Shown here one piece after another: positions 1-64,000 of a stretch of DNA of 64,000 nt. Under the pieces are notes generated by a model. The model ran no database searches and was not told the DNA's origin. It worked only from the letters and a program-made list of their open reading frames with translations. The translations under genes were made by a program, and so were the position numbers. The stretch is from Chitinophagaceae bacterium (GTDB lineage Bacteria > Bacteroidota > Bacteroidia > Chitinophagales > Chitinophagaceae), in assembly GCA_019752045.1 (NCBI GenBank), contig JAIEMP010000001.1:1-64000 (forward strand), read 5' to 3'. How positions within the stretch are numbered: the stretch's first letter is position 1; each line of letters opens with the position of its first letter.

Positions 1-113
1 GAAAAATAATTGCCGGGAAGGAAAGAAGACGGGAAGTAGTTGATTCTTTTCCGCCTTACCGTCTTACCGGCAAAAAAACCAGCAATAACTTATTAGCTGT
101 GTCTGAATAAAAA

Positions 114-178
114 AAACTTTGCCAAAGTTCAGTCAAACAGATCGAAATCAATTTGTCTTTTCAACTTTGGCAAAGTTT
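114..178. repeat. Inverted repeat, 16-bp perfect arms
   Basis: The arms at 114-129 and 163-178 are exact reverse complements, separated by 33 nt. Each arm is itself nearly palindromic around AACTTTG-N-CAAAGTT. It lies just downstream of the stop of the minus-strand DUF2723 gene. It could fold at the end of that transcript, but a poly-T run is not obvious on that strand. Bases 1-100 also hold a weaker GC-rich inverted repeat (TGCCGG near 11 and CCGGCA near 67). No gene is seen in 1-211. Confidence 0.7.
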
Positions 179-211
179 AAGCAGTCTTACCTGCAAATCC
201 ATTCTCCGTAT

Positions 212-3200
212 TTATTTCTTTTGTGTATCCGGAGTATTCTTAATTGTTTGCGGCACTTCTTTATTCTGAATGGTATCAGCAGCAGGTGAAACGCCCTGTG
301 CATATTCTTTCATGGCATTATCAATACCCTGAATTAACTGCTTGGCCATTTGATACTCATATTCAGATGGTGTTCTGCTGTCCAGTTCATTGGTTGCTTC
401 GTAATAGGCAACTTGTTGTTCACAATCTTTTTTCACAGCAGCCATAATACGTTTACCCATCTCCAGATCGCCTGCCTGGAAAGCGGTTAATGCAAAATAG
501 AAACTCTTTTCATTATGATCATTACCATATCGGCTGGCCATACCATACGGCATGTTCTTGTCTTTAAGCATCTGATCTGCACGTTGCAGCACTTTCTTTG
601 CATCGTCTTTACGACCGGCAGCAATTAAATTCATAGCAAGTATAGTGTGTGCATTGCGTATGTTCACTAAATGTCGGCGGTTTTCTTCATCAAAATAAAC
701 ACCGTCTTTATCTGCACCGCCGTACTTAAACTTATTCATCACCTTATCATACATCCACTCCACATTCACTGTTCCTCTTGCGTTTGCAACAGGTACCAGA
801 CGGTAGGTTAAACCATCCTGGCGCAGATAATCATCAAAACCCATTTGCAAAGGTTGTGTAAAGTAAATAGGACGTTTCCATTTGTTGGCAGCAATTACAT
901 TCATAATTGCAGCATCATTTTTAAAGAGATAACCTTTTGTAATCTGAAACTTTAATTCACTTACAACACTGTCTTTAGCAGTAACGGTTCCGTTCTGCAA
1001 TACAAAAGCTTTATCTACAGGAACGGTTACCCTGTTGTAAGGGAAGTAGTTGTAATATTCACCATTAGGCGCACGGTACATTTTACTTTCTGCATCGCTG
1101 CCTACCTGGTCTTTCATCATTGTGTACAGATCGGCATAACTGGTATCGGTTTGTGATACGGGCAAATGATACACCACGTTGCGTTTATCTCCGGCAATCT
1201 GTTCTTCGTTCCACAAAACATCAATGGGATCACTGTCGTTTACTTTGTAACGCAGTTGATTAATGTACCAGTCGGTACCCAGTAAGCTGGTATTAATCAC
1301 CCGAACATCCGGACGAATACCTTTTACTTCCTGTGCATACCATAACGGATATGTATCGTTATCACCTACTGTAAATAAAATGGCATTGGGTGCACAGCTC
1401 TCGAGATAACTGGTTGCAAGATCAGGAGCAATGGTTTTTTTACTGCGGTCATGATCATCCCATTCCTGGCTGGCCATTAATACAGGTACTGCTAGGAAAC
1501 ACAAAGCTGCTGCAGCATAAGATGCACCTGCACCTTTGATCAGTTTTTCGAGCAATTCTTTTACAAAATAAAACCCAAGACCAATCCAGATGGCGAATGC
1601 ATAGAAGCTTCCTACATATGCATAATCCCTTTCACGTGGTTGAGGGCCCGCCTGGTTGAGATAAAGAACAATTGCAAGACCCGTACTTAAGAATAACAAT
1701 CCAACAATCAGTGTATCACGCTGGTGTTTGCTGTATTGAAAAATAATACCGAGCAGACCCAATATAAAAGGCAACAGAAATAATTTATTGTTGGCCTGAT
1801 TATTTTTTAAACTGTCGGGCATTACTTTTTGGTTACCTAAACGCATATTGTCGAGAAAAGAAATTCCACTGATCCAGTTGCCGTTTCTTTTTTCACCCAC
1901 ACCCTGCACATCGTTTTGCTTACCTGCAAAATTCCACATAAAGTAACGCCAGTACATGATGTTGATCTGGTACTGAAAGAAGAATTTAAAGTTATCGGCC
2001 ATGGTGGGGTCACGGTCGTAAGAGGTTTCGCCTGTTTGATTGTTGCGGAGTTTTTCAATACCCAGAAAACTTGCATAATAATCTGCATGTCCCTGATCAT
2101 TGCTGGCATCCCACACACGTGGAAACACCATTGTTTGCTCTGCCGGATAAACTGCTTTCCGTTTTTTACCGGTTACTTCATATTTATCACCTACCCGCTG
2201 ATACGTATCGCCTACCTCTTCATAATCTGCATCTGCAGTAAACATTTGTCCTTTCAGTAAAGGCACATCGCCATATTGCTCACGACTTAAATAACTAACT
2301 AATGAAATGGGATTGTTTACATCATTCATATCAATACCCGGGTTGGCATTGGAGCGAATCATGGTAGTGATATAAGTTGAGTAACCCACCAGCATAAACG
2401 CAAAGCTCCACAGACCTAAACGTAAAAAACGCCAGTGATTTGTTTGTGCCCATCTGAGTCCAAACCAGATCAACGCTGCCACTACTGCAAAGAAGAAAAT
2501 GAAACCGGAGAAAAACGGCAGATTAAAACTGTTTACAAATAAACGATCGAACCAGCCTGCACCTGCAATACTCCACTGGATTACTGCTTTCTGCACAACA
2601 CCAATTAAAGCAACACCAATCACGAACGCAAGAATTCCACCAGTCCATGTTGGTTTATACCTGCGGAAATAATACACCATCACAATTGCAGGGATGGTTA
2701 ATAAGTTTAATAAATGGACGCCAATGCTCAAGCCCATCATAAAGAAAATCATAATGATCCAACGCTCAGCATGAGTACGTTTTACATCATCTTCACCTGC
2801 TTTTGCATCTTCATGCTCCCACTTAAGAATAGCCCAGAACACAACAGCAGTAAAGAAAGAAGACAAGGCGTATACTTCCCCTTCAACAGCACTGAACCAA
2901 AAAGAATCGCTGAATGTATAAGCCAGTGCACCAATTACACCCGAAGCCATTACACTGAACAACTGGTTGCCCTGTAATTCTTCCGTTCCCTTTTGTACCA
3001 GTCTTCTTCCAAAATGGGTAATGGTCCAGAACAGGAACATGATGGTGAACCCGCTTGACAAAGCAGATAACAGATTTACACCTACAGCGGCATCGCCCGG
3101 TGTAAAGAGTGTAAACAACCTGCCAAGCAACAGGAACAAAGGAGCACCCGGAGGGTGTGGAATACCTAACTTATAGGCACAGGAGATAAACTCACCCGTA

Positions 3201-3301
3201 TCCCACAAACTACCCGTAGGTTCCATGGTTAAAATATAAATGGCGCATGCAAAGAGGCCAATGATCCAGCCTGTGATGTTATTGAGCTTTTGGAAATTCA
3301 T
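212..3301 (-). CDS. DUF2723 family membrane glycosyltransferase-like protein
   Basis: This 1029-residue polytopic membrane protein matches the DUF2723 family of Bacteroidota, often annotated as protein O-mannosyltransferase-like. About a dozen hydrophobic segments fill residues 10-620. The first extracytoplasmic loop has the acidic pair D34 and E37 followed by HPPG at 49-52, the typical position of the catalytic acid and lipid-donor motif in GT-C enzymes. The last 150 residues look helical and TPR-like. The natural role is probably transfer of a sugar from a lipid carrier to exported proteins or glycans, but donor and acceptor are unknown. A -7 like box lies about 45 bp upstream. The family call is strong; the biochemical role is inferred. 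Confidence 0.85.
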   Translation of the reverse strand: MNFQKLNNITGWIIGLFACAIYILTMEPTGSLWDTGEFISCAYKLGIPHPPGAPLFLLLGRLFTLFTPGDAAVGVNLLSALSSGFTIMFLFWTITHFGRRLVQKGTEELQGNQLFSVMASGVIGALAYTFSDSFWFSAVEGEVYALSSFFTAVVFWAILKWEHEDAKAGEDDVKRTHAERWIIMIFFMMGLSIGVHLLNLLTIPAIVMVYYFRRYKPTWTGGILAFVIGVALIGVVQKAVIQWSIAGAGWFDRLFVNSFNLPFFSGFIFFFAVVAALIWFGLRWAQTNHWRFLRLGLWSFAFMLVGYSTYITTMIRSNANPGIDMNDVNNPISLVSYLSREQYGDVPLLKGQMFTADADYEEVGDTYQRVGDKYEVTGKKRKAVYPAEQTMVFPRVWDASNDQGHADYYASFLGIEKLRNNQTGETSYDRDPTMADNFKFFFQYQINIMYWRYFMWNFAGKQNDVQGVGEKRNGNWISGISFLDNMRLGNQKVMPDSLKNNQANNKLFLLPFILGLLGIIFQYSKHQRDTLIVGLLFLSTGLAIVLYLNQAGPQPRERDYAYVGSFYAFAIWIGLGFYFVKELLEKLIKGAGASYAAAALCFLAVPVLMASQEWDDHDRSKKTIAPDLATSYLESCAPNAILFTVGDNDTYPLWYAQEVKGIRPDVRVINTSLLGTDWYINQLRYKVNDSDPIDVLWNEEQIAGDKRNVVYHLPVSQTDTSYADLYTMMKDQVGSDAESKMYRAPNGEYYNYFPYNRVTVPVDKAFVLQNGTVTAKDSVVSELKFQITKGYLFKNDAAIMNVIAANKWKRPIYFTQPLQMGFDDYLRQDGLTYRLVPVANARGTVNVEWMYDKVMNKFKYGGADKDGVYFDEENRRHLVNIRNAHTILAMNLIAAGRKDDAKKVLQRADQMLKDKNMPYGMASRYGNDHNEKSFYFALTAFQAGDLEMGKRIMAAVKKDCEQQVAYYEATNELDSRTPSEYEYQMAKQLIQGIDNAMKEYAQGVSPAADTIQNKEVPQTIKNTPDTQKK

Positions 3302-3342
3302 AAAAGCGTAGGTTTTATACAGCCCTGTTTAATGGGGGCAGG

Positions 3343-3350
3343 CAAAAATA
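3343..3350 (-). promoter_or_regulatory. Putative -7 box upstream of the DUF2723 gene
   Basis: On the minus strand the sequence reads TATTTTTG, matching the Bacteroidota -7 consensus TAnnTTTG, 42 bp before the ATG. No clear -33 TTTG is visible at the expected spacing, so support is moderate. Confidence 0.4.
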
Positions 3351-3548
3351 AGGAGATGGGTGTATAAACGAGAATTTCCGTTGTGTTTTAACAAGACCTC
3401 TCCTTCTTATCCCCTCCTGAAGAAGCATAGGCCCAAACTTCTCCACATCATTTAGCCTCTTTAATCAAACATTTCGGCTTTTGTAATGCTATCTACAAAG
3501 CAACGAAGTTTAGAATGGTTGATTCTTGTATTAAATGTAGAAAAGCAA

Positions 3549-3597
3549 GGGCTGTGCAAAGCAGTTCTCCCCCACCGGGGGAGTTAGAAGGGGCTGC
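3549..3597. repeat. Stop-side GC-rich palindromic repeat
   Basis: A CTCCCCC/GGGGGAG hairpin at 3567-3583 is followed by TTAGAAGGGGC. It lies immediately after the stop codon of the minus-strand DUF62 gene. It belongs to the stop-side family also seen at 8784, 17105, 21905, 24786, 25827, 50502 and 51625. The flank GCTGTGCA is shared with the copy near 8774. The remaining spacer to 3302 has only a weak purine/pyrimidine-rich remnant (about 3396-3425) and no gene. Confidence 0.7.
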
Positions 3598-3599
3598 GC

Positions 3600-4421
3600 C
3601 TATTCAAAATAAACCCTCACCGTCTGATAAAATAAACGGCTCTGCGTATACTGACTCATATTTTTTTCAGAAAATCCCTGCAAGCCGAACAAGCCGGCTG
3701 CATTTCCTTTGTTGATGGCAATTTCGAGATAACCAGCCGCATTAAAAAAAGCCAGCTTCTCCCCTTCATTCACATCTGCATAGGTTTCACTAAACCGGTC
3801 TATTACTTCATCCCGTTTAAACACAATTTTAAACCTGCGCCCTTTGCGTTGTGCTTCAAACTCTTCCTGTGTAATATTGACAATTACATTTTCAAAATGA
3901 TCAATGGAAATAATCTGTCCTTCCATGTATTGATTGGTGGTAATGGGCCGTAATGGATTTCTTACCTGTATGGAAACTCCCGGATCGCCTAAGTCGTTTA
4001 ATGCTGTGCCTGCAGCCACTTTGCTGATGGCTCTTGCAAATACTTCTGTACAGGCCAGTGTGTTGCGGGCTGCAGATTTGTCCAGATCCAGTGCAACAAC
4101 TTCCTGTGGTGTTTCTTCAAGAATCATGGTGATCAGTCCGTTATCGGCCAGGCAGAAATATTGATTGTTATGTTTCACCATCAGCAAATGATCGGGCTTA
4201 TACTGAAACAGGTTCACCAAAACAATATGAAACGTATCTGCAGGAAAATGTCTGGATGCATTTCTTACCACGTATGCAGCCTGCGGATCATTAAAAGGAG
4301 ACAGATGGTGCGATATATCAATTAACTGAAAGGCAGCATCCTGTTTTAATAAAACGCCTTTTACTGCCCCTGCGAGGTAATCTTTTTCACCAATGTCTGA
4401 TGTAAGGGTTAGTAATGGCAT
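3600..4421 (-). CDS. SAM hydrolase / SAM hydroxide adenosyltransferase (DUF62)
   Basis: The 273-residue product matches the S-adenosyl-L-methionine hydroxide adenosyltransferase family (DUF62), related to fluorinase and chlorinase. It begins with a beta strand and TSDIGEKDYLAGAVKG, the family's SAM-binding region with the early conserved Asp. A central ADNG segment (CLADNGLITMI) follows. The C-terminal beta-barrel domain begins near residue 160 (GQIISIDHFENVIVNI). Typical members hydrolyse SAM to adenosine and methionine. Its physiological role in Bacteroidota is unclear. The length is normal. A GC-rich hairpin starts directly after the stop codon. Confidence 0.85.
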   Translation of the reverse strand: MPLLTLTSDIGEKDYLAGAVKGVLLKQDAAFQLIDISHHLSPFNDPQAAYVVRNASRHFPADTFHIVLVNLFQYKPDHLLMVKHNNQYFCLADNGLITMILEETPQEVVALDLDKSAARNTLACTEVFARAISKVAAGTALNDLGDPGVSIQVRNPLRPITTNQYMEGQIISIDHFENVIVNITQEEFEAQRKGRRFKIVFKRDEVIDRFSETYADVNEGEKLAFFNAAGYLEIAINKGNAAGLFGLQGFSEKNMSQYTQSRLFYQTVRVYFE

Positions 4422-4513
4422 GTTTGGAAATGAGAAAATAAATATAAAGAATGAAACGTGGAAAAAAAATTGAACCGACTGATTCGTTAGGGCTCGTGAT
4501 AAATGTTCATTTC

Positions 4514-5323
4514 CTATTTAATCAGTTTGCCATTTTTAAAGAAAAATTGATGAATGTATTTATCTGCAAGTCGGGGAAAAAAACGGCTGATGAAAACGGT
4601 TGCTTTTCCGGTAAGAGTTAGCACCACAGTCCGTTTACGTTTTTCAATTGCGTTGATGATATATCCTGCACATTCTTCGGCACTCATTAATTTCGATTCG
4701 TCCATAGGTGTTTCACCAATTTGCTGCCCCTGTTCATTTAAAGCAACCGACCGTATGTTGGTAGCAATAAAACCGGGCGACACCCACAATACATTTACAT
4801 TGTGTTGAAACATTTCTACTCTTAAAGCTTCGAGCCATCCCTGCATGGCAAACTTTGATGCAGAGTATGCACTGCGGCCCGGAATACCTCTGTTACCAAC
4901 AATAGAAGAAATGCCAACAACGGTACCCTTCCGTTCAATGATTGAAGGCAGAGCAGCTTTTGTGCAATGCACCATTCCCCAGAAATTTACATCCATCAGT
5001 CGTTTAAATGCATGCACTTCTGCATCCACAATTAAAGCACGCATAGAAAGACCTGCATTATTTATTAATATATCAATACCACCAAATGTGCTGATGGTAG
5101 TTGCAATAAATTGATTGCAATCCTGCTCATTACTTACATCGGCAACCAACACATGCAGGGGCATGCCCGGAAATGCAGCCTGTAACTGATACAATTTATC
5201 ATGATTACGGCCACAGGTTGCTACACTGGCACCACGTTGCAAGAGTAATTCAACCAATGCTCTGCCAATACCTTCGCTGCCTCCGGTAACTGCAACAACC
5301 TTATTCCTGAAATCCATTCTCAT
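4514..5323 (-). CDS. SDR family oxidoreductase
   Basis: This classical short-chain dehydrogenase/reductase of 269 residues has the nucleotide-binding glycine motif TGGSEGIG near residue 14. NNAG follows near residue 90 and the catalytic YSASK motif near residue 158, with the upstream active-site serines in GISSIVG. It probably uses NADP(H); the substrate cannot be read from the sequence. The ATG at 5317 (MDFRNKVVAVTGG) is an equally good start two codons in. The C-terminal tail (FFPRLADKYIHQFFFK) is amphipathic, as in membrane-associated SDRs acting on lipids such as 3-ketosphinganine reductase-like members. That last comparison is tentative. Confidence 0.85.
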   Translation of the reverse strand: MRMDFRNKVVAVTGGSEGIGRALVELLLQRGASVATCGRNHDKLYQLQAAFPGMPLHVLVADVSNEQDCNQFIATTISTFGGIDILINNAGLSMRALIVDAEVHAFKRLMDVNFWGMVHCTKAALPSIIERKGTVVGISSIVGNRGIPGRSAYSASKFAMQGWLEALRVEMFQHNVNVLWVSPGFIATNIRSVALNEQGQQIGETPMDESKLMSAEECAGYIINAIEKRKRTVVLTLTGKATVFISRFFPRLADKYIHQFFFKNGKLIK

Positions 5324-5405
5324 GTGTTTAAATGTAAAAGTACGTCAGCAGACATCAATTCGTTTTGTTTCTTAAAATGAAAGTGAAAACTATTTTTTAT
5401 AAAAG

Positions 5406-5436
5406 TTGGGTGCAAAATGTAATTACCCTATTTTTG
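5406..5436 (+). promoter_or_regulatory. Promoter of tRNA-Lys
   Basis: TTG at 5406-5408 and TATTTTTG at 5429-5436 are separated by 20 bp, a full match to the Bacteroidota -33/-7 promoter. Transcription would start near 5443, about 20 nt before the mature tRNA. Confidence 0.7.
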
Positions 5437-5465
5437 CACTCCAAAAAAACGCAAACGTTTTTGAT

Positions 5466-5538
5466 GATTCCGTAGCTCAGTTGGTAGAGCACGACACTTT
5501 TAATGTTGGGGTCCTGGGTTCGAGTCCCAGCGGGATCA
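5466..5538 (+). tRNA. tRNA-Lys (anticodon UUU)
   Basis: The 73-nt cloverleaf folds cleanly. The acceptor stem GATTCCG pairs with CGGGATC, the D arm is GCTC...GAGC, and the anticodon stem CGACA/TGTTG closes the loop CTTTTAA, giving anticodon UUU. The T arm is CTGGG-TTCGAGT-CCCAG and the discriminator base is A at 5538. The next bases are CA followed by G, so CCA is not fully encoded and must be added post-transcriptionally. A promoter lies upstream and a hairpin terminator 11 bp downstream, so it is a single-gene unit. Confidence 0.97.
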
Positions 5539-5549
5539 CAGAATAAATA

Positions 5550-5575
5550 AAGCCTCCTTTCGGAGGCTTTTCTGT
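5550..5575 (+). terminator. Intrinsic terminator of tRNA-Lys
   Basis: AAGCCTCC and GGAGGCTT form a perfect 8-bp stem around a TTTC loop, followed by a T-rich tract. The converging plsX gene ends at 5598, so the hairpin may serve both strands. Confidence 0.8.
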
Positions 5576-5597
5576 TTTATTTCAACATCAATTCAGT

Positions 5598-6536
5598 TTA
5601 TTCTGTTACAAATTTCTCTTTCATTTTCTCCAGCAGTTTTGTTTCAATCATTTTACCTGCCAGCAGAATCATATTTTTAAATGCACGGGAAGTAGAAATG
5701 CCATGACCAACAATCACCGGTTTATCAATACCAAGAATGGGTGTACCGCCGTATGTTTCAAAATTAAAGCGCTTAAAATAGTCGTCTTCGTGCAGGTTAC
5801 GGGAATGGGCAATATCATAAATTGATTCGCCCAGTTTTAAAATAATGTTGCCGGTAAACCCATCGCACACCATTACATCGGCTTTACCATTTAACACTTC
5901 ACGCCCTTCAATATTTCCAATAAAGTTGATGAGTTTATTTTCTTTCAGTAATTGATATGCCGCCTGTGCCAGCAAATTTCCTTTGCCCTCTTCTTCACCA
6001 ATATTAATGAGTGCAACAGTTGGGTTATCAATTTCAAGAATGTTTTGTGCATAGATGCTGCCAAGGATGGCATTTTGTAACAGGTTTTCCGGTTTACAAT
6101 CGGCCTGCATACCAACGTCTAATATCAATCCATAACCACCTTGTACTTTTGGAATCACCGTTGAAATGGTTGGACGCATCACCCCTTCAATTGCCTTGAT
6201 GGTATAAAATATACCCACCATCATGGCACCTGTGTTGCCGGCGCTGATGAATGCATCTATTTCTCCATTGGCAAGCATTTGCAAACCAACATTCATTGAT
6301 GAGTTGGGTTTGTCTCTTAAAGCTTTGGTGGGAGGCTCATGCATGTCAATTACTTCAGATGCATGCACAAGCGATACTGCAGGAGGTACAGTTGTAAAAT
6401 GCTTACGCATGATCTCTGTATCTCCTATCAAACGAAGTTCAATATCGGATGTGGTTTCGGCTAAAAACAAATCTACGCCCAACAGCGTTTGCTGAGGGGC
6501 GTAGTCGCCACCCATCATGTCAATTCCTATGACCAT
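5598..6536 (-). CDS. plsX: Phosphate acyltransferase PlsX
   Basis: This 312-residue enzyme converts acyl-ACP and phosphate to acyl-phosphate, the donor for PlsY in phospholipid synthesis. It begins with the family N-terminus IGIDMMGGDYAP and has SAGNTGAMM near residue 105. VCDGFTGNIILK sits in the second half. The length is at the short end of the usual range. It lies 19 bp after rpmF in the conserved DUF177-rpmF-plsX order, which couples ribosome and lipid synthesis genes. FabH is not adjacent here, because tRNA-Lys and its terminator follow. Confidence 0.95.
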   Translation of the reverse strand: MVIGIDMMGGDYAPQQTLLGVDLFLAETTSDIELRLIGDTEIMRKHFTTVPPAVSLVHASEVIDMHEPPTKALRDKPNSSMNVGLQMLANGEIDAFISAGNTGAMMVGIFYTIKAIEGVMRPTISTVIPKVQGGYGLILDVGMQADCKPENLLQNAILGSIYAQNILEIDNPTVALINIGEEEGKGNLLAQAAYQLLKENKLINFIGNIEGREVLNGKADVMVCDGFTGNIILKLGESIYDIAHSRNLHEDDYFKRFNFETYGGTPILGIDKPVIVGHGISTSRAFKNMILLAGKMIETKLLEKMKEKFVTE

Positions 6537-6555
6537 GCAGGTAAGTTATGAAAGC

Positions 6556-6750
6556 TTACGCTTTTGCAGGAGCTTTTTCAGCTACTAATTTTCCTTTGTA
6601 GTACAATTTACCTTCGCTCACATGTGCACGGTGACGTGGATGTGTTTCGCCGGTAGTGCTGTCTTTTGTTAAAGTAACGCTCACTGCCGTATAATGTGTA
6701 CGACGCTTCGCACTGCGTTGCTGCGAATGTCTGCGTTTTGGATTTGGCAT
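6556..6750 (-). CDS. rpmF: 50S ribosomal protein L32
   Basis: The 64-residue protein has the typical start MPNPKRRHSQQRSAKRRTH and the conserved basic N-terminal half. The zinc-binding cysteine pairs of C+ L32 proteins are absent; no cysteine occurs at all, so this is the zinc-independent form. It is 12 bp after the DUF177 gene and 19 bp before plsX, so the three are almost certainly cotranscribed. Confidence 0.95.
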   Translation of the reverse strand: MPNPKRRHSQQRSAKRRTHYTAVSVTLTKDSTTGETHPRHRAHVSEGKLYYKGKLVAEKAPAKA

Positions 6751-6762
6751 ATCTTTTATTTT

Positions 6763-7299
6763 TTACTCGTTTCTAAATTTATCTAAATCTTTCCAGATTG
6801 ATTTGTTTTCGCTGGGCTGTGGATTAAGCTGAGCAAGACGTGCAAGCACTTCTTTGTTACAATGCGATCCGCCTATTTCAGTTTCCTTGCACATTTTCTG
6901 CATCGGGATACTAAGGTTGATGAACTCATAGATCCAGCTCTTCACATGCAAATGACTTTCTGTTCTGGAAATATAATAAACGTCAGGACTTTCTTCCTCA
7001 TCGTTCATTTTCTCCGGCTCATCAGTCAGTTTTACCAGCATTTCAAATTCGTCCCACAATTCTAAAGGAAGATCGTTTCCGCAGCGGTCGCAAAGAACGC
7101 CAACAGTACCACCTACCTCAAACTTCAGCAACATAAAGCCTGTATTTTTTTCTAAATCCAGTTTTACATTTGCTTTACAGTTTTTAAAGTCCTGCTTTCC
7201 GAATTCTTCAAAGAACCTGTCATCAATTTCATAAAGAAATTCATGATTGCCGGGTTTTAAACCCACAAAAGCTATTTCAAATTCCCGGCGGCTTCCCAT
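6763..7299 (-). CDS. DUF177 (YceD-like) protein
   Basis: This 178-residue acidic protein belongs to the DUF177/YceD family, which almost always precedes rpmF. A CDRCG motif near residue 89 and a later GSHCNKE motif near residue 146 could bind a metal. Family members in other bacteria and in plastids are linked to 23S rRNA accumulation, so a ribosome-assembly role is a reasonable inference. It is the first gene of the rpmF-plsX operon, with a good promoter just upstream. Confidence 0.88.
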   Translation of the reverse strand: MGSRREFEIAFVGLKPGNHEFLYEIDDRFFEEFGKQDFKNCKANVKLDLEKNTGFMLLKFEVGGTVGVLCDRCGNDLPLELWDEFEMLVKLTDEPEKMNDEEESPDVYYISRTESHLHVKSWIYEFINLSIPMQKMCKETEIGGSHCNKEVLARLAQLNPQPSENKSIWKDLDKFRNE

Positions 7300-7322
7300 A
7301 TCACCCTATTTTAAAGAGTTTG

Positions 7323-7354
7323 CAAAGGTAGCCGAAAAACATTTTCCAGCCAAA
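7323..7354 (-). promoter_or_regulatory. Promoter of the DUF177-rpmF-plsX operon
   Basis: On the minus strand, TTTG at 7354-7351 and TACCTTTG at 7330-7323 are 20 bp apart, a full Bacteroidota promoter match, 23 bp before the ATG. Confidence 0.65.
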
Positions 7355-7502
7355 GGAAAAATCAGTTTATTTAGCCCAAACACTGAATTATTCCTTGTTT
7401 CGGATGATGATTTTTGCAGTTTCCTGAAAGCTGCTAAAGTACGAAAGGCCCCGATACAGCGCAATTCCCCCTCAATCGTTCAAAATCTTTCAGTTTCTCC
7501 CG

Positions 7503-7510
7503 TAAATTTG
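7503..7510 (+). promoter_or_regulatory. -7 box just before the DUF3810 start codon
   Basis: TAAATTTG matches TAnnTTTG and ends 7 bp before the ATG at 7518. Transcription would then start at or within a base or two of the start codon, giving a leaderless or very short leader mRNA. No clear -33 TTG is seen. Confidence 0.4.
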
Positions 7511-7517
7511 AATCCCT

Positions 7518-8606
7518 ATGACCTACGCTAAGCTGATACGCATTTCTTTATTGTTTGCACTGTCTGTTCTTGCCCTTTTTATCTTTTTTATATCAGGGAG
7601 CCCCGACTGGATTGAAAAAAACTATGCGTCCGCTTTTTTTCCAAGGCTTGCGTCTGTCTTACGTTTTTTATTTGGATGGATGCCGTTCAGTCTGGGCGAT
7701 ATTCTCTATTCAATTGTTACCATCAGCATATTGTGGCAGATTGGTAAGTTTTTTGTTCGCCTGTTTCACAAAACAGACAGTTGGGCAAAGAAATTATCTC
7801 CTTTACTAACGGCCGGTCTTATCCTGCTCTTTGTGTATGTTTATTTTTATATGTTTTGGGGATTGAATTATTACCGTAAAGGAATTGAACATCAACTGGC
7901 TTTACAGAACAGTACATTCGATAAACAACAGCTCATTGAGCTAAACCGGGCATTACTGATAAAATTAAATGCAACCAAAGAAATTTGTCTGCAAAAAAAA
8001 GATACGGTGATGAGCAGCGACCGTATGTTTCACTCTTCAGTTGAAGGATACCGTGAGCTCGAAAAGAAATTTTCGTTTATCCGTTACCGGAATGTTTCAT
8101 TAAAACCATCTTTGTTTGGCAGGATTGGTAACTACGTTGGCTTTCAGGGTTATTACAATCCATTTACCGGCGAAGCACAAATAAATACTCATATACCAAA
8201 CTTTGTGCAGCCATTTGTTACCAGTCATGAAATGGCGCACCAAATTGGTTATGCCAGTGAAAGTGAAGCAAATTTTGTGGGGTTTCTTGCCGCCACCCAT
8301 TCGCCCGATACGTTGTTGCAATACTCTGCTTACTTAGATATTTTTTTGTATTCCATTGGCAATTTAAGAGCGGTTGATTCTGTTGCCTCAAAAGAAATTG
8401 GCAAACAATTACATGAAGGCGTAAAAAGAGATATTAGAACAGAACGTGCATTTGCAATGAAACACAGAACTTTTTTACAAAACTGGACCGATGCGTTTTA
8501 TGATTTTTATTTACGCCAAAACCGCCAGCGAAAAGGGATTGAAAGTTATAATGAAGTAACAGGTTGGTTGATTGCATACTGGAAGAAATATGAAAGCAGC
8601 CCCTAA
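7518..8606 (+). CDS. DUF3810 family membrane protein, zinc-protease-like
   Basis: The 362-residue product has three hydrophobic segments in the first 125 residues (about 8-27, 53-75, 95-115). A soluble domain follows with the zinc-protease signature HEMAHQ near residue 240 and a downstream glutamate in SESEANFVGF. This fits DUF3810, an uncharacterised family with a gluzincin-like HExxH. The substrate is unknown. The final codons (AGC AGC CCC TAA) are the first bases of a GC-rich dispersed repeat, so the native C-terminus may have been replaced by a repeat-borne stop. Confidence 0.85.
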   Translation: MTYAKLIRISLLFALSVLALFIFFISGSPDWIEKNYASAFFPRLASVLRFLFGWMPFSLGDILYSIVTISILWQIGKFFVRLFHKTDSWAKKLSPLLTAGLILLFVYVYFYMFWGLNYYRKGIEHQLALQNSTFDKQQLIELNRALLIKLNATKEICLQKKDTVMSSDRMFHSSVEGYRELEKKFSFIRYRNVSLKPSLFGRIGNYVGFQGYYNPFTGEAQINTHIPNFVQPFVTSHEMAHQIGYASESEANFVGFLAATHSPDTLLQYSAYLDIFLYSIGNLRAVDSVASKEIGKQLHEGVKRDIRTERAFAMKHRTFLQNWTDAFYDFYLRQNRQRKGIESYNEVTGWLIAYWKKYESSP

Positions 8607-8672
8607 CTCCCCGTCCGAACCGGTTCATCCGGGCGGGCTTCTCTTTCCCCGAAGGAGAAAGAGCGGTACTTT
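8598..8672. repeat. Composite stop-side repeat with a CGTCCG module
   Basis: AGCCCCTAACTCCC is followed by a CGTCCG...CCGGGCGGG hairpin and then CTTCTC...GAAGGAGAAAGAG. The same arrangement occurs inside mtaB at 18429-18507, and the CGTCCG module alone occurs at 57690-57724. It overlaps the last codons of the DUF3810 gene. The rest of 8673-8783 holds no gene. Confidence 0.7.
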
Positions 8673-8783
8673 ATCACTTTATTAAACTACCTATTCTTCC
8701 ACTTCAGCAATGAAGCTCTACTCGTTAAAAGAAAAACATCAGAACTTTACTTATTACATTTTGAAAAGTATGGGCTGTGCATG

Positions 8784-8819
8784 GCAAGTCCCCCTTTGGG
8801 GGATTTAGGGGGCCGGCCT
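8784..8819. repeat. Stop-side GC-rich palindromic repeat after dcd
   Basis: GTCCCCC-TTT-GGGGGAT hairpin plus TTAGGGGGCC, directly downstream of the dcd stop on the minus strand. Both ends of this convergent spacer therefore carry the stop-side type. Confidence 0.7.
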
Positions 8820-8824
8820 TCCGT

Positions 8825-9361
8825 TTAAAACTGATTCTTCCACATCATACTCTCCACCGGCTTATTGTGCTGACCACTGTATTTTGCATTTTTCTTTTGA
8901 TTGTACTTCACTTCAATTTCACCATCTACAGGAAAATAAATGAGCTGGCCAATAGGCATTCCTTTGTACACTTTCACCGGTTGTTTTACAGAAATTTCCA
9001 ATGTCCAGTTGCCGCAAAAGCCCACATCACCTTTACCTGCGGTGGCATGTATGTCAATACCCAAACGGCCTGTAGATGATTTTCCTTCCAGGAATGGAAC
9101 ATGTGCATGTGTTTCGGTGTATTCTAATGTAACACCCAGATAAAAAATATGCGGATACAATACAATGCCTTCATCCGGGATTTCCATGTACTCAATTTCA
9201 TTATGCTTTTTTGCATCAATCATATGATCCTTGTAAATGGCCAAGGTAGCGCCGAGATGAACATCATAGCTGTTACTGCCCAAACATTCACGGTCGTATG
9301 GTTCAACTTTAATGGTTTCTTTTTCAATTTCTTCAAGAATGCGTTTGTCAGAAAGGATCAT
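8825..9361 (-). CDS. dcd: dCTP deaminase
   Basis: The start at 9361 gives a 178-residue protein beginning MILSDKRILEEIEK, the normal N-terminus of the family. A longer in-frame reading from 9400 would place its start codon inside the -7 promoter box, so it is rejected. The enzyme deaminates dCTP to dUTP for dTMP synthesis. Conserved parts include GSNSYDVHLG near residue 30. The SSTGRLGIDIHATAGKGD segment near residue 102 carries the catalytic region, and the C-terminal half contains QPVKVYKGMPIGQL. The length is typical. Confidence 0.95.
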   Translation of the reverse strand: MILSDKRILEEIEKETIKVEPYDRECLGSNSYDVHLGATLAIYKDHMIDAKKHNEIEYMEIPDEGIVLYPHIFYLGVTLEYTETHAHVPFLEGKSSTGRLGIDIHATAGKGDVGFCGNWTLEISVKQPVKVYKGMPIGQLIYFPVDGEIEVKYNQKKNAKYSGQHNKPVESMMWKNQF

Positions 9362-9397
9362 AGTTATATTTGTTGTGCTGAGTTGCGGGTGTGTTCG

Positions 9398-9405
9398 CAA
9401 AAGTA
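9398..9405 (-). promoter_or_regulatory. -7 box of the dcd promoter
   Basis: TACTTTTG on the minus strand, 37 bp upstream of the dcd ATG at 9361. It overlaps the alternative upstream start codon and so argues for the shorter protein. A plus-strand box TATATTTG at 9365-9372 with TTTG 17 bp upstream could serve the divergent phosphopantetheinyl transferase gene. Confidence 0.5.
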
Positions 9406-9458
9406 GCTTTTGAACTGGCTTATTATTAAGGTTGCAATGTAAATTCTAAATCACAGAG

Positions 9459-10088
9459 ATGCCGCTCGTTTATCAACATACTATCAACAGCGCCACAAAA
9501 GCAGGGCTATGGCGTATTGAAGAACCTGAAGAATTTTTCCTTGCAAAAGTCCCCTTGAAACGGGATGTAACTCATCCGCATAAACGGTTGCAACACCTAG
9601 CAGGCCGTTATTTATTGCCAACGCTGTTCGAAGATTTTCCGCTCGAAGAAATTTTAATTGCAGATACCAGAAAACCTTTTTTAGCTGATGAGAAATACCA
9701 CTTCTCCATCTCCCATTGCGGCAACTATGCAGCAGCAGTTGTAAGTTCTACCCAACGTGTTGGAGTGGATATTGAATTACCCACCGATAAAATTTTTCGC
9801 ATCAGCCATAAATTTTTAACCCTCCAGGAAAAAATGTTCCTTGATGAGCAGATGAGCCCATCGCAGCTATTACAACTGGCTACTTTATTATGGAGCACCA
9901 AAGAATCCATGTTTAAATGGTTTGGTGATGGCGGACTCGATTTCCGTGAGCACATGCACATTGAAAATATTGAAGGCAATAATGAAGAAGGAAAATTGAT
10001 CTGCAGTTTTCAGAAATTTGAACCCATACCTCTAACTGTTCATTATCGTTTTATGGAAGAACTGGTGATGAGTTGGGTGGTTAGTTGA
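9459..10088 (+). CDS. 4'-phosphopantetheinyl transferase superfamily protein
   Basis: The 209-residue Sfp/AcpT-type protein has RVGVDIE near residue 103 (Mg-binding Asp and Glu) and the second signature LLWSTKESMFKWFGDG near residue 147. An early HKRLQHLAGRYLL segment matches the CoA-binding R/H region of Sfp-type enzymes. It would transfer phosphopantetheine from CoA to acyl- or peptidyl-carrier proteins. It stands alone between dcd and a beta-barrel gene, so it probably serves housekeeping ACP rather than a local biosynthetic cluster; that is an inference. Confidence 0.88.
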   Translation: MPLVYQHTINSATKAGLWRIEEPEEFFLAKVPLKRDVTHPHKRLQHLAGRYLLPTLFEDFPLEEILIADTRKPFLADEKYHFSISHCGNYAAAVVSSTQRVGVDIELPTDKIFRISHKFLTLQEKMFLDEQMSPSQLLQLATLLWSTKESMFKWFGDGGLDFREHMHIENIEGNNEEGKLICSFQKFEPIPLTVHYRFMEELVMSWVVS

Positions 10089-10156
10089 AGAAAGCCGATA
10101 GTAGTTAGTCAAGATATTAACAACAGTTTAGTTTAGCAAAACCGATAAACAGATCT

Positions 10157-10690
10157 TTAGCGCTTTCTAAGTGGAAAGAGAAAGTCAATCCCTCCATAAA
10201 AAAGGATGTTACTGTTTGTATTGAGATAATATTTTAATGTTGATCGGTTATGGAAAAACGGGCTAAACAACAATCGGACATCATGCTTTTTAAATGGATA
10301 ATATGCAATTGATGCAAAGCCAGCCACTGAAAGATTACTGTTTGTAAAGGTGTAAGGTGTGCACCCGGCACCAATTTCTAACTTTGAAGATTTGGTAAAG
10401 CTGTAATGGAATCCTACCGGAAAAGAAAGAAACAGAGCCCCTCCGTCACGACTTGGTATTGGACCCAACCCACCAATCCCACCACGAAAAAAAAGACCGT
10501 TATTGTAGCTACTCCTGATAATTTTTCTCTGATAATTGATGCTGCCACCAAAGCCAGGACCACCCAGTTCCAAAAAAACAGAGTGGTTACTTTGCACATC
10601 GGTTAATTCCTGAGATTTAACACTGACAAAATGAATTAAGCAGATAAAAAAAGTGAAAGCTGATTGACTTGTTTTTTTTATTGTTAGCAT
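10157..10690 (-). CDS. Hypothetical outer-membrane beta-barrel protein
   Basis: The protein has 177 residues. An N-terminal signal-peptide-like segment (SAFTFFICLIHFVSVKSQ) is followed by alternating amphipathic strands rich in Gly, Tyr and Phe, ending in FPLRKR. It resembles small Bacteroidota porin-family barrels but I do not recognise a specific family. Genes on both sides are unrelated. Function unknown. Confidence 0.6.
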   Translation of the reverse strand: MLTIKKTSQSAFTFFICLIHFVSVKSQELTDVQSNHSVFLELGGPGFGGSINYQRKIIRSSYNNGLFFRGGIGGLGPIPSRDGGALFLSFPVGFHYSFTKSSKLEIGAGCTPYTFTNSNLSVAGFASIAYYPFKKHDVRLLFSPFFHNRSTLKYYLNTNSNILFYGGIDFLFPLRKR

Positions 10691-10733
10691 AAAATAAAGA
10701 TGCGTTCATTACTACAACTGCTGCTTTGTGTAT

Positions 10734-11765
10734 TTAGAAAATATTCACTTCTTTCTCCAACTCAACACCAAACTTAGCATATACGCTTTGCAAGATCTCT
10801 TCGCTTAAATCAAACATTTCTTTTCCCGTTGCTTGCCCATAATTCACCAGAACCAGTGCCTGCTTTGCATGACAGCGGGCATCGCCTTTGCGGTAACCCT
10901 TCCAGCCACATTGTTCAATTAACCAACCCGCAGCGAGTTTTACTTCACCGTTCTCTAATGGATAACCTACAATGGCAGGAAACTGCGATTGTAAATTTTG
11001 AAATTTCTCTTTTGTAATTTGCGGATTCTTAAAAAAACTTCCTGCATTACCAATTACTTTGGGGTCGGGCAATTTAGAAGAGCGGATATTGATCACTGCC
11101 TGCGAAACAGCTGCAACAGATAATTCTTTAATACCCATTTGCTCCAGCTCCTGATTGATGGCTCCATAGCTTGTATGAAAGACAGGCTGTTTACGTAGTT
11201 TATACGTTACACTTAAAATCGCAAACTGATTTTTGTATTGCTGCTTAAATACACTTTCTCTGTAACCAAATGCACAATCTTTATTTGCAAACTTTACAAT
11301 GGTTTTATCATGGAGATGATAGGCTTCCAGTTCTTCAAACACATCTTTGATCTCAACTCCATACGCACCAATATTCTGCATGGGACTTGCACCTACATTA
11401 CCCGGAATTAAACTCAGGTTTTCAATACCGCCCCAACCCTGCTGTACACAATACTGAACAAGGCCATGCCAGTTTTCGCCTGCACCTGCCCGTAAGTAAA
11501 CAAATTCATCATCTTCTTTCAGTTTTTCAAACCCCATGATCTCGTTCTTCAATACCAAGGCATCTACATCTTTTGTAAACAACAAATTACTGCCGCCACC
11601 AAGAATCATCCGCTGACTGTTGGGAGATAATTGTTGCACATACGCCAACAGCTCCTGCAACTTCTCTGCTGAAGAAAAATCTGCAAACAGCTTTGCCTTT
11701 ACATCAATGCCAAATGTATTGTATTGCCGCAATGAAATATTTTGATGAACTTGCATACACTGCAA
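10734..11765 (-). CDS. murB: UDP-N-acetylenolpyruvoylglucosamine reductase MurB
   Basis: The 343-residue FAD enzyme reduces UDP-GlcNAc-enolpyruvate to UDP-MurNAc in peptidoglycan synthesis. The FAD-binding ILGGGSNLL lies near residue 57 and LIPGNVGASPMQNIGAYG near residue 122. YRESVFK is near residue 170. GNAGSFFKNP near residue 240 carries the catalytic serine. The GYRESVFK loop marks a type I MurB. Start is at 11765 or at Met4 (11756). The divergent gene starts only 11 bp away. Confidence 0.95.
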   Translation of the reverse strand: MQCMQVHQNISLRQYNTFGIDVKAKLFADFSSAEKLQELLAYVQQLSPNSQRMILGGGSNLLFTKDVDALVLKNEIMGFEKLKEDDEFVYLRAGAGENWHGLVQYCVQQGWGGIENLSLIPGNVGASPMQNIGAYGVEIKDVFEELEAYHLHDKTIVKFANKDCAFGYRESVFKQQYKNQFAILSVTYKLRKQPVFHTSYGAINQELEQMGIKELSVAAVSQAVINIRSSKLPDPKVIGNAGSFFKNPQITKEKFQNLQSQFPAIVGYPLENGEVKLAAGWLIEQCGWKGYRKGDARCHAKQALVLVNYGQATGKEMFDLSEEILQSVYAKFGVELEKEVNIF

Positions 11766-11776
11766 AATAACAATTT

Positions 11777-12430
11777 ATGAACGAACAAACAGCTGTTGTT
11801 CTCGGTGCAACAGGATTAATCGGCTCACATGTGCTGAAACAATTACTACAGGATGATGCATTCAGCAAAGTAAGGGCCTTGGTAAGAAGGCCTCTTGCAT
11901 TGCAACATCCAAAGCTGGAAGTGATTGTTACAGATTTCAGCAATTATGATCAATATCAAACTAATCTGGGCACAGGTGATTGCATTTTCTCCTGTATTGG
12001 CACAACCAATGCAACTGTGAAAGGCGATAAAGCGTTGTACCGCACCATTGATTTTGACATTCCGGTAAATGCTGCAAGGTTTGGTAAAGAAGCCGGGTTT
12101 AAACAGTTCATCCTTGTTTCATCGGTTGGAGCAAATGCTAACTCATCCTTTTTTTATACCAGGCTGAAAGGTGAAGTGGAAGAGGTCATTGCCAATTTTA
12201 ATTTTAAAAGTTATCATGTCTTCCGTCCTTCTTTTTTAGTGGGTGAACGAACAGAAAAAAGATTGGGTGAAACAATCGGAACAAATCTTTTTAAACTCTT
12301 CAATTTCCTGATTCCATCAAATTACAAAAGCATTACAGGCAAAACGGTTGCTGCAGCCATGGTAAAAGCAGCAAAGAAAGGAAATGAAGGGATGAATTTT
12401 TATTATTACGGGGAGATGATAAAATTGTAA
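11777..12430 (+). CDS. NAD(P)H-binding oxidoreductase (atypical SDR)
   Basis: This 217-residue Rossmann protein has GATGLIGSHVLK at residue 10, as in the HTATIP2/YwnB-like NAD(P)-binding group. VSSVGAN near residue 113 and YTRLKGEVEE near residue 125 correspond to the SDR Ser and Tyr-x3-Lys region, here Y-x3-K (YTRLK). The substrate is unknown. It starts 11 bp from divergent murB, and its 3' end overlaps the promoter of the toxin-antitoxin pair. Confidence 0.8.
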   Translation: MNEQTAVVLGATGLIGSHVLKQLLQDDAFSKVRALVRRPLALQHPKLEVIVTDFSNYDQYQTNLGTGDCIFSCIGTTNATVKGDKALYRTIDFDIPVNAARFGKEAGFKQFILVSSVGANANSSFFYTRLKGEVEEVIANFNFKSYHVFRPSFLVGERTEKRLGETIGTNLFKLFNFLIPSNYKSITGKTVAAAMVKAAKKGNEGMNFYYYGEMIKL

Positions 12431-12435
12431 ATTTG
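12428..12435 (+). promoter_or_regulatory. -7 box before the antitoxin gene
   Basis: TAAATTTG (TAnnTTTG) lies at the stop codon of the preceding gene and 14 bp before the ATG at 12450. It could give the toxin-antitoxin pair its own promoter. No strong -33 is seen. Confidence 0.4.
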
Positions 12436-12449
12436 AGCAAAGCTGATTC

Positions 12450-12653
12450 ATGGCTGAACTGGTAATTAAAACAAAAAATAAAAAAGAGGAGAAAGTTGTC
12501 AAAGCTTTCCTGGAGAGCCTTGAAATTGAATACCTCACTGAAGTACAGGAGGAGCAGGCGCTATACAAAGCAATGCAAAAAGGTAAGAAAAGCAAGACTC
12601 TGACGGCAAAAGAAAAAGTAAGTTTTGTAAAGAAACTTAAATCTGCAAAATGA
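12450..12653 (+). CDS. Putative antitoxin (DUF2683-like)
   Basis: The small charged protein has 67 residues (MAELVIKTKNKKEEKVVKAF...). It has a beta strand followed by two helices, much like the short antitoxins that precede RelE/ParE toxins in Bacteroidota. Its stop overlaps the start of the next gene by 4 nt (ATGA), so the two are translationally coupled. No separate DNA-binding domain is recognisable. The antitoxin role is inferred from gene order and size. Confidence 0.65.
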   Translation: MAELVIKTKNKKEEKVVKAFLESLEIEYLTEVQEEQALYKAMQKGKKSKTLTAKEKVSFVKKLKSAK

Positions 12654-12913
12654 ACGTAACTGTTCGAAAAACTTTTGAAAAAGATGGCTTAAAACTTCCT
12701 GCTTTTATACAGCATCGTATTGCTGATTTATTAGATGAGCTTGAAAAAGCAAATTCCTTAAGTGAAATTTCCAACTGCAAAAAACTTACGGGATTTAAAA
12801 ATGCCTATCGCATTCGAATAGGTGAATATCGTGTCGGATTCTATTGGGATAAATCGTCGTTAGATTTAGTTCGGGTATTAGCAAGGAAAGAAATGTACAG
12901 ATTTTTCCCTTAG
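12650..12913 (+). CDS. RelE/ParE family toxin
   Basis: The 87-residue protein has the RelE/ParE fold pattern. A basic N-terminus and helices (FEKDGLKLPAFIQHRIADLLDEL) come first. Then comes a GFKNAYRIRIGEYRVGFYWD beta hairpin and a C-terminal VRVLARKEMYRFF strand. RelE-type members cleave ribosome-bound mRNA and ParE members poison gyrase. The YRIRIGEYRVGF segment and the C-terminal R-x2-R/Y pattern fit the mRNA-interferase branch better. The ATGA overlap with the upstream gene supports a type II pair. Confidence 0.8.
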   Translation: MNVTVRKTFEKDGLKLPAFIQHRIADLLDELEKANSLSEISNCKKLTGFKNAYRIRIGEYRVGFYWDKSSLDLVRVLARKEMYRFFP

Positions 12914-13002
12914 TTGTTTCAACATCAAATTATCTGCTCTTGAACCTTGCTTTTAACAACAATTCAGATAATAACTATAATGGGAAAGCGTTTTTTAACT
13001 CA

Positions 13003-13524
13003 ATGAAAAGTTTCAAACGAATTTTCTTTACAGCGTTCATTATTCTATCTGTTGGATTTCTTCTTCCTGAACAATTCAATATGCCGGTTTCGGGAGCAGA
13101 CAGATCAAGTTACAATCAACAATCATTCTGGGCTTATCCTTGGGGAACTTCTGTAACTCATAAAGGCGTTGATATATTCTCGAAAGAAGGAACTGATGTT
13201 GTATCTTCTACAGGAGGCTTGGCTCTTTACACAGGTGAAATTAAAAAAGGTGGCAACATCGTATTGATACTTGGGCCAAAATGGAGATTACATTACTATG
13301 CACATCTGAAAGAGATCAAAACTTCAACATTTGCATTTACAAATCATAAAGAAGCAATTGGAACAGTCGGCACAACAGGTAATGCAAAAGGCAAAGCGCC
13401 TCATTTACATTATACCATTCGTTCAATTATACCATTGCCATGGAGAAAGGATGATTCAATTCAGGGTTGGAAAAAGATGTTTTATTTGAACCCGATTGAT
13501 TATTTGAATGATGCTCAACGATAA
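13003..13524 (+). CDS. M23 family metallopeptidase
   Basis: The 173-residue protein starts at the ATG at 13003 (MKSFKRIFFTAFIILSVGFL, a signal peptide or anchor). A TTG 63 bp upstream would add an unlikely polar leader. The catalytic LytM-like domain has HKGVDIF (first zinc His and Asp), the HYYAHLK segment, and PHLHYTI (H-x-H). It probably cuts peptidoglycan cross-bridges in the periplasm. It is compact and lacks extra coiled-coil or LysM domains. The spacer to priA (13525-13569) shows nothing notable. Confidence 0.85.
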   Translation: MKSFKRIFFTAFIILSVGFLLPEQFNMPVSGADRSSYNQQSFWAYPWGTSVTHKGVDIFSKEGTDVVSSTGGLALYTGEIKKGGNIVLILGPKWRLHYYAHLKEIKTSTFAFTNHKEAIGTVGTTGNAKGKAPHLHYTIRSIIPLPWRKDDSIQGWKKMFYLNPIDYLNDAQR

Positions 13525-13569
13525 GTTTCAACTTTTATCGTTCAGGCCGCAAGCAGCGTACCGACCGTA

Positions 13570-16008
13570 TCACATCTTATCTACATCCGGTATCATCACC
13601 ACACTTTTAAAATTGGGATGATTATGCAAATGCACCTGCTGTGCAAGAATCATCTCTTTGCACTGAAGCATCAGTTGCGCATCTTTCGGTAATTTAAAAA
13701 TCAGCTCCATGATGTATTGATTACGGATGCGGTTCACCACAGGTTCTGCCGGACCAATCATATAATTCGCAAACAAGGGTTTCATGTTTTCTGCCACCAG
13801 CAGCGATGCAGCTTCTACCACTTCTTTCAACTTATGTTTAAACGTAAGCTGAATGATGCGTGAAAACGGCGGATAAAAAAATTGTCGCCTGCCTTGTATC
13901 TCTTCTGCAAAAAAAGATCTGTAATCATGTGCTGCCACATACTTTAATACAGGGTGATTGGTATTGGCCACCTGGATCATTACTTTTCCCAAGGCATCTT
14001 TTCGTCCGGCACGGCCACTCACCTGTTCCATTAACTGAAAGCCACGTTCGTTTACACGAAAATCTGCAAAGCTTAACAAACTGTCAGCATCAAGGATACC
14101 AACCAGATTTACATGTTCAAAATCCAAACCCTTTACCACCATCTGTGTACCTACCAGTACATCAATCTTTTGCTGTTCAAAATTCTGGATCAACTGATCA
14201 TGTGCTGTTTTACCACTCACAGTATCATAATCCATTCGTGCAATTTTTGCATGTGGAATTAATTCCTGTAATTGCTCTTCTACTTTTTCTGTACCAAAAT
14301 TCTGCTGTATAAAATCATGACTGCCGCAGGCATCACAGATTGTAACAATGGGATAAACTGTGCCGCAATAGTGACACTGCAGTTTATGTTTGAATTTGTG
14401 ATAGGTTAAACTCACATCGCAATAACGGCAATGCGGAATCCATCCACAGGCTTTGCAAATCTGGTGCGGCGTATAGCCTCTCCTGTTTTGAAACAAGATG
14501 ACCTGCTTCTTCAATTGCAATGATTCTTCGATGGCTTTTTGCAGCACCGGCGCAATCATTACCTTTTCTTTTGTTTGTTTAAAAAGTGGTTTGGTGTCGA
14601 TGAGTTCAATAACGGGTAACTCCCCTTCGCCATAACGTTCATTCAACTCAACCAAACTGTATTTTTCTGTTTGTGTATTGTAATAGGTTTCAATTGAAGG
14701 TGTGCCGCTGCCCAACAATACCTTCGACCCAAATACAGTTGCATAATAAACAGCTGCATCCCGTGCATTGTAACGTGGAGCCGGTTGTTGTTGCTTGTAA
14801 CTGCTGTCGTGCTCTTCATCACAAACAATTAAACCCAAATCAACAAACGGAAGAAACAAGGAACTTCTTGCACCCAGCACAACTTTCAGTTCACCACTCT
14901 TAATCTTGTTCCAGATTTCAATACGCTCGTTTTGGTTGAACTTGCTGTGATAGATGCCAATGTATCCACCAAAATGTTTTTGCAAGCGACGGATGATTTG
15001 TGCAGTTAATGCAATCTCCGGCAACAGGTACAATACCTGTTTTCCCTTTTTGATATACTCTTCAATGAGTTTGATGTAAAGCAATGTTTTACCACTACCG
15101 GTTACGCCATGTAATAAGCATACAGATTTAGATTCAAATGATATTCTTATTTCGTTCAATGCAGTTTGCTGTGCAGCCGTTAATTCAAAATCAATGGAAA
15201 CATTTTTCGGTAGATTCTGTAAGCGATCGACAGCACGTTTTTCTAAAAACAAAATATTCTTCTCAACTAAACCTTTCAACTGTGCATCGCTTGCATTGCT
15301 TTTTTTCAACAATGCGGTCTTGCTCACTTCTCCCTCTGTTTTCATGAGATGCAGATAGCTCAACAATAATTCCATTTGTTTTGGTGCACGGCTCCAGTTG
15401 TTCAACAACTCACTTAGCTGATCTTCATTGTCGTATTGCGGATTGAGTAAAACAAATGTTTCTTTCTTAGCAGAGTATGTTTCCTTCAACGATTCCCATA
15501 CAAAACAAACACGCTTTTCAATCAATCGTTTCACTACCGGATACACATGCGAAGTATCAAGTATCTGCTGTACTTCAGGCAACTTCAATTCTTTGCGGAT
15601 GAGCAATGCTTCTGCCACTAAATATTCATCATGATCGAGTGTAGAAAAATCTTCACCGATCTCTTCGTTATAAACCAAAATGGTTTCACTGCTCAGTTTA
15701 AAATGAGCAGGTAATGCAGCCGCCATCACCTCCCCTTCGGTACACAAATAATAATCGGCAATCCATTGCCACAACTTCAATTGTTCTTCATGAATAATAG
15801 GTTCTGCATCCAATACATTCAAAATAAACTTGGGATCAAAAGCAGATGGCTTGTTGTGATGCAATGTTTTAATCACACCGGCATAACGTTTCTTACGCAG
15901 TTCCACTTCTACACGAACACCTACACGTACCAGCTCCTGCAAACGATCGGGAATGCTCCATGTATAATTTTTAGGGAGCGCAAGTGGTATGATGACTTCT
16001 GCAAACAT
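13570..16008 (-). CDS. priA: Primosomal protein N' (replication restart helicase PriA)
   Basis: Start at 16008 gives 812 residues beginning MFAEVIIPLALPKNYTWSIP. The longer reading from 16104 adds a non-homologous leader that abuts the upstream stop codon. The N-terminal 3'-DNA-binding domain is followed by Walker A GVTGSGKT and DEEH (CDEEHDSSYKQQQP). Eight zinc cysteines (CKACGW, CRYCD, CHYCG, CDACG) sit inside the helicase core, and helicase motif VI is QVSGRAGRKDALG. PriA reloads the replisome at stalled forks. The acyltransferase gene ends 95 bp upstream. Confidence 0.95.
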   Translation of the reverse strand: MFAEVIIPLALPKNYTWSIPDRLQELVRVGVRVEVELRKKRYAGVIKTLHHNKPSAFDPKFILNVLDAEPIIHEEQLKLWQWIADYYLCTEGEVMAAALPAHFKLSSETILVYNEEIGEDFSTLDHDEYLVAEALLIRKELKLPEVQQILDTSHVYPVVKRLIEKRVCFVWESLKETYSAKKETFVLLNPQYDNEDQLSELLNNWSRAPKQMELLLSYLHLMKTEGEVSKTALLKKSNASDAQLKGLVEKNILFLEKRAVDRLQNLPKNVSIDFELTAAQQTALNEIRISFESKSVCLLHGVTGSGKTLLYIKLIEEYIKKGKQVLYLLPEIALTAQIIRRLQKHFGGYIGIYHSKFNQNERIEIWNKIKSGELKVVLGARSSLFLPFVDLGLIVCDEEHDSSYKQQQPAPRYNARDAAVYYATVFGSKVLLGSGTPSIETYYNTQTEKYSLVELNERYGEGELPVIELIDTKPLFKQTKEKVMIAPVLQKAIEESLQLKKQVILFQNRRGYTPHQICKACGWIPHCRYCDVSLTYHKFKHKLQCHYCGTVYPIVTICDACGSHDFIQQNFGTEKVEEQLQELIPHAKIARMDYDTVSGKTAHDQLIQNFEQQKIDVLVGTQMVVKGLDFEHVNLVGILDADSLLSFADFRVNERGFQLMEQVSGRAGRKDALGKVMIQVANTNHPVLKYVAAHDYRSFFAEEIQGRRQFFYPPFSRIIQLTFKHKLKEVVEAASLLVAENMKPLFANYMIGPAEPVVNRIRNQYIMELIFKLPKDAQLMLQCKEMILAQQVHLHNHPNFKSVVMIPDVDKM

Positions 16009-16103
16009 CCGGTGAATGGTCAATTGTGAATAGTGAATATGCAATTTAAAGAGTATGCACCGAATGAGACAGTAAAAATTATCGAACACCCACACACGAA
16101 TCA

Positions 16104-16862
16104 CTACTCACCACTCCCGATCCAGCCCGCTTTATACTCAATCAACTTTTGCTCCATCAAATCATATACTTTTTTCTTCAGTGCTTCCACATCAAAAGGC
16201 GTGTAACCTTCGGGAGAAATTTCTTCCAGATAAACGGTGCGAAGCTTACCGGGTGATAAAGCAAAGATGCTGCTCCAGTGCATACGATCCACTCCATCTA
16301 AAAACAACATTGGCTTAATGGGAGTTTGTGTTTCAATGGCTAAACGAAAAGCACCATCATAAAAATCAATCAACGGTTTGTCAGTCATATTAAACGTTCC
16401 TTCGGGAGCGATATAAATGGAAATTTCCTTACTTAAAACCGATTTCAACGTCTTTACACTTCTTGCCCTGTTTTCAGCACTGCCTCTTATAACCGGCACC
16501 ACGGCTGCTTTGTAGATGATACCAAAGATGGGCACATTGCCTGTTTCTGCTTTTCCCAGAATACGTAATGGCCGGCGAATAGCTTTCAACATCTGCGGAA
16601 TATCCATGTACGAGTTATGATTGCTCACAAAAATATAAGGCTGATGCGGTTTGATTTCCTGCTCAACAATGCGTTTATGAAAAATACCGATGAGGAACAA
16701 CCACAGATCGGCCCACCAATGCGCCAGCTGCATCACCACATTGCCTCCGGTTATTTTTCCAAACAACGATCCAATGATCACAAATGGAACAACAATAAAC
16801 ATGATCAGTACAAACAGGATCATGGCATAGATGGCGTAAATGTATTGTAAGGGCTTTAACAC
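16104..16862 (-). CDS. 1-acyl-sn-glycerol-3-phosphate acyltransferase
   Basis: The 252-residue protein has one or two N-terminal membrane helices. The PlsC/LPLAT signature NHNSYMD (HX4D) is near residue 82, RSAENRARS near residue 125 and PEGTFN near residue 152. It would acylate lysophosphatidic acid to phosphatidic acid or act on a related lysolipid. The start codon is GTG at 16862-16860. It gives the expected N-terminus MLKPLQYIYAIYAM and lies right at the edge of a GC-rich repeat. It may share a transcript with priA. Confidence 0.88.
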   Translation of the reverse strand: MLKPLQYIYAIYAMILFVLIMFIVVPFVIIGSLFGKITGGNVVMQLAHWWADLWLFLIGIFHKRIVEQEIKPHQPYIFVSNHNSYMDIPQMLKAIRRPLRILGKAETGNVPIFGIIYKAAVVPVIRGSAENRARSVKTLKSVLSKEISIYIAPEGTFNMTDKPLIDFYDGAFRLAIETQTPIKPMLFLDGVDRMHWSSIFALSPGKLRTVYLEEISPEGYTPFDVEALKKKVYDLMEQKLIEYKAGWIGSGE

Positions 16863-16931
16863 CTCACCCTCCCTAGCTTCGCTACTAACCTACACACAGT
16901 TTGGTTACCTCTCCAAAGAGAGAGGGAGCGG
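16861..16931. repeat. Start-side GC-rich repeat before the acyltransferase
   Basis: CACCTCACCCTCCCT at one end and CCTCTCC-AAAGA-GAGAGGGAG at the other form an imperfect palindrome. The end GGGTGAGG (minus strand) touches the GTG start codon. The same end abuts or lies close to start codons at 21744, 24597 and 25584. The rest of the spacer to 17104 has no gene. Confidence 0.6.
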
Positions 16932-17104
16932 TACTGCAAATCATTTTCCTGCATGTGTGTCTTCCGTTTCATCATAACATTTCTATTCATCAATCATTTC
17001 TATTTGTACTTATTGTGGTTTTTTACATCACGTCTGAAGCTTCTTTAAACAACAAATTTGCAAATAATTAATTTAGTGAAACAAGCTGGCTTTGTGCTTT
17101 GTAA

Positions 17105-17133
17105 AGCCCCTCCTTTGGAGGGGTTTGGGGAGG
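17105..17133. repeat. Stop-side GC-rich repeat
   Basis: CCCCTCC-TTT-GGAGGGG hairpin plus TTTGGGGAGG, ending at the stop codon of the minus-strand DUF4258 gene. Confidence 0.65.
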
Positions 17134-17589
17134 TCAACAACTCGGGCACTCCCAATCTTCACCCAAATCAATCACCGTCACAATTGTTAAATGCCGTTGC
17201 TTTGGTGCAACAATGATCCGTACATGTTGCCGGTCTTTGCTTGTAACTCCTTCCAACGCATACTTCGGTCCTTGTGGCGCACCCAGATCACTCTTTTTAT
17301 AATTCACTTCTGCTTGCTGCACAATCTCTTTTATTTCTTCCTGTGTAATATGCCGGCACTTCATACGGCAGCGTGCATGTTTGGTAAAATAATATTCAGC
17401 CGAAGGATCACGAAAAATATCCAGATTCGATTTCTGATTATCCGTTCGCTCATCGTTGTTGCGTACATCCGATGTTTTCCTTTTTTCTTTCTGATTATCG
17501 GTTTGGTTATTTGTGCTGCCACAACGGCGAAGCATAATCGCCGCAATTAATAACACTAGCAATAAAATATATGGTAATGCTTTTTTCAT
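17134..17589 (-). CDS. Membrane-anchored DUF4258 protein
   Basis: The 151-residue protein has a hydrophobic N-terminal segment (residues 4-20, possible uncleaved anchor or signal peptide, with RRCGS after it). A polar Asn/Lys-rich linker follows to about residue 60, then a DUF4258 domain. The domain has YFTKHARCRMKCRHIT near residue 68, YALEGVTSKDRQHVRIIV and a TVIDLG strand, ending in CPSC. DUF4258 is related to the RelE/BrnT-like toxin fold, but the exported form here argues against a classic toxin. Four cysteines in CRMKC and CPSC could bind metal. Function unknown. Confidence 0.75.
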   Translation of the reverse strand: MKKALPYILLLVLLIAAIMLRRCGSTNNQTDNQKEKRKTSDVRNNDERTDNQKSNLDIFRDPSAEYYFTKHARCRMKCRHITQEEIKEIVQQAEVNYKKSDLGAPQGPKYALEGVTSKDRQHVRIIVAPKQRHLTIVTVIDLGEDWECPSC

Positions 17590-17606
17590 GCCCCATCCCT
17601 AAAGGG
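17585..17606. repeat. Start-side repeat remnant
   Basis: CCCCATCCCTAAAGGG, adjacent to the ATG of the DUF4258 gene; the same motif precedes the bacilliredoxin gene (20913) and rpoA (51561). A CAGTTG/CAACTG hairpin follows at 17673-17697. No gene is seen in 17590-17817. Confidence 0.5.
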
Positions 17607-17776
17607 AGTAGTTAAAACTGTTTGAATTGAAATTGGTTTACACTACAATGATAAATAATTTTAGTTAGCCAGCAGTTGAAGCTTTGTTGAGCAACTGTTG
17701 TGTCACTCTCTTGTACGTCCCCTTTTTATAGCGGCATCTTTTAGCTACTGACTATCAACTACCTGCTACCGGCTCC

Positions 17777-17809
17777 TTGCTCCTCTTTCCCAATTCTTAG
17801 TTATCTTTG
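17777..17809 (+). promoter_or_regulatory. Promoter of mtaB, nearly leaderless
   Basis: TTG at 17777-17779 and TATCTTTG at 17802-17809 are 22 bp apart. The -7 box ends 8 bp before the ATG at 17818, so the transcript would begin within a few bases of the start codon. Confidence 0.6.
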
Positions 17810-17817
17810 CCGCCCTC

Positions 17818-19176
17818 ATGGCAGCAGCAAAATCAGTCGCATTTCACACACTCGGTTGTAAACTCAACTACTCCGAAACCTCCACCATCAGTCGCCTGAT
17901 GGAAAAAGAAGGTTTTGAGAAGAGAGAGTTTGATGACCTGGCCGATGTATATGTGATCAACACCTGCTCTGTTACTGATAATGCAGATAAAGAATGTCGT
18001 CAACTTGTTCGTCGTATTCAACGTAAGTCACCGGAGAGTTTAGTGGTAATCACCGGATGCTATGCACAACTTAAACCAAAAGAAATTGCAGCAATACCCG
18101 GTGTTGATCTGGTGTTGGGTGCTGCAGAAAAATTTAATCTTGCTTCGCATATTAAAGAACTGTCGAAAGGTGATAGCGCAAAGATCAGCAGTTGTGAAAT
18201 TGAAGAAGTGAATGGATTCAATGCATCTTACTCCATCAATGATCGTACACGTACATTTTTAAAAGTACAGGATGGTTGCGATTATACCTGTTCGTTCTGC
18301 ACCATTCCGCAGGCTCGTGGTAAAAGCAGAAGCGATACTGTGGCGAATGTAATTGCCAACGCCAAAGAAATTGCTGCAGGCGGCAGTAAAGAAATTGTGT
18401 TGACGGGTGTAAACCTTGGTGATTTCCGAAGCCCCCTCCAAACCCCGTCCGACCCAATCATCCGGGCGGGCTCCCCCCGAGGGGGAGACTTAGCAAGCCT
18501 CCGATTATTTAAAGATCATAACTTTTTATACCTTATTAAAGAATTAGATAAGGTTGAGGGTATTGAACGTTTCCGCATCTCTTCCATTGAACCCAACCTG
18601 CTCACCAACGAGATCATTGAGTTTGTAAGCAAGAGTAAAAAGTTCATGCCGCATTTTCATATTCCGTTACAAAGCGGAAGCAATACCATATTAGGTATGA
18701 TGCGCCGCCGTTACAAACGTGAATTGTATACCGAACGAGTTGCACTCATTAAAGAGCTGATGCCGCATTGCTGTATTGGCGTAGATGTGATTGCAGGTTT
18801 CCCCGGCGAAACAGATGAACTGTTTCAGGAAACATTTGAGTTCCTGCATTCACTGGATGTATCGTATCTCCATGTGTTCACTTATTCTGAACGGGATAAC
18901 ACACATGCATTAACACTTGGTCCGGTTGTGCCGATGACCACCCGCTACGAACGTAACAAAACACTCCGAAATCTTTCTTACATGAAGATGCAATACTTTA
19001 CACAGCAACATACAGGCGAAACAAGACCTGTGTTGTTTGAAGGACATAGCAAGAATGCCCGCCTGAACGAATCATTCGGGCAGGGTATGATGGAAGGTTA
19101 TACCGATAACTATATTAAGATCACAACGCCTTACAAAGAAGAGTGGGTAAATGAGATTGTGGATTGGAAGATATAG
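17818..19176 (+). CDS. mtaB: tRNA t6A37 methylthiotransferase MtaB
   Basis: This 452-residue radical-SAM enzyme adds a methylthio group to t6A37 of tRNAs reading ANN codons. The N-terminal MTTase domain has cluster cysteines in HTLGCKLNYSE, NTCSVT and ITGCYAQ. The radical-SAM motif CDYTCSFCTIP is near residue 154. The C-terminal TRAM-like tail begins near 380. After GVNLGDF (residues 197-203), an unusual stretch of about 26 residues (204-229) is encoded by a GC-rich dispersed repeat read in frame. The downstream sequence resumes normally with FLYLIKELDKVEGIERFRIS. The start codon follows a near-leaderless promoter. Confidence 0.93.
   Translation: MAAAKSVAFHTLGCKLNYSETSTISRLMEKEGFEKREFDDLADVYVINTCSVTDNADKECRQLVRRIQRKSPESLVVITGCYAQLKPKEIAAIPGVDLVLGAAEKFNLASHIKELSKGDSAKISSCEIEEVNGFNASYSINDRTRTFLKVQDGCDYTCSFCTIPQARGKSRSDTVANVIANAKEIAAGGSKEIVLTGVNLGDFRSPLQTPSDPIIRAGSPRGGDLASLRLFKDHNFLYLIKELDKVEGIERFRISSIEPNLLTNEIIEFVSKSKKFMPHFHIPLQSGSNTILGMMRRRYKRELYTERVALIKELMPHCCIGVDVIAGFPGETDELFQETFEFLHSLDVSYLHVFTYSERDNTHALTLGPVVPMTTRYERNKTLRNLSYMKMQYFTQQHTGETRPVLFEGHSKNARLNESFGQGMMEGYTDNYIKITTPYKEEWVNEIVDWKI
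18429..18507 (+). repeat. Dispersed palindromic repeat inserted in frame in mtaB
   Basis: AAGCCCCCTCCAAACCC, then CGTCCG...CCGGGCGGG, then CTCCCCCCGAGGGGGAG. This is the same composite order as the intergenic copy at 8598-8672. It is open in the mtaB frame and encodes a Pro/Ser/Arg/Gly-rich insertion between two conserved blocks. Confidence 0.8.
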
Positions 19177-19253
19177 AGAGCTACTGACCATGGGCCGCTA
19201 GCTGTAAGCCTTCAAAAGCAATCCTAAATTAGCTGAATTAAACCGAGAAAATT

Positions 19254-19853
19254 ATGAACATATTTACTAAAATTCTATCAATACTTGCGATCATATTTTC
19301 ACTTCTAATAGTATTTGCATTTCGATTTCAAAAGACTACGGTTAAACAATCAAACAAACTGGTTTTTAGTTATGTGTCTTATGAGTATGGGAAACCCTTG
19401 CAAAAAAAAGCAGAAGACTTTGCTGTAAGACGTATTTACGAAGTGTATGACAATAAAGAACTGAAAGTAATTGATAAGATTTATAAAGGTTATGAAGTTA
19501 CAACTGATATTAAGCTTGATAACAAATTATTCAAAACTATATCAGCTTTAAAAAATATCAATTCATTTAGAACAAAGATAAAATTAGAAGAAGGAAAGTA
19601 TTATGCCGGAGCCTATGACTACATTGCTGTTTGGAACAGAAATTCAAAAGAAGAATTGTGCTTTATTACTCCATTAGTATCTGATAAGCTGGTTAAACTG
19701 ATAAACTCGTTTTATGATATCAAACTAAAGACTGGCAAACAGGAAACGTTGACAGAGACGCCGGCGGAAGTTGGATTATATAAAGTAAGTATCATTCCTA
19801 TACACAAAGAATCGTATCTGCCACAGATTACTTTACCGCCACCTTCATTATAA
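19254..19853 (+). CDS. Hypothetical protein with N-terminal membrane anchor
   Basis: The protein has 199 residues. A single hydrophobic segment (about 5-23) is followed by a soluble alpha/beta domain with no motif I recognise, and a Pro-rich end (ITLPPPSL). It starts 77 bp after mtaB on the same strand and its end lies 5 bp from the convergent rrf2 gene. Codon use looks like the neighbours. Function unknown. Confidence 0.6.
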   Translation: MNIFTKILSILAIIFSLLIVFAFRFQKTTVKQSNKLVFSYVSYEYGKPLQKKAEDFAVRRIYEVYDNKELKVIDKIYKGYEVTTDIKLDNKLFKTISALKNINSFRTKIKLEEGKYYAGAYDYIAVWNRNSKEELCFITPLVSDKLVKLINSFYDIKLKTGKQETLTETPAEVGLYKVSIIPIHKESYLPQITLPPPSL

Positions 19854-19857
19854 AAAT

Positions 19858-20334
19858 CTATTTTAACAACTCCTCCACATTCCTCTGTAAAATCGCTTCC
19901 AGTTTCAACTCCACTTCTTTTTCATTCACCATCAGATCTTTCAACGTTAATTTATTCAGGAGATTATCGAGTGTGTATTGAATCATTTTCCATAAAGAAC
20001 GGGTACTGCAATCAACTGAGTTGGTGCAGAGTTTTCCCAATCCGGTATGAGCATCACAAAACTGCTGATCGAACAAGCTGCCACCCAAGGTTTTCAACAC
20101 ATCGTTGATGATGATCTGTTCAGCATGCTTCGCCAGCACATAACCACCTTTATAACCGGGTGTACTGTTGATGAAGCCTTCCATACGCAGGGTGCGACAA
20201 ATCTTAGCGACATGTGGTTCACTTAATTTCTCAGCATCGCTTAACTGCGGAATACTCAAACCTTCGATAGCGTTTGCAGATGCAATGCGGATGAGGATCC
20301 TGATACCGTACTCTTCTGATGAAGTAATTTTCAT
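19858..20334 (-). CDS. Rrf2 family transcriptional regulator, IscR/SufR-like
   Basis: The 158-residue Rrf2 protein has a winged helix at residues 1-65 (SIPQLSDAEKLSEPHVAKICRTL is the recognition region). A cysteine triplet C93, C103, C109 follows, the position where IscR-type proteins hold an Fe-S cluster. Spacing is C-x9-C-x5-C rather than the C-x5-C-x5-C of E. coli IscR. It is the last gene of the suf operon, 11 bp after the bacilliredoxin gene. It is therefore a likely iron-sulphur-sensing repressor of the operon, probably acting at the tandem inverted repeats at 27355-27400. The regulator-operator pairing is inferred. Confidence 0.85.
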   Translation of the reverse strand: MKITSSEEYGIRILIRIASANAIEGLSIPQLSDAEKLSEPHVAKICRTLRMEGFINSTPGYKGGYVLAKHAEQIIINDVLKTLGGSLFDQQFCDAHTGLGKLCTNSVDCSTRSLWKMIQYTLDNLLNKLTLKDLMVNEKEVELKLEAILQRNVEELLK

Positions 20335-20345
20335 TTTGAGATGGT

Positions 20346-20897
20346 TTATGCTTGTGTTGCTAATGGATCAACTTTATACAGTTGTATAAAATAATTTCTC
20401 AGTTCGTTTGTGTCTTCTTCTGTTGTTTGTTTGCTGCAATGCTGATTATACACTGCAGTTAATGCATCTGCAATGCTGCCTGCATCTGTTGTTTCAATCT
20501 GGTGACGTTGCAGGTGTAATAATACCTGTCCGTCTTTCAACAAAATAATGTTGGGTGAAGAAGGTGTAATACCGTTGAGATATTTCTCACGGAAATGCAC
20601 AACCGCATCTTTTTCCATGCCGGCAAACAAGGTTGCTTTTACATCAGGCACTACCTGATTAAAAAAGCTGAGCAATGCACCGGGGCGGCTTACTCTTGCG
20701 CTGCAACCGCATACACTGTTCAACACGACAAGAATGCTTTTGCCCGGATTTCCTGCTACTACTTTTTCAACATCTTCCACCGTCATCATTTGTTCAAAAC
20801 CTGCATCCACCAGCTCTTTGCGGTAAGGTGCTGCTATTTGTTCGGGATAGCTGGGACCTTGGTTGCCCATTAAACTATCTAATGAAATCATTGCCAT
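20346..20897 (-). CDS. BrxA/BrxB family bacilliredoxin
   Basis: The 183-residue protein matches the bacilliredoxin (YphP/YqiW, DUF1094) family. A helix-rich N-terminus is followed by a thioredoxin-like core with the CGC active site at residues 63-65 (NSVCGCSARVSRPGA). A tail of about 35 residues beyond the usual end (from about 148) is unusual. Family members remove bacillithiol from proteins; some act as disulfide isomerases. Its place between the DUF59 gene and rrf2 in the suf operon suggests thiol control of Fe-S assembly. That role is inferred. Confidence 0.85.
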   Translation of the reverse strand: MAMISLDSLMGNQGPSYPEQIAAPYRKELVDAGFEQMMTVEDVEKVVAGNPGKSILVVLNSVCGCSARVSRPGALLSFFNQVVPDVKATLFAGMEKDAVVHFREKYLNGITPSSPNIILLKDGQVLLHLQRHQIETTDAGSIADALTAVYNQHCSKQTTEEDTNELRNYFIQLYKVDPLATQA

Positions 20898-20912
20898 AAT
20901 ATTTTGCCCCCA

Positions 20913-20988
20913 TCCCCTAAAGGGTGTTTTAGTTAATCATTATTTTAAAGTATGAAGCTCCTTGTCCCCTTTAGGGGATAGGGGCGTC
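20913..20988. repeat. Paired palindromic repeat between the DUF59 and bacilliredoxin genes
   Basis: GCCCCCATCCCCTAAAGGG at one end and GTCCCCTTTAGGGGATAGG at the other are inverted copies around about 30 bp of AT-rich DNA. They fill the spacer from stop codon to near the next start codon. Confidence 0.7.
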
Positions 20989-21306
20989 TTACATAAATCC
21001 TAATTCAAGCGCTGCCACTTCGCTCATCATACTCTTCTCCCATTTGGGTGTCCAGGTGATCATCACATTTGCATCAGTTACTCCTTCTACTTCTCTTGTC
21101 TTTTGATCTACTTCCACAGGTAATGATTGTGCGGCCGGACAACTTGGTGCTGTTAAAGTCATCGTGATCTGCGCATAACCTTTATCGTTGATGTCGATAT
21201 TATAGATCAACCCAAGATCATAGATATTCACCGGCAACTCGGGATCAAATACCGTTTGCAGTTTTTCGATGATCTTTTCTTTAATATCTTCTTTATTTAA
21301 ACTCAT
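20989..21306 (-). CDS. SUF-associated DUF59 (MIP18/SufT-like) protein
   Basis: The 105-residue protein is a single DUF59 domain. It has VFDPELPVNIYDLGLIYNI near residue 17 and TAPSCPAAQSLP near residue 52, whose cysteine is the conserved family residue. An ITWTPKW segment lies near residue 83. Members act in Fe-S cluster maturation or delivery. The gene overlaps the sufE stop by 1 nt, so it is tightly coupled in the suf operon. Called sufT by some annotators, but it lacks the longer N-terminal region of Firmicute SufT. Confidence 0.85.
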   Translation of the reverse strand: MSLNKEDIKEKIIEKLQTVFDPELPVNIYDLGLIYNIDINDKGYAQITMTLTAPSCPAAQSLPVEVDQKTREVEGVTDANVMITWTPKWEKSMMSEVAALELGFM

Positions 21307-21740
21307 CAGTTTTTACTTGCTTGTTGTGCTAAATAAACTGTTGCATCCAATTTCATTTGTTTCACCATGCTCAGCAAACCGTTGCTTCTGGTTTGTGCCA
21401 GGTGTTGTTTCATACCGATCTTATCAATAAAATCCAGCTTTGCGTTAATGATCTCTGTTGGTGCATGTCCGCTCAACACACGAATGAGCAAACTCACCAA
21501 ACCTTTTACGATCACCGCATCACTTTCTGCACGGTAATATATTTTCCCATCTTTCAACTCACTCACCATCCATACAGTGCTCTGGCAACCTTTGATCTTG
21601 TTCTCTTCTTTCTTGTGTTCATCTTCCAAAGGTTTTAACTTCTTCCCCATGTCGATGATGTATTCATACTTCTCATCCCATGAATCAAACAGGGAAAAAT
21701 CCTCAACTATTTCTTCTTCTATTTCTACTATTGATTTCAT
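21306..21740 (-). CDS. sufE: SufE family sulfur acceptor
   Basis: With the start at 21740 (MKSIVEIEEEIVEDFSLFDSW) the protein has 144 residues. The ATG 12 bp further upstream lies at the edge of a repeat and adds a non-conserved MRPH. The active-site cysteine is in KIKGCQSTVWM near residue 50. HAPTEIINAKL and GLLSMVKQMK complete the family pattern. SufE takes persulfide sulfur from SufS and passes it to the SufBCD scaffold, consistent with its place after sufS. Confidence 0.93.
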   Translation of the reverse strand: MKSIVEIEEEIVEDFSLFDSWDEKYEYIIDMGKKLKPLEDEHKKEENKIKGCQSTVWMVSELKDGKIYYRAESDAVIVKGLVSLLIRVLSGHAPTEIINAKLDFIDKIGMKQHLAQTRSNGLLSMVKQMKLDATVYLAQQASKN

Positions 21741-21743
21741 ATG

Positions 21744-21794
21744 CGGCCTCACCCTCGTTCCCTCTCCAGTAGAGAGGGAGGCCGGGCTTTTATT
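21744..21794. repeat. Start-side palindromic repeat before sufE
   Basis: GGCCTCACCCTCGTTCCCTC and AGAGAGGGAGGCCGGGC form a hairpin whose outer end lies 3 bp from the sufE ATG. Near copies precede sufD (24597) and sufC (25584). Confidence 0.7.
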
Positions 21795-21904
21795 ATTTAA
21801 TTAAACATTTGTAATTCGGCATTTCATCTTTCGCTATTCCATTCATCTGATACCAAACTCAATCCATTTTATCAACATCACTTCATAAGATAGGGCGTGC
21901 CTTG

Positions 21905-21939
21905 CAGTCCTCCCCTTCCGGGGGAGTTAGAGGGGGCTT
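21905..21939. repeat. Stop-side palindromic repeat after sufS
   Basis: GTCCTCCCCTTCCGGGGGAG plus TTAGAGGGGGCTT ends directly at the sufS stop codon. About 110 bp of AT-rich DNA separates it from the start-side repeat at 21744. Confidence 0.7.
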
Positions 21940-23181
21940 CTATCTCAACAAATTAATCGCTTTGTTTAAAGCATTTATCATCACATCAATTTCATCTTTG
22001 GTATTGTACATCGCAAAACTTGCTCTTGTGGTGCCGGGAATACCAAAGCGGTTCATTAACGGTTGCGTACAATGGTGACCTGTGCGTACCGCCACACCTT
22101 GATTATCCAACAGAATACCTAAGTCCTGCGGATGAACACCTTCCACTACAAATGATGCAACACTTACTTTTTGCTTTGCTGTACCGATCAAACGGATACC
22201 ATCAATGTTTTGTAATTCTTCTGTTGCATATCGTAACAGTTCATCTTCGTGCATGCGAATCTGTTTCTTACCGATGCGTTGCACAAAATCAATCGCTGCT
22301 TTTAATGCAACGGTATCTGCAATATTGGGTGTACCTGCTTCGAACTTGTAAGGCAACTCGTTCCAGGTTGTTTTTTCAAACGAAACATCTTTGATCATTT
22401 CGCCACCACCCATGAACGGTGGCATAGCTTCAAGTAATGCTCGTTTACCATACAACACACCAATACCTGTTGGGCCATATACTTTGTGTGAACTGATGGC
22501 GAAGAAATCACAATCGAGTTCCTGTACATCAATATCCAAGTGTACAGTTGATTGTGCCCCATCAAGCATTACAATTGCTCCAATCTTATGTGCTGAATCA
22601 ATTATTTCTTTTACGGGATTGATGGTACCAAGTGAATTAGATGCATGCACCACAGAAACCAGCTTCACTTTTTCGTTCAGCAGTTTGTGAAATTCATCCA
22701 TCATCAATTCTCCGTTATCATCAACGGGAATTACTTTCAACTTTGCACCTGTCATTTCAGTGATCAATTGCCAGGGAACAATATTGCTGTGGTGTTCCAT
22801 GCCACTAATGAGGATCTCATCACCCGCTTTCAGATTTGTTCTGGCCCATGTATACGCAACGAGGTTGATGCTTTCAGTTACGCCTCTTGTGAAAATAATT
22901 TCTTCACGTTGATTGGCGTTGATGAATTGCTGCACCGTATCTCTTGTTGCTTCATAAGCAGCCGTTGCTTCTTCAGCCAAGGAGTGAATGCCACGGTGAA
23001 TATTCGCATTAAAATATTGATAGTAGCCAGTTAACGCATCGATCACTTCAACAGGCTTCTGTGTAGTGGCTGCATTATCAAAATAAACCAAAGGCTTTCC
23101 TTTTACCTCACGCTTCAATATCGGAAAGTGTCTTCTTACCTGATCTACATCAAATGCAGTATGTAATGATGTTGCTTGCAT
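21940..23181 (-). CDS. sufS: Cysteine desulfurase SufS
   Basis: This 413-residue class V aminotransferase-fold PLP enzyme has AATTQKP near residue 37 and the PLP lysine in ISSHKVYGPTGIGVLYG near residue 230. The catalytic cysteine is in VRTGHHCTQPLMNRF near residue 365, in the short-loop group II arrangement. GTPNIA and TRAS motifs are present. It mobilises sulfur from cysteine and hands it to SufE. It is fourth in the operon and separated from sufD by a long perfect inverted repeat. Confidence 0.96.
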   Translation of the reverse strand: MQATSLHTAFDVDQVRRHFPILKREVKGKPLVYFDNAATTQKPVEVIDALTGYYQYFNANIHRGIHSLAEEATAAYEATRDTVQQFINANQREEIIFTRGVTESINLVAYTWARTNLKAGDEILISGMEHHSNIVPWQLITEMTGAKLKVIPVDDNGELMMDEFHKLLNEKVKLVSVVHASNSLGTINPVKEIIDSAHKIGAIVMLDGAQSTVHLDIDVQELDCDFFAISSHKVYGPTGIGVLYGKRALLEAMPPFMGGGEMIKDVSFEKTTWNELPYKFEAGTPNIADTVALKAAIDFVQRIGKKQIRMHEDELLRYATEELQNIDGIRLIGTAKQKVSVASFVVEGVHPQDLGILLDNQGVAVRTGHHCTQPLMNRFGIPGTTRASFAMYNTKDEIDVMINALNKAINLLR

Positions 23182-23202
23182 AGTTTCTTATTTGCTCAGC
23201 AC

Positions 23203-23273
23203 CGTCAGACGCCCTCGTCGGACGGATTTCAAAAATTGTTTCCTGATTATTCGTCCGACGAGGGCGTCTGACG
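23203..23273. repeat. Perfect 22-bp inverted repeat between sufD and sufS
   Basis: The arms at 23203-23224 and 23252-23273 are exact reverse complements (CGTCAGACGCCCTCG...) with a 27-nt AT-rich loop. The sequence differs from the CCCCC/GGGGG families nearby, so it is a separate repeat type. In the polycistronic mRNA it would form a very stable stem between sufD and sufS. Confidence 0.8.
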
Positions 23274-23286
23274 AATACCTACCTTA

Positions 23287-24594
23287 CTATATCTCAAAAT
23301 CCAAACGTTCAGAAATGATCTGATCTACATACTGACGGATCGGCTCCAGTTCAATCTTCTCCAAAATTTCAATGGCGAAAGCATGCAGTAGCAATGCTTT
23401 TGCAGCTTTATCACCAATACCTCTTGATTGCAGATAAAACAATGCTTCGTCATCCAATCGGCCAATGGTACAACCATGTGAACATTTTACATCATCAGCA
23501 AAAATTTCGAGCTGAGGTTTGGTGTTCACTGTTGCTGTATCGCTCAATAAAATATTCTTATTGCTTTGATAAGCGTTTGTTTTTTGTGCATCCTTGCGAA
23601 CAAAGATCTTACCGTTGAATACTGCCGTTGCATTTTCATCAATAATGCCTTTGTACAGTTCATTACTTAAACTGTTGGGCATTTTGTTATCAACGATGGT
23701 ATGATTATCAACATGCGTAGATCCCTTCACACAATACAATCCGTACATGTTGCTTTCGCAACCCGGTGCCTCTAAAATAAAGTTGAGGTTGTTACGGATA
23801 ACACCACCATTGAGTGTAATGGTTACAGAATTTACCTTACTCACTCCTATCTGGCGCACATGTGTTGTTTTTACACAACTGCTGTGACTGTCCTCGTTCT
23901 GAATTTTATATAAATGCACCTGTGCATTGTCTTCAACAACAATCTCAGAGATCTTGTTGATGAATGAATCACTTGTACCGATGGTCACTTCTTCTTCCAC
24001 GACCTTCACTTCTGCATTCGCAGCCACATGAATCAATGTGCGTGGTTGCGATAACACATTTACTGTTCTTGCATCGTTGATGTAGTAGCAATACAATGGA
24101 TGCTCAACTGATTTATTTTTCTTTACAGAAATAAACAAACCCTGGTATGCAAACGCATTGTTCAATGCATTAATACCATCTTTGTGATAACCGGCGCTAT
24201 GACCAAGATTGCTATCAACAATTGATTTGTATTCGCCTTTCACAGCTTCACTCAACGGTAGAATCACCAGCTCATCGGCAGATGAACGGATGTTTGAAAG
24301 CTCAGCATGATAAATACCGTTGACAAATACCAATTCATTGGCAGCTTCATAACCGGGTAAACGAAACTCCTCCACTTCCTTTGCAGTAATTGCTGTAGCA
24401 CCTTCTGCATAAGAAAAGTTTTTGTTGAGCGCTGCACTGATGCGTGTGTACTTCCACTCTTCATGCTTTACGGTAGGAATGCCCTGCTCGTTAAAGAGCT
24501 CCAATCCTTTTTGACTCAAAGCTTTTAATGAACCATTACCGCTGAACGATTCTTTGCTGAGTTTATTCTGTATTAATTCTTTTAATTCTGACAT
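23287..24594 (-). CDS. sufD: Fe-S cluster assembly protein SufD
   Basis: The 435-residue protein has the SufB/SufD beta-helix fold. An N-terminal helical region (KHEEWKYTRISAALNKNF near residue 43) is followed by the repetitive beta core. The family C-terminus has DDVKCSHGCTIGRLD near residue 370 and FYLQSRGIGDKAAKALLLHAFA. The histidine and cysteine in CSHGC are conserved. SufD partners SufB and SufC in the scaffold that builds Fe-S clusters. The repeat spacer on its 5' side begins 3 bp from the start codon. Confidence 0.95.
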   Translation of the reverse strand: MSELKELIQNKLSKESFSGNGSLKALSQKGLELFNEQGIPTVKHEEWKYTRISAALNKNFSYAEGATAITAKEVEEFRLPGYEAANELVFVNGIYHAELSNIRSSADELVILPLSEAVKGEYKSIVDSNLGHSAGYHKDGINALNNAFAYQGLFISVKKNKSVEHPLYCYYINDARTVNVLSQPRTLIHVAANAEVKVVEEEVTIGTSDSFINKISEIVVEDNAQVHLYKIQNEDSHSSCVKTTHVRQIGVSKVNSVTITLNGGVIRNNLNFILEAPGCESNMYGLYCVKGSTHVDNHTIVDNKMPNSLSNELYKGIIDENATAVFNGKIFVRKDAQKTNAYQSNKNILLSDTATVNTKPQLEIFADDVKCSHGCTIGRLDDEALFYLQSRGIGDKAAKALLLHAFAIEILEKIELEPIRQYVDQIISERLDFEI

Positions 24595-24596
24595 GG

Positions 24597-24702
24597 CACC
24601 TCACCCTCGTTCCCTCTCACCTCATCCGCCCTTCGGGCACCTTCTCCAAAAGGAGAAGGCCAAAGGAAATGGAATAAGTTTCAAGGGAGGCCGGGCTTTT
24701 TT
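24597..24702. repeat. Nested start-side repeat before sufD
   Basis: The outer halves CACCTCACCCTCGTTCCCTC and GGGAGGCCGGGC match the intact 21744 repeat. Between them sits a second palindromic unit, CACCTCATCCGCCCTTCGGG followed by CCTTCTCC-AAAA-GGAGAAGG, as if one element had inserted in another. Confidence 0.65.
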
Positions 24703-24785
24703 TTATTTGTTTATCAATTGTAATTCAGCATTTCAACTCTTAAATTTTAATCATCTGTAAGCTTCAATTAATCGGAGGCTTACAA

Positions 24786-24825
24786 GTCCTCCCCCTTCGG
24801 GGGAGTTAGAGGGGGCTTTCTACTT
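24786..24825. repeat. Stop-side palindromic repeat after sufC
   Basis: CCTCCCCC-TTC-GGGGGAG followed by TTAGAGGGGGC; close match to the copies after sufS and sufB. It runs into the last codons or stop of sufC near 24806-24825; the flanking AT-rich DNA to 24703 has no gene. Confidence 0.65.
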
Positions 24826-25576
24826 CTTCTCCCAATTCTTCTTTAATGAAATCGTATCCTTTTTCTTCCAGTTCGAGTGCTAATTCTTTACCACCTGTTT
24901 TTACAATACGTCCTTTGTAGAGAATGTGTACATAATCAGGAACAATATAATCGAGCAAACGCTGGTAGTGCGTAATCACCAATGTGGCGTTGTCTTTTGA
25001 TTTGAGTTTGTTTACACCTTCTGCAACAATACGAAGGGCGTCAATATCCAAACCACTATCTGTTTCATCAAGTATAGCAAGCTTTGGTTCAAGCATCGCC
25101 ATCTGGAAAATTTCGTTGCGTTTCTTTTCACCGCCGCTGAAGCCTTCGTTCAATGAACGGCTTAACAACGCCTGGTCAATATTCACAAGCTTCATTCTTT
25201 CTTTCATCAACTTCAAGAAAGCAACTGCATCCATTGGTTCTTCACCACGATACTTGCGAATTTCATTCACCGCTGTTTTTACAAAGTTGGTAGTACTTAC
25301 ACCGGGCATTTCAATCGGATATTGAAATGCAAGGAACACACCTTCACGTGCACGATCTTCTGGAGAAAGTTCTAACAGATCTTTTCCTAAGAATTCAACA
25401 CTACCGGCGGTTACTTCATAATCAGCACGACCAGCCAATACAGAAGCCAATGTTGACTTACCGCTACCGTTTGGCCCCATGATGGCATGTACTTCGCCTG
25501 GTTTAATATCGAGGTTGATGCCTTTTAAGATTTCCTTCTCTTCGATACGAGCTTGTAGATTTTTAATACTTAACAT
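24806..25576 (-). CDS. sufC: Fe-S cluster assembly ATPase SufC
   Basis: The 256-residue ABC-type ATPase has Walker A GPNGSGKST at residues 34-42 and Q-loop FQYPIEMPG. The signature region FSGGEKKRNEI and Walker B ILDETDSGLDIDAL follow, with the switch histidine in VITHYQRLLDYI. It binds SufB and SufD and energises the scaffold. The C-terminal ELEEKGYDFIKEELGEEVES is partly within the stop-side repeat, whose GGGGG tract encodes part of the ending. Start at 25576 gives the normal N-terminus MLSIKNLQA. Confidence 0.96.
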   Translation of the reverse strand: MLSIKNLQARIEEKEILKGINLDIKPGEVHAIMGPNGSGKSTLASVLAGRADYEVTAGSVEFLGKDLLELSPEDRAREGVFLAFQYPIEMPGVSTTNFVKTAVNEIRKYRGEEPMDAVAFLKLMKERMKLVNIDQALLSRSLNEGFSGGEKKRNEIFQMAMLEPKLAILDETDSGLDIDALRIVAEGVNKLKSKDNATLVITHYQRLLDYIVPDYVHILYKGRIVKTGGKELALELEEKGYDFIKEELGEEVESPL

Positions 25577-25583
25577 GATTTAA

Positions 25584-25627
25584 GCCTCTCCCTCGTTCCC
25601 TCTCCGGTAGAGAGGGAGGTCGGGCAT
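25584..25627. repeat. Start-side palindromic repeat before sufC
   Basis: GCCTCTCCCTCGTTCCCTC and AGAGAGGGAGGTCGGGC, 7 bp from the sufC ATG; third close copy of the start-side type in the suf operon. Confidence 0.7.
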
Positions 25628-25696
25628 TTGTTTATTATTTATACAATAGTTTTTACTTTTCAACTGATGAATTCTGATTGATCAGTACAAGTGTGC

Positions 25697-25730
25697 GACC
25701 CGTCTTCACTAAAGTTACGAGCGGGCAGGC
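25697..25730. repeat. CTAAAG-core palindromic module
   Basis: GACCCGTC...CTAAAGTTACGAGCGGGC: GC-rich complementary arms around a CTAAAG core. A related unit in the opposite orientation lies at 62561-62591, and one with the same CTAAAGYTACG core appears to lie inside rplQ at 49916-49941. Confidence 0.55.
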
Positions 25731-25826
25731 GCAACAATAGTTATATTGTAGCACTAAATCTGGTCAACACAATAAAAAAAGAACTTCAAAATTTTATACT
25801 CTTACTCTTTAGTCGGAGTGTTTCCA

Positions 25827-25862
25827 AAGTCTCCCCTCCGGGGAGATTTAGAGGGGCCGGCT
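25827..25862. repeat. Stop-side palindromic repeat after sufB
   Basis: GTCTCCCC-TCC-GGGGAGATTTAGAGGGGCC, running up to the sufB stop codon. With the unit at 25584 it brackets an AT-rich spacer that holds no gene. Confidence 0.7.
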
Positions 25863-27308
25863 TTACCCCACACTTCCTTCTAATGAAATTGCCAACAGTT
25901 TCTGTGCTTCCACAGCAAACTCCATCGGTAATTGGTTCATCACTTCTTTGGCAAAACCATTTATGATTAATGCAACGGCAGTTTCTGTATCGAGACCACG
26001 TTGATTGCAGTAGAATATCTGGTCTTCACCAATTTTTGAAGTGGTTGCTTCATGCTCTACCTGTGCAGTGCTATTCTTTACTTCAATGTAAGGGAAGGTG
26101 TGTGCGCCGCATTTATCACCAAGCAACAAACTATCACACTGTGAAAAGTTTCTTGCATTAACAGCGTTCTTACCAACCTGCACCAAACCACGATAAGAGT
26201 TTTGACTGAAGCCTGCAGAAATACCTTTCGATACAATGCGACTTCTCGTGTTCTTACCAATATGCATCATCTTGGTACCGGTATCCGCTTGCTGATGATT
26301 GTTTGTAACAGCAACAGAATAAAATTCACCTTGACTGTTATCACCTTTTAAAATAACGGAAGGATATTTCCATGTAACAGCGCTGCCTGTTTCAACCTGC
26401 GTCCAACTGATCTTTGAATTTACACCTGCACAAATACCACGCTTGGTAACAAAGTTGTAGATACCACCTTTGCCTTCTTTATCTCCGGGGTACCAGTTTT
26501 GAACGGTTGAATATTTTACTTCTGCATTATCGAGTGCTACAATTTCAACCACAGCAGCATGCAATTGATTTTCGTCACGCATGGGTGCTGTGCAACCTTC
26601 GAGGTAACTTACAAAGCTGCCTTCTTCAGCAACAATCAATGTACGTTCAAACTGTCCCGTGTTTTCGGCATTAATACGGAAGTAAGTGCTTAACTCCATC
26701 GGACTTTTTACACCTTTTGGAATGTAGCAGAAACTACCATCGCTGAACACAGCGCTATTTAAAGCTGAGAAATAATTATCTGTCATCGGAACAACTGAAC
26801 CCAACCATTTTTTTATCAATTCCGGATGTTCCTGCACCGCTTCGCTCATGCTGCAGAAAATAATACCGAGCTCGGCTAATTCTTTTTTAAATGTTGTTGC
26901 AATAGAAACCGAGTCGATCACCGCATCCACGGCCACATTGCTCAAACGTTTTTGTTCATCCAACGAAATGCCGAGCTTTTCAAACGTAGCCCGCAATTCA
27001 GGGTCTACCTCGTCTAAACTGTTGAGGGTTTTCTTTTGCTTGGGGGCGCTGTAATATTTAATGGCGTTGTAATCTACCTTGGGATACTTCACATTGGCCC
27101 ATTCAGGCTCGGACATTTTTAACCAATGACGGTAGGCTTTGAGTCGCCACTCGAGCATCCACTCGGGTTCGTTCTTTTTGGCGCTGATGAAACGCACAAT
27201 GTCTTCGTTCAGTCCGGGAGGTGCCTCGTCGGCTTCAATGTCGGTTACCCAACCATACTTGTACTCACTCAGGGCCGTTTGCTCCAGTGTATTGAGCATC
27301 TCACTCAT
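25863..27308 (-). CDS. sufB: Fe-S cluster assembly protein SufB
   Basis: The 481-residue core scaffold protein has the SufB N-terminal region ([16 protein letters not shown] near residue 51) and the beta-helix core. [20 protein letters not shown] near residue 237 contains the conserved cluster-site cysteine. The C-terminal [30 protein letters not shown] and [21 protein letters not shown] motifs are present. SufB is the site where clusters are built with SufC and SufD. It is the first gene of the operon, so expression depends on the promoter at 27355-27400. Confidence 0.97.
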
Positions 27309-27354
27309 GATTCGCTTTGTTTAATCTGTTTACCTAATTTCTTCAACAATATCT

Positions 27355-27400
27355 ATCTATACACAAAAGTACAGATTAATCTATACGAAAAAGTATAGAT
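27355..27400 (-). promoter_or_regulatory. suf operon promoter covered by two tandem inverted-repeat operators
   Basis: Site 1 (27355-27376) reads ATCTATAC-N6-GTACAGAT. Site 2 (27379-27400) reads ATCTATAC-N6-GTATAGAT, a perfect 8+8 palindrome. The sites are 2 bp apart, centres 24 bp apart. On the minus strand site 1 contains the -7 box TACTTTTG (27371-27364), and site 2 covers the -33 position about 20 bp upstream. A dimeric repressor bound there would block RNA polymerase. The Rrf2 protein encoded at the end of the operon is the natural candidate. Confidence 0.75.
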
Positions 27401-27542
27401 AATGTTCGAAAAGCGGAAAAATTGGCGGGTTGGGGAGGATTTGTGGGGAAGTTTGGGCTGGGTCGGGACGCTGGAGCGGCCTGAACCCATAGGGAATTGG
27501 GTATTTGGAATTAGGAGTTGGGGCTGTGGACTATGCATCTTT

Positions 27543-27611
27543 GGGCGGCTGCGATTCCGGCTTTTCGCTGTACCTGCGCTACGCTGCGGTGCCGCTGCAA
27601 TCCGGCAGCCC
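27543..27611. repeat. GC-rich imperfect inverted repeat
   Basis: GGGCGGCTGCGATTCCGG at one end and GCTGCAATCCGGCAGCCC at the other are imperfect reverse complements around TTTTCGCTGTACCTGCGCTA. It is clearly richer in GC than its surroundings. Together with the suf promoter it fills the gene-free stretch 27309-27636. Confidence 0.55.
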
Positions 27612-27636
27612 GTGGGCAGAATATTTCCATCAACCA

Positions 27637-28203
27637 TTATTTTTTCCTGAACCCAATCCTCTCCCGTTCATCCCACTTCCGTTCCGCAGCCTTTTCATCA
27701 AGTAAGTTTTCCATCGCATCGTAAATCTGGTTGAGTTGCACATCATGTTCGCCTAGTCGTTCTTTAATTTCTTTCAACTGCTCTTTCAAATCATTTTCCT
27801 TCAACAGTATTTTTCTGATTTCAACAAAAGCCCGCATGATAGCAATGTTCATTTGTATAGCCCGGTCGCTGTTGAGAATGCCACAGAGCATGGCTACTCC
27901 CTGCTCTGTAAAGGCGTAAGGCATAAATTTCCGGTGTTGACCCTGCCCGGTTTTTAAGATCACAATTTGTGATCTTAAAGATTTTGAGGTTTCTGTGGCT
28001 TCAAATTGCGTCCTCAAACTCTCATATTCTTCTTTACTCAATTGAAACATAAAATCTTCAGGAAAGCGCTTAGTGTTTCTTTTTACAGCCTGATTTAATG
28101 TCCGAACCTCAACTTCATATAATTCGGCCAGGTCGAGGTCCAGCATAACCCTCTCACCCCTAATTTCATAAATGCGATTCTGAATACTTCTGATGATTTG
28201 CAT
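27637..28203 (-). CDS. ORF6N domain protein
   Basis: The 188-residue protein has an N-terminal ORF6N domain (residues 1-95), with RGERVMLDLDLAELYEVEVRTLNQAVKRN and RFPEDFMFQLS typical of the family. PYAFTEQGVAMLCGIL follows, then a predicted coiled-coil from about 125 to 175 (ILLKENDLKEQLKEIKERLG). ORF6N domains are DNA-binding-associated domains of phage and chromosomal origin. It stands alone here. A 27-bp palindrome lies inside the gene at 27953-27979. Molecular function unknown. Confidence 0.85.
   Translation of the reverse strand: MQIIRSIQNRIYEIRGERVMLDLDLAELYEVEVRTLNQAVKRNTKRFPEDFMFQLSKEEYESLRTQFEATETSKSLRSQIVILKTGQGQHRKFMPYAFTEQGVAMLCGILNSDRAIQMNIAIMRAFVEIRKILLKENDLKEQLKEIKERLGEHDVQLNQIYDAMENLLDEKAAERKWDERERIGFRKK
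27953..27979. repeat. 13-bp-arm palindrome inside the ORF6N gene
   Basis: TTTAAGATCACAA-T-TTGTGATCTTAAA is a perfect inverted repeat with a one-base centre, in the coding region for the SLRSQIVILK segment. Confidence 0.8.
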
Positions 28204-28359
28204 AGGCAGCTATTTACCCGGTAATATAAAATCAAAAAAGAAAATCTGCAAGCAGGTAAGAGCGAAACTTAACCTTTCCTTCATCTTTTCATAACCTTCC
28301 CGTCATATTTCCTTAACAATCTCCATCTACCATTGCGGCTCAACTAATAAACTTATACA

Positions 28360-29895
28360 ATGAGAAAATCCATTTTGCTAATCAGCAGCGTTTTGCTGTT
28401 AAATGCATGTACCAAGCTTGATAGTGAAGAACAAACAGGTGGGCAGATTGCTGAAAGAAAAGAAAAAGAAAATACCTCAACCGGATTTGCTGCCCGTCAG
28501 GAATCAACATCCTTTGCAGAAATCAGCAGCCTGGCAATTGGCGGCGGACAAGGCGCAGCCGAAATCAGTGCATATGATCCTTCAACAAAAAAATTATTTG
28601 TAGTAAACAATAGCACCGGCAATAACCGTATTGAAGTTGTTGATCTTACCAATCCGGCTTCACCGGTTGTTATTGGCAATATCAACATTGCCATCTATGG
28701 CGGGGTGGTAAACAGTGTAGATGTAAGTAATGGAACTCTGGCTGCAGCAATTGAAGCAATTCCTAAAACAAACAATGGGAAAGTATTGCTGCTTAAAACT
28801 ACGGATTACAGTGTATTGGCCAGTATAACAGTTGGTGCTTTACCGGACATGGTAACATTTTCACCCGATGGAAATTTAATTTTAACTGCAAACGAAGGCG
28901 AACCAAATGAGGCTTATACAATTGATCCGGTGGGAACTGTTTCTATAATCAGTGTAAACGAAAATTACAGTGTAACTACTTTAGATTTTAGTGGTTTTGA
29001 AAGTCGTGCTGCACAATTAAAAACAAAAGGCTTTCGCATTTTTGGAAACAATGCAAGCTTTGCTCAGGATATAGAGCCGGAGTATATTGCTGTTTCAGAA
29101 AATTCTAAAAAAGCATGGGTAACCTTACAGGAAAATAATGGAATGGCATTGATAGATTTAAATTCAAAAACCATTACTGATATTTTACCTTTTGGTTTTA
29201 AGGATTACAATGCACCGGGTAATTCAATTGATGCAAGTGATGAGGGTGGTACTAACATTCCAACACTGGTACCAGTAGTAAATTTTAACAGCTGGCCTGT
29301 TTACGGAATGTATATGCCCGATGCAATTGCTGTTCTTCCAAATAACAATGTTCCATTTGTATTTACGGCAAATGAAGGCGATCAAAGAGAGTACGCAGGT
29401 TTTAATGAAACAGTGAGAGTGGGCAGCTCTGCTGTAACATTAGACCCAACTGCATTTCCAAATGCACCGTTTCTGAAACAAAATGCAAATCTTGGACGGT
29501 TGAACATTACCAATACACTTGGAAGAACAGGTGCTAACGGAGCTTACACCGGATTATATTCTTTCGGTGCCCGTTCATTTAGTATCTGGCATGGACTTAC
29601 CGGTGAATTACTTTTCGACAGTAAAGATTTTATAGATAAAAAAGCTTTCGAAATGGGAAAATATCCCAACGGAAGAAGTGATGATAAAGGAAGCGAACCC
29701 GAAGGTATTACCACGGGTCGTGTTGGAAATAAAAATCTGTTGTTCGTTGGATTAGAAAGAGCAAATGCAGTGATGGTGTTCGATGTCACAAATCCTGTTA
29801 AGCCAAGTTACTTGCAATGGCTCAACACGGGCGTTGGACCGGAAGGGTTGTTGTTTCTGTCTGCAGAAAAAAGTCCTAACGGAAAAGCATGTTAA
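28360..29895 (+). CDS. Choice-of-anchor I family lipoprotein, frameshifted near the end
   Basis: The 511-residue exported lipoprotein has a signal peptide with the lipobox at C17. It is a beta-propeller with LVIVD-type repeats, of the choice-of-anchor I family (alkaline-phosphatase-associated propellers). Key family stretches include FSPDGNLILTANEGEPNEAY near 166, DASDEGGTN near 289, VFTANEGDQREYAGFNE near 325 and KGSEPEGI near 445. The reading frame ends at GKAC after SAEKSPNG. In the -1 frame the sequence continues as SMLIVSSETDGFIKTF to a stop at 29945, the expected family ending, so one A seems to be missing in the A-run at 29883-29886. Confidence 0.85.
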   Translation: MRKSILLISSVLLLNACTKLDSEEQTGGQIAERKEKENTSTGFAARQESTSFAEISSLAIGGGQGAAEISAYDPSTKKLFVVNNSTGNNRIEVVDLTNPASPVVIGNINIAIYGGVVNSVDVSNGTLAAAIEAIPKTNNGKVLLLKTTDYSVLASITVGALPDMVTFSPDGNLILTANEGEPNEAYTIDPVGTVSIISVNENYSVTTLDFSGFESRAAQLKTKGFRIFGNNASFAQDIEPEYIAVSENSKKAWVTLQENNGMALIDLNSKTITDILPFGFKDYNAPGNSIDASDEGGTNIPTLVPVVNFNSWPVYGMYMPDAIAVLPNNNVPFVFTANEGDQREYAGFNETVRVGSSAVTLDPTAFPNAPFLKQNANLGRLNITNTLGRTGANGAYTGLYSFGARSFSIWHGLTGELLFDSKDFIDKKAFEMGKYPNGRSDDKGSEPEGITTGRVGNKNLLFVGLERANAVMVFDVTNPVKPSYLQWLNTGVGPEGLLFLSAEKSPNGKAC

Positions 29896-29945
29896 TTGTG
29901 AGCAGTGAAACCGACGGCTTTATAAAGACCTTTACAACATTATAA
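29883..29945 (+). other. Displaced C-terminus after a probable 1-nt deletion
   Basis: From A at 29886 in the other frame the codons read S-M-L-I-V-S-S-E-T-D-G-F-I-K-T-F-T-T-L-stop. This restores the usual propeller-closing strand. GGAAAAGC would need one more A to stay in frame. A -1 slip on A-AAA-G is also possible. Confidence 0.75.
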
Positions 29946-29966
29946 AGAGTACCGCTACAGTATAAC

Positions 29967-29997
29967 AAAAACTCCCGCAAACCGGGAGTTTTTGTTA
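29967..29997 (+). terminator. Intrinsic terminator after the choice-of-anchor I gene
   Basis: AAAAACTCCCG and CGGGAGTTTTT pair perfectly around CAAAC, with T-rich sequence after, 22 bp past the restored stop at 29945. Confidence 0.85.
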
Positions 29998-30040
29998 TTA
30001 TTACGGCAAAGCAGCATTACACAATGTTTTATACTCTTAA

Positions 30041-30052
30041 ACGTTTAAACGT
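30041..30052. promoter_or_regulatory. 12-bp palindrome upstream of a lipoprotein gene
   Basis: ACGTTTAAACGT is a perfect palindrome ending 22 bp before the ATG at 30074, in the promoter region. It may be an operator; no regulator is indicated. Confidence 0.35.
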
Positions 30053-30073
30053 GTATTACCAAAATTAATCACC

Positions 30074-30868
30074 ATGAAATTCATTCAACTCAGTCTTGCC
30101 GTGATTCTCCTCACAGGCATCAGCCTCTCTTCCTGTAAAAAGAAAAAACCCGATGTACAGGCTGAAAAAACCTGTAAACTTTCAAAAATCGTATACTTCG
30201 ATTCGGGCGTAGCTACAGACAGTATCAGTTTTGTGTATCAAAACAACAAACCTGTTCGTGCCAATTTTCCACAAGGCTTTTATTTTACGTATGAATACAA
30301 TGCTGAGCAGATCAGCAAACGCAGTTATTTTGAAGGAGCGGCATCATTGAGTGATTATTATGAAACTGCTGTTTATAATTCTGACGGAAGCATTGCAAAA
30401 ATTGAAGCATTTGTTCGCACCAATAATACCTATACCAAAGAACTCGTGTATCAATTTACGTACAACGGAGGCAGATTGCAGAAGATGGCTGTTACGGAAA
30501 ATGACGGCAATGGCATTTTTGATCTCATTACCGATTATGTGTATACTTATACCGGCGCAAATATTACAAGAACAGTGTATACAGAATACGATCCGGTAAA
30601 CGGCAACAGTACCGAAACATTTAATTATACATACGATGCCATCCCGAACTATTTTGCAAAAACAAAAAATATTTTATTACTTGATTTTCTTTTTTCAGAT
30701 TTTGACGGAACTGTTTTGCCGATTATCTTAAGCCAGAACAATGTTACCGGTGTGCAGTTTAGCGTAGGTACAGCACCGCTGAGCTATACAGCAGATGAAA
30801 AACAAAATATGACCAGCTTTAGTATTGCGGGTCAATTACTCTCCAGATATTCTTATCAATGTGATTAA
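30074..30868 (+). CDS. Hypothetical lipoprotein with YD-like repeats
   Basis: The protein has 264 residues. The lipobox LSSC at C21 is followed by KKKK. The mature part is rich in Tyr, Asn and Thr with repeated strands of the form YxYNxxG/xIxK (YEYNAEQISKRSYFEG, VYNSDGSIAKIEAF, FTYNGGRLQKM). This is the pattern of Bacteroidota DUF4595-like and RHS/YD-like extracellular beta proteins. I cannot assign a function. It stands alone between two terminators. Confidence 0.65.
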   Translation: MKFIQLSLAVILLTGISLSSCKKKKPDVQAEKTCKLSKIVYFDSGVATDSISFVYQNNKPVRANFPQGFYFTYEYNAEQISKRSYFEGAASLSDYYETAVYNSDGSIAKIEAFVRTNNTYTKELVYQFTYNGGRLQKMAVTENDGNGIFDLITDYVYTYTGANITRTVYTEYDPVNGNSTETFNYTYDAIPNYFAKTKNILLLDFLFSDFDGTVLPIILSQNNVTGVQFSVGTAPLSYTADEKQNMTSFSIAGQLLSRYSYQCD

Positions 30869-30876
30869 TAAAAAAA

Positions 30877-30906
30877 ATCCCCCGTTTTTAACGGGGGATT
30901 TTTTTT
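30877..30906 (+). terminator. Bidirectional intrinsic terminator
   Basis: AATCCCCCGT and ACGGGGGATT form a perfect 10-bp stem around TTTA, flanked by A-run and T-run, 9 bp after the lipoprotein gene. It can also terminate the convergent scoAB transcript. Confidence 0.85.
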
Positions 30907-30933
30907 AAGACTTTAGAACAACCAATTAAAGTT

Positions 30934-31590
30934 TTAAAAAACAATTTCAGGTATTTCGCCTTCTACAATCAACCGGCCGTTTGTTTTTGCTACAATTTCA
31001 TCAACACTAACTCCCGGAGCCCGTTCAAGTAACTTAAATCCATCGGGTGTAATATCAAGTACAGCCAGATCGCTCACAATCTTTTTTACACACCTGATTC
31101 CGGTTAACGGCAATGCACATTGCGGCAATAATTTGCTTTCGCCTTTTGGATTAGTATGCATCATGGCCACAATAATATTTTTTGCACTTGCTACCAGATC
31201 CATTGCACCACCCATTCCTTTTACCATTTTACCCGGAATTTTCCAGTTGGCAATATCTCCCTGTTCACTCACTTCCATTGCACCAAGTACAGTGAGATCA
31301 ACTTTACCAGCACGGATCATTCCAAAGCTCATAGCACTGTCAAAAAAAGCAGAGCCGGGCAATGTGGTAATAGTTTGTTTACCTGCATTGATGAGATCAG
31401 GATCTTCTTCCCCTTCAAACGGAAAAGGACCCATGCCCAGTAATCCATTTTCACTTTGCAGTTCTACATGAATACCTGCAGGAATATAATTGGCCACCAA
31501 TGTTGGAATGCCTATGCCAAGGTTTACATAAAACCCATCTTTTAATTCTCTGGCAATGCGTTGTGCGATTTGTTCTTTCGTTAAAGCCAT
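30934..31590 (-). CDS. scoB: 3-oxoacid CoA-transferase subunit B
   Basis: The start at 31590 gives [20 protein letters not shown], the family N-terminus, and 218 residues. A longer reading from 31635 enters an inverted-repeat spacer. Beta-subunit features include [19 protein letters not shown], the catalytic-glutamate motif [13 protein letters not shown] and MGGAMDLV. With ScoA it moves CoA between succinyl-CoA and acetoacetate or similar acids. A dispersed inverted repeat separates it from scoA by 85 bp. Confidence 0.93.
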
Positions 31591-31603
31591 ATAATAATTA
31601 TTG

Positions 31604-31676
31604 AACCACAAAGACTCTAAGGCGCAAAGTTTCACAAAGCCTTCGTGCTACTTTGTGTCTCTGTGGCTTTGTGGTT
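31604..31676. repeat. Inverted repeat between scoA and scoB
   Basis: AACCACAAAG (31604-31613) and CTTTGTGGTT (31667-31676) are exact reverse complements closing an imperfect long hairpin (AAGGCGCAAAG...CTTTGTGTCTCTGTGG). It fills the spacer from stop to near the next start codon. Confidence 0.75.
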
Positions 31677-32371
31677 TATTTCCTTCTTACTGTCTTCTGC
31701 TCAATCCGCTTTTCATAATTAGTTCCTTTGAAAATGCGATGCACATAAATGCCCGGTGTATGAATTTCGTTTGGATTTAACACACCGGGTTCAACCAACA
31801 CTTCTACTTCTGCAATGGTGATCTTACCTGCCATTGCCATAAGTGGATTAAAGTTTCGGGCAGTGTCTTTGTAAATCAGGTTACCCATTGTATCTCCTTT
31901 CCATGCTTTTACAATTGCATAGTCTGCATCAAATGCATATTCAAGCAAATAATCTTTTCCATTAAAATTGCGGGTTTCTTTTCCAATAGCTACTTCGGTG
32001 CCTACACCTGCCGGAGTATAAATGGCAGGCATTCCATATCCTGCAGCCATGCATCTTGTAGCCAATGTTCCTTGTGGAATCAATTCCACTTCCAGTTCGC
32101 CACTCAACAACTGGCGTTCAAATTCTGCATTCTCTCCAACATAAGAAGAGATCATTTTCTTTACCTGCTTTTGTTGCAGCATCAGTCCAATACCAAAATC
32201 ATCAACACCGGCATTATTAGAAATACAGGTGAGATCCTTTGTTCCTTTATTCACTAAAGCAGAGATACAGTTTTCAGGAATGCCGCATAAACCAAAACCA
32301 CCGAGCATAAGGGTTGCTCCATTTGGTATATCGTTGATTGCTTCAGCAGCATTTGAAACAACTTTATTCAT
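31676..32371 (-). CDS. scoA: 3-oxoacid CoA-transferase subunit A
   Basis: The 231-residue protein from the ATG at 32371 (MNKVVSNAAEAINDIPNGAT) carries the alpha-subunit motifs LMLGGFGLCGIPENCI near residue 20 and YVGENAEFERQL. Further motifs are GGTGTEV-like PAGVGTEVA, and RNFNPLMAMAG. A longer in-frame reading to 32407 would run through the promoter and is rejected. Together with scoB it forms a two-gene operon for ketoacid CoA transfer. Confidence 0.93.
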   Translation of the reverse strand: MNKVVSNAAEAINDIPNGATLMLGGFGLCGIPENCISALVNKGTKDLTCISNNAGVDDFGIGLMLQQKQVKKMISSYVGENAEFERQLLSGELEVELIPQGTLATRCMAAGYGMPAIYTPAGVGTEVAIGKETRNFNGKDYLLEYAFDADYAIVKAWKGDTMGNLIYKDTARNFNPLMAMAGKITIAEVEVLVEPGVLNPNEIHTPGIYVHRIFKGTNYEKRIEQKTVRRK

Positions 32372-32378
32372 ATGACAC

Positions 32379-32413
32379 AATCGTTTGTACAAAAGTAAAG
32401 GAAGCAAACGATT
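32379..32413 (-). promoter_or_regulatory. scoAB promoter flanked by an inverted repeat
   Basis: The minus strand has TTG, then 18 bp, then TACTTTTG (32397-32390), 18 bp before the scoA ATG. AATCGTTTG (32379-32387) and CAAACGATT (32405-32413) are perfect 9-bp inverted arms flanking the -7 box with 17 bp between. This is the geometry expected for a repressor or activator operator. Confidence 0.6.
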
Positions 32414-32425
32414 TGCAATGAACAG

Positions 32426-34648
32426 TTATGCTGCTTTTAAATAGTCTTTCAACTCTTCCAGTACCACTTTTACAGAATGATCTAACTCTGCTGCCAGTAC
32501 TTTCATCTGTGCTTTATCAGCAGGTATAGACAGATCGCTTTTCTCCAGCTCACGCACTTTGTTTGACACAATTTCTTTTACCCCCAGAATGCTGAGTGTT
32601 GTTTTCATATTATGTACAATCTCTTTTAACAGTTCACCATTATTATCTTCAAGTGAATCATGGAGTTTTTTTACTTCCCCCGGTAACAGATGCACTGCTT
32701 TTATCAACACTTCTTCTACATACTCTTTACTGCCGCCTGTTATACGCTGCAGATAATCTATATTAACCAGTTTCAAATGTTCTGTATCTGTTTGCGCATT
32801 CCAATCTGTATAATAATTGAGCAATTCAAATAATTTCTGATCATCAACCGGCTTGGTGAGGTAAGCATTCATCCCTGCATGTATGCTGGCTTGTTGTTCT
32901 TCAGGCTGACTGAATGCGCTTAAACCAATCACAGGTGTCTGCAGTTTTAATTCAGCTCTGATCTTACGGGTGGTTTCCATCCCGTTCATTTCAGGCATCT
33001 GTACATCCATAAGTACAAAATCGTACTTCTTTTGCTTCAGCATTTGTATTGCAATTACACCATTGGCTGCCGTTTCAACACGGTAATGATGTTCTTTTAA
33101 AATAAATCCAAGCAAATCTCTGTTCATTTCGTTATCATCAACTACCAGAATTTCTTTCTGTTGCAGATTGGTTGTTGCTGCAGCAGACACCTGTTTTACC
33201 TCAGGCAGTGCAGATAACAGTTCGCCTTCGTAAATTTTATATGGCAATGTGATCTGAAACTTTGTTCCCATTCCCGGTGATGATGCAGCAGTAATAGTAC
33301 CACCCTGCATTTCAACCAGCTGTTTCACTATGGGCAATCCAAGACCGGTGCCAAAATATTTTTTCGACAACCCCGAATCAACCTGGTAAAACCGCTCAAA
33401 AATATAAGGGAGTTTTTTTTCATCAATACCAATGCCTGTATCGGTAATTGTAAACTGTATCCATACTCTTCCTTCATCTTTTTTATGTACTGATGTACGC
33501 AGTTTTATGTGACCGCTTTCTGTAAACTTTACTGAGTTACCAGTGAGGTTAACCAGTATCTGCATCAGTTTCTTTTCATCACCTTCGAGTCCTGCCGGAA
33601 TATCACCGGAATGATCCATAATAAAAGCGAGGTTCTTACTGTCTGCCCTGTTTTGCATTACATTCTTGAGATTGCTTAATACCTCTTTCAACTGAAACGG
33701 TTCGTTTGCAAACTGAATATAACCCGATTCAAGTTTGGAGTAATCAAGCACATCGTTAATCACTTCCATTAACAGGTTACCTGAAACCTTCATGGCATAG
33801 ATCCACTGTTTCATTTCTGTACGATATTCTTTTTTTAACAACAGATTGGTGTACCCGATTATTGAATTTAAAGGTGTTCTTAACTCATGCGTAACATTGG
33901 AGATAAACTGATCTTTTACAAGTGATGCTTCATGTTCTTTTTTAATTGCTGCAGAAAGCCGCACGTTCAAACGGCCTGTTTCAAGCATTTTGTACAATAC
34001 AAGAAAAGCAATGAGTAACATAAAGATGAGGGAAACAATATTCCATTTCCTGTCTAATGCCAGCAAAGCATTTTTTTGCAATGTAACTGCCTGGTTAAGT
34101 CCTTCAATTTTTGCATTTAAGGTATTTACAAGTTCCTGTGCACTGTAATTTAATTCTGTAAGATTGGTTTTGTTTTCTCTTCCATTCATTAATGCAAGTG
34201 CTTTTGCTGTTTCACCAACTTTGCAGGTTGCCAGTATTTCGCTGTTTATATCAATTCTATTAGAGGCTTTATGAATAAAAATATTTACCAGATATTTTGG
34301 AATATAACCGGCATAATTTGTTTTTACCTGATTCAGATTGTTTTGAATGAGGCGGTTGCCAGACTGATATTGTAAAAGTTTTAAGGTGCCTTTTGTTTGT
34401 ACATAACTTTCGAGATGATGATCATTCTGAGTCATCAGGAACATGGTTTTTTCAACCAGCTGCCGGTACTTTTCATGCTGCAGTACAGAGTCTGTTTTAT
34501 AAGTATGCTCCTGCACTGAATCCAATACTTTAGACTCAATCATGAAATTGAAACCAATACCAACAAATAATACAGTGATAACTGCTGCAAATGCAAGAAT
34601 CCTTTTCAGACGGGGATGACCCTTTATAAAAGGCATAATTGGTTTCAT
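32426..34648 (-). CDS. Hybrid sensor histidine kinase with REC and Hpt domains
   Basis: The 740-residue protein starts at 34648 (MKPIMPFIKGHPRLKRI). One N-terminal helix (about 16-36) is followed by a periplasmic helical sensor (about 37-195, CHASE3-like) and a second helix near 207-225. HisKA has H254 in NVTHELRTPLNS. HATPase_c has DTGIGI and GTGLGLPIVKQL. A receiver domain has phospho-acceptor D548 in LMDVQMPEMNG, and a C-terminal Hpt domain has H679 (IVHNMKTTL). Signal would flow H254-D548-H679 and on to an unlinked response regulator. No adjacent regulator gene is seen. Confidence 0.92.
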   Translation of the reverse strand: MKPIMPFIKGHPRLKRILAFAAVITVLFVGIGFNFMIESKVLDSVQEHTYKTDSVLQHEKYRQLVEKTMFLMTQNDHHLESYVQTKGTLKLLQYQSGNRLIQNNLNQVKTNYAGYIPKYLVNIFIHKASNRIDINSEILATCKVGETAKALALMNGRENKTNLTELNYSAQELVNTLNAKIEGLNQAVTLQKNALLALDRKWNIVSLIFMLLIAFLVLYKMLETGRLNVRLSAAIKKEHEASLVKDQFISNVTHELRTPLNSIIGYTNLLLKKEYRTEMKQWIYAMKVSGNLLMEVINDVLDYSKLESGYIQFANEPFQLKEVLSNLKNVMQNRADSKNLAFIMDHSGDIPAGLEGDEKKLMQILVNLTGNSVKFTESGHIKLRTSVHKKDEGRVWIQFTITDTGIGIDEKKLPYIFERFYQVDSGLSKKYFGTGLGLPIVKQLVEMQGGTITAASSPGMGTKFQITLPYKIYEGELLSALPEVKQVSAAATTNLQQKEILVVDDNEMNRDLLGFILKEHHYRVETAANGVIAIQMLKQKKYDFVLMDVQMPEMNGMETTRKIRAELKLQTPVIGLSAFSQPEEQQASIHAGMNAYLTKPVDDQKLFELLNYYTDWNAQTDTEHLKLVNIDYLQRITGGSKEYVEEVLIKAVHLLPGEVKKLHDSLEDNNGELLKEIVHNMKTTLSILGVKEIVSNKVRELEKSDLSIPADKAQMKVLAAELDHSVKVVLEELKDYLKAA

Positions 34649-34772
34649 AGTGTGGATTTTAGGAAGTGAGAATAGAAAATTACGTCGATTTATGATCACA
34701 ACCAATTGCAGCCATTTGTTTTTCCACTATACGGGCAATGTAAAACTACAGGGAAAAGTACGCACAGGCTCA

Positions 34773-35726
34773 TTACCTGATCATTCGCCAGCACCAACGC
34801 TGCAGTTTGCCTTCAAAATCAAAAGGAGTTGTTGCCTTGGTGATATCATTGATAACTGATGCCTGTATAAGTGTTTCCTGTAACTCAAAGCGCCTAGCAT
34901 TGGTACTGAAATAAAGAATGCCGTCGGGTTTCATGATACGCAGAGTCTGGTTGATGAGTTCAGCATGATCCTGTTGTATATCCAGAATTCCATTCATTTT
35001 TTTGCTGTTGCTGAATGTTGGTGGATCCATGATCACCAGATCAAAACTGTTTGGAGTGAGTGTGTGCAGGTATTGTTTTACATCAGCTGTTTCAAATTTA
35101 TATTTCTTATGATCTACCAGGAAATTGGCTTCAAAATTTTTTTTCGCCCAGTCAATGTATGTGTTTGAAAGATCTACAGTCACCACTTCATCTGCACCAC
35201 CTGCTGCTGCATGTACACTAAACGATCCGGTGTATGCAAACAGATTCAACACTTTTTTTCCTTTGGCTTCACTCATCAGCATTTTTCTTGTTGTACGGTG
35301 ATCGAGAAATAAACCGGTATCCAGATAATCACTCAGGTTAACTAAAAACTTTAACTCATGTTCCTCTACTTCAAAAAAAACTTTTTCTTCTCCTGTTTTC
35401 TGATACTGTGCTAACCGGTTGGTTTTTCGTCTTCGTTCTTTTGTAAAAATATCTTCGCCGCTGATATTCAATACCTGAGCTATTACATCTACGGTACCTT
35501 CCAGCCAGTCCTGATGTTCCTCTTCCGTTAAATGATGTTTTGCTCTGTACTCACTCAAACAAACTTTATCGCCATATACATCAATACTTACAGGAAACTC
35601 GGGCAAATCTTTATCGTATAAACGGTAACAGGAAATGCCCATTCGTTTGGCCTGTTTACTCCGGTGCTTATACACTTTAGAAAGCCTGTTCTGAAACATT
35701 TGTAATTTACCCGACAGCATAATCAT
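34773..35726 (-). CDS. Class I SAM-dependent rRNA methyltransferase (RlmI/RlmK-like)
   Basis: The 317-residue protein resembles the C-terminal part of RlmK/L and RlmI (COG1092). An N-terminal RNA-binding-like region (QNRLSKVYKHRSKQAKRMGI, CYRLYDKDLPEFPVSID) is followed by a Rossmann methyltransferase. That domain has VLNLFAYTGSFSVHAAAGGA near residue 163, VDLSNTYIDWAK and DLVIMDPPTFSNSKKM (the NPPY-like motif is DPPTFS). It likely makes m5C or m7G on 23S rRNA. Met3 or Met10 are alternative starts. Confidence 0.85.
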   Translation of the reverse strand: MIMLSGKLQMFQNRLSKVYKHRSKQAKRMGISCYRLYDKDLPEFPVSIDVYGDKVCLSEYRAKHHLTEEEHQDWLEGTVDVIAQVLNISGEDIFTKERRRKTNRLAQYQKTGEEKVFFEVEEHELKFLVNLSDYLDTGLFLDHRTTRKMLMSEAKGKKVLNLFAYTGSFSVHAAAGGADEVVTVDLSNTYIDWAKKNFEANFLVDHKKYKFETADVKQYLHTLTPNSFDLVIMDPPTFSNSKKMNGILDIQQDHAELINQTLRIMKPDGILYFSTNARRFELQETLIQASVINDITKATTPFDFEGKLQRWCWRMIR

Positions 35727-35790
35727 AATTCATGTGTAGTATCTGCCTTCAAAATTTTTATGAAGAAGGAGTGGATGAGTAAAAGACATG

Positions 35791-36771
35791 TTACAAGGCT
35801 AATAAGCTGCAACCCCTTATATCGCTGTTGTCCATGCGGCCAAAAATTCTGAAACTGCCATCTTCATATACCTCCCCCACATCATCGGTGGCAATAAAAC
35901 AGCAGGAATAAATATTGGCAAGGTCAATAATATTGATCGCTCCTTTTCCCGTTGTACTGATGTGCAAAGGATCATCTTCATCTCTTACCAGCACTTTCAT
36001 CCATGGCGGACAATGAAACAATCCATCTCCCGATGAATAAGCCTGGCTCAACAACTCCGTCATCCCGTATTCAGAATGGATTGCATTTACAGCAAAACTG
36101 TTTTTCAATTGCAGATGGAGTTCTTCTCTTGTAAGTTCTTCTCTTCTGCCTTTCATACCACCGGTTTCAACAATTGTTGTGTTGTGGCATTGCATGTTAT
36201 ACTTCTCAGTAAAATCGAGCAACGCAAAACTCACTCCTATCAACATTGTTTGCTGTCCGTTTGTTTCGAGTAATTGCAATGTTTGATGCAACTGTTCAAA
36301 TTCATTTAGATAAAACCCATTGTTGGGGTGCTGACTTTCATCCATCAGCCGTTTAACCATATATACCAAAGAGGAATGTTTGCGTTCCAGATAGGCAGGT
36401 AACAATCCGAGGAAACACCAGTTTTCAGGATTACCGTAACGGAGTTCAAACCCATTAAAAAAAGCATCTTCATACAAGGCAATACTTTTTACTGCATGTT
36501 TGCTTTGAATGGTTTGTGAGGTGCCGCTGCTTTCAAAAATGATGTCGGGCTCAAATTGGGTGGAGCAAACCATATGCGATTTAAAAAAACTAATAGGCAA
36601 AAAAGGCATCCGGGCATCATTCTTTACACTTTCCTGATCTGTTTTGAGGGAATCGCAAAATAACCGGTATACTTCATTCGTTTCATATTGAAATTGAAAG
36701 GCAGCATATGCCGCCATGCCGAAATTTGCAGCGTTTACCTCAAAAAGATTGTTAACAAATGAAGGAATCAA
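35791..36771 (-). CDS. LuxE/PaaK-like acyl-activating protein
   Basis: The 326-residue protein is related to the LuxE acyl-protein synthetase family and the adenylate-forming PaaK group. It has the phosphate-binding stretch ESSGTSQTIQSKHAV near residue 83. ETGGMKGRREELTREEL near residue 207 and EYGMTELLSQAY near residue 240 follow. A C-terminal IATDDVGEVYEDGSFRIFGRMDNSDIRGC covers the adenylation motifs. No LuxCD partners are near. The start codon is TTG at 36771. In Bacteroidota such genes occur near aromatic or surface-glycan genes, but its substrate is unknown. Confidence 0.8.
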   Translation of the reverse strand: MIPSFVNNLFEVNAANFGMAAYAAFQFQYETNEVYRLFCDSLKTDQESVKNDARMPFLPISFFKSHMVCSTQFEPDIIFESSGTSQTIQSKHAVKSIALYEDAFFNGFELRYGNPENWCFLGLLPAYLERKHSSLVYMVKRLMDESQHPNNGFYLNEFEQLHQTLQLLETNGQQTMLIGVSFALLDFTEKYNMQCHNTTIVETGGMKGRREELTREELHLQLKNSFAVNAIHSEYGMTELLSQAYSSGDGLFHCPPWMKVLVRDEDDPLHISTTGKGAINIIDLANIYSCCFIATDDVGEVYEDGSFRIFGRMDNSDIRGCSLLAL

Positions 36772-36794
36772 TTTTTTACTGCTGTATTAATGCT

Positions 36795-36802
36795 TAAATT
36801 TG
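36795..36802 (+). promoter_or_regulatory. -7 box before the 36821 lipoprotein gene
   Basis: TAAATTTG lies 18 bp before the ATG in the 49-bp gap between divergent genes. Confidence 0.4.
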
Positions 36803-36820
36803 AAATAAGAACATCTCGTA

Positions 36821-37291
36821 ATGAAAGCAAAACTATTATTTCTTTTTTTATTTATCGTTGCACTTGCAGCATGCAAGAAAGATAAATATCAAACAAAACC
36901 GCAACTGTCGTTAAAAAACTTAACCGTTGGCGGTATTCAGGATGCTGCAGGTACAATTGGTTCTACCGTTGAGTTTGAAATTGAAGTAACCGATAAAGAA
37001 GGAGATGTGGAAGACAGTATATTTATTGATAAAGTAGATGCCACGGGTATTTGCCCTGCAAATAGTCTCTTGAGGGATGTATACAAGATCCCCAATTATC
37101 CCAATGAGAGCAACCAGAAAGTACTTTTTAAAGTGCGGTATGCCACAATTAATGTAGCCGGTTACGGTTTGTTAGGTGGCGCCCGATGTTCTCCCAGAAA
37201 AGATACTTCATTTTTCCGCTTTGTTGTTTCTGATAAAGCAAATAATAAAAGTGATACCCTTTTCACCAGTGCTGTAGCTTTGCCCTTTTAA
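36821..37291 (+). CDS. Hypothetical lipoprotein
   Basis: The protein has 156 residues with a signal peptide and lipobox LAAC at C18, then KKDK. The mature part has an Ig/cadherin-like pattern (TIGSTVEFEIEVTDKEGDVEDSIFIDKVDA) typical of small Bacteroidota extracytoplasmic proteins. It is the first gene of the plus-strand run reaching 47503 and starts 49 bp from the divergent LuxE-like gene. Function unknown. Confidence 0.7.
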   Translation: MKAKLLFLFLFIVALAACKKDKYQTKPQLSLKNLTVGGIQDAAGTIGSTVEFEIEVTDKEGDVEDSIFIDKVDATGICPANSLLRDVYKIPNYPNESNQKVLFKVRYATINVAGYGLLGGARCSPRKDTSFFRFVVSDKANNKSDTLFTSAVALPF

Positions 37292-37305
37292 GCATTGCAT
37301 GGAAG

Positions 37306-38139
37306 ATGCAAACATTTAAACGTTTATTCTTTTTTCACCACTTTGTAATTGCCTTAGGTTCTGTTGCTCTTTGTGTACAGACCTTATTGTTATACAGCAA
37401 CACAGCAAGCAGCACCCCGTTGTTGCTGTTTATGTTTTTTGCTACCCTTCTCAGTTATAATACACACTTTTTTTTAGCAGCTGAAAAAAGTAATGCAACT
37501 GCACAGCACCGATGGTTTCAACAAACCAGAATATTTACAATGTTCTTTAATCTGGGAGCTGCTTTGGTAACAATTTGGTATTGGTGGCAACTGAAAGAAA
37601 TCCGTTTGGTTATTGGGCTGTCTGTTTTTATTAATGCCTGTTATACTGCCCCGCTCCTGCTAAACAAACCCATCCGTTTACCAAAACTGCTCACTTATCT
37701 TAAAAGTTATTTTATTGGTTTTGTGTGGGCATGGGCCACAGTACTGTTACCCGTTCTGTTTCTGCAACATTCATTTGGATTGCCGGAAGTACTTCTGTTC
37801 ATCAACCGCTTATTATTGGTGGCTGTTGCCACACTGATTTTCGATTACAGAGACAAACTGCAGGATTTTTCATTTGGCGTTTATACACCGGCGAATAAAA
37901 TGAATGAACAACAGTTCAGCATTTTTTTTAATGCCAATGTTGTTCTTTATGCCATTTCGGTTTTATTCGTCAGCTACATTTTCGATAAGCAGCTGTACTT
38001 GCTTCAACTGCTCTGCTGCCCCTTGCTGCTGGTTCTGTTTCATCTGTCAAAAAAACAAACCCATGAATATTATTATCTGGGCTGGGTCGACGGCATTTTA
38101 ATCCTTTCCCCACTGCTTAGTTTATTCCTGTTGTTTTAA
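37306..38139 (+). CDS. UbiA-like polytopic membrane protein
   Basis: This 277-residue protein has about eight membrane helices. The spacing of helices and the motif FDYRDK near residue 184 (second Asp-rich site of UbiA prenyltransferases) suggest the UbiA family. The first motif NxxxDxxxD is not clear; SYNTHFFLAAEK occupies that place. It may be a degenerate or divergent member. It begins 14 bp after the lipoprotein gene and ends 24 bp before the aminopeptidase gene. Confidence 0.6.
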   Translation: MQTFKRLFFFHHFVIALGSVALCVQTLLLYSNTASSTPLLLFMFFATLLSYNTHFFLAAEKSNATAQHRWFQQTRIFTMFFNLGAALVTIWYWWQLKEIRLVIGLSVFINACYTAPLLLNKPIRLPKLLTYLKSYFIGFVWAWATVLLPVLFLQHSFGLPEVLLFINRLLLVAVATLIFDYRDKLQDFSFGVYTPANKMNEQQFSIFFNANVVLYAISVLFVSYIFDKQLYLLQLLCCPLLLVLFHLSKKQTHEYYYLGWVDGILILSPLLSLFLLF

Positions 38140-38163
38140 TTACATTTGCTAAAACCATGAACG

Positions 38164-39279
38164 ATGGCGAAAGCAGTAAAGACAGCAAAGAAAAAATCAA
38201 TCCTCACTACAGCATCACTCGACTTTTTAAAGCATTATCATAACACCCATTCGCCTGTTGGTTTTGAAACCAGCGGACAGAAAGTATGGCTGGAGTATCT
38301 GAAGCCATATGTTGATACACATTTTTCTGATCCTTACGGAACCGTAGTTGGTGTTGTAAATCCTCAACACAGTTTTAAAGTAGTGATTGAAGCACATGCC
38401 GATGAAATCAGCTGGTTTGTAAATTATATTTCACCCGACGGATTGATTTATTTAAAACGGAATGGCGGTGTTGATCATCAGATTGCTCCTGCAAAACGTG
38501 TATTGATTCATGGAAAGAAAGGAATTGTAAAAGCAGTGTTTGGATGGCCCGCCATTCATACACGTCTCAGCAATCCTGAAGCAAAAGAGCCGCAGCCCAA
38601 AGTAGATAATCTCTTTCTCGATTGCGGTGCAAGAAATAAAAAAGAAGTAGAAGCATTAGGTATTAAAATTGGTTGCGTGGTTACGTATGAAGAAGGGTTT
38701 GATGAACTGGCGCATGATTATTACATAGCCCGTGCATTTGATAACCGTATTGGTGGCTTTATGATTGCGGAAGTTGCAAGGCTGTTGAAAGAAAATAATA
38801 AAAAACTTCCTTACGGCTTATACATTGTAAATGCAGTGCAGGAAGAAATTGGTTTGCGTGGTGCTGAAATGATTGCCCGCCGTATTAAACCCGATGTGGC
38901 TATTGTTACGGATGTAACCCATGACACAACCACTCCCATGATCAGTAAAATTATTGAAGGTGATATCAGTTGTGGTAAAGGACCTTCACTTGCTACTGCA
39001 CCGGCGGTACATAATAAATTACTGGACTTTGTTACTGATATTGCTGAAAAGAAAAAAATTGCTGTGCAATGGCGTTCCTTAAGCCGCAGTACAGGAACCG
39101 ATACAGATTCATTTGCATATGCCAATGATGGTTGCCCATCCGTATTAATCAGCATTCCGCTACGTTACATGCATACCACTGTTGAAATGCTGCATAAAAG
39201 TGATATTGAAAATACCATTATGCTTATGTATGAAACATTACTGGCATTAACGCCTAAAACCAATCTCCGTTATTTATGA
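38164..39279 (+). CDS. M42 family metallopeptidase (aminopeptidase)
   Basis: This 371-residue dinuclear-metal aminopeptidase resembles glutamyl aminopeptidase/FrvX. Metal ligands are seen in VIEAHADEISWFV near residue 76, FDNRIGGFMIAE near residue 192, the general base EE in VQEEIGLRG near residue 226, and TDVTHDTTTP near residue 250. A C-terminal HTTVEMLHKSD gives the last His. It releases N-terminal residues from peptides in the cytoplasm. Its stop codon overlaps the start of the next small gene (ATGA type). Confidence 0.92.
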   Translation: MAKAVKTAKKKSILTTASLDFLKHYHNTHSPVGFETSGQKVWLEYLKPYVDTHFSDPYGTVVGVVNPQHSFKVVIEAHADEISWFVNYISPDGLIYLKRNGGVDHQIAPAKRVLIHGKKGIVKAVFGWPAIHTRLSNPEAKEPQPKVDNLFLDCGARNKKEVEALGIKIGCVVTYEEGFDELAHDYYIARAFDNRIGGFMIAEVARLLKENNKKLPYGLYIVNAVQEEIGLRGAEMIARRIKPDVAIVTDVTHDTTTPMISKIIEGDISCGKGPSLATAPAVHNKLLDFVTDIAEKKKIAVQWRSLSRSTGTDTDSFAYANDGCPSVLISIPLRYMHTTVEMLHKSDIENTIMLMYETLLALTPKTNLRYL

Positions 39280-39449
39280 TGCAGTTATTATACCTTGATC
39301 CCGGAAGCGGAAGTTATTTGATTCAGGTGATCATTGCCGGGGTGCTGGCAGTATTGTTTTATTTCAAGAACACCTGGAACTGGATCAAAAGTTTTTTCAT
39401 TAAAACAACTCCCAAAAACGAAGAGGAAAAGAATGAATCAAGCGATTAA
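39276..39449 (+). CDS. Small DPGSGS membrane protein
   Basis: The 57-residue protein is too short for standard gene calling. It starts at the ATG overlapping the M42 stop codon (Met2 is an alternative). It reads MMQLLYLDPGSGSYL, then a single transmembrane helix (IQVIIAGVLAVLFYF), a basic/aromatic stretch and an acidic tail. I recall similar YLDPGSGS micro-proteins next to methyltransferase and phosphatase-like glycan genes in other phyla, so it is a likely functional partner. Its 3' end overlaps the next gene by 17 nt, so the two are coupled in translation. Confidence 0.75.
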   Translation: MMQLLYLDPGSGSYLIQVIIAGVLAVLFYFKNTWNWIKSFFIKTTPKNEEEKNESSD

Positions 39450-40809
39450 ACCAAATGCTGCTTCATTCCGTGATCCATCCGGGTTTATTTATGAAAAGGA
39501 TGGAACTATATACAGATTCGTTTCATCTGCATATCAACAGCATTATGATCTGCTGCAATCATCGGGCCTTGCTGATGAGCTGATCAAACAGAAAAAACTA
39601 CTGCCCTTTACTGAGATCAATGAAAACCACACAAGCCGTGCTGATTGGTATAAAACACTGCAACCTCAGTTACTTCCATTCGTATCGTATGCATGGGAAT
39701 GGAGTTTTGATCAATTAAAAGATGCTGCATTAACTACACTGTCTATTTGCAGTGCTTCGTTGAAAAAAGGTATGATTTTGAAAGATGCCACGCATACCAA
39801 TATTCAGTTTGTAAATGGAAGGGCCAAATTAATTGATACGCTTTCATTTGAACGTTACACCGAAGGTGAACCATGGGTTGCTTATCGCCAGTTTTGTGAA
39901 TGCTTTCTCAACCCTTTACTGCTGGCAGCTTACAAAGGAATTGAAGCGCATAAACTATTGCTGAGTTATCCGGAAGGTGTTCCTGCTGCACTTACTGCTA
40001 ACTTGCTTCCGTTTAAAACAAAGTTGAAACCGGTTATATACCTGCATGTGCATTTGCATGCAAATCTTTCCGGAAAGGCAGATGCAAGTACAGCAAAACA
40101 AACAAAGAAAGTTACTCTGAAAAATATGGAGCAGATCATTCAAAGTCTGCACGATTGTATCTCCGGTCTTACTCTCCCAACGCAACAAACAACCTGGAAT
40201 AATTATTACGATGAAACCATCCTGAGCGATCAATACCTCTCCGAAAAAAAGAAACTGGTTGCTGCATGGCTTGGGGAGATCAACTATTCATCTGTTATTG
40301 ATTTGGGTGCAAACGAAGGTGAATTTTCTCTGCTCTGCAAAAAAGAAGCACTGGTTGTTGCAACAGATTTTGACAGTGCCTGCATCAACTCCCTGTACAC
40401 AAAATTAAAAGCTGAAAAGCTGCAGCATATTATTCCGTTGATTGTTGATCTTACTTACCCATCTCCATCTTTAGGTTGGGCAAATGCAGAGCGTACAGCT
40501 TTTTTCAAAAGAAAAACATATGATCTGGGCTTTGCACTGGCGCTCATCCATCATCTGGCAATTGCTAAGAATATTTCATTTGATCAAATAGCTTTATTCT
40601 TATCTGACATTTGTAATGAGCTGATCATAGAGTTTGTGCCGAAAACGGATCCAAAAGTGAAGGGCATGCTGCAATGGAGAAAGGATATTTTTGAACAGTA
40701 TACTGAGGAAAAGTTTGAAAAAAGTTTTGGAGAACATTTTATGTTGAAAAAGAAAACAGCTGTCCCCGGTTCGGAAAGAACGCTTTATCATTATCAGAAA
40801 AAACAGTAA
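39433..40809 (+). CDS. SAM-dependent methyltransferase with N-terminal kinase-like region
   Basis: The start at 39433 (MNQAIKPNAASFRDPSGF) gives 458 residues; the reading from 39334 runs across the small upstream gene in another frame and is rejected. Residues 1-230 hold a kinase-like catalytic loop: LKDATHTNIQFVNG with D118 and N123, followed by D135 in KLIDTLSFE. That is D-x4-N-x11-D, as in aminoglycoside-phosphotransferase-type kinases. The C-terminal Rossmann methyltransferase has VIDLGANEG at 288-296, TDFD after strand 2 and ALIHHLAIAKN. The target is unknown, probably a surface glycan or lipid-linked sugar. Confidence 0.82.
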   Translation: MNQAIKPNAASFRDPSGFIYEKDGTIYRFVSSAYQQHYDLLQSSGLADELIKQKKLLPFTEINENHTSRADWYKTLQPQLLPFVSYAWEWSFDQLKDAALTTLSICSASLKKGMILKDATHTNIQFVNGRAKLIDTLSFERYTEGEPWVAYRQFCECFLNPLLLAAYKGIEAHKLLLSYPEGVPAALTANLLPFKTKLKPVIYLHVHLHANLSGKADASTAKQTKKVTLKNMEQIIQSLHDCISGLTLPTQQTTWNNYYDETILSDQYLSEKKKLVAAWLGEINYSSVIDLGANEGEFSLLCKKEALVVATDFDSACINSLYTKLKAEKLQHIIPLIVDLTYPSPSLGWANAERTAFFKRKTYDLGFALALIHHLAIAKNISFDQIALFLSDICNELIIEFVPKTDPKVKGMLQWRKDIFEQYTEEKFEKSFGEHFMLKKKTAVPGSERTLYHYQKKQ

Positions 40810-40828
40810 AACCACCTGCGTTTTCTTC

Positions 40829-42388
40829 ATGAAAGAAACAATTCTTAAAAAGCTGCAACAGAAACCATTCTTTCTGGTTTTACTACCCGTCTTTTTTATT
40901 TTGCATGGATACAATGAGTTCTTTGGATTTTTTACACTGAAGTTTACCGCCCTTCATCTTACCGCCGTTTTATTATTTACTGCAATACTGTACTTAACTG
41001 CCTATGTTTATTTCAGGAGCCTGAAAAAAACTGCATTGTTTAGTTTTTGGTTTCTTCTGTTGCTCTTAACCTTTGGTAGTGTACACGACCTGTTGAAAAA
41101 AATAGCCCCGGGTTTTTTCAGCAGTTATACATTTCTTCTGCCGTTGATCTTGTTAGTTGTGTTCGTACTCATTGTCCGGATCAAAAAAAGCCCTTCACTG
41201 TTTTTGCGGACATTCACTTTCCTTAATCTGGTAATGATCAGTTTTCTGCTCTATGAATTTGCAGACGGAATTCAACGGTTTATACAGGTTCAAAAAGGAA
41301 GCAACGTAATTGACAACCGGTTTACTGCTTTTAAAAATTATAAACCTTTAACACCTGTTGCAGAAGCTGATAAACCGGATATATATTTTTTGGTGTTTGA
41401 TGGAATGCCATCAACGAGTGCTATGAAACAACAATGGAACTACGATAATTCTTCTCTTGATTCATTCCTCCTTAAAGAAAAGTTTTATGTAGCTGTTGAT
41501 GCTAAAAGTAATTATAACATTACAATGCTTTCTGTTAGCAGTTGTATGAACATGGAATACCTGCTTCACGATCAAATTTATACTGGAAGTGAGCTTAAAA
41601 TGATTCAAAAAGCATCACCTTCCCTGTTGAATAATTCACTCATAAAAATTCTAAAAAAGGAAGACTATAAAATTTATCAATACCAATCGCTTTCTACAAA
41701 TAATCCGCAATGGAAAGGCGAGCTGTTTTTTAGTTATATCATGTCTACTACCTACTTGTATAAAACACTCCCAGGCAGAATATATAAAGATCTTGGCTGG
41801 CATTTCAATCGCTTTCAACGAATTAAAAAAATAAAATCAGCTATTACCTATAAAGATCAGGAAGCACACAAAAATAACCTGCAGTATACCATTGATTTAA
41901 TTAAAAACAGCTGTAAAGACATTGGTTCTGCAAAATTTATTTATGGTCATTTTATGATACCCCATGAACCATTTGTTTTTGACAGTGCCGGAAAAGTGAT
42001 CCCGCCAATATTAACAGAAAACAACGAAGAGCAAAATGTCAGGCAGTTTATTGATCAAGTCAAATATACTAACAAGATCATTCAACAGCTGGTGGCTTAT
42101 ATTAAAAGGAATAATAAAAAAAATACGGTCATTATTATTGAAGGAGATCATGGCTACAGAAATATTTATGGCAAGCAGGAGTATCTTATTTTCGACAATC
42201 TTCAAACCATTTACTACCCGGATGGAAATTATTCGGCATATAAACCAACTCATTCACCCATAAATACTTTTAGATTTGTACTCAATAAATACTTTCATAC
42301 CCAATTCTTACCGCTTACTGATACATCTTATTATATTCCCTATAACATGCTTCCAACCGACACAACTTCCTCCCCCAAATCAAACTAA
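40829..42388 (+). CDS. Membrane alkaline-phosphatase-superfamily (sulfatase-like) protein, copy 1
   Basis: The 519-residue protein has four or five transmembrane helices in residues 12-150 and an extracytoplasmic alkaline-phosphatase-like domain. Metal-site motifs include PDIYFLVFDGM near residue 186 and KFIYGHFMIPHEPFVF near 370. IIIEGDHGYRN follows near 434. The likely nucleophile is T232 in SNYNITMLSVSSCMNMEYL. Related proteins are phosphoglycerol or phosphoethanolamine transferases or sulfatases. It is paralogous over its full length to the gene at 45914. Likely role: adding or removing a phospho-group on a surface glycan. Confidence 0.8.
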   Translation: MKETILKKLQQKPFFLVLLPVFFILHGYNEFFGFFTLKFTALHLTAVLLFTAILYLTAYVYFRSLKKTALFSFWFLLLLLTFGSVHDLLKKIAPGFFSSYTFLLPLILLVVFVLIVRIKKSPSLFLRTFTFLNLVMISFLLYEFADGIQRFIQVQKGSNVIDNRFTAFKNYKPLTPVAEADKPDIYFLVFDGMPSTSAMKQQWNYDNSSLDSFLLKEKFYVAVDAKSNYNITMLSVSSCMNMEYLLHDQIYTGSELKMIQKASPSLLNNSLIKILKKEDYKIYQYQSLSTNNPQWKGELFFSYIMSTTYLYKTLPGRIYKDLGWHFNRFQRIKKIKSAITYKDQEAHKNNLQYTIDLIKNSCKDIGSAKFIYGHFMIPHEPFVFDSAGKVIPPILTENNEEQNVRQFIDQVKYTNKIIQQLVAYIKRNNKKNTVIIIEGDHGYRNIYGKQEYLIFDNLQTIYYPDGNYSAYKPTHSPINTFRFVLNKYFHTQFLPLTDTSYYIPYNMLPTDTTSSPKSN

Positions 42389-42437
42389 TTGTTCATTGTT
42401 TTTTGTATAACTCAAAATCAATTATACATTTATATCT

Positions 42438-43571
42438 ATGGATTGGCAAAACCTGAAATATCTTGTTGTTGGCAGCGGCTTCTTTGGTGCTACAATGGCC
42501 GAGCGTATAGCCAGTCAGCTAAACGAAAAAGTGCTGTTGATAGATAAACGGCCTCATATTGGCGGTAATTGCCATTCGCAAACCGATGAGGAAACATCTA
42601 TTGAATACCACACCTACGGTACACATATTTTCCATACCTCAAATGAACTTGTATGGAATTATATTAATCAATTCACAAGTTTTAACGGATACCGACATCA
42701 GGTGCTTACCACTTATGAAAATAAGGTTTACCAACTGCCCATTAACCTGGAGACGATTAACAGCTTTTATAATCTATCGCTCAAACCTTTTGAAGTAGAG
42801 CAATTTCTAAAAGAACAGATAGGGAACGACTACATTGAACACCCATCTAACTTTGAAGAAAAAGCAATTAACCTGATTGGTAAAAAACTGTATGAGGCTT
42901 TTATAAAAGGCTATTCTAAAAAACAATGGGGCTGTTCTCCTGCACAATTGCCAGTAGACATTTTAAACCGACTGCCATTTAGAAAATCTTATAACGAAAG
43001 TTATTACAACAGCAAATGGCAGGGTATTCCGGAATTTGGATACACAGCGATTTTTGAAAAAATGTTATCGCATCCAAATATTGAGATAAGATTAAATACA
43101 GATTTCTTTAGCCTTCGTTCGCATCTTTACCCTGATACAAAAATTATCTACAGCGGCCCTATAGATTCCTACTTCGATTATTGTTACGGGAAACTTGAGT
43201 GGAGAACACTTGAGTTTGAAAAAGAAATAATTGAAGTTGAAGATTACCAGGGTACAAGCGTAATGAATTATGCAGATGAAGAAATTCCCTTTACAAGAAT
43301 TCATGAACCAAGGCATCTGCATACCGAAAGAAACTATCCGGATAATAAAACACTTATCATCAGGGAATACTCCAAGGCCGACGATGGGAAGAACCCATAT
43401 TATCCTTTGCACAATATAAAAAACAGAGAACTGGTTTTAAAGTATAGGGCATTAGCAGATAGCCAGCCTAATCTGATTATTGCAGGAAGGTTGGGCGACT
43501 ATCGTTATTATGACATGCACGACACTATTCACAGAGCACTATCTTTATTTAACGAACGAATGATGAAGTAA
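42438..43571 (+). CDS. glf: UDP-galactopyranose mutase
   Basis: This 377-residue FAD enzyme interconverts UDP-galactopyranose and UDP-galactofuranose, the donor for galactofuranose in surface glycans. The FAD-binding GSGFFGATMAERIA is at residue 12, DKRPHIGGNCHS near residue 36 and YGTHIFHT near residue 60. KGYSKKQWG near residue 158, YSGPIDSYFDYCYGKLEWRT and the C-terminal GRLGDYRYYDMHDTIHRAL complete the pattern. It sits between two paralogous phosphatase-like genes with two glycosyltransferases. Confidence 0.95.
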   Translation: MDWQNLKYLVVGSGFFGATMAERIASQLNEKVLLIDKRPHIGGNCHSQTDEETSIEYHTYGTHIFHTSNELVWNYINQFTSFNGYRHQVLTTYENKVYQLPINLETINSFYNLSLKPFEVEQFLKEQIGNDYIEHPSNFEEKAINLIGKKLYEAFIKGYSKKQWGCSPAQLPVDILNRLPFRKSYNESYYNSKWQGIPEFGYTAIFEKMLSHPNIEIRLNTDFFSLRSHLYPDTKIIYSGPIDSYFDYCYGKLEWRTLEFEKEIIEVEDYQGTSVMNYADEEIPFTRIHEPRHLHTERNYPDNKTLIIREYSKADDGKNPYYPLHNIKNRELVLKYRALADSQPNLIIAGRLGDYRYYDMHDTIHRALSLFNERMMK

Positions 43572-45068
43572 ATGCATAAAAAAATTATTTTCTCAAAAGA
43601 ATCTGTCTTTCTGTTTTTTGTTACACTCCTGCTCAGCTATTATATTTCACCGTATTTTAAAAGCCCCCAGTTTGATCGGCAGGTTTTTGTTTATGGCAGT
43701 ATGACAATCTTAAAAGGCGGAGTGCCTTATAAAGATTTTTTTGACCATAAGCCGCCATTGATATTTCTTATTCTCGCTTTAGGGTGGCCTTTTAAATGGT
43801 GGGGTGTGTGGATGGTTGGTGTGCTTGCAAAATGGATTGCAGCCTTGTTTTTATTTAAGGCTGCAGTAAACCTAAAAGCTGGCCTAAGCATTCTGGTTCC
43901 GTTATGTTTTCTTGTAACACTGCTTGATCCATTTATCATTTGTCTTGGATCATTCACCAGAGAATACACCGCCGTGTTTATTGCAATAGCACTCGCTGTT
44001 ATACTCATGAATCCGGGCAAAAAATATATTATAACCGGCTTAATATTTGGTCTTACTTTTTTTACACAACAGGAAGAAATACTTGCCCTTATTCCTTTCA
44101 TTATATGGCATCTTTGCACGCATGAAGACAATCAGTTTCAATTTAACATGAAACTTTTTTTTCAACGAATACTGAAGATGTTTTTGGGGTTTATGATTGT
44201 CTTAATTCCCCTTCTCCTGTGGTTATTTGCAAAAGGTGCTCTTACTGCATTTTGGGAGCAAGCATTTTTATATAACTTCTTTATTTACCGGCCGAGCAAT
44301 CCAATGTCTGTAAGACTATTAAATGCGCTGGCACTGTTATATCATTCACGTATTGGTTTTTTTATCACAGGATTTCTTTTTGTTCATTTCTATTTTGTAG
44401 TGAAGAAAACAAACAGAACACTCCACTTTACTGCCATCATTACGTTTCTTTTGTTTGTATTAGTAAAATCTGTGTACTCCAGACTGGGCGAAATGTATAA
44501 TATGCAGCATTATTTCATGGGGTTCAGTGCATTGTTTGCCATTTCAGCCTTGCTGATTCTACGTGAATGGAATCTGTATTTACAAACAATAAAATGGAAA
44601 TTAGCAGGCAGCTTTGTTTTTCTAATAAGCAGTTGGTTTTTATGGGAGAACGCATTAACAAGCGCTTTTACTGAAAAGAAAGATGTTTACTATAAAAGAA
44701 TGCAGGAAATATTACCCGTTATTCAGGAAGTAAAAAACAAAAATGATCAATTATTTGTTTTCAGGAATACAGCCTATATTCATCTCTATAATCAATTAAA
44801 TTGCCTGGCCCCAACCAAATGGATATATTTACCAATATATAAAAGCAAGTATAAAATTGAAAAGACAGAAAATTTTGTGTCGGAAATTATTAAAGCTTTA
44901 GAATCCAATCAAACGTTGTATGTAGTTGATATGTCTGTTGAATACCCTCTATCAGATTCATTATTGCGAAGAGAATGGAATAAATATCTTTACACAAATT
45001 ATAGTGCTGTTAAATCAGCTGAAGGTTTTGTTATACTAAAAAGAAACCTGCCATCGAAAATCAAATGA
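43572..45068 (+). CDS. GT39-like membrane glycosyltransferase
   Basis: The 498-residue protein has about ten transmembrane helices and a GT-C layout. FDHKPPLIFLI near residue 57 matches the conserved first-loop D-x-KPP motif of ArnT/PMT-like enzymes, and LGSFTREYTAVFIA carries an acidic second motif. A soluble C-terminal part spans about 385-498. It would transfer a sugar from a polyprenyl-phosphate donor to an acceptor on the outer face of the inner membrane. It starts at the base after the glf stop codon, so translation is coupled. Confidence 0.85.
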   Translation: MHKKIIFSKESVFLFFVTLLLSYYISPYFKSPQFDRQVFVYGSMTILKGGVPYKDFFDHKPPLIFLILALGWPFKWWGVWMVGVLAKWIAALFLFKAAVNLKAGLSILVPLCFLVTLLDPFIICLGSFTREYTAVFIAIALAVILMNPGKKYIITGLIFGLTFFTQQEEILALIPFIIWHLCTHEDNQFQFNMKLFFQRILKMFLGFMIVLIPLLLWLFAKGALTAFWEQAFLYNFFIYRPSNPMSVRLLNALALLYHSRIGFFITGFLFVHFYFVVKKTNRTLHFTAIITFLLFVLVKSVYSRLGEMYNMQHYFMGFSALFAISALLILREWNLYLQTIKWKLAGSFVFLISSWFLWENALTSAFTEKKDVYYKRMQEILPVIQEVKNKNDQLFVFRNTAYIHLYNQLNCLAPTKWIYLPIYKSKYKIEKTENFVSEIIKALESNQTLYVVDMSVEYPLSDSLLRREWNKYLYTNYSAVKSAEGFVILKRNLPSKIK

Positions 45069-45072
45069 CAGA

Positions 45073-45777
45073 ATGAATTTCAAACCGGAATTACTTATTA
45101 TTGCTCCAGTTTATAATGAATCAGGAATTCTTGAACAATTCCTAAATGATTGGATAAGTAATATCCGTTTACTCTCAATTCCATTTGAGTTGAGGTTATA
45201 CAATGACGGTTCAACTGATAATACCGCAGAGATTATTCAGCAATTACAAGCTGTGTATCCGGAACTCAAAATTTATTTTAAAACAAATTCTGGTCATGGG
45301 CCTACTATTACAGCAGCTTATGAACAGGCAGTAGGATTTAACTGGATTTTTCAAATAGATTCTGATCATGAATTACCTGTTGCATCGTTTAATGAATTAT
45401 GGAAGCACCGAAACGAGTATGATTTATTAGTAGGCGAACGTATACAAAGACATGCTCCTGTTTTCAGAGTGTTTCTTACAACCATCGTAAGTTTATCAGT
45501 ACGCATTTTAGTTGGTAAAGGACTGCGAGATATTAACGCTCCTTATCGTTTAATACGAACAGAAAAATTGAAGGAATTTTTAAAGGAAAATAAAAAAAAC
45601 AACTTCGCACCAAATGTGTTGATGAGTGCGTTTGCTGTTAAAAAGAAATGGCGTATTAAAACAATTCCTGTTACACACATCAGCCGAAAAAAAATAAAAG
45701 GTACCGGGTACTCCATGTACATGTTATCCGGAGCGGTTAAAACATTTGCAGAGTTACTGCGATTTGCTTTACGTTAA
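45073..45777 (+). CDS. Family 2 glycosyltransferase
   Basis: This 234-residue GT-A transferase has IIAPVYNESGILEQF at residue 8, YNDGSTDNTAEI near residue 42 and FQIDSDHELP near residue 92 (metal-binding DxD). GERIQRHAPVFRVFL leads into a C-terminal region without clear membrane helices. It resembles polyprenyl-phosphate glycosyltransferases, which make the lipid-linked donors used by GT-C enzymes such as the preceding gene. The start lies 5 bp after the preceding stop. A plausible pair with the GT39-like protein. Confidence 0.88.
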   Translation: MNFKPELLIIAPVYNESGILEQFLNDWISNIRLLSIPFELRLYNDGSTDNTAEIIQQLQAVYPELKIYFKTNSGHGPTITAAYEQAVGFNWIFQIDSDHELPVASFNELWKHRNEYDLLVGERIQRHAPVFRVFLTTIVSLSVRILVGKGLRDINAPYRLIRTEKLKEFLKENKKNNFAPNVLMSAFAVKKKWRIKTIPVTHISRKKIKGTGYSMYMLSGAVKTFAELLRFALR

Positions 45778-45913
45778 ACATACATCTTACCTAACCGTTC
45801 GTGTTCCTGAAGTTTTGAGCTTAAGCCTGAGATTTTTTTAAAGCAGTCGGTTTTATATAAAAAGATAGCAGTATTTTCATTCCTTATAACTTACCGGGCG
45901 AACAATAAATTTC

Positions 45914-47503
45914 ATGCGTATACTGTATCAGCAAATAACACAGTTTTTTAAAACAAGACCTCTCTTTCTGCTCCTGCTGCCGTTATTTTTTATTTACAGC
46001 GGCTACAATGAGCTGTTTGGATTTTTAAGCTTCCCGTTTGTTGTACGTAATTTTGCTGTATGCGTTGTGTGCATGCTTGTGCTGTTCCTGGTTTCATTCT
46101 TTTTTTTAAAGACCAAGACAAAGGCATCCGTGTTTACTTTTTTCTGCGCTCTTTTTTTTCTGGTGTTTGGTTATTTACATGACAGTTTAAAACAACTCTC
46201 TGCAACTGCATTTTTTACAAAATTTACAGTGCTGCTGCCGCTTTGTACTTTACTGTTATTCATTCTGTTTCTTTATCTAAAAAAACGAAAAAAAGATTTT
46301 ACAGAATTGTACCTTTTCTTAAATGCATTGTTCTGCATCTTACTCTTCTCTGAAATACCAAACAGTATTAAACGATACCGCCTCGATCAGAGCGTACACA
46401 ATCTTATTGACTTTCGCTTGAATGCATTCAACAGTTACAAACCATCTGCACCGGTAGCTGATTCACTAAAACCTGATATCTATTTTCTGGTATTTGACGC
46501 AATGACGTCATCCAAAGGATTGATGCAGGTGATTGGTAAAAATCATACAGAGCTCGACAGCTTTCTTCGCCAACATGAATTTTATATTGCTGAAAATGCA
46601 AGTGCAAACTACAATTCAACCGTCCATTCGCTCAGCACTACATTTAACATGGACTATCTCCCAACATGGATAGTTCCGGTTGCCAATGATCCCAAAGCTT
46701 TATTCTGGGGCTCTGCATCTATCCTCAATAATTCCCTTTTTTCTATTTTGCAAAAAGAAGGATATGAAACAAAGAGCTATCAACCCATTTCATTCGATAA
46801 TAAAGACTGGAATGATGAAACCTTTTTCAGCAACCTGAAAAAAAATCATTTCTATTTTAAAACACTTCCCGGCAGATTAAGTCGGGATCTTTTCTGGAAC
46901 TACTCAAAAATTGATCTGCCGTTTATCCATCAAAAACAAATCCAGTTTATTGAAGATCGAAATCAACAGAAACAGCAATCGTTTAACAGAACAGCAGAGC
47001 TGTTGAAAAACTCCTGTTCCACAACAGGAAAGCCAAAATTTGTGTACAGCCATTTTATGATTCCCCATGAGCAATACATATTCGACAGTACAGGGAAATT
47101 AAAATTGCCGCTGCAAACCATTATTCATCGTAAGGAAGAGGATGCGCCTGCTTATTATCAGCAGGTTATTTATGCAGGGAAAGTGATCAAAGACCTGGTG
47201 CAACACATTCGTGAGAATAACAAAAAAAATACCGTCATTATTGTTGCAGGTGATCATGGGTACAGAACTGAACAGGGAAATAAAACAGGTTATACGTTCA
47301 GCAATCTGCAGGCCATTTATTTTCCCGACAGGCAGTACCAACAGTTGTACGATTCCATTTCACCGGTCAATACCTTCAGGGTGGTACTCAATAAATATTT
47401 TAATGCAGGGTTTACTTTGCATGCAGACAGCAGCATACTGGTGAGTTCAAAAAAAGAAACCATCAGGAAATCAGAAAAGATACAGCCAGCTCGTACCCCT
47501 TAA
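45914..47503 (+). CDS. Membrane alkaline-phosphatase-superfamily (sulfatase-like) protein, copy 2
   Basis: The 529-residue protein has the same order of parts as the 40829 gene: matching N-terminal helix (SGYNELFGF versus HGYNEFFGF), PDIYFLVFDAM, and likely nucleophile T236 in ANYNSTVHSLSTTFNMDYL. KFVYSHFMIPHEQYIF and IIVAGDHGYRT follow. It is clearly a paralog. The two copies flank glf and two glycosyltransferases. Its last 41 bp overlap the convergent aroQ gene. No terminator is seen between it and aroQ. Confidence 0.8.
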   Translation: MRILYQQITQFFKTRPLFLLLLPLFFIYSGYNELFGFLSFPFVVRNFAVCVVCMLVLFLVSFFFLKTKTKASVFTFFCALFFLVFGYLHDSLKQLSATAFFTKFTVLLPLCTLLLFILFLYLKKRKKDFTELYLFLNALFCILLFSEIPNSIKRYRLDQSVHNLIDFRLNAFNSYKPSAPVADSLKPDIYFLVFDAMTSSKGLMQVIGKNHTELDSFLRQHEFYIAENASANYNSTVHSLSTTFNMDYLPTWIVPVANDPKALFWGSASILNNSLFSILQKEGYETKSYQPISFDNKDWNDETFFSNLKKNHFYFKTLPGRLSRDLFWNYSKIDLPFIHQKQIQFIEDRNQQKQQSFNRTAELLKNSCSTTGKPKFVYSHFMIPHEQYIFDSTGKLKLPLQTIIHRKEEDAPAYYQQVIYAGKVIKDLVQHIRENNKKNTVIIVAGDHGYRTEQGNKTGYTFSNLQAIYFPDRQYQQLYDSISPVNTFRVVLNKYFNAGFTLHADSSILVSSKKETIRKSEKIQPARTP

Positions 47504-47882
47504 GACCGAGGCCGAATATACTTCCCGCTGCTTTACCACTAACATGCGAAAGTTTTCTAAAATCTTCCCGTGCATGTACATTGGAGATATGCACTTCTAC
47601 CACAGGCGTTTTAATAGCAGCAATGGCATCGCCAATAGCAACTGACGTATGCGTATAACCACCGGGGTTGAAAACAATACCATCATAGTCATAACCAACT
47701 CTTTGCAATTCGTTGATCAGTTCACCTTCTACATTGCTTTGGTAATAGCTGAAATCAACAGAGGGAAATATTGTTTTCAGCTCATCCAGATATACTTCAA
47801 ATGGTTTATTACCATAAATATCTGTTTCTCTTTTACCAAGCAGATTTAAATTGGGACCATTGATGATGGCAATCTTCTTCAT
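47463..47882 (-). CDS. aroQ: 3-dehydroquinate dehydratase, type II
   Basis: The 139-residue dodecameric dehydratase of the shikimate pathway has IINGPNLNLLGKRETDIYG at the start (active-site Tyr in the YG and Arg in KRE). YQSNVEGELI near residue 43 and GIVFNPGGYTHTSVAIGDAI near residue 68 follow. PVVEVHISNVHAREDFRKLSHV near residue 93 includes catalytic His. The 3' end overlaps the end of the convergent phosphatase-like gene by 41 nt. It lies downstream of carA beyond a strong terminator, so it is probably transcribed separately. Confidence 0.95.
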   Translation of the reverse strand: MKKIAIINGPNLNLLGKRETDIYGNKPFEVYLDELKTIFPSVDFSYYQSNVEGELINELQRVGYDYDGIVFNPGGYTHTSVAIGDAIAAIKTPVVEVHISNVHAREDFRKLSHVSGKAAGSIFGLGLKGYELAVSFLIS

Positions 47883-47898
47883 AACATAAATATATGAA

Positions 47899-47924
47899 AA
47901 GCCCCCCGATGGATCGGGGGGCTT
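47899..47924 (-). terminator. Intrinsic terminator after carA
   Basis: AAGCCCCCCGAT and ATCGGGGGGCTT form a perfect 12-bp stem with a GG loop, 5 bp after the carA stop. The T-run on the minus strand is short (TTTTCAT), but the stem is very strong. It lies immediately before the aroQ start. Confidence 0.8.
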
Positions 47925-47928
47925 CTAA

Positions 47929-49050
47929 TTAATTTAAACTCTTTTGAATCATATGTATAAAATCATCAAACAGGTAACGGCTGTCGTGCGGACCAGGCGT
48001 GCTTTCAGGGTGATGTTGAACAGAAAATGCAGGACGGTCTTTTAAACGAATTCCTTCAATAGAACCATCGTTGAGATTGATATGTGTGATCTCCACATTT
48101 TCAGCTTTACGCACAGCTTCAGGATCAACACCAAAGCCATGGTTTTGTGTGGTGATTTCACACAAACCAGTGATCATATTCTTAACCGGATGATTTAATC
48201 CTCTGTGTCCGTGATGCATTTTAAATGTAGGGATATCATTTGCCAAAGCCAGCAATTGATGACCGAGACAAATCCCAAAGGTTGGCTTCTTTTCGTTGAT
48301 GATACCTTTTACTGTTTCAATAGCATAATCCATACTTGCAGGATCGCCGGGACCATTGGAGATAAAATATCCATTTGGATTAAATGCTTTCAGTTCTTCC
48401 AGTTTTGTTTTTGCAGGAAATACTTTCAGGTAAGCACCACGATCTACCATGCATTGCAGAATATTGAGCTTTGTACCATAATCCATCACAGCAATCCGTA
48501 CATCTGCTTTTTCATCGCCCATGGTAAATGCTTCTTTGGTACTAACGGTGCTGGCCAGCTCCAGTCCTTCCATTGATGGAACTTTTGCCAACTCTTCTTT
48601 CAGTTTTACTTCATCCAAAATTTCAGATGAAATGATACAGTTCATGGCACCTTTTGTACGCACATGTGCAACCAATGCTCTGGTATCCACATTTTCAATA
48701 GCCACGATGTTTTGCGACTCGAGGTACTGCTGCAACGAATGATCTGCAAAATATCTTGAATAACGATCTTCGAGATTACGGCCAATCAATCCTTTAATCT
48801 TTACGCTATTACTCTCCACATCTTTTACAAAAGTGCCATAGTTGCCCGTGTGCACATTGTTCATAATGATCACCTGGCCTGTGTAGCTTGGATCGGTGAA
48901 TACTTCCTGGTAACCCGTCATTCCAGTGTTGAAACAAATTTCACCGGTGGTGGTACCGATCTTTCCAAAAGCTTTTCCGTAAAATACATTTCCATCTTCC
49001 AGAATCAGGATGGCTGTTTGATTTCCTGTGGGGGTATGTGGTTGCGCCAT
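47929..49050 (-). CDS. carA: Carbamoyl-phosphate synthase small subunit
   Basis: Start at 49050 (MAQPHTPTGNQTAILILEDG) gives 373 residues; a start at 49080 adds ten residues outside the family pattern. The N-terminal domain has GKIGTTTGEICFNTGMTGYQEVFTDPSY. The glutaminase domain has the catalytic cysteine in FGICLGHQLLAL and the His-Glu pair in FSVQHHPESTPGP. It supplies ammonia to CarB for arginine and pyrimidine synthesis. carB is not in the window. Confidence 0.95.
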   Translation of the reverse strand: MAQPHTPTGNQTAILILEDGNVFYGKAFGKIGTTTGEICFNTGMTGYQEVFTDPSYTGQVIIMNNVHTGNYGTFVKDVESNSVKIKGLIGRNLEDRYSRYFADHSLQQYLESQNIVAIENVDTRALVAHVRTKGAMNCIISSEILDEVKLKEELAKVPSMEGLELASTVSTKEAFTMGDEKADVRIAVMDYGTKLNILQCMVDRGAYLKVFPAKTKLEELKAFNPNGYFISNGPGDPASMDYAIETVKGIINEKKPTFGICLGHQLLALANDIPTFKMHHGHRGLNHPVKNMITGLCEITTQNHGFGVDPEAVRKAENVEITHINLNDGSIEGIRLKDRPAFSVQHHPESTPGPHDSRYLFDDFIHMIQKSLN

Positions 49051-49093
49051 AATTTTGCGAAGTAACGAAATGCAGGCCAATTGTCCATATTAT

Positions 49094-49714
49094 TTACAAT
49101 TTTAATCCCACAAGCAATCCACAGGTATAAGTATCTTTTAAGCTGAAATGATTGTTATACTTCACTCTTAACCCCGCCGTAATTTTTTTGCTAAATGGAT
49201 AAGTTGATTCAAATATTACTGGAATACTAAACCTGTTATCTGTTAAACCTCGCCAATCAAAAGTTTCAACTACTGTTCCATTATTTTCTGTATATATATC
49301 CCTTGTAATTCGGCTACTTTGCCTGATAAGATATGCAAAGCCGGTACAGACTGAAAAAGCAATTTGGGATTTAGAAGTAACCTGATATTTTGGTCCAATC
49401 ATAAATAAATTATCATATACTCCTAATTTATCGGGATATCCAAACTCGGTGTAAATACCAGGAGATTTAAAAAGCATATTTTCAAATTCCATCGCAAAGG
49501 ATAAAGATTTATAAAACCGAAAGTCAGTTTGCAGCCAGCGTGAACTTGATCCTGTGTTATTTTGCAAAGCATTAGAATAACCAAAACCACCTGAAACAGT
49601 AAATGGTGTTTGAGATTTATTTTGAGCAAATAATGAAAACGTAAAAAGTTGAAGCAATAAATACAGAGCAAACGCTTTCACTTTGAATTGTGCAAACCAC
49701 TTTATGCGGTTCAT
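49094..49714 (-). CDS. Hypothetical outer-membrane beta-barrel protein
   Basis: The protein has 206 residues. A signal-peptide-like N-terminus (FALYLLLQLFTFSLFAQ) is followed by alternating strands with many aromatic and glycine residues. It ends in YTCGLLVGLKL, a typical barrel-closing strand. It lies between carA and the rplQ terminator. No specific family is recognised. Confidence 0.6.
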   Translation of the reverse strand: MNRIKWFAQFKVKAFALYLLLQLFTFSLFAQNKSQTPFTVSGGFGYSNALQNNTGSSSRWLQTDFRFYKSLSFAMEFENMLFKSPGIYTEFGYPDKLGVYDNLFMIGPKYQVTSKSQIAFSVCTGFAYLIRQSSRITRDIYTENNGTVVETFDWRGLTDNRFSIPVIFESTYPFSKKITAGLRVKYNNHFSLKDTYTCGLLVGLKL

Positions 49715-49791
49715 AAATATAAATTTTAATGAAGAAAGAACTTTCTATTCATTAACCAGCGTCATCACATGAATTTTTAACTATTTAATAA

Positions 49792-49820
49792 AAAAGCCGG
49801 GATAAACCCGGCTTTTGCGA
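49792..49820 (-). terminator. Intrinsic terminator of the rplQ operon
   Basis: AAAAGCCGGG and CCCGGCTTTT form a perfect 10-bp stem around ATAAA, flanked by A and T runs, 21 bp after the rplQ stop. Confidence 0.85.
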
Positions 49821-49837
49821 ATAGATCATTAACAATA

Positions 49838-50374
49838 TTATTCAGCTGATTTTTCTTCTTTAGTTTCTTCAGCAGCAGGAGCAACAGCTTCATCAGCTTT
49901 TGCTTCAACTTTTTTATCCTCCGTAGCTTTAGCAGAGGGGGATTTCTTTGCACTACCTGCACGACGTGTTTTCTTAGCAGGAGCAGCAGCTTCACCTTTT
50001 CCTTTACCGTAGATTTCGTTGAAATCAACCAGTTCAATCATGGCTTTTTCTGCGTTATCACCGCTACGAATACCCAACTTAAGGATACGTGTATAACCAC
50101 CGGGGCGGCTGGCAATCTTCTCTGCAACTGTGCTGAACAATTCTGTAACAGCCTCTTTGTTTTGTAAGTAGCTGAACACAATACGGCGTGAGTGCGTAGA
50201 GTTGTCTTTTGATTTTGTAATGATTGGCTCAATCCAGGTACGCAACGCTTTTGCCTTGGTTAAGGTAGTAACGATACGTTTGTGCTGGATCAGTTCGATA
50301 GCCAGATTAGTCAGCAACGCTTTTCTGTGAGAAGCGGTTCTGCTCAGATTTTTGATTTTGTCTCCGTGACGCAT
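49838..50374 (-). CDS. rplQ: 50S ribosomal protein L17 with extended tail
   Basis: The 178-residue protein has the L17 core in residues 1-118 ([65 protein letters not shown]). About 55 residues of Ala/Lys/Glu-rich tail follow. Bacteroidota L17 often has such a tail. Here part of it ([13 protein letters not shown]) is encoded by a unit at 49916-49941 with the same CTAAAG-core palindrome as intergenic repeats, so it may be a captured repeat. It is the last gene of the operon, before a strong terminator. Confidence 0.94.
49916..49941 (-). repeat. CTAAAG-core palindromic module inside rplQ
   Basis: On the coding strand CCTCTG CTAAAGCTA CGGAGG: GC-rich arms around a CTAAAG core, similar to 25697-25730 (CTAAAGTTACGAG). 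Read in frame it encodes PSAKATED. Confidence 0.5.
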
Positions 50375-50501
50375 GACGTGTTAATTTGAAGATTTGAAAA
50401 TTGAAAAATTTGAAAATTAACTCAAATTCAAACCTTTGTTATAAATAGCTGTACCGTGTCAGGAATTACAGCCTTATCCTAAATACTTATACTGTTGCCT
50501 T

Positions 50502-50540
50502 TCCAAAAGTCCCCTTCGGGGGGATTTAGGGGGCCGACCC
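50502..50540. repeat. Stop-side palindromic repeat after rpoA
   Basis: AAGTCCCCTTCGGGGGGAT plus TTAGGGGGCC, ending 3 bp from the rpoA stop. Bases 50379-50430 between it and rplQ hold AT-rich near-tandem units of the type ATTTGAAAAT. Confidence 0.7.
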
Positions 50541-50542
50541 GC

Positions 50543-51541
50543 TTAATCAATATTATCCAATCCCATTTTATGAAGATCCATACCAAAGTGTAAGCCTCTT
50601 TCGCCTAACACCTGCTCAATTTCAGCCAATGATTTTTGACCGAAGTTGCGGAACTTCATCAGGTCTTCCTGCTCGTACTGAACTAATTCACTTAATGAAT
50701 TGATCTTGGCAGCTTTTAAACAGTTGAAGGCACGTACTGAAAGATCGAGATCTTCCAAAGGTGTTTTCAATACTTTACGCAGTTGCAGCATTTGCTCATC
50801 AACCACATCTTCTTTCTTCTCTTCCTTATTATCAAACGTGATGTTTTCATCCGTAATGATCATCAGGTGCTGAATCAAAATGCGGCTTGCCTGTTTTACA
50901 GCTTCTTCCGGATGAATTGTGCCATCAGTTACAACATCCATGATGAGTTTTTCGAAATCTGTACGCTGTTCAACACGGGTGTTTTCAATCAGGTACTTTA
51001 CATTTTTGATGGGTGTAAAGATGGCATCAGTAGCAATAAAGCCAAATGGTGCATCTTTTGGTTTGTTATCTTCTGCAGGAACATAACCACGACCTTTCGC
51101 AATGTTTATTTCAATGTCAAGTTTTGAACTTGGATCCATGGTGCAGATCAGCAACTCAGGATTCATTACTTCAAAGCTCTGTGTAGCTTCACCAATATTG
51201 GCAGCTGTAAATTCTGTTTTATTCTTCAGGCTCAAAGTGATTTTTTCATGACTTACATCATGTTCCACTTTCTTTTTAAAACGAACCTGTTTCAGGTTCA
51301 GGATAATTTCAACCACGTCTTCGCTGATGCCTTTGATAGTTGCAAACTCATGATCGGCTCCCTCAATCTTAATGCCCACAATGGCATAGCCTTCCAGTGA
51401 ATTCAACAACACACGGCGTAATGCGTTACCAATGGTAACACCATAGCCTGGTTCAAGCGGACGAAATTCAAACTGTGCTTCGAAATCATTTGCTTTCTGA
51501 AGAACAATTTTGTCGGGTTTTACGAAATTCAAAATAGCCAT
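50543..51541 (-). CDS. rpoA: RNA polymerase alpha subunit
   Basis: The 332-residue protein has the alpha N-terminal dimerisation domain (residues 1-230: FRPLEPGYGVTIGNALRRVLLNSLEGYAI, VTDGTIHPEEAVKQAS). A linker follows, then the alpha C-terminal domain (about 255-325: LDLSVRAFNCLKAAKINSLSELV, RNFGQKSLAEIEQVLGERGL). It lies between rpsD and rplQ as usual. Both spacers around it carry GC-rich repeats, one before the start (51561) and one after the stop (50502). Confidence 0.97.
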   Translation of the reverse strand: MAILNFVKPDKIVLQKANDFEAQFEFRPLEPGYGVTIGNALRRVLLNSLEGYAIVGIKIEGADHEFATIKGISEDVVEIILNLKQVRFKKKVEHDVSHEKITLSLKNKTEFTAANIGEATQSFEVMNPELLICTMDPSSKLDIEINIAKGRGYVPAEDNKPKDAPFGFIATDAIFTPIKNVKYLIENTRVEQRTDFEKLIMDVVTDGTIHPEEAVKQASRILIQHLMIITDENITFDNKEEKKEDVVDEQMLQLRKVLKTPLEDLDLSVRAFNCLKAAKINSLSELVQYEQEDLMKFRNFGQKSLAEIEQVLGERGLHFGMDLHKMGLDNID

Positions 51542-51560
51542 ATTGAAGTTTCTGTTTTTA

Positions 51561-51654
51561 TTTGCCCCTATCCCTAAAGGGGGACAAAAGCGGTTATAAA
51601 CTTTAGAATATAGTTCAGCTCCCGGTTCCCCCTTCAGGGGGCGGAGGGGGCTTC
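51561..51654. repeat. Paired palindromic repeats between rpsD and rpoA
   Basis: TTGCCCCTATCCCTAAAGGG (start side, 20 bp upstream of the rpoA ATG) and CCCCCTTCAGGGGGCGGAGG (stop side, ending at the rpsD stop) bracket about 40 bp of AT-rich DNA. Confidence 0.7.
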
Positions 51655-52260
51655 TTACTTGCTGTACAATTCCACAATCAGTTGCTCCTTGATATTCTCA
51701 GGAACACTTTCACGCTCAGGAAATGCAATGAAGGTACCTTTCAGTTCTGCTTCATTCCAGTCTAACCAGCTGAACTTAGGATTTTTTCCTTTTACCATGC
51801 CGGTAACAGAAACATTATCCTTGCTCTTATCTTTTAAAGAAATTACATCGCCGGGTTGCAGGCTGAAAGAAGGAACGTTTACCACTTCACCATTTACTGT
51901 AACGTGTTTGTGACTAACGAGCTGGCGTGCAGCAGGACGGCTTGGAGCAATACCCAAACGGTAAATTGCATTATCCAAACGTGCTTCCAGCAAACGGATC
52001 AGGTTTTCACCTGTAACACCCTTTAAACGGGCAGCTTCATCAAATGTTTTACGGAATTGTTTTTCCAGCAAGCCATATGTGTATTTGGCTTTTTGTTTTT
52101 CACGCAACTGCAAAGCGTATTCACCTAAAGTTTTACGTTTACGTTGTGCGCCGTGTTGGCCGGGAGGGTTGCTGTTTTTGTTCAACCACTTACCATTTCC
52201 TAAAATTGGCTCACCGAAAATACGGGAGATCTTGGTCTTTGGACCAGTGTAACGTGCCAT
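51655..52260 (-). CDS. rpsD: 30S ribosomal protein S4
   Basis: This 201-residue S4 has the N-terminal MARYTGPKTKISRIFGEPI without zinc cysteines, and GQHGAQRKRKTLGEYALQLREKQKAKYTYG near residue 33. The S4 RNA-binding domain lies near residue 94 (RLEARLDNAIYRLGIAPSRPAARQLVSHKHVTVNG). It nucleates 30S assembly. It is preceded by a 192-bp spacer with an AAGCTT-type inverted repeat and followed by a GC-rich one. Confidence 0.97.
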   Translation of the reverse strand: MARYTGPKTKISRIFGEPILGNGKWLNKNSNPPGQHGAQRKRKTLGEYALQLREKQKAKYTYGLLEKQFRKTFDEAARLKGVTGENLIRLLEARLDNAIYRLGIAPSRPAARQLVSHKHVTVNGEVVNVPSFSLQPGDVISLKDKSKDNVSVTGMVKGKNPKFSWLDWNEAELKGTFIAFPERESVPENIKEQLIVELYSK

Positions 52261-52383
52261 AGTTTTTATTCATTTACGCTTTTTAGAAACCGGTGAGCTG
52301 ATCGGTAAAAGCGTTAAAAAATTAATCAGTCACCCTTTATTAAAATGAATGAATCTTGGCGATTCAAATATGTTGTTGAAAAA

Positions 52384-52449
52384 GCTTCAAGCTTTTAGCT
52401 ATAAGCCTCAAGTAAATACTTGCAGCTAATAGCTTATGGCTTACAGCCT
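52384..52449. repeat. AAGCTT-type imperfect inverted repeat between rpsK and rpsD
   Basis: AAGCTTCAAGCTTTTAGCTA and TAATAGCTTATGGCTTACAG are imperfect inverted copies. A related hairpin lies at 52977-53015. Bases 52261-52383 show nothing else. Confidence 0.5.
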
Positions 52450-52452
52450 TTC

Positions 52453-52857
52453 TTATACTCTTCTCTTCTTCGGAGGACGACAACCATTATGTGGTAAAGG
52501 AGTAACGTCTTTAATCATTGCTACTTCAATACCTGATTGTGCCAAAGCACGGATGGCGCTTTCACGACCTGAACCCGGACCTTTTACAAATACATCCACA
52601 CGTTTAACACCTGCATCAAACGCTTTTTTAGCTGCTTCTGCAGATGCTACCTGTGCAGCATAAGGTGTATTTTTCTTGGAACCTTTAAAGCCCATTTTAC
52701 CGGCGCTGCTCCAGGAAATTACCTGTCCCTGCTTATTGGTTAAGCTGATAATAATGTTGTTGAAACTTGCAGTAATGTGTGCATCACCATGTGAATCCAC
52801 TTTTACTACTCTTTTTTTGGCGGCTGCTTTTGCGCTAACCTGTTGAGATTTTGCCAT
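52453..52857 (-). CDS. rpsK: 30S ribosomal protein S11
   Basis: The 134-residue S11 has an N-terminal basic stretch, [45 protein letters not shown] in the first half, and the C-terminal [18 protein letters not shown] and [18 protein letters not shown]. The length is typical. It lies between rpsM and rpsD in the conserved order. Confidence 0.97.
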
Positions 52858-52976
52858 AATTGAAAACCGAGGTAATCATTTGTTTTAAAAATTATCCCGA
52901 AAAAATCGAGACCAGATCAACACTCCATTTGCACCAAACATCTGTAATTGATCTGTAAGAACCGGTGCATATAAAA

Positions 52977-53015
52977 AGCCACAAGCTCAAAGCTTTTCGC
53001 TTCAAGCTTGCGGCT
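52977..53015. repeat. AAGCTT-type hairpin between rpsM and rpsK
   Basis: AGCCACAAGCTCAAAGC and GCTTCAAGCTTGCGGCT pair at 14 of 17 positions around TTTTC, immediately after the rpsM stop. Confidence 0.6.
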
Positions 53016-53019
53016 GATA

Positions 53020-53400
53020 TTATTTCTTAGCTGCTTTCTTCTTACCTGCAACTGTTTTACGTTTACCTTTCCGTGTACGGCTGTTTGTTTTGGTACGCTG
53101 ACCACGAACGGGTAATCCTTTACGGTGACGTAAACCACGGTAGCAAGCAATATCAAGCAAACGCTTGATGCTCATTTGCACTTCACTACGCAACTGACCT
53201 TCTACCTTAAACTCATTGGTAATGGTGTTACGAATTGCATTCAATTCGTCATCATTCCACTGGTTTACTTTCTTATTTACGTCAATACCTGCTTTTTCCA
53301 GGATATAACGGGCAGTAGAGGGACCAATACCATAGATATAGGTTAAACCTATTTCTCCTCTTTTGTTCTTTGGTAAATCAACACCGGCAATACGAGCCAT
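53020..53400 (-). CDS. rpsM: 30S ribosomal protein S13
   Basis: The 126-residue S13 starts [26 protein letters not shown] and has the helical hairpin, [24 protein letters not shown] and a basic lysine-rich tail. It follows rpmJ by 106 bp; that spacer carries a short direct repeat. Confidence 0.97.
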
Positions 53401-53430
53401 AACTTATTTTACTTTTATTGTTGTTTGTAT

Positions 53431-53464
53431 CAAATTCCAAAATCCAAATTCCAAAATCCAAATA
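53431..53464. repeat. Tandem 14-bp direct repeat
   Basis: CAAATTCCAAAATC occurs twice in a row followed by CAAAT, in the rpmJ-rpsM spacer. The following bases to 53490 are a degenerate inverted continuation (GATTTGGTTTTTGGGTTTTG). Confidence 0.7.
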
Positions 53465-53506
53465 TTCTGTTTGTGATTTGGTTTTTGGGTTTTGAATCTT
53501 CAGCAA

Positions 53507-53623
53507 TTATCCCTGACGCTGCTTAAAGCGGGGATTCTTTTTGTTAATTACATACAGACGACCTTTCCTGCGTACAATTTTGCAGTCGACGCTGCGCTTT
53601 TTGATGGATGCTCTAACTTTCAT
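53507..53623 (-). CDS. rpmJ: 50S ribosomal protein L36
   Basis: This 38-residue protein is too short for the usual cutoff. It reads [20 protein letters not shown] and then [18 protein letters not shown], the L36 pattern. The canonical zinc set C11, C14, C27, H32 is reduced to C14 alone, so it is the zinc-free form. It is 46 bp after infA and 106 bp before rpsM. Confidence 0.93.
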
Positions 53624-53669
53624 CGTTTTATGTTTTCTGCGTGAAGCTTTCGGCTTTTGGCGTTCAGCA

Positions 53670-53888
53670 TTATTTATACCTGAAAATAATCCTACCCCTG
53701 CTCAAATCGTACGGACTCATTTCCACTCCTACTTTATCACCGGGAAGAATACGGATGTAGTGCATCCTCATTTTTCCTGAGATCGTGGCCAGTATTTCAT
53801 GTCCGTTTTCAAGCTGTACCCGAAACATAGCATTACTTAATGCTTCTAAAATTTTTCCGTCCTGCTTAATGAGTGCTTGTTTCGCCAT
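53670..53888 (-). CDS. infA: Translation initiation factor IF-1
   Basis: The 72-residue OB-fold protein has the standard sequence [58 protein letters not shown]. It blocks the ribosomal A site during initiation. It is the first gene of the infA-rpmJ-rpsM-rpsK-rpsD-rpoA-rplQ operon; a clear promoter lies 15 bp upstream. Confidence 0.97.
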
Positions 53889-53902
53889 ACTTTTTGGGGT
53901 CG

Positions 53903-53936
53903 CAAAGATAGGAGGATTTCCGGAAAAGAATACAAA
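53903..53936 (-). promoter_or_regulatory. Promoter of the infA ribosomal operon
   Basis: TTTG at 53936-53933 and TATCTTTG at 53910-53903 on the minus strand, 22 bp apart, 15 bp before the infA ATG. Confidence 0.6.
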
Positions 53937-53941
53937 AAAAT

Positions 53942-53985
53942 AAGCCCCGACAGCAATTTCTAAAAAAAATTACCAGACCGGGGCC
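53942..53985 (-). terminator. Putative terminator before the infA operon
   Basis: GGCCCCG and CGGGGCTT pair around a long AT loop on the minus strand, followed by TATTTTTTTG, 23 bp after the stop of the gene at 54008. It separates that gene from infA. Confidence 0.55.
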
Positions 53986-54007
53986 AAAAATAGTTTTTTT
54001 TCAACGC

Positions 54008-54415
54008 TTACATGGCTGATGCAGTAAGGTGCACCTTGGTCATTTGCAGATAATAATTCTGTAACTGATGAACAGAAAGTGGTTGATTTACATGGCGTTT
54101 ATCTTCTCTGTACCAGAAATGCAGGTTATTGAAATCGTCTTTCTTTTCTAATTGCACCCTGAAAGCTCCTTTCAAATATTTTACGGAGCCATTCTCTTCA
54201 TCCTGGCGTTGAAAACTCAGTTTTTGAAGAGAACTGTCGTTCAAAGGGATGGGCAGAAGGGCTTCGCCTCCATACCAAAATTCATTTTGTCCATTGGTGA
54301 GCACCTTAGCTAACTTTTGACCCATATTTACTTCCAGCACCTCTCCTTCCATAAGCGTGCCGTCAAAATCAACCATGACCATATCACCTTCTTTGAGTTC
54401 AGAAATTTTTATCAT
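54008..54415 (-). CDS. Hypothetical protein
   Basis: The protein has 135 residues. A short SH3-like beta N-terminus (MIKISELKEGDMVMVDFDGTLMEGEVLEVNMGQKLAKVLT) is followed by a mixed charged region. No signal peptide or membrane helix is seen. It appears to be a lineage-specific protein. A putative terminator separates it from infA. Function unknown. Confidence 0.6.
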   Translation of the reverse strand: MIKISELKEGDMVMVDFDGTLMEGEVLEVNMGQKLAKVLTNGQNEFWYGGEALLPIPLNDSSLQKLSFQRQDEENGSVKYLKGAFRVQLEKKDDFNNLHFWYREDKRHVNQPLSVHQLQNYYLQMTKVHLTASAM

Positions 54416-54570
54416 AGTACAATCGTTTTTGATTGCTCTAATTTAAACAAATAATGACAAATATGCAGCCCAATGGAAAGTTGGTACATCTTATTAGTCT
54501 TAACAGCTTATTTGCAATCGAAATGGCCTTTTTTTTGTTTCTCTATTGATAACTTATAAACAGAATCGAT

Positions 54571-55200
54571 ATGAAACGATTAATATTTCTCTCAACTGTA
54601 CTCACTATCATTTTTGTGGCAAACGCATGCCGCAAAGACCCGATGAACAATTTATCGGCAGAAGAATCTTGGGTGTATATCAGCAGTGGCCAAAATGGAA
54701 TAACATTTTCAAATTTTCAAACGTTTACCTTGCCTGATTCTATTATACTGGTTAGCAACAGGCAGGGAAGCAATAATTACGAAACAAATGCCCTTGCCCA
54801 AGTGATGATTGCGGAGGTAAAAAAAACAATTCAGTCACGTGGCTACAGCATTACCGGCAAGGATAACAATCCGGACATCGGTATCAGCATTGCACGCATT
54901 GATAACAGTTACACCAATGTAGCTGCGTTTAATGGCTGGTGGGATCCTTATTATGGTTATTGGGATCCCACTTTTTGGGGCTATCCCGGTTTTGGATGGG
55001 CGCCTACACAATTTGTGTTTTATAATACAACTGAATCGGCCTGGGCCATTGATATAATTGATTTAAAAAATACAAGCAGTAATTCACTTCGCATTCTCTG
55101 GAGCGGAACCATTCGTGGCGAACAGATCTTTAACAACCAGGCCCCGCCGTTGCTTGTAAAAGGATTGTTTGATATTGCTCCATATATCAGCAGAAATTGA
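54571..55200 (+). CDS. DUF4136 lipoprotein
   Basis: The 209-residue protein has its lipobox cysteine at C20 (FVANACRKD). A DUF4136 domain follows, with IAEVKKTIQSRGYSIT near residue 82 and NPDIGISIARIDN. A Trp/Tyr/Gly-rich loop (WDPYYGYWDPTFWGYPGFGW) sits near residue 125, and AIDIIDLKN plus LRILWSGTIRGE complete the pattern. DUF4136 lipoproteins of Bacteroidota have no known function. The next gene starts 23 bp downstream. Confidence 0.8.
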   Translation: MKRLIFLSTVLTIIFVANACRKDPMNNLSAEESWVYISSGQNGITFSNFQTFTLPDSIILVSNRQGSNNYETNALAQVMIAEVKKTIQSRGYSITGKDNNPDIGISIARIDNSYTNVAAFNGWWDPYYGYWDPTFWGYPGFGWAPTQFVFYNTTESAWAIDIIDLKNTSSNSLRILWSGTIRGEQIFNNQAPPLLVKGLFDIAPYISRN

Positions 55201-55223
55201 TTTTAAACGCAAAAGAAAAAGAA

Positions 55224-55835
55224 ATGAAAAAAATATTCTTCTTTATTACAGCTACAAGCTTTGGTGTAATTGCTGCAGCGCAGCAAGGGTTGACAAAAAT
55301 AAGTGTACAGCAATCAACACATCTTCCGCTCGGCAGTGTGCGTGCATCGGTTGACAAACCAACTTTCCGTGGGTTTATTGCCGATTACAGTTATTTTCTT
55401 ACAAATCAATTTTCCATTGGCTTAACAGGAGGGTATAACGACCTGTATACAAAAAAGGACAGGAAAACATATGTATTTGATGATGTGGATGTTTCGGCAG
55501 TAAAATCATATTCTATCCAAACTATTCCTATGATGTTGAAAGGCAGTTACAATCAGATCAAAGAAGGTTCGCTTTTTCAACATTATGTTGGAATAGCTGC
55601 CGGTGCAAGCCTGATAAATTATCAGGAATGGTACGGAACACTGGTAGATGAAAAAAGTGGTTTACGTTTTTCAGTAATGCCGGAGATTGGAACACGTATT
55701 GCCTTTAATAAATACTCACTTGCCGGTGCAGACCTTAGTTTACGGTACCACTACACAGCCTTTAAATACAATGATGTAAACAATTTACAAACGGTATCAC
55801 TGAATCTGGGGATATTTTTCTTTAACAGGAATTAA
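55224..55835 (+). CDS. Outer-membrane beta-barrel protein
   Basis: The start at 55224 (MKKIFFFITATSFGVIAAAQ, signal peptide) gives 203 residues; the upstream ATG at 55197 overlaps the preceding stop. The rest is alternating amphipathic strands (YSYFLTNQFSIGLTGGY, ADLSLRYHYTAF) ending in LNLGIFFFNRN, the type of a barrel-closing strand. It resembles porin-family or OmpW-like small barrels. Function unknown. Confidence 0.65.
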   Translation: MKKIFFFITATSFGVIAAAQQGLTKISVQQSTHLPLGSVRASVDKPTFRGFIADYSYFLTNQFSIGLTGGYNDLYTKKDRKTYVFDDVDVSAVKSYSIQTIPMMLKGSYNQIKEGSLFQHYVGIAAGASLINYQEWYGTLVDEKSGLRFSVMPEIGTRIAFNKYSLAGADLSLRYHYTAFKYNDVNNLQTVSLNLGIFFFNRN

Positions 55836-55929
55836 AATAACTGTTCCCGTTCAAGAATGCTTGCGGTAACAACTATGGTCAATAATCTATTCTGGCCTGG
55901 ATTTTGCAAAAAATGTGTATTCTGTAACA

Positions 55930-56304
55930 ATGCACATTTATAAAATCATCACTGCCGTCGTTATTACCTGTTCGCTTGCAGCCTGCACAGGACCAAAGAC
56001 AACAACAACTGCTCCTCCAACAGCAGTAAAGAAAAAAACCATTACAAAAAAAACAGTGAATGGTTATCAACTGCAGGTATTGAATACCACCGACAGGAAC
56101 GAAGCCATCAATGCAAAATCCCTGCTGCTTTCAAAATACCCGCAGCAGAAAACCTTTCTGCTATTTCAAACTCCGTACTATAAAATACGGTTTGGACATT
56201 TTGTAACCAAGACCGAAGCAGTCAATTACCAGAAAAAAATAAAATCGCATTTTACCAATGTATTTGTGATACCTGCAAAATTTGAAGTGAAGGTGGAAGA
56301 GTAA
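55930..56304 (+). CDS. SPOR-like domain lipoprotein
   Basis: The start at 55930 (MHIYKIITAVVITCSLAACTG) gives 124 residues with lipobox C19; another ATG 15 bp upstream is possible. After a Thr/Lys linker, residues 50-118 resemble a SPOR domain. GYQLQVLNTTDRNEAINAKSLL and YYKIRFGHFVTKTEAVNYQKKI are typical, with GHF in the place of the usual GxF/GPF. SPOR domains bind denuded septal peptidoglycan. Confidence 0.75.
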   Translation: MHIYKIITAVVITCSLAACTGPKTTTTAPPTAVKKKTITKKTVNGYQLQVLNTTDRNEAINAKSLLLSKYPQQKTFLLFQTPYYKIRFGHFVTKTEAVNYQKKIKSHFTNVFVIPAKFEVKVEE

Positions 56305-56316
56305 AACCTCTTGACA

Positions 56317-56368
56317 ACAAAAAAGAGAAAAGAATTTTCAATCCTTTTCTCTCTTTCTTCTTTTTGTT
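56317..56368. terminator. Bidirectional terminator-like inverted repeat
   Basis: AGAGAAAAG (56324-56332) and CTTTTCTCT (56344-56352) pair in the A/T-flanked hairpin between the convergent SPOR and hmgA genes. Confidence 0.65.
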
Positions 56369-56379
56369 ATTCTTAGTTC

Positions 56380-57537
56380 CTACTCCGCCCAACTCATCAC
56401 ATAATTTCCATTTTCAATTTCCAGCGCCTGTTTCGTAAGCATCAACGGACGGAAGGTATCTACCATCACTGCTAATTCTTTGGTTTCTTTTTTGCCAATA
56501 CTTTTTTCAACAGCACCGGGATGTGGCCCATGTGGTATGCCTGCAGGATGCAAGGTGATCATGCCTCTTGTTACATTCTTACGACTCATAAAATCGCCGT
56601 CTACATAGTAAATCACTTCATCACTATCAATATTGCTGTGGTTATATGGAGCAGGGATAGCGTTTGGATGATAATCGTATAACCTCGGTACAAAGGAACA
56701 AACGACAAAGGCATTGGTCTCGAATGTTTGATGCACAGGTGGCGGCTGATGTACCCTACCGGTGATGGGTTCAAAATCATGAATAGAAAAAATATACGGA
56801 TAGCAGCAACCATCCCATCCCACCACATCAAACGGATGTGTACCATAATGCAAACCGTATAACATTCCTTTCTTCTTGGCCCTGATTAAAAAATCGCCCT
56901 GCTCATCATGTGTTTTAAGATCCTGCGGTGTTCTGATATCCCGTTCACAATAAGGCGCATGCTCCATCAACTGACCAAACTTACTCATATAACGTTTGGG
57001 ATAACGGAGCGGCGTAAACGACTCAACAATAAACAAACGATTCTTCTCATCATTGAATTCAATCTGATAAATAGTTCCTCTGGGCAACACGATATAATCG
57101 CCATAACCAAACGGCAATTCTCCGTATTGTGTTTTAACAGTTCCACTTCCTTCGTGAACAAAAATCATTTCATCTGCATCTGTATTTTTATAGAAATAAT
57201 TCGTTGTTCCACTGGTTGGTGCAGCTAATACAATATGGCAATCGTTGTTAACCAGCACCGGCACACGGCTTTTTAAAAACTCTCCGCCCGGTTTTAGATT
57301 GAATCCTTCAAAACAACGATGCTGCAGCATTTTCTCTTCTGCAATAATGGGACTCACATCAATCTGCGGTTCTGTTTTAATAATCTGTGTTGGGGGATGG
57401 CAATGATAAAGCAACGAATAATCATCACTGAATCCTTCAGTTGAAAATAATTGTTCGCTATACAATCCACCATCGGGCTTGCGGAACTGAGTGTGGCGTT
57501 TGTGGGGGATAGTCCCTAATGTATAATAATGTGGCAT
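56380..57537 (-). CDS. hmgA: Homogentisate 1,2-dioxygenase
   Basis: The 385-residue cupin-type iron dioxygenase opens homogentisate to maleylacetoacetate in tyrosine and phenylalanine breakdown. Recognisable parts are MIFVHEGSGTVKTQYGELPFGYGDYIVLPRGTIYQ near residue 130 and FEPITGRVHQPPPVHQTFETNAFVVCSF in the second half. HNSNIDSDEVIYYVDGDFMSR and the C-terminal LHPAGIPHGPHPGA carry iron-ligand histidines. No other pathway gene is adjacent. Confidence 0.92.
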   Translation of the reverse strand: MPHYYTLGTIPHKRHTQFRKPDGGLYSEQLFSTEGFSDDYSLLYHCHPPTQIIKTEPQIDVSPIIAEEKMLQHRCFEGFNLKPGGEFLKSRVPVLVNNDCHIVLAAPTSGTTNYFYKNTDADEMIFVHEGSGTVKTQYGELPFGYGDYIVLPRGTIYQIEFNDEKNRLFIVESFTPLRYPKRYMSKFGQLMEHAPYCERDIRTPQDLKTHDEQGDFLIRAKKKGMLYGLHYGTHPFDVVGWDGCCYPYIFSIHDFEPITGRVHQPPPVHQTFETNAFVVCSFVPRLYDYHPNAIPAPYNHSNIDSDEVIYYVDGDFMSRKNVTRGMITLHPAGIPHGPHPGAVEKSIGKKETKELAVMVDTFRPLMLTKQALEIENGNYVMSWAE

Positions 57538-57689
57538 TTAGCTAATTTAAAATTTGATGATTTGAAAATGATCGAACAGCGGGATTGTGTTTTTCAGCAG
57601 ATACCCACAATCGTCTTTCGCTTTTTTTAAAAACAGGCAATAAAATTTTCAGCTTCGGGAAAGTTCTAATGTGGCAAGTAAAAAAATAT

Positions 57690-57724
57690 ACTTCCCCGTC
57701 CGAACGGTTCATCCGGGCGGGCAC
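57690..57724. repeat. CGTCCG palindromic module
   Basis: CTTCCCCGTCCGAACGG followed by TTCATCCGGGCGGGC. The same module is embedded in the repeats at 8598 and 18429. It lies in the 352-bp spacer between hmgA and the bestrophin gene, which otherwise holds only a possible -7 box (CATCTTTG near 57814) and AT-rich sequence. Confidence 0.7.
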
Positions 57725-57889
57725 TTCCGTTTATCAATCCAGTAGATAAAGTTTCTGAAAAATGGCATATTCAAAGCTAAGTAATCTGTTCGGGTTATGA
57801 ACGAAGCTTCAACGCATCTTTGTAAAAATTACAAATAGATTTATCTTCCCTCTTTACTTAATCTTTTTACACCTTTAATAGCAGCAAAA

Positions 57890-58873
57890 ATGCACGCCGG
57901 TAATCAATACTCACTGAAAGAATTTATTGTATGGACTAGAAGAGACATTTATGCATTGTTTTTTCTTGCTGTTGTGCCTACCATTCTGTTCCAGTTATTC
58001 AACTGGCACTGGCTGGCGATTCCATGGGTACCCATTGCAATGATTGGTACAGCAGCAGCTTTTATTGTTGGCTTTAAAAATACACAAACCTATAACCGTT
58101 TATGGGAAGCCCGTCAAATCTACGGTGCAATTGTAAACAGCAGTCGTTCATGGGGTGTGATGGCCAGAGATTTTGTAAAAGATCCTGCTGCACAAAAAAT
58201 ACTCATCTACCGGCATATTGCCTGGCTAACGGCTTTGCGTTTTCAACTAAGAGAATCGAGAAAATGGGAGAACACGGAAAAGAAATATAACATTGAATAC
58301 AAGCGTTTTTATATAATACCTGAAAAAGAAAGTAATCTTGAAGCAGAGTTGAAAGCATTGATATCTGAACAAGATGCAACCTATGTGCTGCAGAAAAAAA
58401 ACCGTGCTACTCAACTCATCAGTTTACAATCGTTGCATCTGAAACAACTGAAAGAAGCGGGCAACATTGAACCGTTGAATTATATTGAGCTGCAGAACAT
58501 GCTGGTTAACCTGTATGAACAGCAGGGCAAATGCGAACGGATCAAAAACTTTCCTTACCCCCGGCAATTTGCATCCATCAACAAATTTTTTATTGTTCTC
58601 TTTATCAGTATTGTACCTTTTGGTTTACTGAATGAGTTTCAGAAAATGGGCGAACATTATGTATGGCTCAACATCCCCTTCAGCATGGTTGTATGCTGGG
58701 TTTTTTCTTCAATGGAACGTGTAGGTGAAGCAACTGAAAATCCGTTTGAAGGTGGCGCCAACGATGTGCCTATTACAGCACTGAGCCGAACCATAGAAAT
58801 TGATTTACGGGAAATGCTGGATGAAACTGAACTGCCTTCTGCCTTACAGCCCATCAATAATATATTAATGTAA
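57890..58873 (+). CDS. Bestrophin family ion channel
   Basis: The 327-residue protein of the bestrophin/UPF0187 family has TM helices near residues 20-40 and 45-65. TYNRLWEARQIYGAIVNSSRSWGVMARD follows, the pore-neck region. A cytoplasmic helical part spans 70-210, then helices near 225-250 and 255-275 (FPYPRQFASINKFFIVLFISIVPFG). It ends in NPFEGGANDVPITALSRTIEIDLRE. Family members are anion or cation channels forming pentamers. Confidence 0.88.
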   Translation: MHAGNQYSLKEFIVWTRRDIYALFFLAVVPTILFQLFNWHWLAIPWVPIAMIGTAAAFIVGFKNTQTYNRLWEARQIYGAIVNSSRSWGVMARDFVKDPAAQKILIYRHIAWLTALRFQLRESRKWENTEKKYNIEYKRFYIIPEKESNLEAELKALISEQDATYVLQKKNRATQLISLQSLHLKQLKEAGNIEPLNYIELQNMLVNLYEQQGKCERIKNFPYPRQFASINKFFIVLFISIVPFGLLNEFQKMGEHYVWLNIPFSMVVCWVFSSMERVGEATENPFEGGANDVPITALSRTIEIDLREMLDETELPSALQPINNILM

Positions 58874-58930
58874 ACATTCAGGATACAGCTATTGCTGAAG
58901 AAAAAAAATCTTACTTCTAAATAATACAGT

Positions 58931-59437
58931 TTGACACGAATAGGTCTTATTTCCGATACACATGGTTTTTTAGATCCGCAGGTCTTTGATCATTTTAAAC
59001 AATGTGATGAGATATGGCATGCAGGTGATTTTGGTGATGAAGAAATTGCAAGGAGATTAAAAGAAGAAAAAAAACTGAAAGGAGTGTTTGGAAATATTGA
59101 TGGCATTGAACTGCGTTCAGTGTTTCCGGAACAGTTGGTTTTTTATTGTGAAGAAGTAAAAGTAATGATGCGGCATATTGGCGGCTCTCCGCCCAACTAT
59201 AATCCGGAGACCAGAAAAGAATTGCATCTGCACCAGCCCAAACTTTTCATCGCCGGGCATTCGCATATTTTAAAAGTGATGTATGATGAGAAGATCAATT
59301 GTTTGCACATGAACCCCGGTGCTGCAGGAAAACATGGCTGGCATAAAGTACGCACCATCATCCGCTTTGTTATTGATGGCAGTAATATGAAAGATTGTGA
59401 AGTAATTGAACTGGGAAAACGATCCTCCATGCAATGA
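58931..59437 (+). CDS. YfcE/MJ0936-type metallophosphoesterase
   Basis: The protein has 168 residues and its start codon is TTG at 58931. Metal-ligand motifs are in order: LISDTHG, HAGDFGD, GNIDG, MRHIGG, and GHSHILK. This is a compact calcineurin-like phosphoesterase active on phosphodiesters in related enzymes. The natural substrate is unknown. It is followed by a strong bidirectional terminator. Confidence 0.9.
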   Translation: MTRIGLISDTHGFLDPQVFDHFKQCDEIWHAGDFGDEEIARRLKEEKKLKGVFGNIDGIELRSVFPEQLVFYCEEVKVMMRHIGGSPPNYNPETRKELHLHQPKLFIAGHSHILKVMYDEKINCLHMNPGAAGKHGWHKVRTIIRFVIDGSNMKDCEVIELGKRSSMQ

Positions 59438-59461
59438 CCATTCAGTCAAACATTGTTGAAT

Positions 59462-59493
59462 AAAAAAGGAGAACATGTCTGTTCTCCTTTTTT
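59462..59493. terminator. Bidirectional intrinsic terminator
   Basis: AAAAAAGGAGAAC and GTTCTCCTTTTTT pair perfectly around ATGTCT between convergent genes. Confidence 0.9.
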
Positions 59494-59500
59494 GAATGTT

Positions 59501-59935
59501 TTACATGCCGGGAAATAAGGGCCTTGCAATGGCTTCACGGAAAGGCCATGGCACTGCTGCAAGAATCAATACGAATGCTACAATGTAAAGCCACATTGCA
59601 GCAGAATAGCTTGCCAGCTTTGCTTTTTTTCGGGCTACAGTAATGAAGATCACAGCAAGAATCATCATACTGAAATGTTCTACCGCCCAGAAACGCATGG
59701 CTGTATTTTTCATCACCTCTCCCATGCCCAGGTTCTGAATATTTTTTAAGCCCCACGGACCGGCAATCCATTGGTACAATCCAATTAAAAAGGTTGTATG
59801 TGCAGCTATGAGTAACCAAAGACTTGATTTTTTAATCCCGTCTTTTTTAGTGATTGCCTGAAACAGAGCAACGATCAGCAGAATTAAAATAACCCAACGC
59901 AGCACATTATGTAAATGAAGCAATCCTGTGTACAT
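59501..59935 (-). CDS. Hypothetical four-helix membrane protein
   Basis: The 144-residue protein has four transmembrane helices and conserved histidines in the helices (LHLHNVLRW, AAHTTFLIGLYQW, WAVEHFSMMILAV). The layout is that of small haem-b-type or uncharacterised Bacteroidota membrane proteins. No cofactor motif is certain. It stands alone downstream of a promoter shared with the divergent gene. Function unknown. Confidence 0.65.
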   Translation of the reverse strand: MYTGLLHLHNVLRWVILILLIVALFQAITKKDGIKKSSLWLLIAAHTTFLIGLYQWIAGPWGLKNIQNLGMGEVMKNTAMRFWAVEHFSMMILAVIFITVARKKAKLASYSAAMWLYIVAFVLILAAVPWPFREAIARPLFPGM

Positions 59936-60051
59936 AGAAATTGATGATTTATTATGAAGAAATGTTAAGAATACACAAATTAAGGCCGGGAAAGGAATTC
60001 TGCAAAAACAGTTTCAAAAAAAGAATTAAATTCATATTTCAAACAGCAACT

Positions 60052-60435
60052 ATGAAACAGCTTTTATCCACACTGGCCTTTTTATGCATTCTGCAGTTTG
60101 CTATTGCACAAAACATACACACTGTGAGCGATACAATTCCTTATACCCTGCAGAATCAATTGCTGCTTCCAAAGATGAAGATTGCAAAAACAGAAAGAGG
60201 AACGGTTTACCTGCTGCCGCAGGATCGTATGCCCGTGCTTGTACCAGACAGTTCCATGGCATATCATATGCCTGTAAAAAAATTAAACGGAAATTCAACC
60301 ACACAAATACCCAATCCTTATTATCCTTACAGACAGTTTAACATACAACCCAAGCCGGGTTATGATTTTAAAATTGAACCAACCATTCCATTTAAAAAGC
60401 GGAGCGACGAAAAAGAAAATTTACAAAAGGATTAA
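60052..60435 (+). CDS. Hypothetical secreted protein
   Basis: The start at 60052 (MKQLLSTLAFLCILQFAIAQ) provides a clean signal peptide and 127 residues; an upstream reading from 59941 adds a basic, improbable leader. The mature part is low-complexity and Pro-rich (MPVLVPDSSMAYHMPVKKL, NPYYPYRQFNIQPKPGY) with no domain recognised. Function unknown. Confidence 0.6.
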   Translation: MKQLLSTLAFLCILQFAIAQNIHTVSDTIPYTLQNQLLLPKMKIAKTERGTVYLLPQDRMPVLVPDSSMAYHMPVKKLNGNSTTQIPNPYYPYRQFNIQPKPGYDFKIEPTIPFKKRSDEKENLQKD

Positions 60436-60470
60436 AAGAAACGCCCATTCAATGTACTTGCGTTCAGTTT

Positions 60471-60536
60471 TCATCACTCACCATTCACTCATCGCTCATT
60501 ACTCATCACTCATTACTCATCACTCATCACTCATCT
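60471..60536. repeat. ACTCATC-type tandem repeat
   Basis: Repeated TCACTCAT / TACTCATC units (about eight) between two genes. Variable-number simple repeat. Confidence 0.65.
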
Positions 60537-60538
60537 AA

Positions 60539-61645
60539 TCACTCCACCCAATCTGCAATAAAAATATTGGTATCTCTTGTGCCGCCGTTATTGCGGTTGC
60601 TGCAAAACACAATCTTTTTTCCGTTGGGGCTAAACATCGGGAATGCATCAAAGCCTTTATCACGGCTGATCTTGGTTAAGTTGCTTCCATCTTCATTCAT
60701 TGTATACAAATTAAACGGAAATCCACGTTTGTATTCGTGATTGCTTGCAAAGATGATGCGTTTGTTATCGGGCATATAAGCTGGTGCCCAATTGGCTTGT
60801 CCGAATGTTGAAACCTGTTTGGGGCTTGATCCATCTGCATTGGCAATCCAGACTTCCATATTCGTTGGCGCAACCAAACCTTGGGCGAGTAACTCTTTGT
60901 ATTCTTTGATCTCTGCTTCAGTCTTTGGACGACTTGCACGCCAGATGATTTTTTTACCATTGGGGCTGAACCATGCACCACCATCATAACCCGGTAAGTT
61001 GGTGATGCGTTTTTCTTTTCCTGTTTTCAGATCCATCACATACAAATCAATATCACCATCTTTTGTACTGGTGTACAGCATTTTTTTTCCATCGGGCGAA
61101 ATGGTTGCTTCAGCATCATATCCTTTGCTCTTTGTGAGTTGCTTTACAATTTTTCCATTGAGATCGGCCATAAAAATATCGTAGCTGTCGTACAAAGGCC
61201 AGATGTATTTGTTGCCATACTTTTTTCTATCCGGCACCGGCGGACAACTATCAGCACCCAAATGTGTGGAAGCATAAATGACATGTTTGCCATCTTTCAT
61301 AAACGCACCGCAGGTTGTTCTTCCTTTACCAGTACTCACCAGTTTGGGCACAAATTTTTCGCCTGCTTTGCTTGGAATTTTTCCAATATATATCTGGTCG
61401 CAAGGAATTCCTTCTTTAGCATATGTTTTTTGAAAGATGAGCCATTTACCATCATAACTGAAATACGCTTCGGCATTATCGCCGCCAAACGTCAACTGCT
61501 GCATGTTTTTAAAATGCTGCTCATCGGGATACAAAATGGTATCTGCTGCTATCCGTTCACTGCTAACGACAGCATCTGATTTAGATAAAAAAGAAACGGA
61601 AACAACAGCAAGCAAAATAAACAACAGAGATCCCAGAGGTTTCAT
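60539..61645 (-). CDS. TolB-like PD40 beta-propeller protein
   Basis: The 368-residue protein has a signal-peptide-like N-terminus (LGSLLFILLAVVSVSFLS). Repeated PD40/WD40-like blades follow, each with a motif like SPDGKKMLYTS (residues 186-196) or FSPNGKKIIWRAS near 227 and FSPNGKKIVFCSNRN near 340. YVMDLKTGKEKRITN separates blades. Without a TolB N-terminal domain or a Tol operon, it is likely a periplasmic propeller of unknown partner. Confidence 0.82.
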   Translation of the reverse strand: MKPLGSLLFILLAVVSVSFLSKSDAVVSSERIAADTILYPDEQHFKNMQQLTFGGDNAEAYFSYDGKWLIFQKTYAKEGIPCDQIYIGKIPSKAGEKFVPKLVSTGKGRTTCGAFMKDGKHVIYASTHLGADSCPPVPDRKKYGNKYIWPLYDSYDIFMADLNGKIVKQLTKSKGYDAEATISPDGKKMLYTSTKDGDIDLYVMDLKTGKEKRITNLPGYDGGAWFSPNGKKIIWRASRPKTEAEIKEYKELLAQGLVAPTNMEVWIANADGSSPKQVSTFGQANWAPAYMPDNKRIIFASNHEYKRGFPFNLYTMNEDGSNLTKISRDKGFDAFPMFSPNGKKIVFCSNRNNGGTRDTNIFIADWVE

Positions 61646-61725
61646 GACCGGTAATTTTGGTAAATGTATTTTCTAAAAGCGCTGCAAATGTCAGGAAATT
61701 GTAAGAACCCTGAGCTTAAAATAAT

Positions 61726-61733
61726 TAGTTTTG
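61726..61733 (+). promoter_or_regulatory. -7 box just before the TPR lipoprotein gene
   Basis: TAGTTTTG ends 4 bp before the ATG at 61738, with TTG 24 bp upstream. If used, the mRNA would start at or inside the start codon, so a downstream start or leaderless translation must be considered. Confidence 0.4.
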
Positions 61734-61737
61734 CGCC

Positions 61738-62559
61738 ATGCATTTGAAAGCAGCCCTCAGCATCAGTATCATCAGTTTATTTTTTGCAGCCTGTACCAAT
61801 AATGGAACAGTAAAAAACGAACCCGTTGCAGATACTGCTTCCACAACACCGCAGATCCGTGATCTTGAAACAAAACTAAACCAAGAACCCTATTCTGATA
61901 GTTTACGTGAAGGCCTTGTGCAGGAACTTGTGCTAACCAATCAATACGATAAAGCATTAGCGCAAATAGATCAGCTGTTGAAAAAAGAACCCAACAGTCC
62001 GGCGTATTTGTTTATGAAAGCAGATGCATTGGAAAAGAAAGCTGATACAGCCAGTGCCATCAGTTATTATAAACAGGCAATTAATGCAGCAGGTTTATTT
62101 ACCGAAGCTCAGTTACGGTTGGCATCACTCTATGCAGAAACAGGAAATAAAATGGCGGTGAAGCTTTGTGATATATTGCTGAAAGAGCCAACTGCTGTAA
62201 AAATGCGCAGCGATATTTTATTTGTAAAAGCTGCTTATTTCAAAAAAATAAATGATGCAGCTAAAGCCACGGCCCTGTACAACCAGATCATTCGTGAAGA
62301 CTATACCTATTTAGAAGCTTATATTGAAAAAGGATTGATTTTTTATGACATGGGCAAATTTGCTGAAGCTCATAAGCTGTTTGAACGGACCACCAACATC
62401 AGCAATCAATTTGCTGATGGTTATTTCTGGATGGCCAAAACCGAAGAGAAGATGAACAAAACACAAGAGGCGATTGACAACTATAAACGTTCACTTGCAT
62501 TGGATCAATCAATCACAGAAGCAAAAGATGCGTTGAAACGGTTAGATGTGATGAAATGA
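61738..62559 (+). CDS. TPR lipoprotein
   Basis: The 273-residue lipoprotein has a signal peptide with lipobox AAC at C19, then about six TPR units from residue 45 to 270. Examples are YDKALAQIDQLLKKEPNSPAYLFMKADAL, KATALYNQIIREDYTYLEAYIEKGL and TQEAIDNYKRSLALDQSITEAKDAL. It is likely a scaffold on the periplasmic face of a membrane; the partner is unknown. Confidence 0.85.
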   Translation: MHLKAALSISIISLFFAACTNNGTVKNEPVADTASTTPQIRDLETKLNQEPYSDSLREGLVQELVLTNQYDKALAQIDQLLKKEPNSPAYLFMKADALEKKADTASAISYYKQAINAAGLFTEAQLRLASLYAETGNKMAVKLCDILLKEPTAVKMRSDILFVKAAYFKKINDAAKATALYNQIIREDYTYLEAYIEKGLIFYDMGKFAEAHKLFERTTNISNQFADGYFWMAKTEEKMNKTQEAIDNYKRSLALDQSITEAKDALKRLDVMK

Positions 62560-62560
62560 T

Positions 62561-62645
62561 GCCTGCCCGCCGAAACTTTAGTGAAGGCGGGAGTGATGAG
62601 TAAATGCCCGCCAGAATGAATAACGTTCGGACTGGCTTAATTACT
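62561..62645. repeat. CTTTAG-core palindromic repeat after the TPR gene
   Basis: GCCTGCCCGCCGAAACTTTA followed by GTGAAGGCGGGAG: CCCGCC (62566-62571) pairs with GGCGGG (62586-62591). A second ATGCCCGCCAG follows. Related in reverse orientation to 25697-25730. At 62701-62729 a tandem ACAACTACAAACTA repeat precedes rpe. Confidence 0.6.
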
Positions 62646-62737
62646 TAGACCAATAAAAACAGAAATCTGTTCTCTGTGTTCTTAGAAAACAGGCATGAGG
62701 ACAACTACAAACTAACAACTACAAACTATAAATTATT

Positions 62738-63388
62738 ATGCCCATCATTGCTCCATCTCTCCTCTCAGCTAATTTCTTAAACCTGCAAGCCGATTGCGAT
62801 ATGCTCAACGCAAGTGAAGCAGACTGGTATCATCTGGATGTGATGGACGGCCGATTTGTTCCCAACATCAGCTTTGGACCCATGCTCATTGATTTTTTCC
62901 GCAAAGCAACTGCAAAAGTGTGCGATGTGCATTTAATGATTGAAGAACCGGAAAAATATGCTGAAGCATTTCAAAAAGCCGGCGCAGATATACTCACTGT
63001 ACATTACGAAGCATGTACACACCTGCACCGCAATATTCAACAGATAAAAGGTTTGGGTATGAAGGCAGGCGTAGCACTAAACCCACACACACCTGTTGAA
63101 TTATTAAAAGATATATTGGCAGATATTGATCTGGTTTGTTTAATGAGTGTGAACCCGGGTTTTGGCGGACAATCATTTATTCCCAACACCATCAACAAAA
63201 TAAAAGACCTGCGAAAGATGATTGATGAGAAAGGATTGAAAGTAGATATTGAAATTGATGGCGGTGTTACGTTAGAGAATGCAAAAAGCATTCTTGATGC
63301 CGGGGCAACGGTGCTGGTGGCAGGTAATACGGTGTTTAAATCGGCAAATCCAACAGAAACCATTACGTTGTTAAAAAACATCAGGTAA
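62738..63388 (+). CDS. rpe: Ribulose-phosphate 3-epimerase
   Basis: The 216-residue TIM-barrel enzyme interconverts ribulose-5-phosphate and xylulose-5-phosphate in the pentose phosphate pathway. It starts MPIIAPSLLSANFLNLQAD and has WYHLDVMDGRFVPNISFGP near residue 31. CDVHLMIEEPE near residue 66 and VCLMSVNPGFGGQSFIPN near residue 131 follow. VDIEIDGGVTLENA near residue 168 carries catalytic His and Asp ligands. Confidence 0.96.
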   Translation: MPIIAPSLLSANFLNLQADCDMLNASEADWYHLDVMDGRFVPNISFGPMLIDFFRKATAKVCDVHLMIEEPEKYAEAFQKAGADILTVHYEACTHLHRNIQQIKGLGMKAGVALNPHTPVELLKDILADIDLVCLMSVNPGFGGQSFIPNTINKIKDLRKMIDEKGLKVDIEIDGGVTLENAKSILDAGATVLVAGNTVFKSANPTETITLLKNIR

Positions 63389-63423
63389 AGCAGCGGCTAA
63401 GTTCATATTTATGTCATAGATGT

Positions 63424-63873
63424 ATGAAACACACCCTCTTCATTTTATTATTATTTGTTTTAGCATCCTGTAATTATCCCTGTGCGCCTTCTGATGGTTT
63501 GCAAATGGAGCTTGTTGGTTTCACACAACTGGAAGCAGATACGATTTTGCTGAAGAAATTTGAAAAAGGCAGTGACTTTACAAGGGCTATTGACAGCTTG
63601 ATCATTGACAGCAATATAACCCGTTACGGTTTGGTCAACGATACATTGAAATTAGAATATAGTTTAGGGACAACAAAACTTTTAAGCAAATACGATTACC
63701 GCATCAGTATTCCACCAACAAACTCAATCTATGTCATTACTGAAATAAATGAGCCGCAAAAGGAAGGCAGGCAATCAACTAGAAAAATCATGTGCGGCAA
63801 CAGTATTCAATCCTGTAAAATAAACGGAACAGAAACTCCATTACGTTTTGAGCGGTTATATCTGAAAAAATAA
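63424..63873 (+). CDS. Hypothetical lipoprotein
   Basis: The protein has 149 residues. The lipobox LASC places the lipidated cysteine at C16, followed by NYPCAP. The mature part is beta-rich without a recognisable domain. It starts 35 bp after rpe on the same strand. Function unknown. Confidence 0.65.
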   Translation: MKHTLFILLLFVLASCNYPCAPSDGLQMELVGFTQLEADTILLKKFEKGSDFTRAIDSLIIDSNITRYGLVNDTLKLEYSLGTTKLLSKYDYRISIPPTNSIYVITEINEPQKEGRQSTRKIMCGNSIQSCKINGTETPLRFERLYLKK

Positions 63874-63926
63874 GTACCGAAGGGGGGTAATATGCTTTTA
63901 TTTAAATTTCTTAACTTTAACTGCGT

Positions 63927-64000
63927 ATGACCGATAAGGATTTATATATTGAAATTAAAGAACTTCCTCCCGCTCTTAAAAAAGAGGTTAAGCTGTTTAT
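63927..64000 (+). CDS. DUF2281-like antitoxin (partial, cut by window end)
   Basis: The first 24 codons read MTDKDLYIEIKELPPALKKE and continue VKLF. They resemble DUF2281 proteins, small antitoxin-like partners often followed by a PIN toxin. The gene runs off the window. Confidence 0.5.
   Translation, partial: MTDKDLYIEIKELPPALKKEVKLF

Follow-up and report, generated by a model that had tools for sequence, protein, structure and literature searches.

To judge from its sequence, the mtaB gene of this Chitinophagaceae genome is the site of three separate in-frame repeat insertions: a C module, a 27-bp A element nested within it, and a 27-bp B element. We consider it very probable that the gene was invaded three times by two short palindromic DNA families, that the inserts were retained, and that the C module derives from an element of the DUF559 endonuclease type. 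The gene lies in a 64,000-nucleotide stretch of contig JAIEMP010000001.1 (positions 1 to 64,000; hereafter the window), part of a 4.16 Mb draft genome in 29 contigs (G000).

MtaB was identified from the ORF list, a match to the NCBIfam equivalog TIGR01579 (397.4 bits against a cut-off of 357.05), the Pfam domains UPF0004 and Radical_SAM, and its orthologues. The ORF stays open across the repeat stretch at 18430-18507, and the features of the gene are as follows:

17818 to 19176, forward strand: mtaB, tRNA t6A37 methylthiotransferase, 452 aa
18430 to 18507, forward strand: C module (18430-18444 and 18472-18507) split by the A element, residues 205-230
18445 to 18471, reverse strand: A element, 27 bp, nested in the C module, read as PSDPIIRAG, residues 210-218
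19057 to 19083, forward strand: B element, 27 bp, read as ARLNESFGQ, residues 414-422, directly before Gly423

The original prediction had taken the first stretch for a composite of two repeat modules, and this reading stands: the C module, consisting of AGCCCCCTCCAAACC and then TCCCCCCGAGGGGGAGACTTAGCAAGCCTCCGATTA, is interrupted by the A element (CCGTCCGACCCAATCATCCGGGCGGGC). The proposed likeness to a spacer copy near 8598-8672 also holds, as the modules follow the same order in both when compared by eye. The capture of a repeat is real, but what had been described as a single repeat is the product of two events of different age, the older of which replaced native residues. The B element (GCCCGCCTGAACGAATCATTCGGGCAG), which is the same length as the A element and resembles it in sequence, lies near the C-terminus of the protein, with its peptide between HSKN and GMMEGYT, and adds an insertion to those first described.

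We aligned mtaB with 18 relatives, 12 from the same genus and 6 from the same family; no orthologue was found in one further genome of the genus (G004). Both 27-bp elements are absent from their mtaB sites in all 18 relatives, and the C module occurs in only one, the nearest relative G012 (96% amino acid identity). The remaining 17 carry a shorter native loop starting GKG where mtaB has the C module, so an equal-length stretch unlike a repeat is not what the relatives have at this position. Same-genus MtaB matches are 428-429 aa long, the G012 protein is 434 aa and the G000 protein 452 aa. Together with the alignment, these lengths indicate that the C module was swapped for the loop, with a net gain of about 5 aa, and that the A element added 9 aa; the last 9 aa of the excess are the B element. 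About 26 residues (205-230) are repeat-derived, as predicted, but they were not all added, because the net gain over the genus length at this place is only 14 aa (9 from the A element and a net 5 from the C module).

The comparison shows the following events. A C module took the place of the loop after GVNLGDF in the lineage of G000 and G012; an A element then entered this module in the G000 lineage, with no bases lost; and a B element entered before the glycine of KN-GMMEGYT, again with no bases lost. An A element lies immediately upstream of mtaB in G012 (G012:C11:6975), where G000 has none.

The repeat was checked for copies elsewhere in the genome, and both BLAST and pattern searches found them. 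The 79-bp mtaB stretch gave 42 BLAST matches in G000 at E ≤ 10, itself included, and the best of the other copies lies in argB (94% identical over 62 bp). Pattern searches recovered 21 A copies and 53 C modules, with no matches to the reversed-pattern control in either case. Five order-1 Markov shuffles of the window yielded one A/B-like match, with 5 mismatches, while the mtaB elements have 1 and 0. The window holds these further copies:

8598 to 8672, forward strand: spacer copy at the 3' end of ORF 7518-8606, with an A element one base longer (core from 8611) and palindromic flanks
57696 to 57722, reverse strand: A element in the spacer between ORFs 56380-57537 and 57890-58873
21910 to 21935, reverse strand: C module just downstream of the 3' end of ORF 21940-23181 (reverse strand)
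24789 to 24814, reverse strand: C module overlapping the 3' end of ORF 24806-25576 (reverse strand)
25831 to 25856, reverse strand: C module just downstream of the 3' end of ORF 25863-27308 (reverse strand)

A search of a plasmid collection with the 79-bp stretch gave no match, a literature search for the 27-mer strings and for ARPDDPVGR found no paper containing them, and in an Rfam search of the window the threshold was reached by a tRNA only.

Comparison with relatives shows that the 27-bp length of the A insertions is nearly invariant. In each of ten further G000 genes with an A insertion, one or more relatives are shorter by exactly 27 bp, and across 28 gene-relative length comparisons the difference was +27 in 26, +24 in one and +15 in one. 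The A hosts include PheS, TrpE, dihydrolipoyl dehydrogenase, a GalA-like beta-galactosidase, a GH67 enzyme and, at C19:3060, a protein with radical SAM and CofH_C Pfam domains. ArgB, Acs and an ABC exporter, in which the 27-mer is carried inside larger modules, were excluded from the length test. Read from the alignments, 11 of 12 insertion sites (the ten genes plus A and B in mtaB) fall at a GG/CC dinucleotide, the exception being site C4_147; in the window ORFs, 8.2% of positions begin a GG or CC. The orientation of A and B relative to the GG is constant, no host bases are lost, and nothing is duplicated beyond an ambiguous G. From these sequence comparisons we propose that A and B make up a second mobile family, separate from the C modules, whose members would be hairpin-like units inserting at G^G in one fixed orientation. 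The hairpin itself is modest, given uneven fold scores: folded as DNA, five 27-mers had z-scores of -0.23 to -2.26 and were not uniformly better than their shuffles.

It could also be argued that the palindromes are RNA-level elements, such as terminators or mRNA hairpins, that were copied by replication accidents and lie in genes incidentally, with nothing mobile about them. All three strict C modules of the window do sit at 3' ends of ORFs, as terminators would, and RNA folding of the mtaB stretch gives -28.9 kcal/mol (z -1.44), a value equalled or bettered by 14 of 200 shuffles. We regard this explanation as improbable, since gains of 27 bp at GG in so many of the sites, always in one orientation, speak for site-specific insertion rather than slippage, and the A copies in ORFs prefer one coding frame.

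Of the A copies, 22 were placed on ORFs, with a 23rd (C1:152311, 2 mismatches) unplaced. Fifteen lie in ORFs of at least 180 aa, and the one at C17:33773 was dropped as lying upstream of the likely start, leaving 14; the copy at C10:48703, in a 155-aa ORF, is under the size threshold and was not counted. Copies of B in the ORFs of RibD, a presumed NuoL and RimM, and the copy at C13:65648, enter no count. In the RimM gene (G000:C1:384128), one 27-mer is nested within another.

An insert of exactly 27 bp keeps the reading frame, and its effect on the protein depends on how the target GG lies in the codon. With the GG at codon positions 1-2, at the start of a glycine codon, the element reads ARPDDPVGR and would place nine extra hydrophilic residues ahead of the Gly. 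At positions 2-3 it would bring in a TGA stop, and its other placements are open. The copies that survive purifying selection would then be those in spacers, at the ends of genes and in loops that tolerate them. Twelve of the 14 A copies in G000 ORFs are in the ARPDDPVGR frame, against 25-29% expected from the GG/CC phases of the window ORFs (binomial about 1e-5, although copies shared by descent are not independent). The A copy in mtaB, read as PSDPIIRAG, is an exception to this rule. Many of the A/B targets read K-G, N-G or D-G, which may correspond to tight turns.

The same bias extends to public genomes. Among the matches listed, at least 118, in 110 of 113 loci, were placed (contigs of G009, a member of the genus, and near-duplicates are included); the listed records are mainly from Bacteroidota, with some from Planctomycetota and candidate-phylum bins. 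Thirty-nine of the listed matches lie in ORFs of at least 200 aa, and 26 of these 39 are in the ARPDDxVGR frame. In four loci from different records, histidine-kinase-like proteins carry the 27-mer near the C-terminus as VETKE[ARPDDPVGR]GEG. At three loci in Scalindua and Brocadiaceae records, the 27-mer has GTGGATT and GAATC-type stretches next to it and seems to lie within another repeat.

The dominance of one frame in G000 and in 26 of the 39 listed public matches, even though five of the six frames of the A element are open, could mean that the peptides are selected for a function, for instance with ARPDDPVGR forming a loop that tags proteins for binding or processing, and that the elements spread by benefiting host proteins. 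The copies in PheS and TrpE, which sit at the same base in G000 and G009 and are missing from G012, might be taken the same way. The hosts, however, are unrelated enzymes, near relatives do without the copies, and other frames occur, including that of the mtaB A element; the preference for one frame may instead stem from insertion before Gly codons combined with tolerance of a hydrophilic turn. Selection for the peptide is, in our view, very unlikely.

The sites in PheS and TrpE are empty in G012 and in the other members of the genus in which these genes were found (11 other PheS and 12 other TrpE sequences, counting that of G012). The 60 bp upstream of the PheS insert match G009 at 57 positions and G012 at 54, against the trend of other windows, and the upstream window of TrpE matches G009 at 49 of 60 and G012 at 50 of 60. 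It could be that local recombination or repeated insertion, as far as these sequences tell, accounts for the sharing between G000 and G009. The PheS with the insert is the sole PheS match in G000, and aligned to a solved PheS it leaves a 9-residue gap at the insert; its structure model (pLDDT 43.2) was not used as evidence. A draft assembly of 29 contigs invites the thought that the inserts are assembly artefacts or mark pseudogenes, a suggestion we find hardly credible. The mtaB C module, the argB composite and the inserts in acs and leuS recur in G012, those in PheS and TrpE recur in G009, the ORFs are open, and mtaB, pheS and trpE each have one close match in the genome.

Despite its three insertions, mtaB appears from its sequence still to code for an intact enzyme. 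A Pfam scan of MtaB found no Hint or intein domain, and the repeat peptides would be expected to be translated and retained in the enzyme unspliced. In an AlphaFold2 model built from 29 sequences (mean pLDDT 72.4, a moderate value), residues 205-225 have pLDDT below 50 and form a loop between the strand at 192-196 and helices from 225. Residues 411-421, also below 50, lie between strands 402-410 and 424-429, and further stretches outside the insert sites score below 50 as well. The original prediction held that the enzyme tolerates the insertion as a surface loop; the low-confidence loop at 205-225 fits this, and tolerance itself is something we infer from a model of moderate quality.

The C modules are likewise common inside genes. 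All 53 were placed, and 20 lie within ORFs (at least 150 aa, with at least 25 aa on each side), where they most often read SPSGG-xx-EGA. Fifteen in-ORF modules were aligned to G010 and G012, one of the 15 places having no G010 match. Many replace a few native loop residues; G012 often shares the module, and in that genome a different module may occupy the loop. Hosts of C modules or of DUF559 domains presumably include MurC, PurH, TrpF, HemF, ArgC, ArgH, FadB, MetRS, AroC and MetH, names that we read from the sequence.

G000 encodes five DUF559 (PF04480) domains. Two are in frame inside core enzymes, Acs (an 844-aa ORF, G000:C2:122700) and LeuRS (a 1164-aa ORF, G000:C2:339380), and each of these inserts is bracketed by C-like modules, in inverted order and no farther than about 100 bp from the domain. 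A third DUF559 gene is free-standing and has only variant modules, on both sides, and the other two have no full-form C module in the scanned stretch. The ends of the acs and leuS inserts are closely similar to the C module. On the sequences compared, the C module is most likely the end or the internally deleted form of an in-frame, non-splicing, homing-like DUF559 element, a link that draws on three of the five G000 DUF559 genes.

The acs and leuS inserts are filled in G000 and G012 and empty in G010 and G003, so that filled and empty alleles, as expected of a homing element, are both found; this comparison is not applicable to mtaB. A further leuS-like match in G012 (C107, 71% identity) lacks the insert and perhaps comes from contamination, as this assembly is given as 5% contaminated. 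An intein was considered and rejected, as Pfam (E ≤ 1e-5) found DUF559 and host domains, with no Hint or intein model, in the five DUF559-bearing proteins; in Acs and LeuRS, DUF559 is placed between host domains.

The domain occurs in 76 of 147 family genomes. Among the 132 DUF559 matches listed (E ≤ 5.4e-20), the open frame is at least 350 aa in 62, 200-349 aa in 4 and below 200 aa in 66; at least two of the ORFs behind the 62 long frames were counted twice for carrying two domains, and a long frame alone does not prove that a host gene is present. Hosts among the frames read include LeuRS, at two positions, ArgB, with DUF559 on the N-terminal side, and what we take by eye to be MetRS-, AroC- and MetH-like proteins. 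In other genera, where 20 of 29 loci were read and 9 gave no ORF by motif, the DUF559 inserts are flanked by short Pro/Gly/Ser-rich in-frame stretches that differ from the C module. One LeuRS ORF of 1327 aa (G158) contains two DUF559 inserts at different positions, and a type I restriction R subunit (G088) has GIY-YIG and DUF559 in one frame.

These flanks bear both ways on the possibility that the C module is a common repeat with no relation to DUF559, whose genes merely landed between copies of it. Their difference from the C module favors this possibility, as do the 50 of 53 G000 C modules with no DUF559 alongside and the two DUF559 genes lacking a full-form module. Yet the other genera again have short in-frame flanks of the same Pro/Gly/Ser-rich kind, and the modules of acs and leuS lie at both ends, inverted and close to the domain. 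We judge an unrelated repeat unlikely, if well short of negligible, and prefer the derivation from a DUF559 element.

More tentatively, and with less confidence than we would need to call it probable, Chitinophagaceae may harbor a set of selfish elements made up of non-splicing DUF559 homing inserts in the frames of core enzymes, their C-module relics and the 27-bp G^G family. If so, the DUF559 element would spread by cutting empty alleles of LeuRS, Acs and other core enzymes, and end modules that were left behind or moved on their own would occupy about twenty ORFs in G000, with the mtaB module as one such relic. The 27-bp family, entering at G^G before glycine codons, would give proteins nine-residue turns. 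Between them, these elements would provide the housekeeping enzymes of a bacterium outside Rickettsia with an ongoing natural supply of new loops and domains.

Two known endonuclease systems resemble the DUF559 inserts in part. VsrA of Caulobacter shares the Pfam domain PF04480 with the Acs/LeuRS insert, but it is a predicted mismatch-repair enzyme with its own gene, whereas DUF559 here lies inside host enzymes between palindromic modules (PMC12907096). The ShiLan domain of a phage methylase is an open in-frame insert with an endonuclease and no intein or intron features. There, however, the HNH endonuclease is in another frame, while DUF559 is in the host's own frame and has palindromic ends and many solo relatives (PMC11855218).

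Among repeat families, the CGTC- and GTAG-tagged REPs are palindromes of 20-40 bp in spacers and genes of several species, the CGTC type also in Bacteroidetes (PMC3733652). The CGTC REP is described with an unpaired terminal CGTC, a stem of 8-9 bp, a loop of 4-5 nt and a CCA tail, and on this description we rejected that class: here the CGTC is part of the stem, the loop exceeds 4-5 nt and the CCA tail is lacking (PMC3733652). The main text of that paper has no match to CCGTCCG or Chitinophaga. A RAYT (Y1 transposase) as a flanked partner is not supported, as no flanking 27-mer was found at any of the 8 Y1 loci of G000 or among the 35 Y1 loci scanned in all. Numbers of Y1 genes do not track those of the 27-mer (G002 has 7 Y1 matches and 0 A copies). 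Two clearly different Y1 genes, G000:C6:255936 and G009:C92, nevertheless contain a 27-mer at one and the same position, ahead of IDVFTR, where it brings in an in-frame TGA. The empty site in this case was deduced and not read from a comparison, and this pair may reflect a link between Y1 and the 27-mer. As to the features of MITEs, the units are palindromic, duplication stops at the ambiguous G, and no transposase was found among the Y1 loci scanned.

The original prediction had pointed to palindromic elements of Rickettsia inserted in protein genes, and the parallel is apt, as repeat copies inside ORFs are frequent here too. Such elements were reportedly described by Ogata in 2000 and 2002, and Rickettsia genomes are decaying. 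In both cases, palindromic repeats occur in spacers and in frame within unrelated protein genes. The Rickettsia palindromic elements (RPEs) are palindromes of about 150 bp, each coding a conserved peptide, found in spacers and in unrelated metabolic genes (PMC10969869), whereas A and B measure exactly 27 bp and the C module some 45 bp. Length does not define all RPEs, since RPE-4 and RPE-6 are equated with short CGTC repeats (PMC3733652). The elements described here differ further in that their host is a member of the Chitinophagaceae, in another phylum, and not Rickettsia, that A/B have a GG target, and that C-like modules also bound an endonuclease insert. Because the structure of the CGTC REP is not found and the host is not Rickettsia, we regard these elements as working like RPEs and intragenic REPs and class them as neither. 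For annotation, ARPDDPVGR(G) and SPSGG-xx-EGA should be read as marks of insertion and not as conserved motifs. Protein-coding palindromes have been discussed above all for Rickettsia (PMC10969869); here they lie in core enzymes of a 4.2 Mb Chitinophagaceae genome, with exact empty sites in near relatives, a GG target and a frame rule, which together make the insertion of hairpin-like DNA, the tolerance of nine-residue turns and non-splicing homing in essential genes open to experiment.
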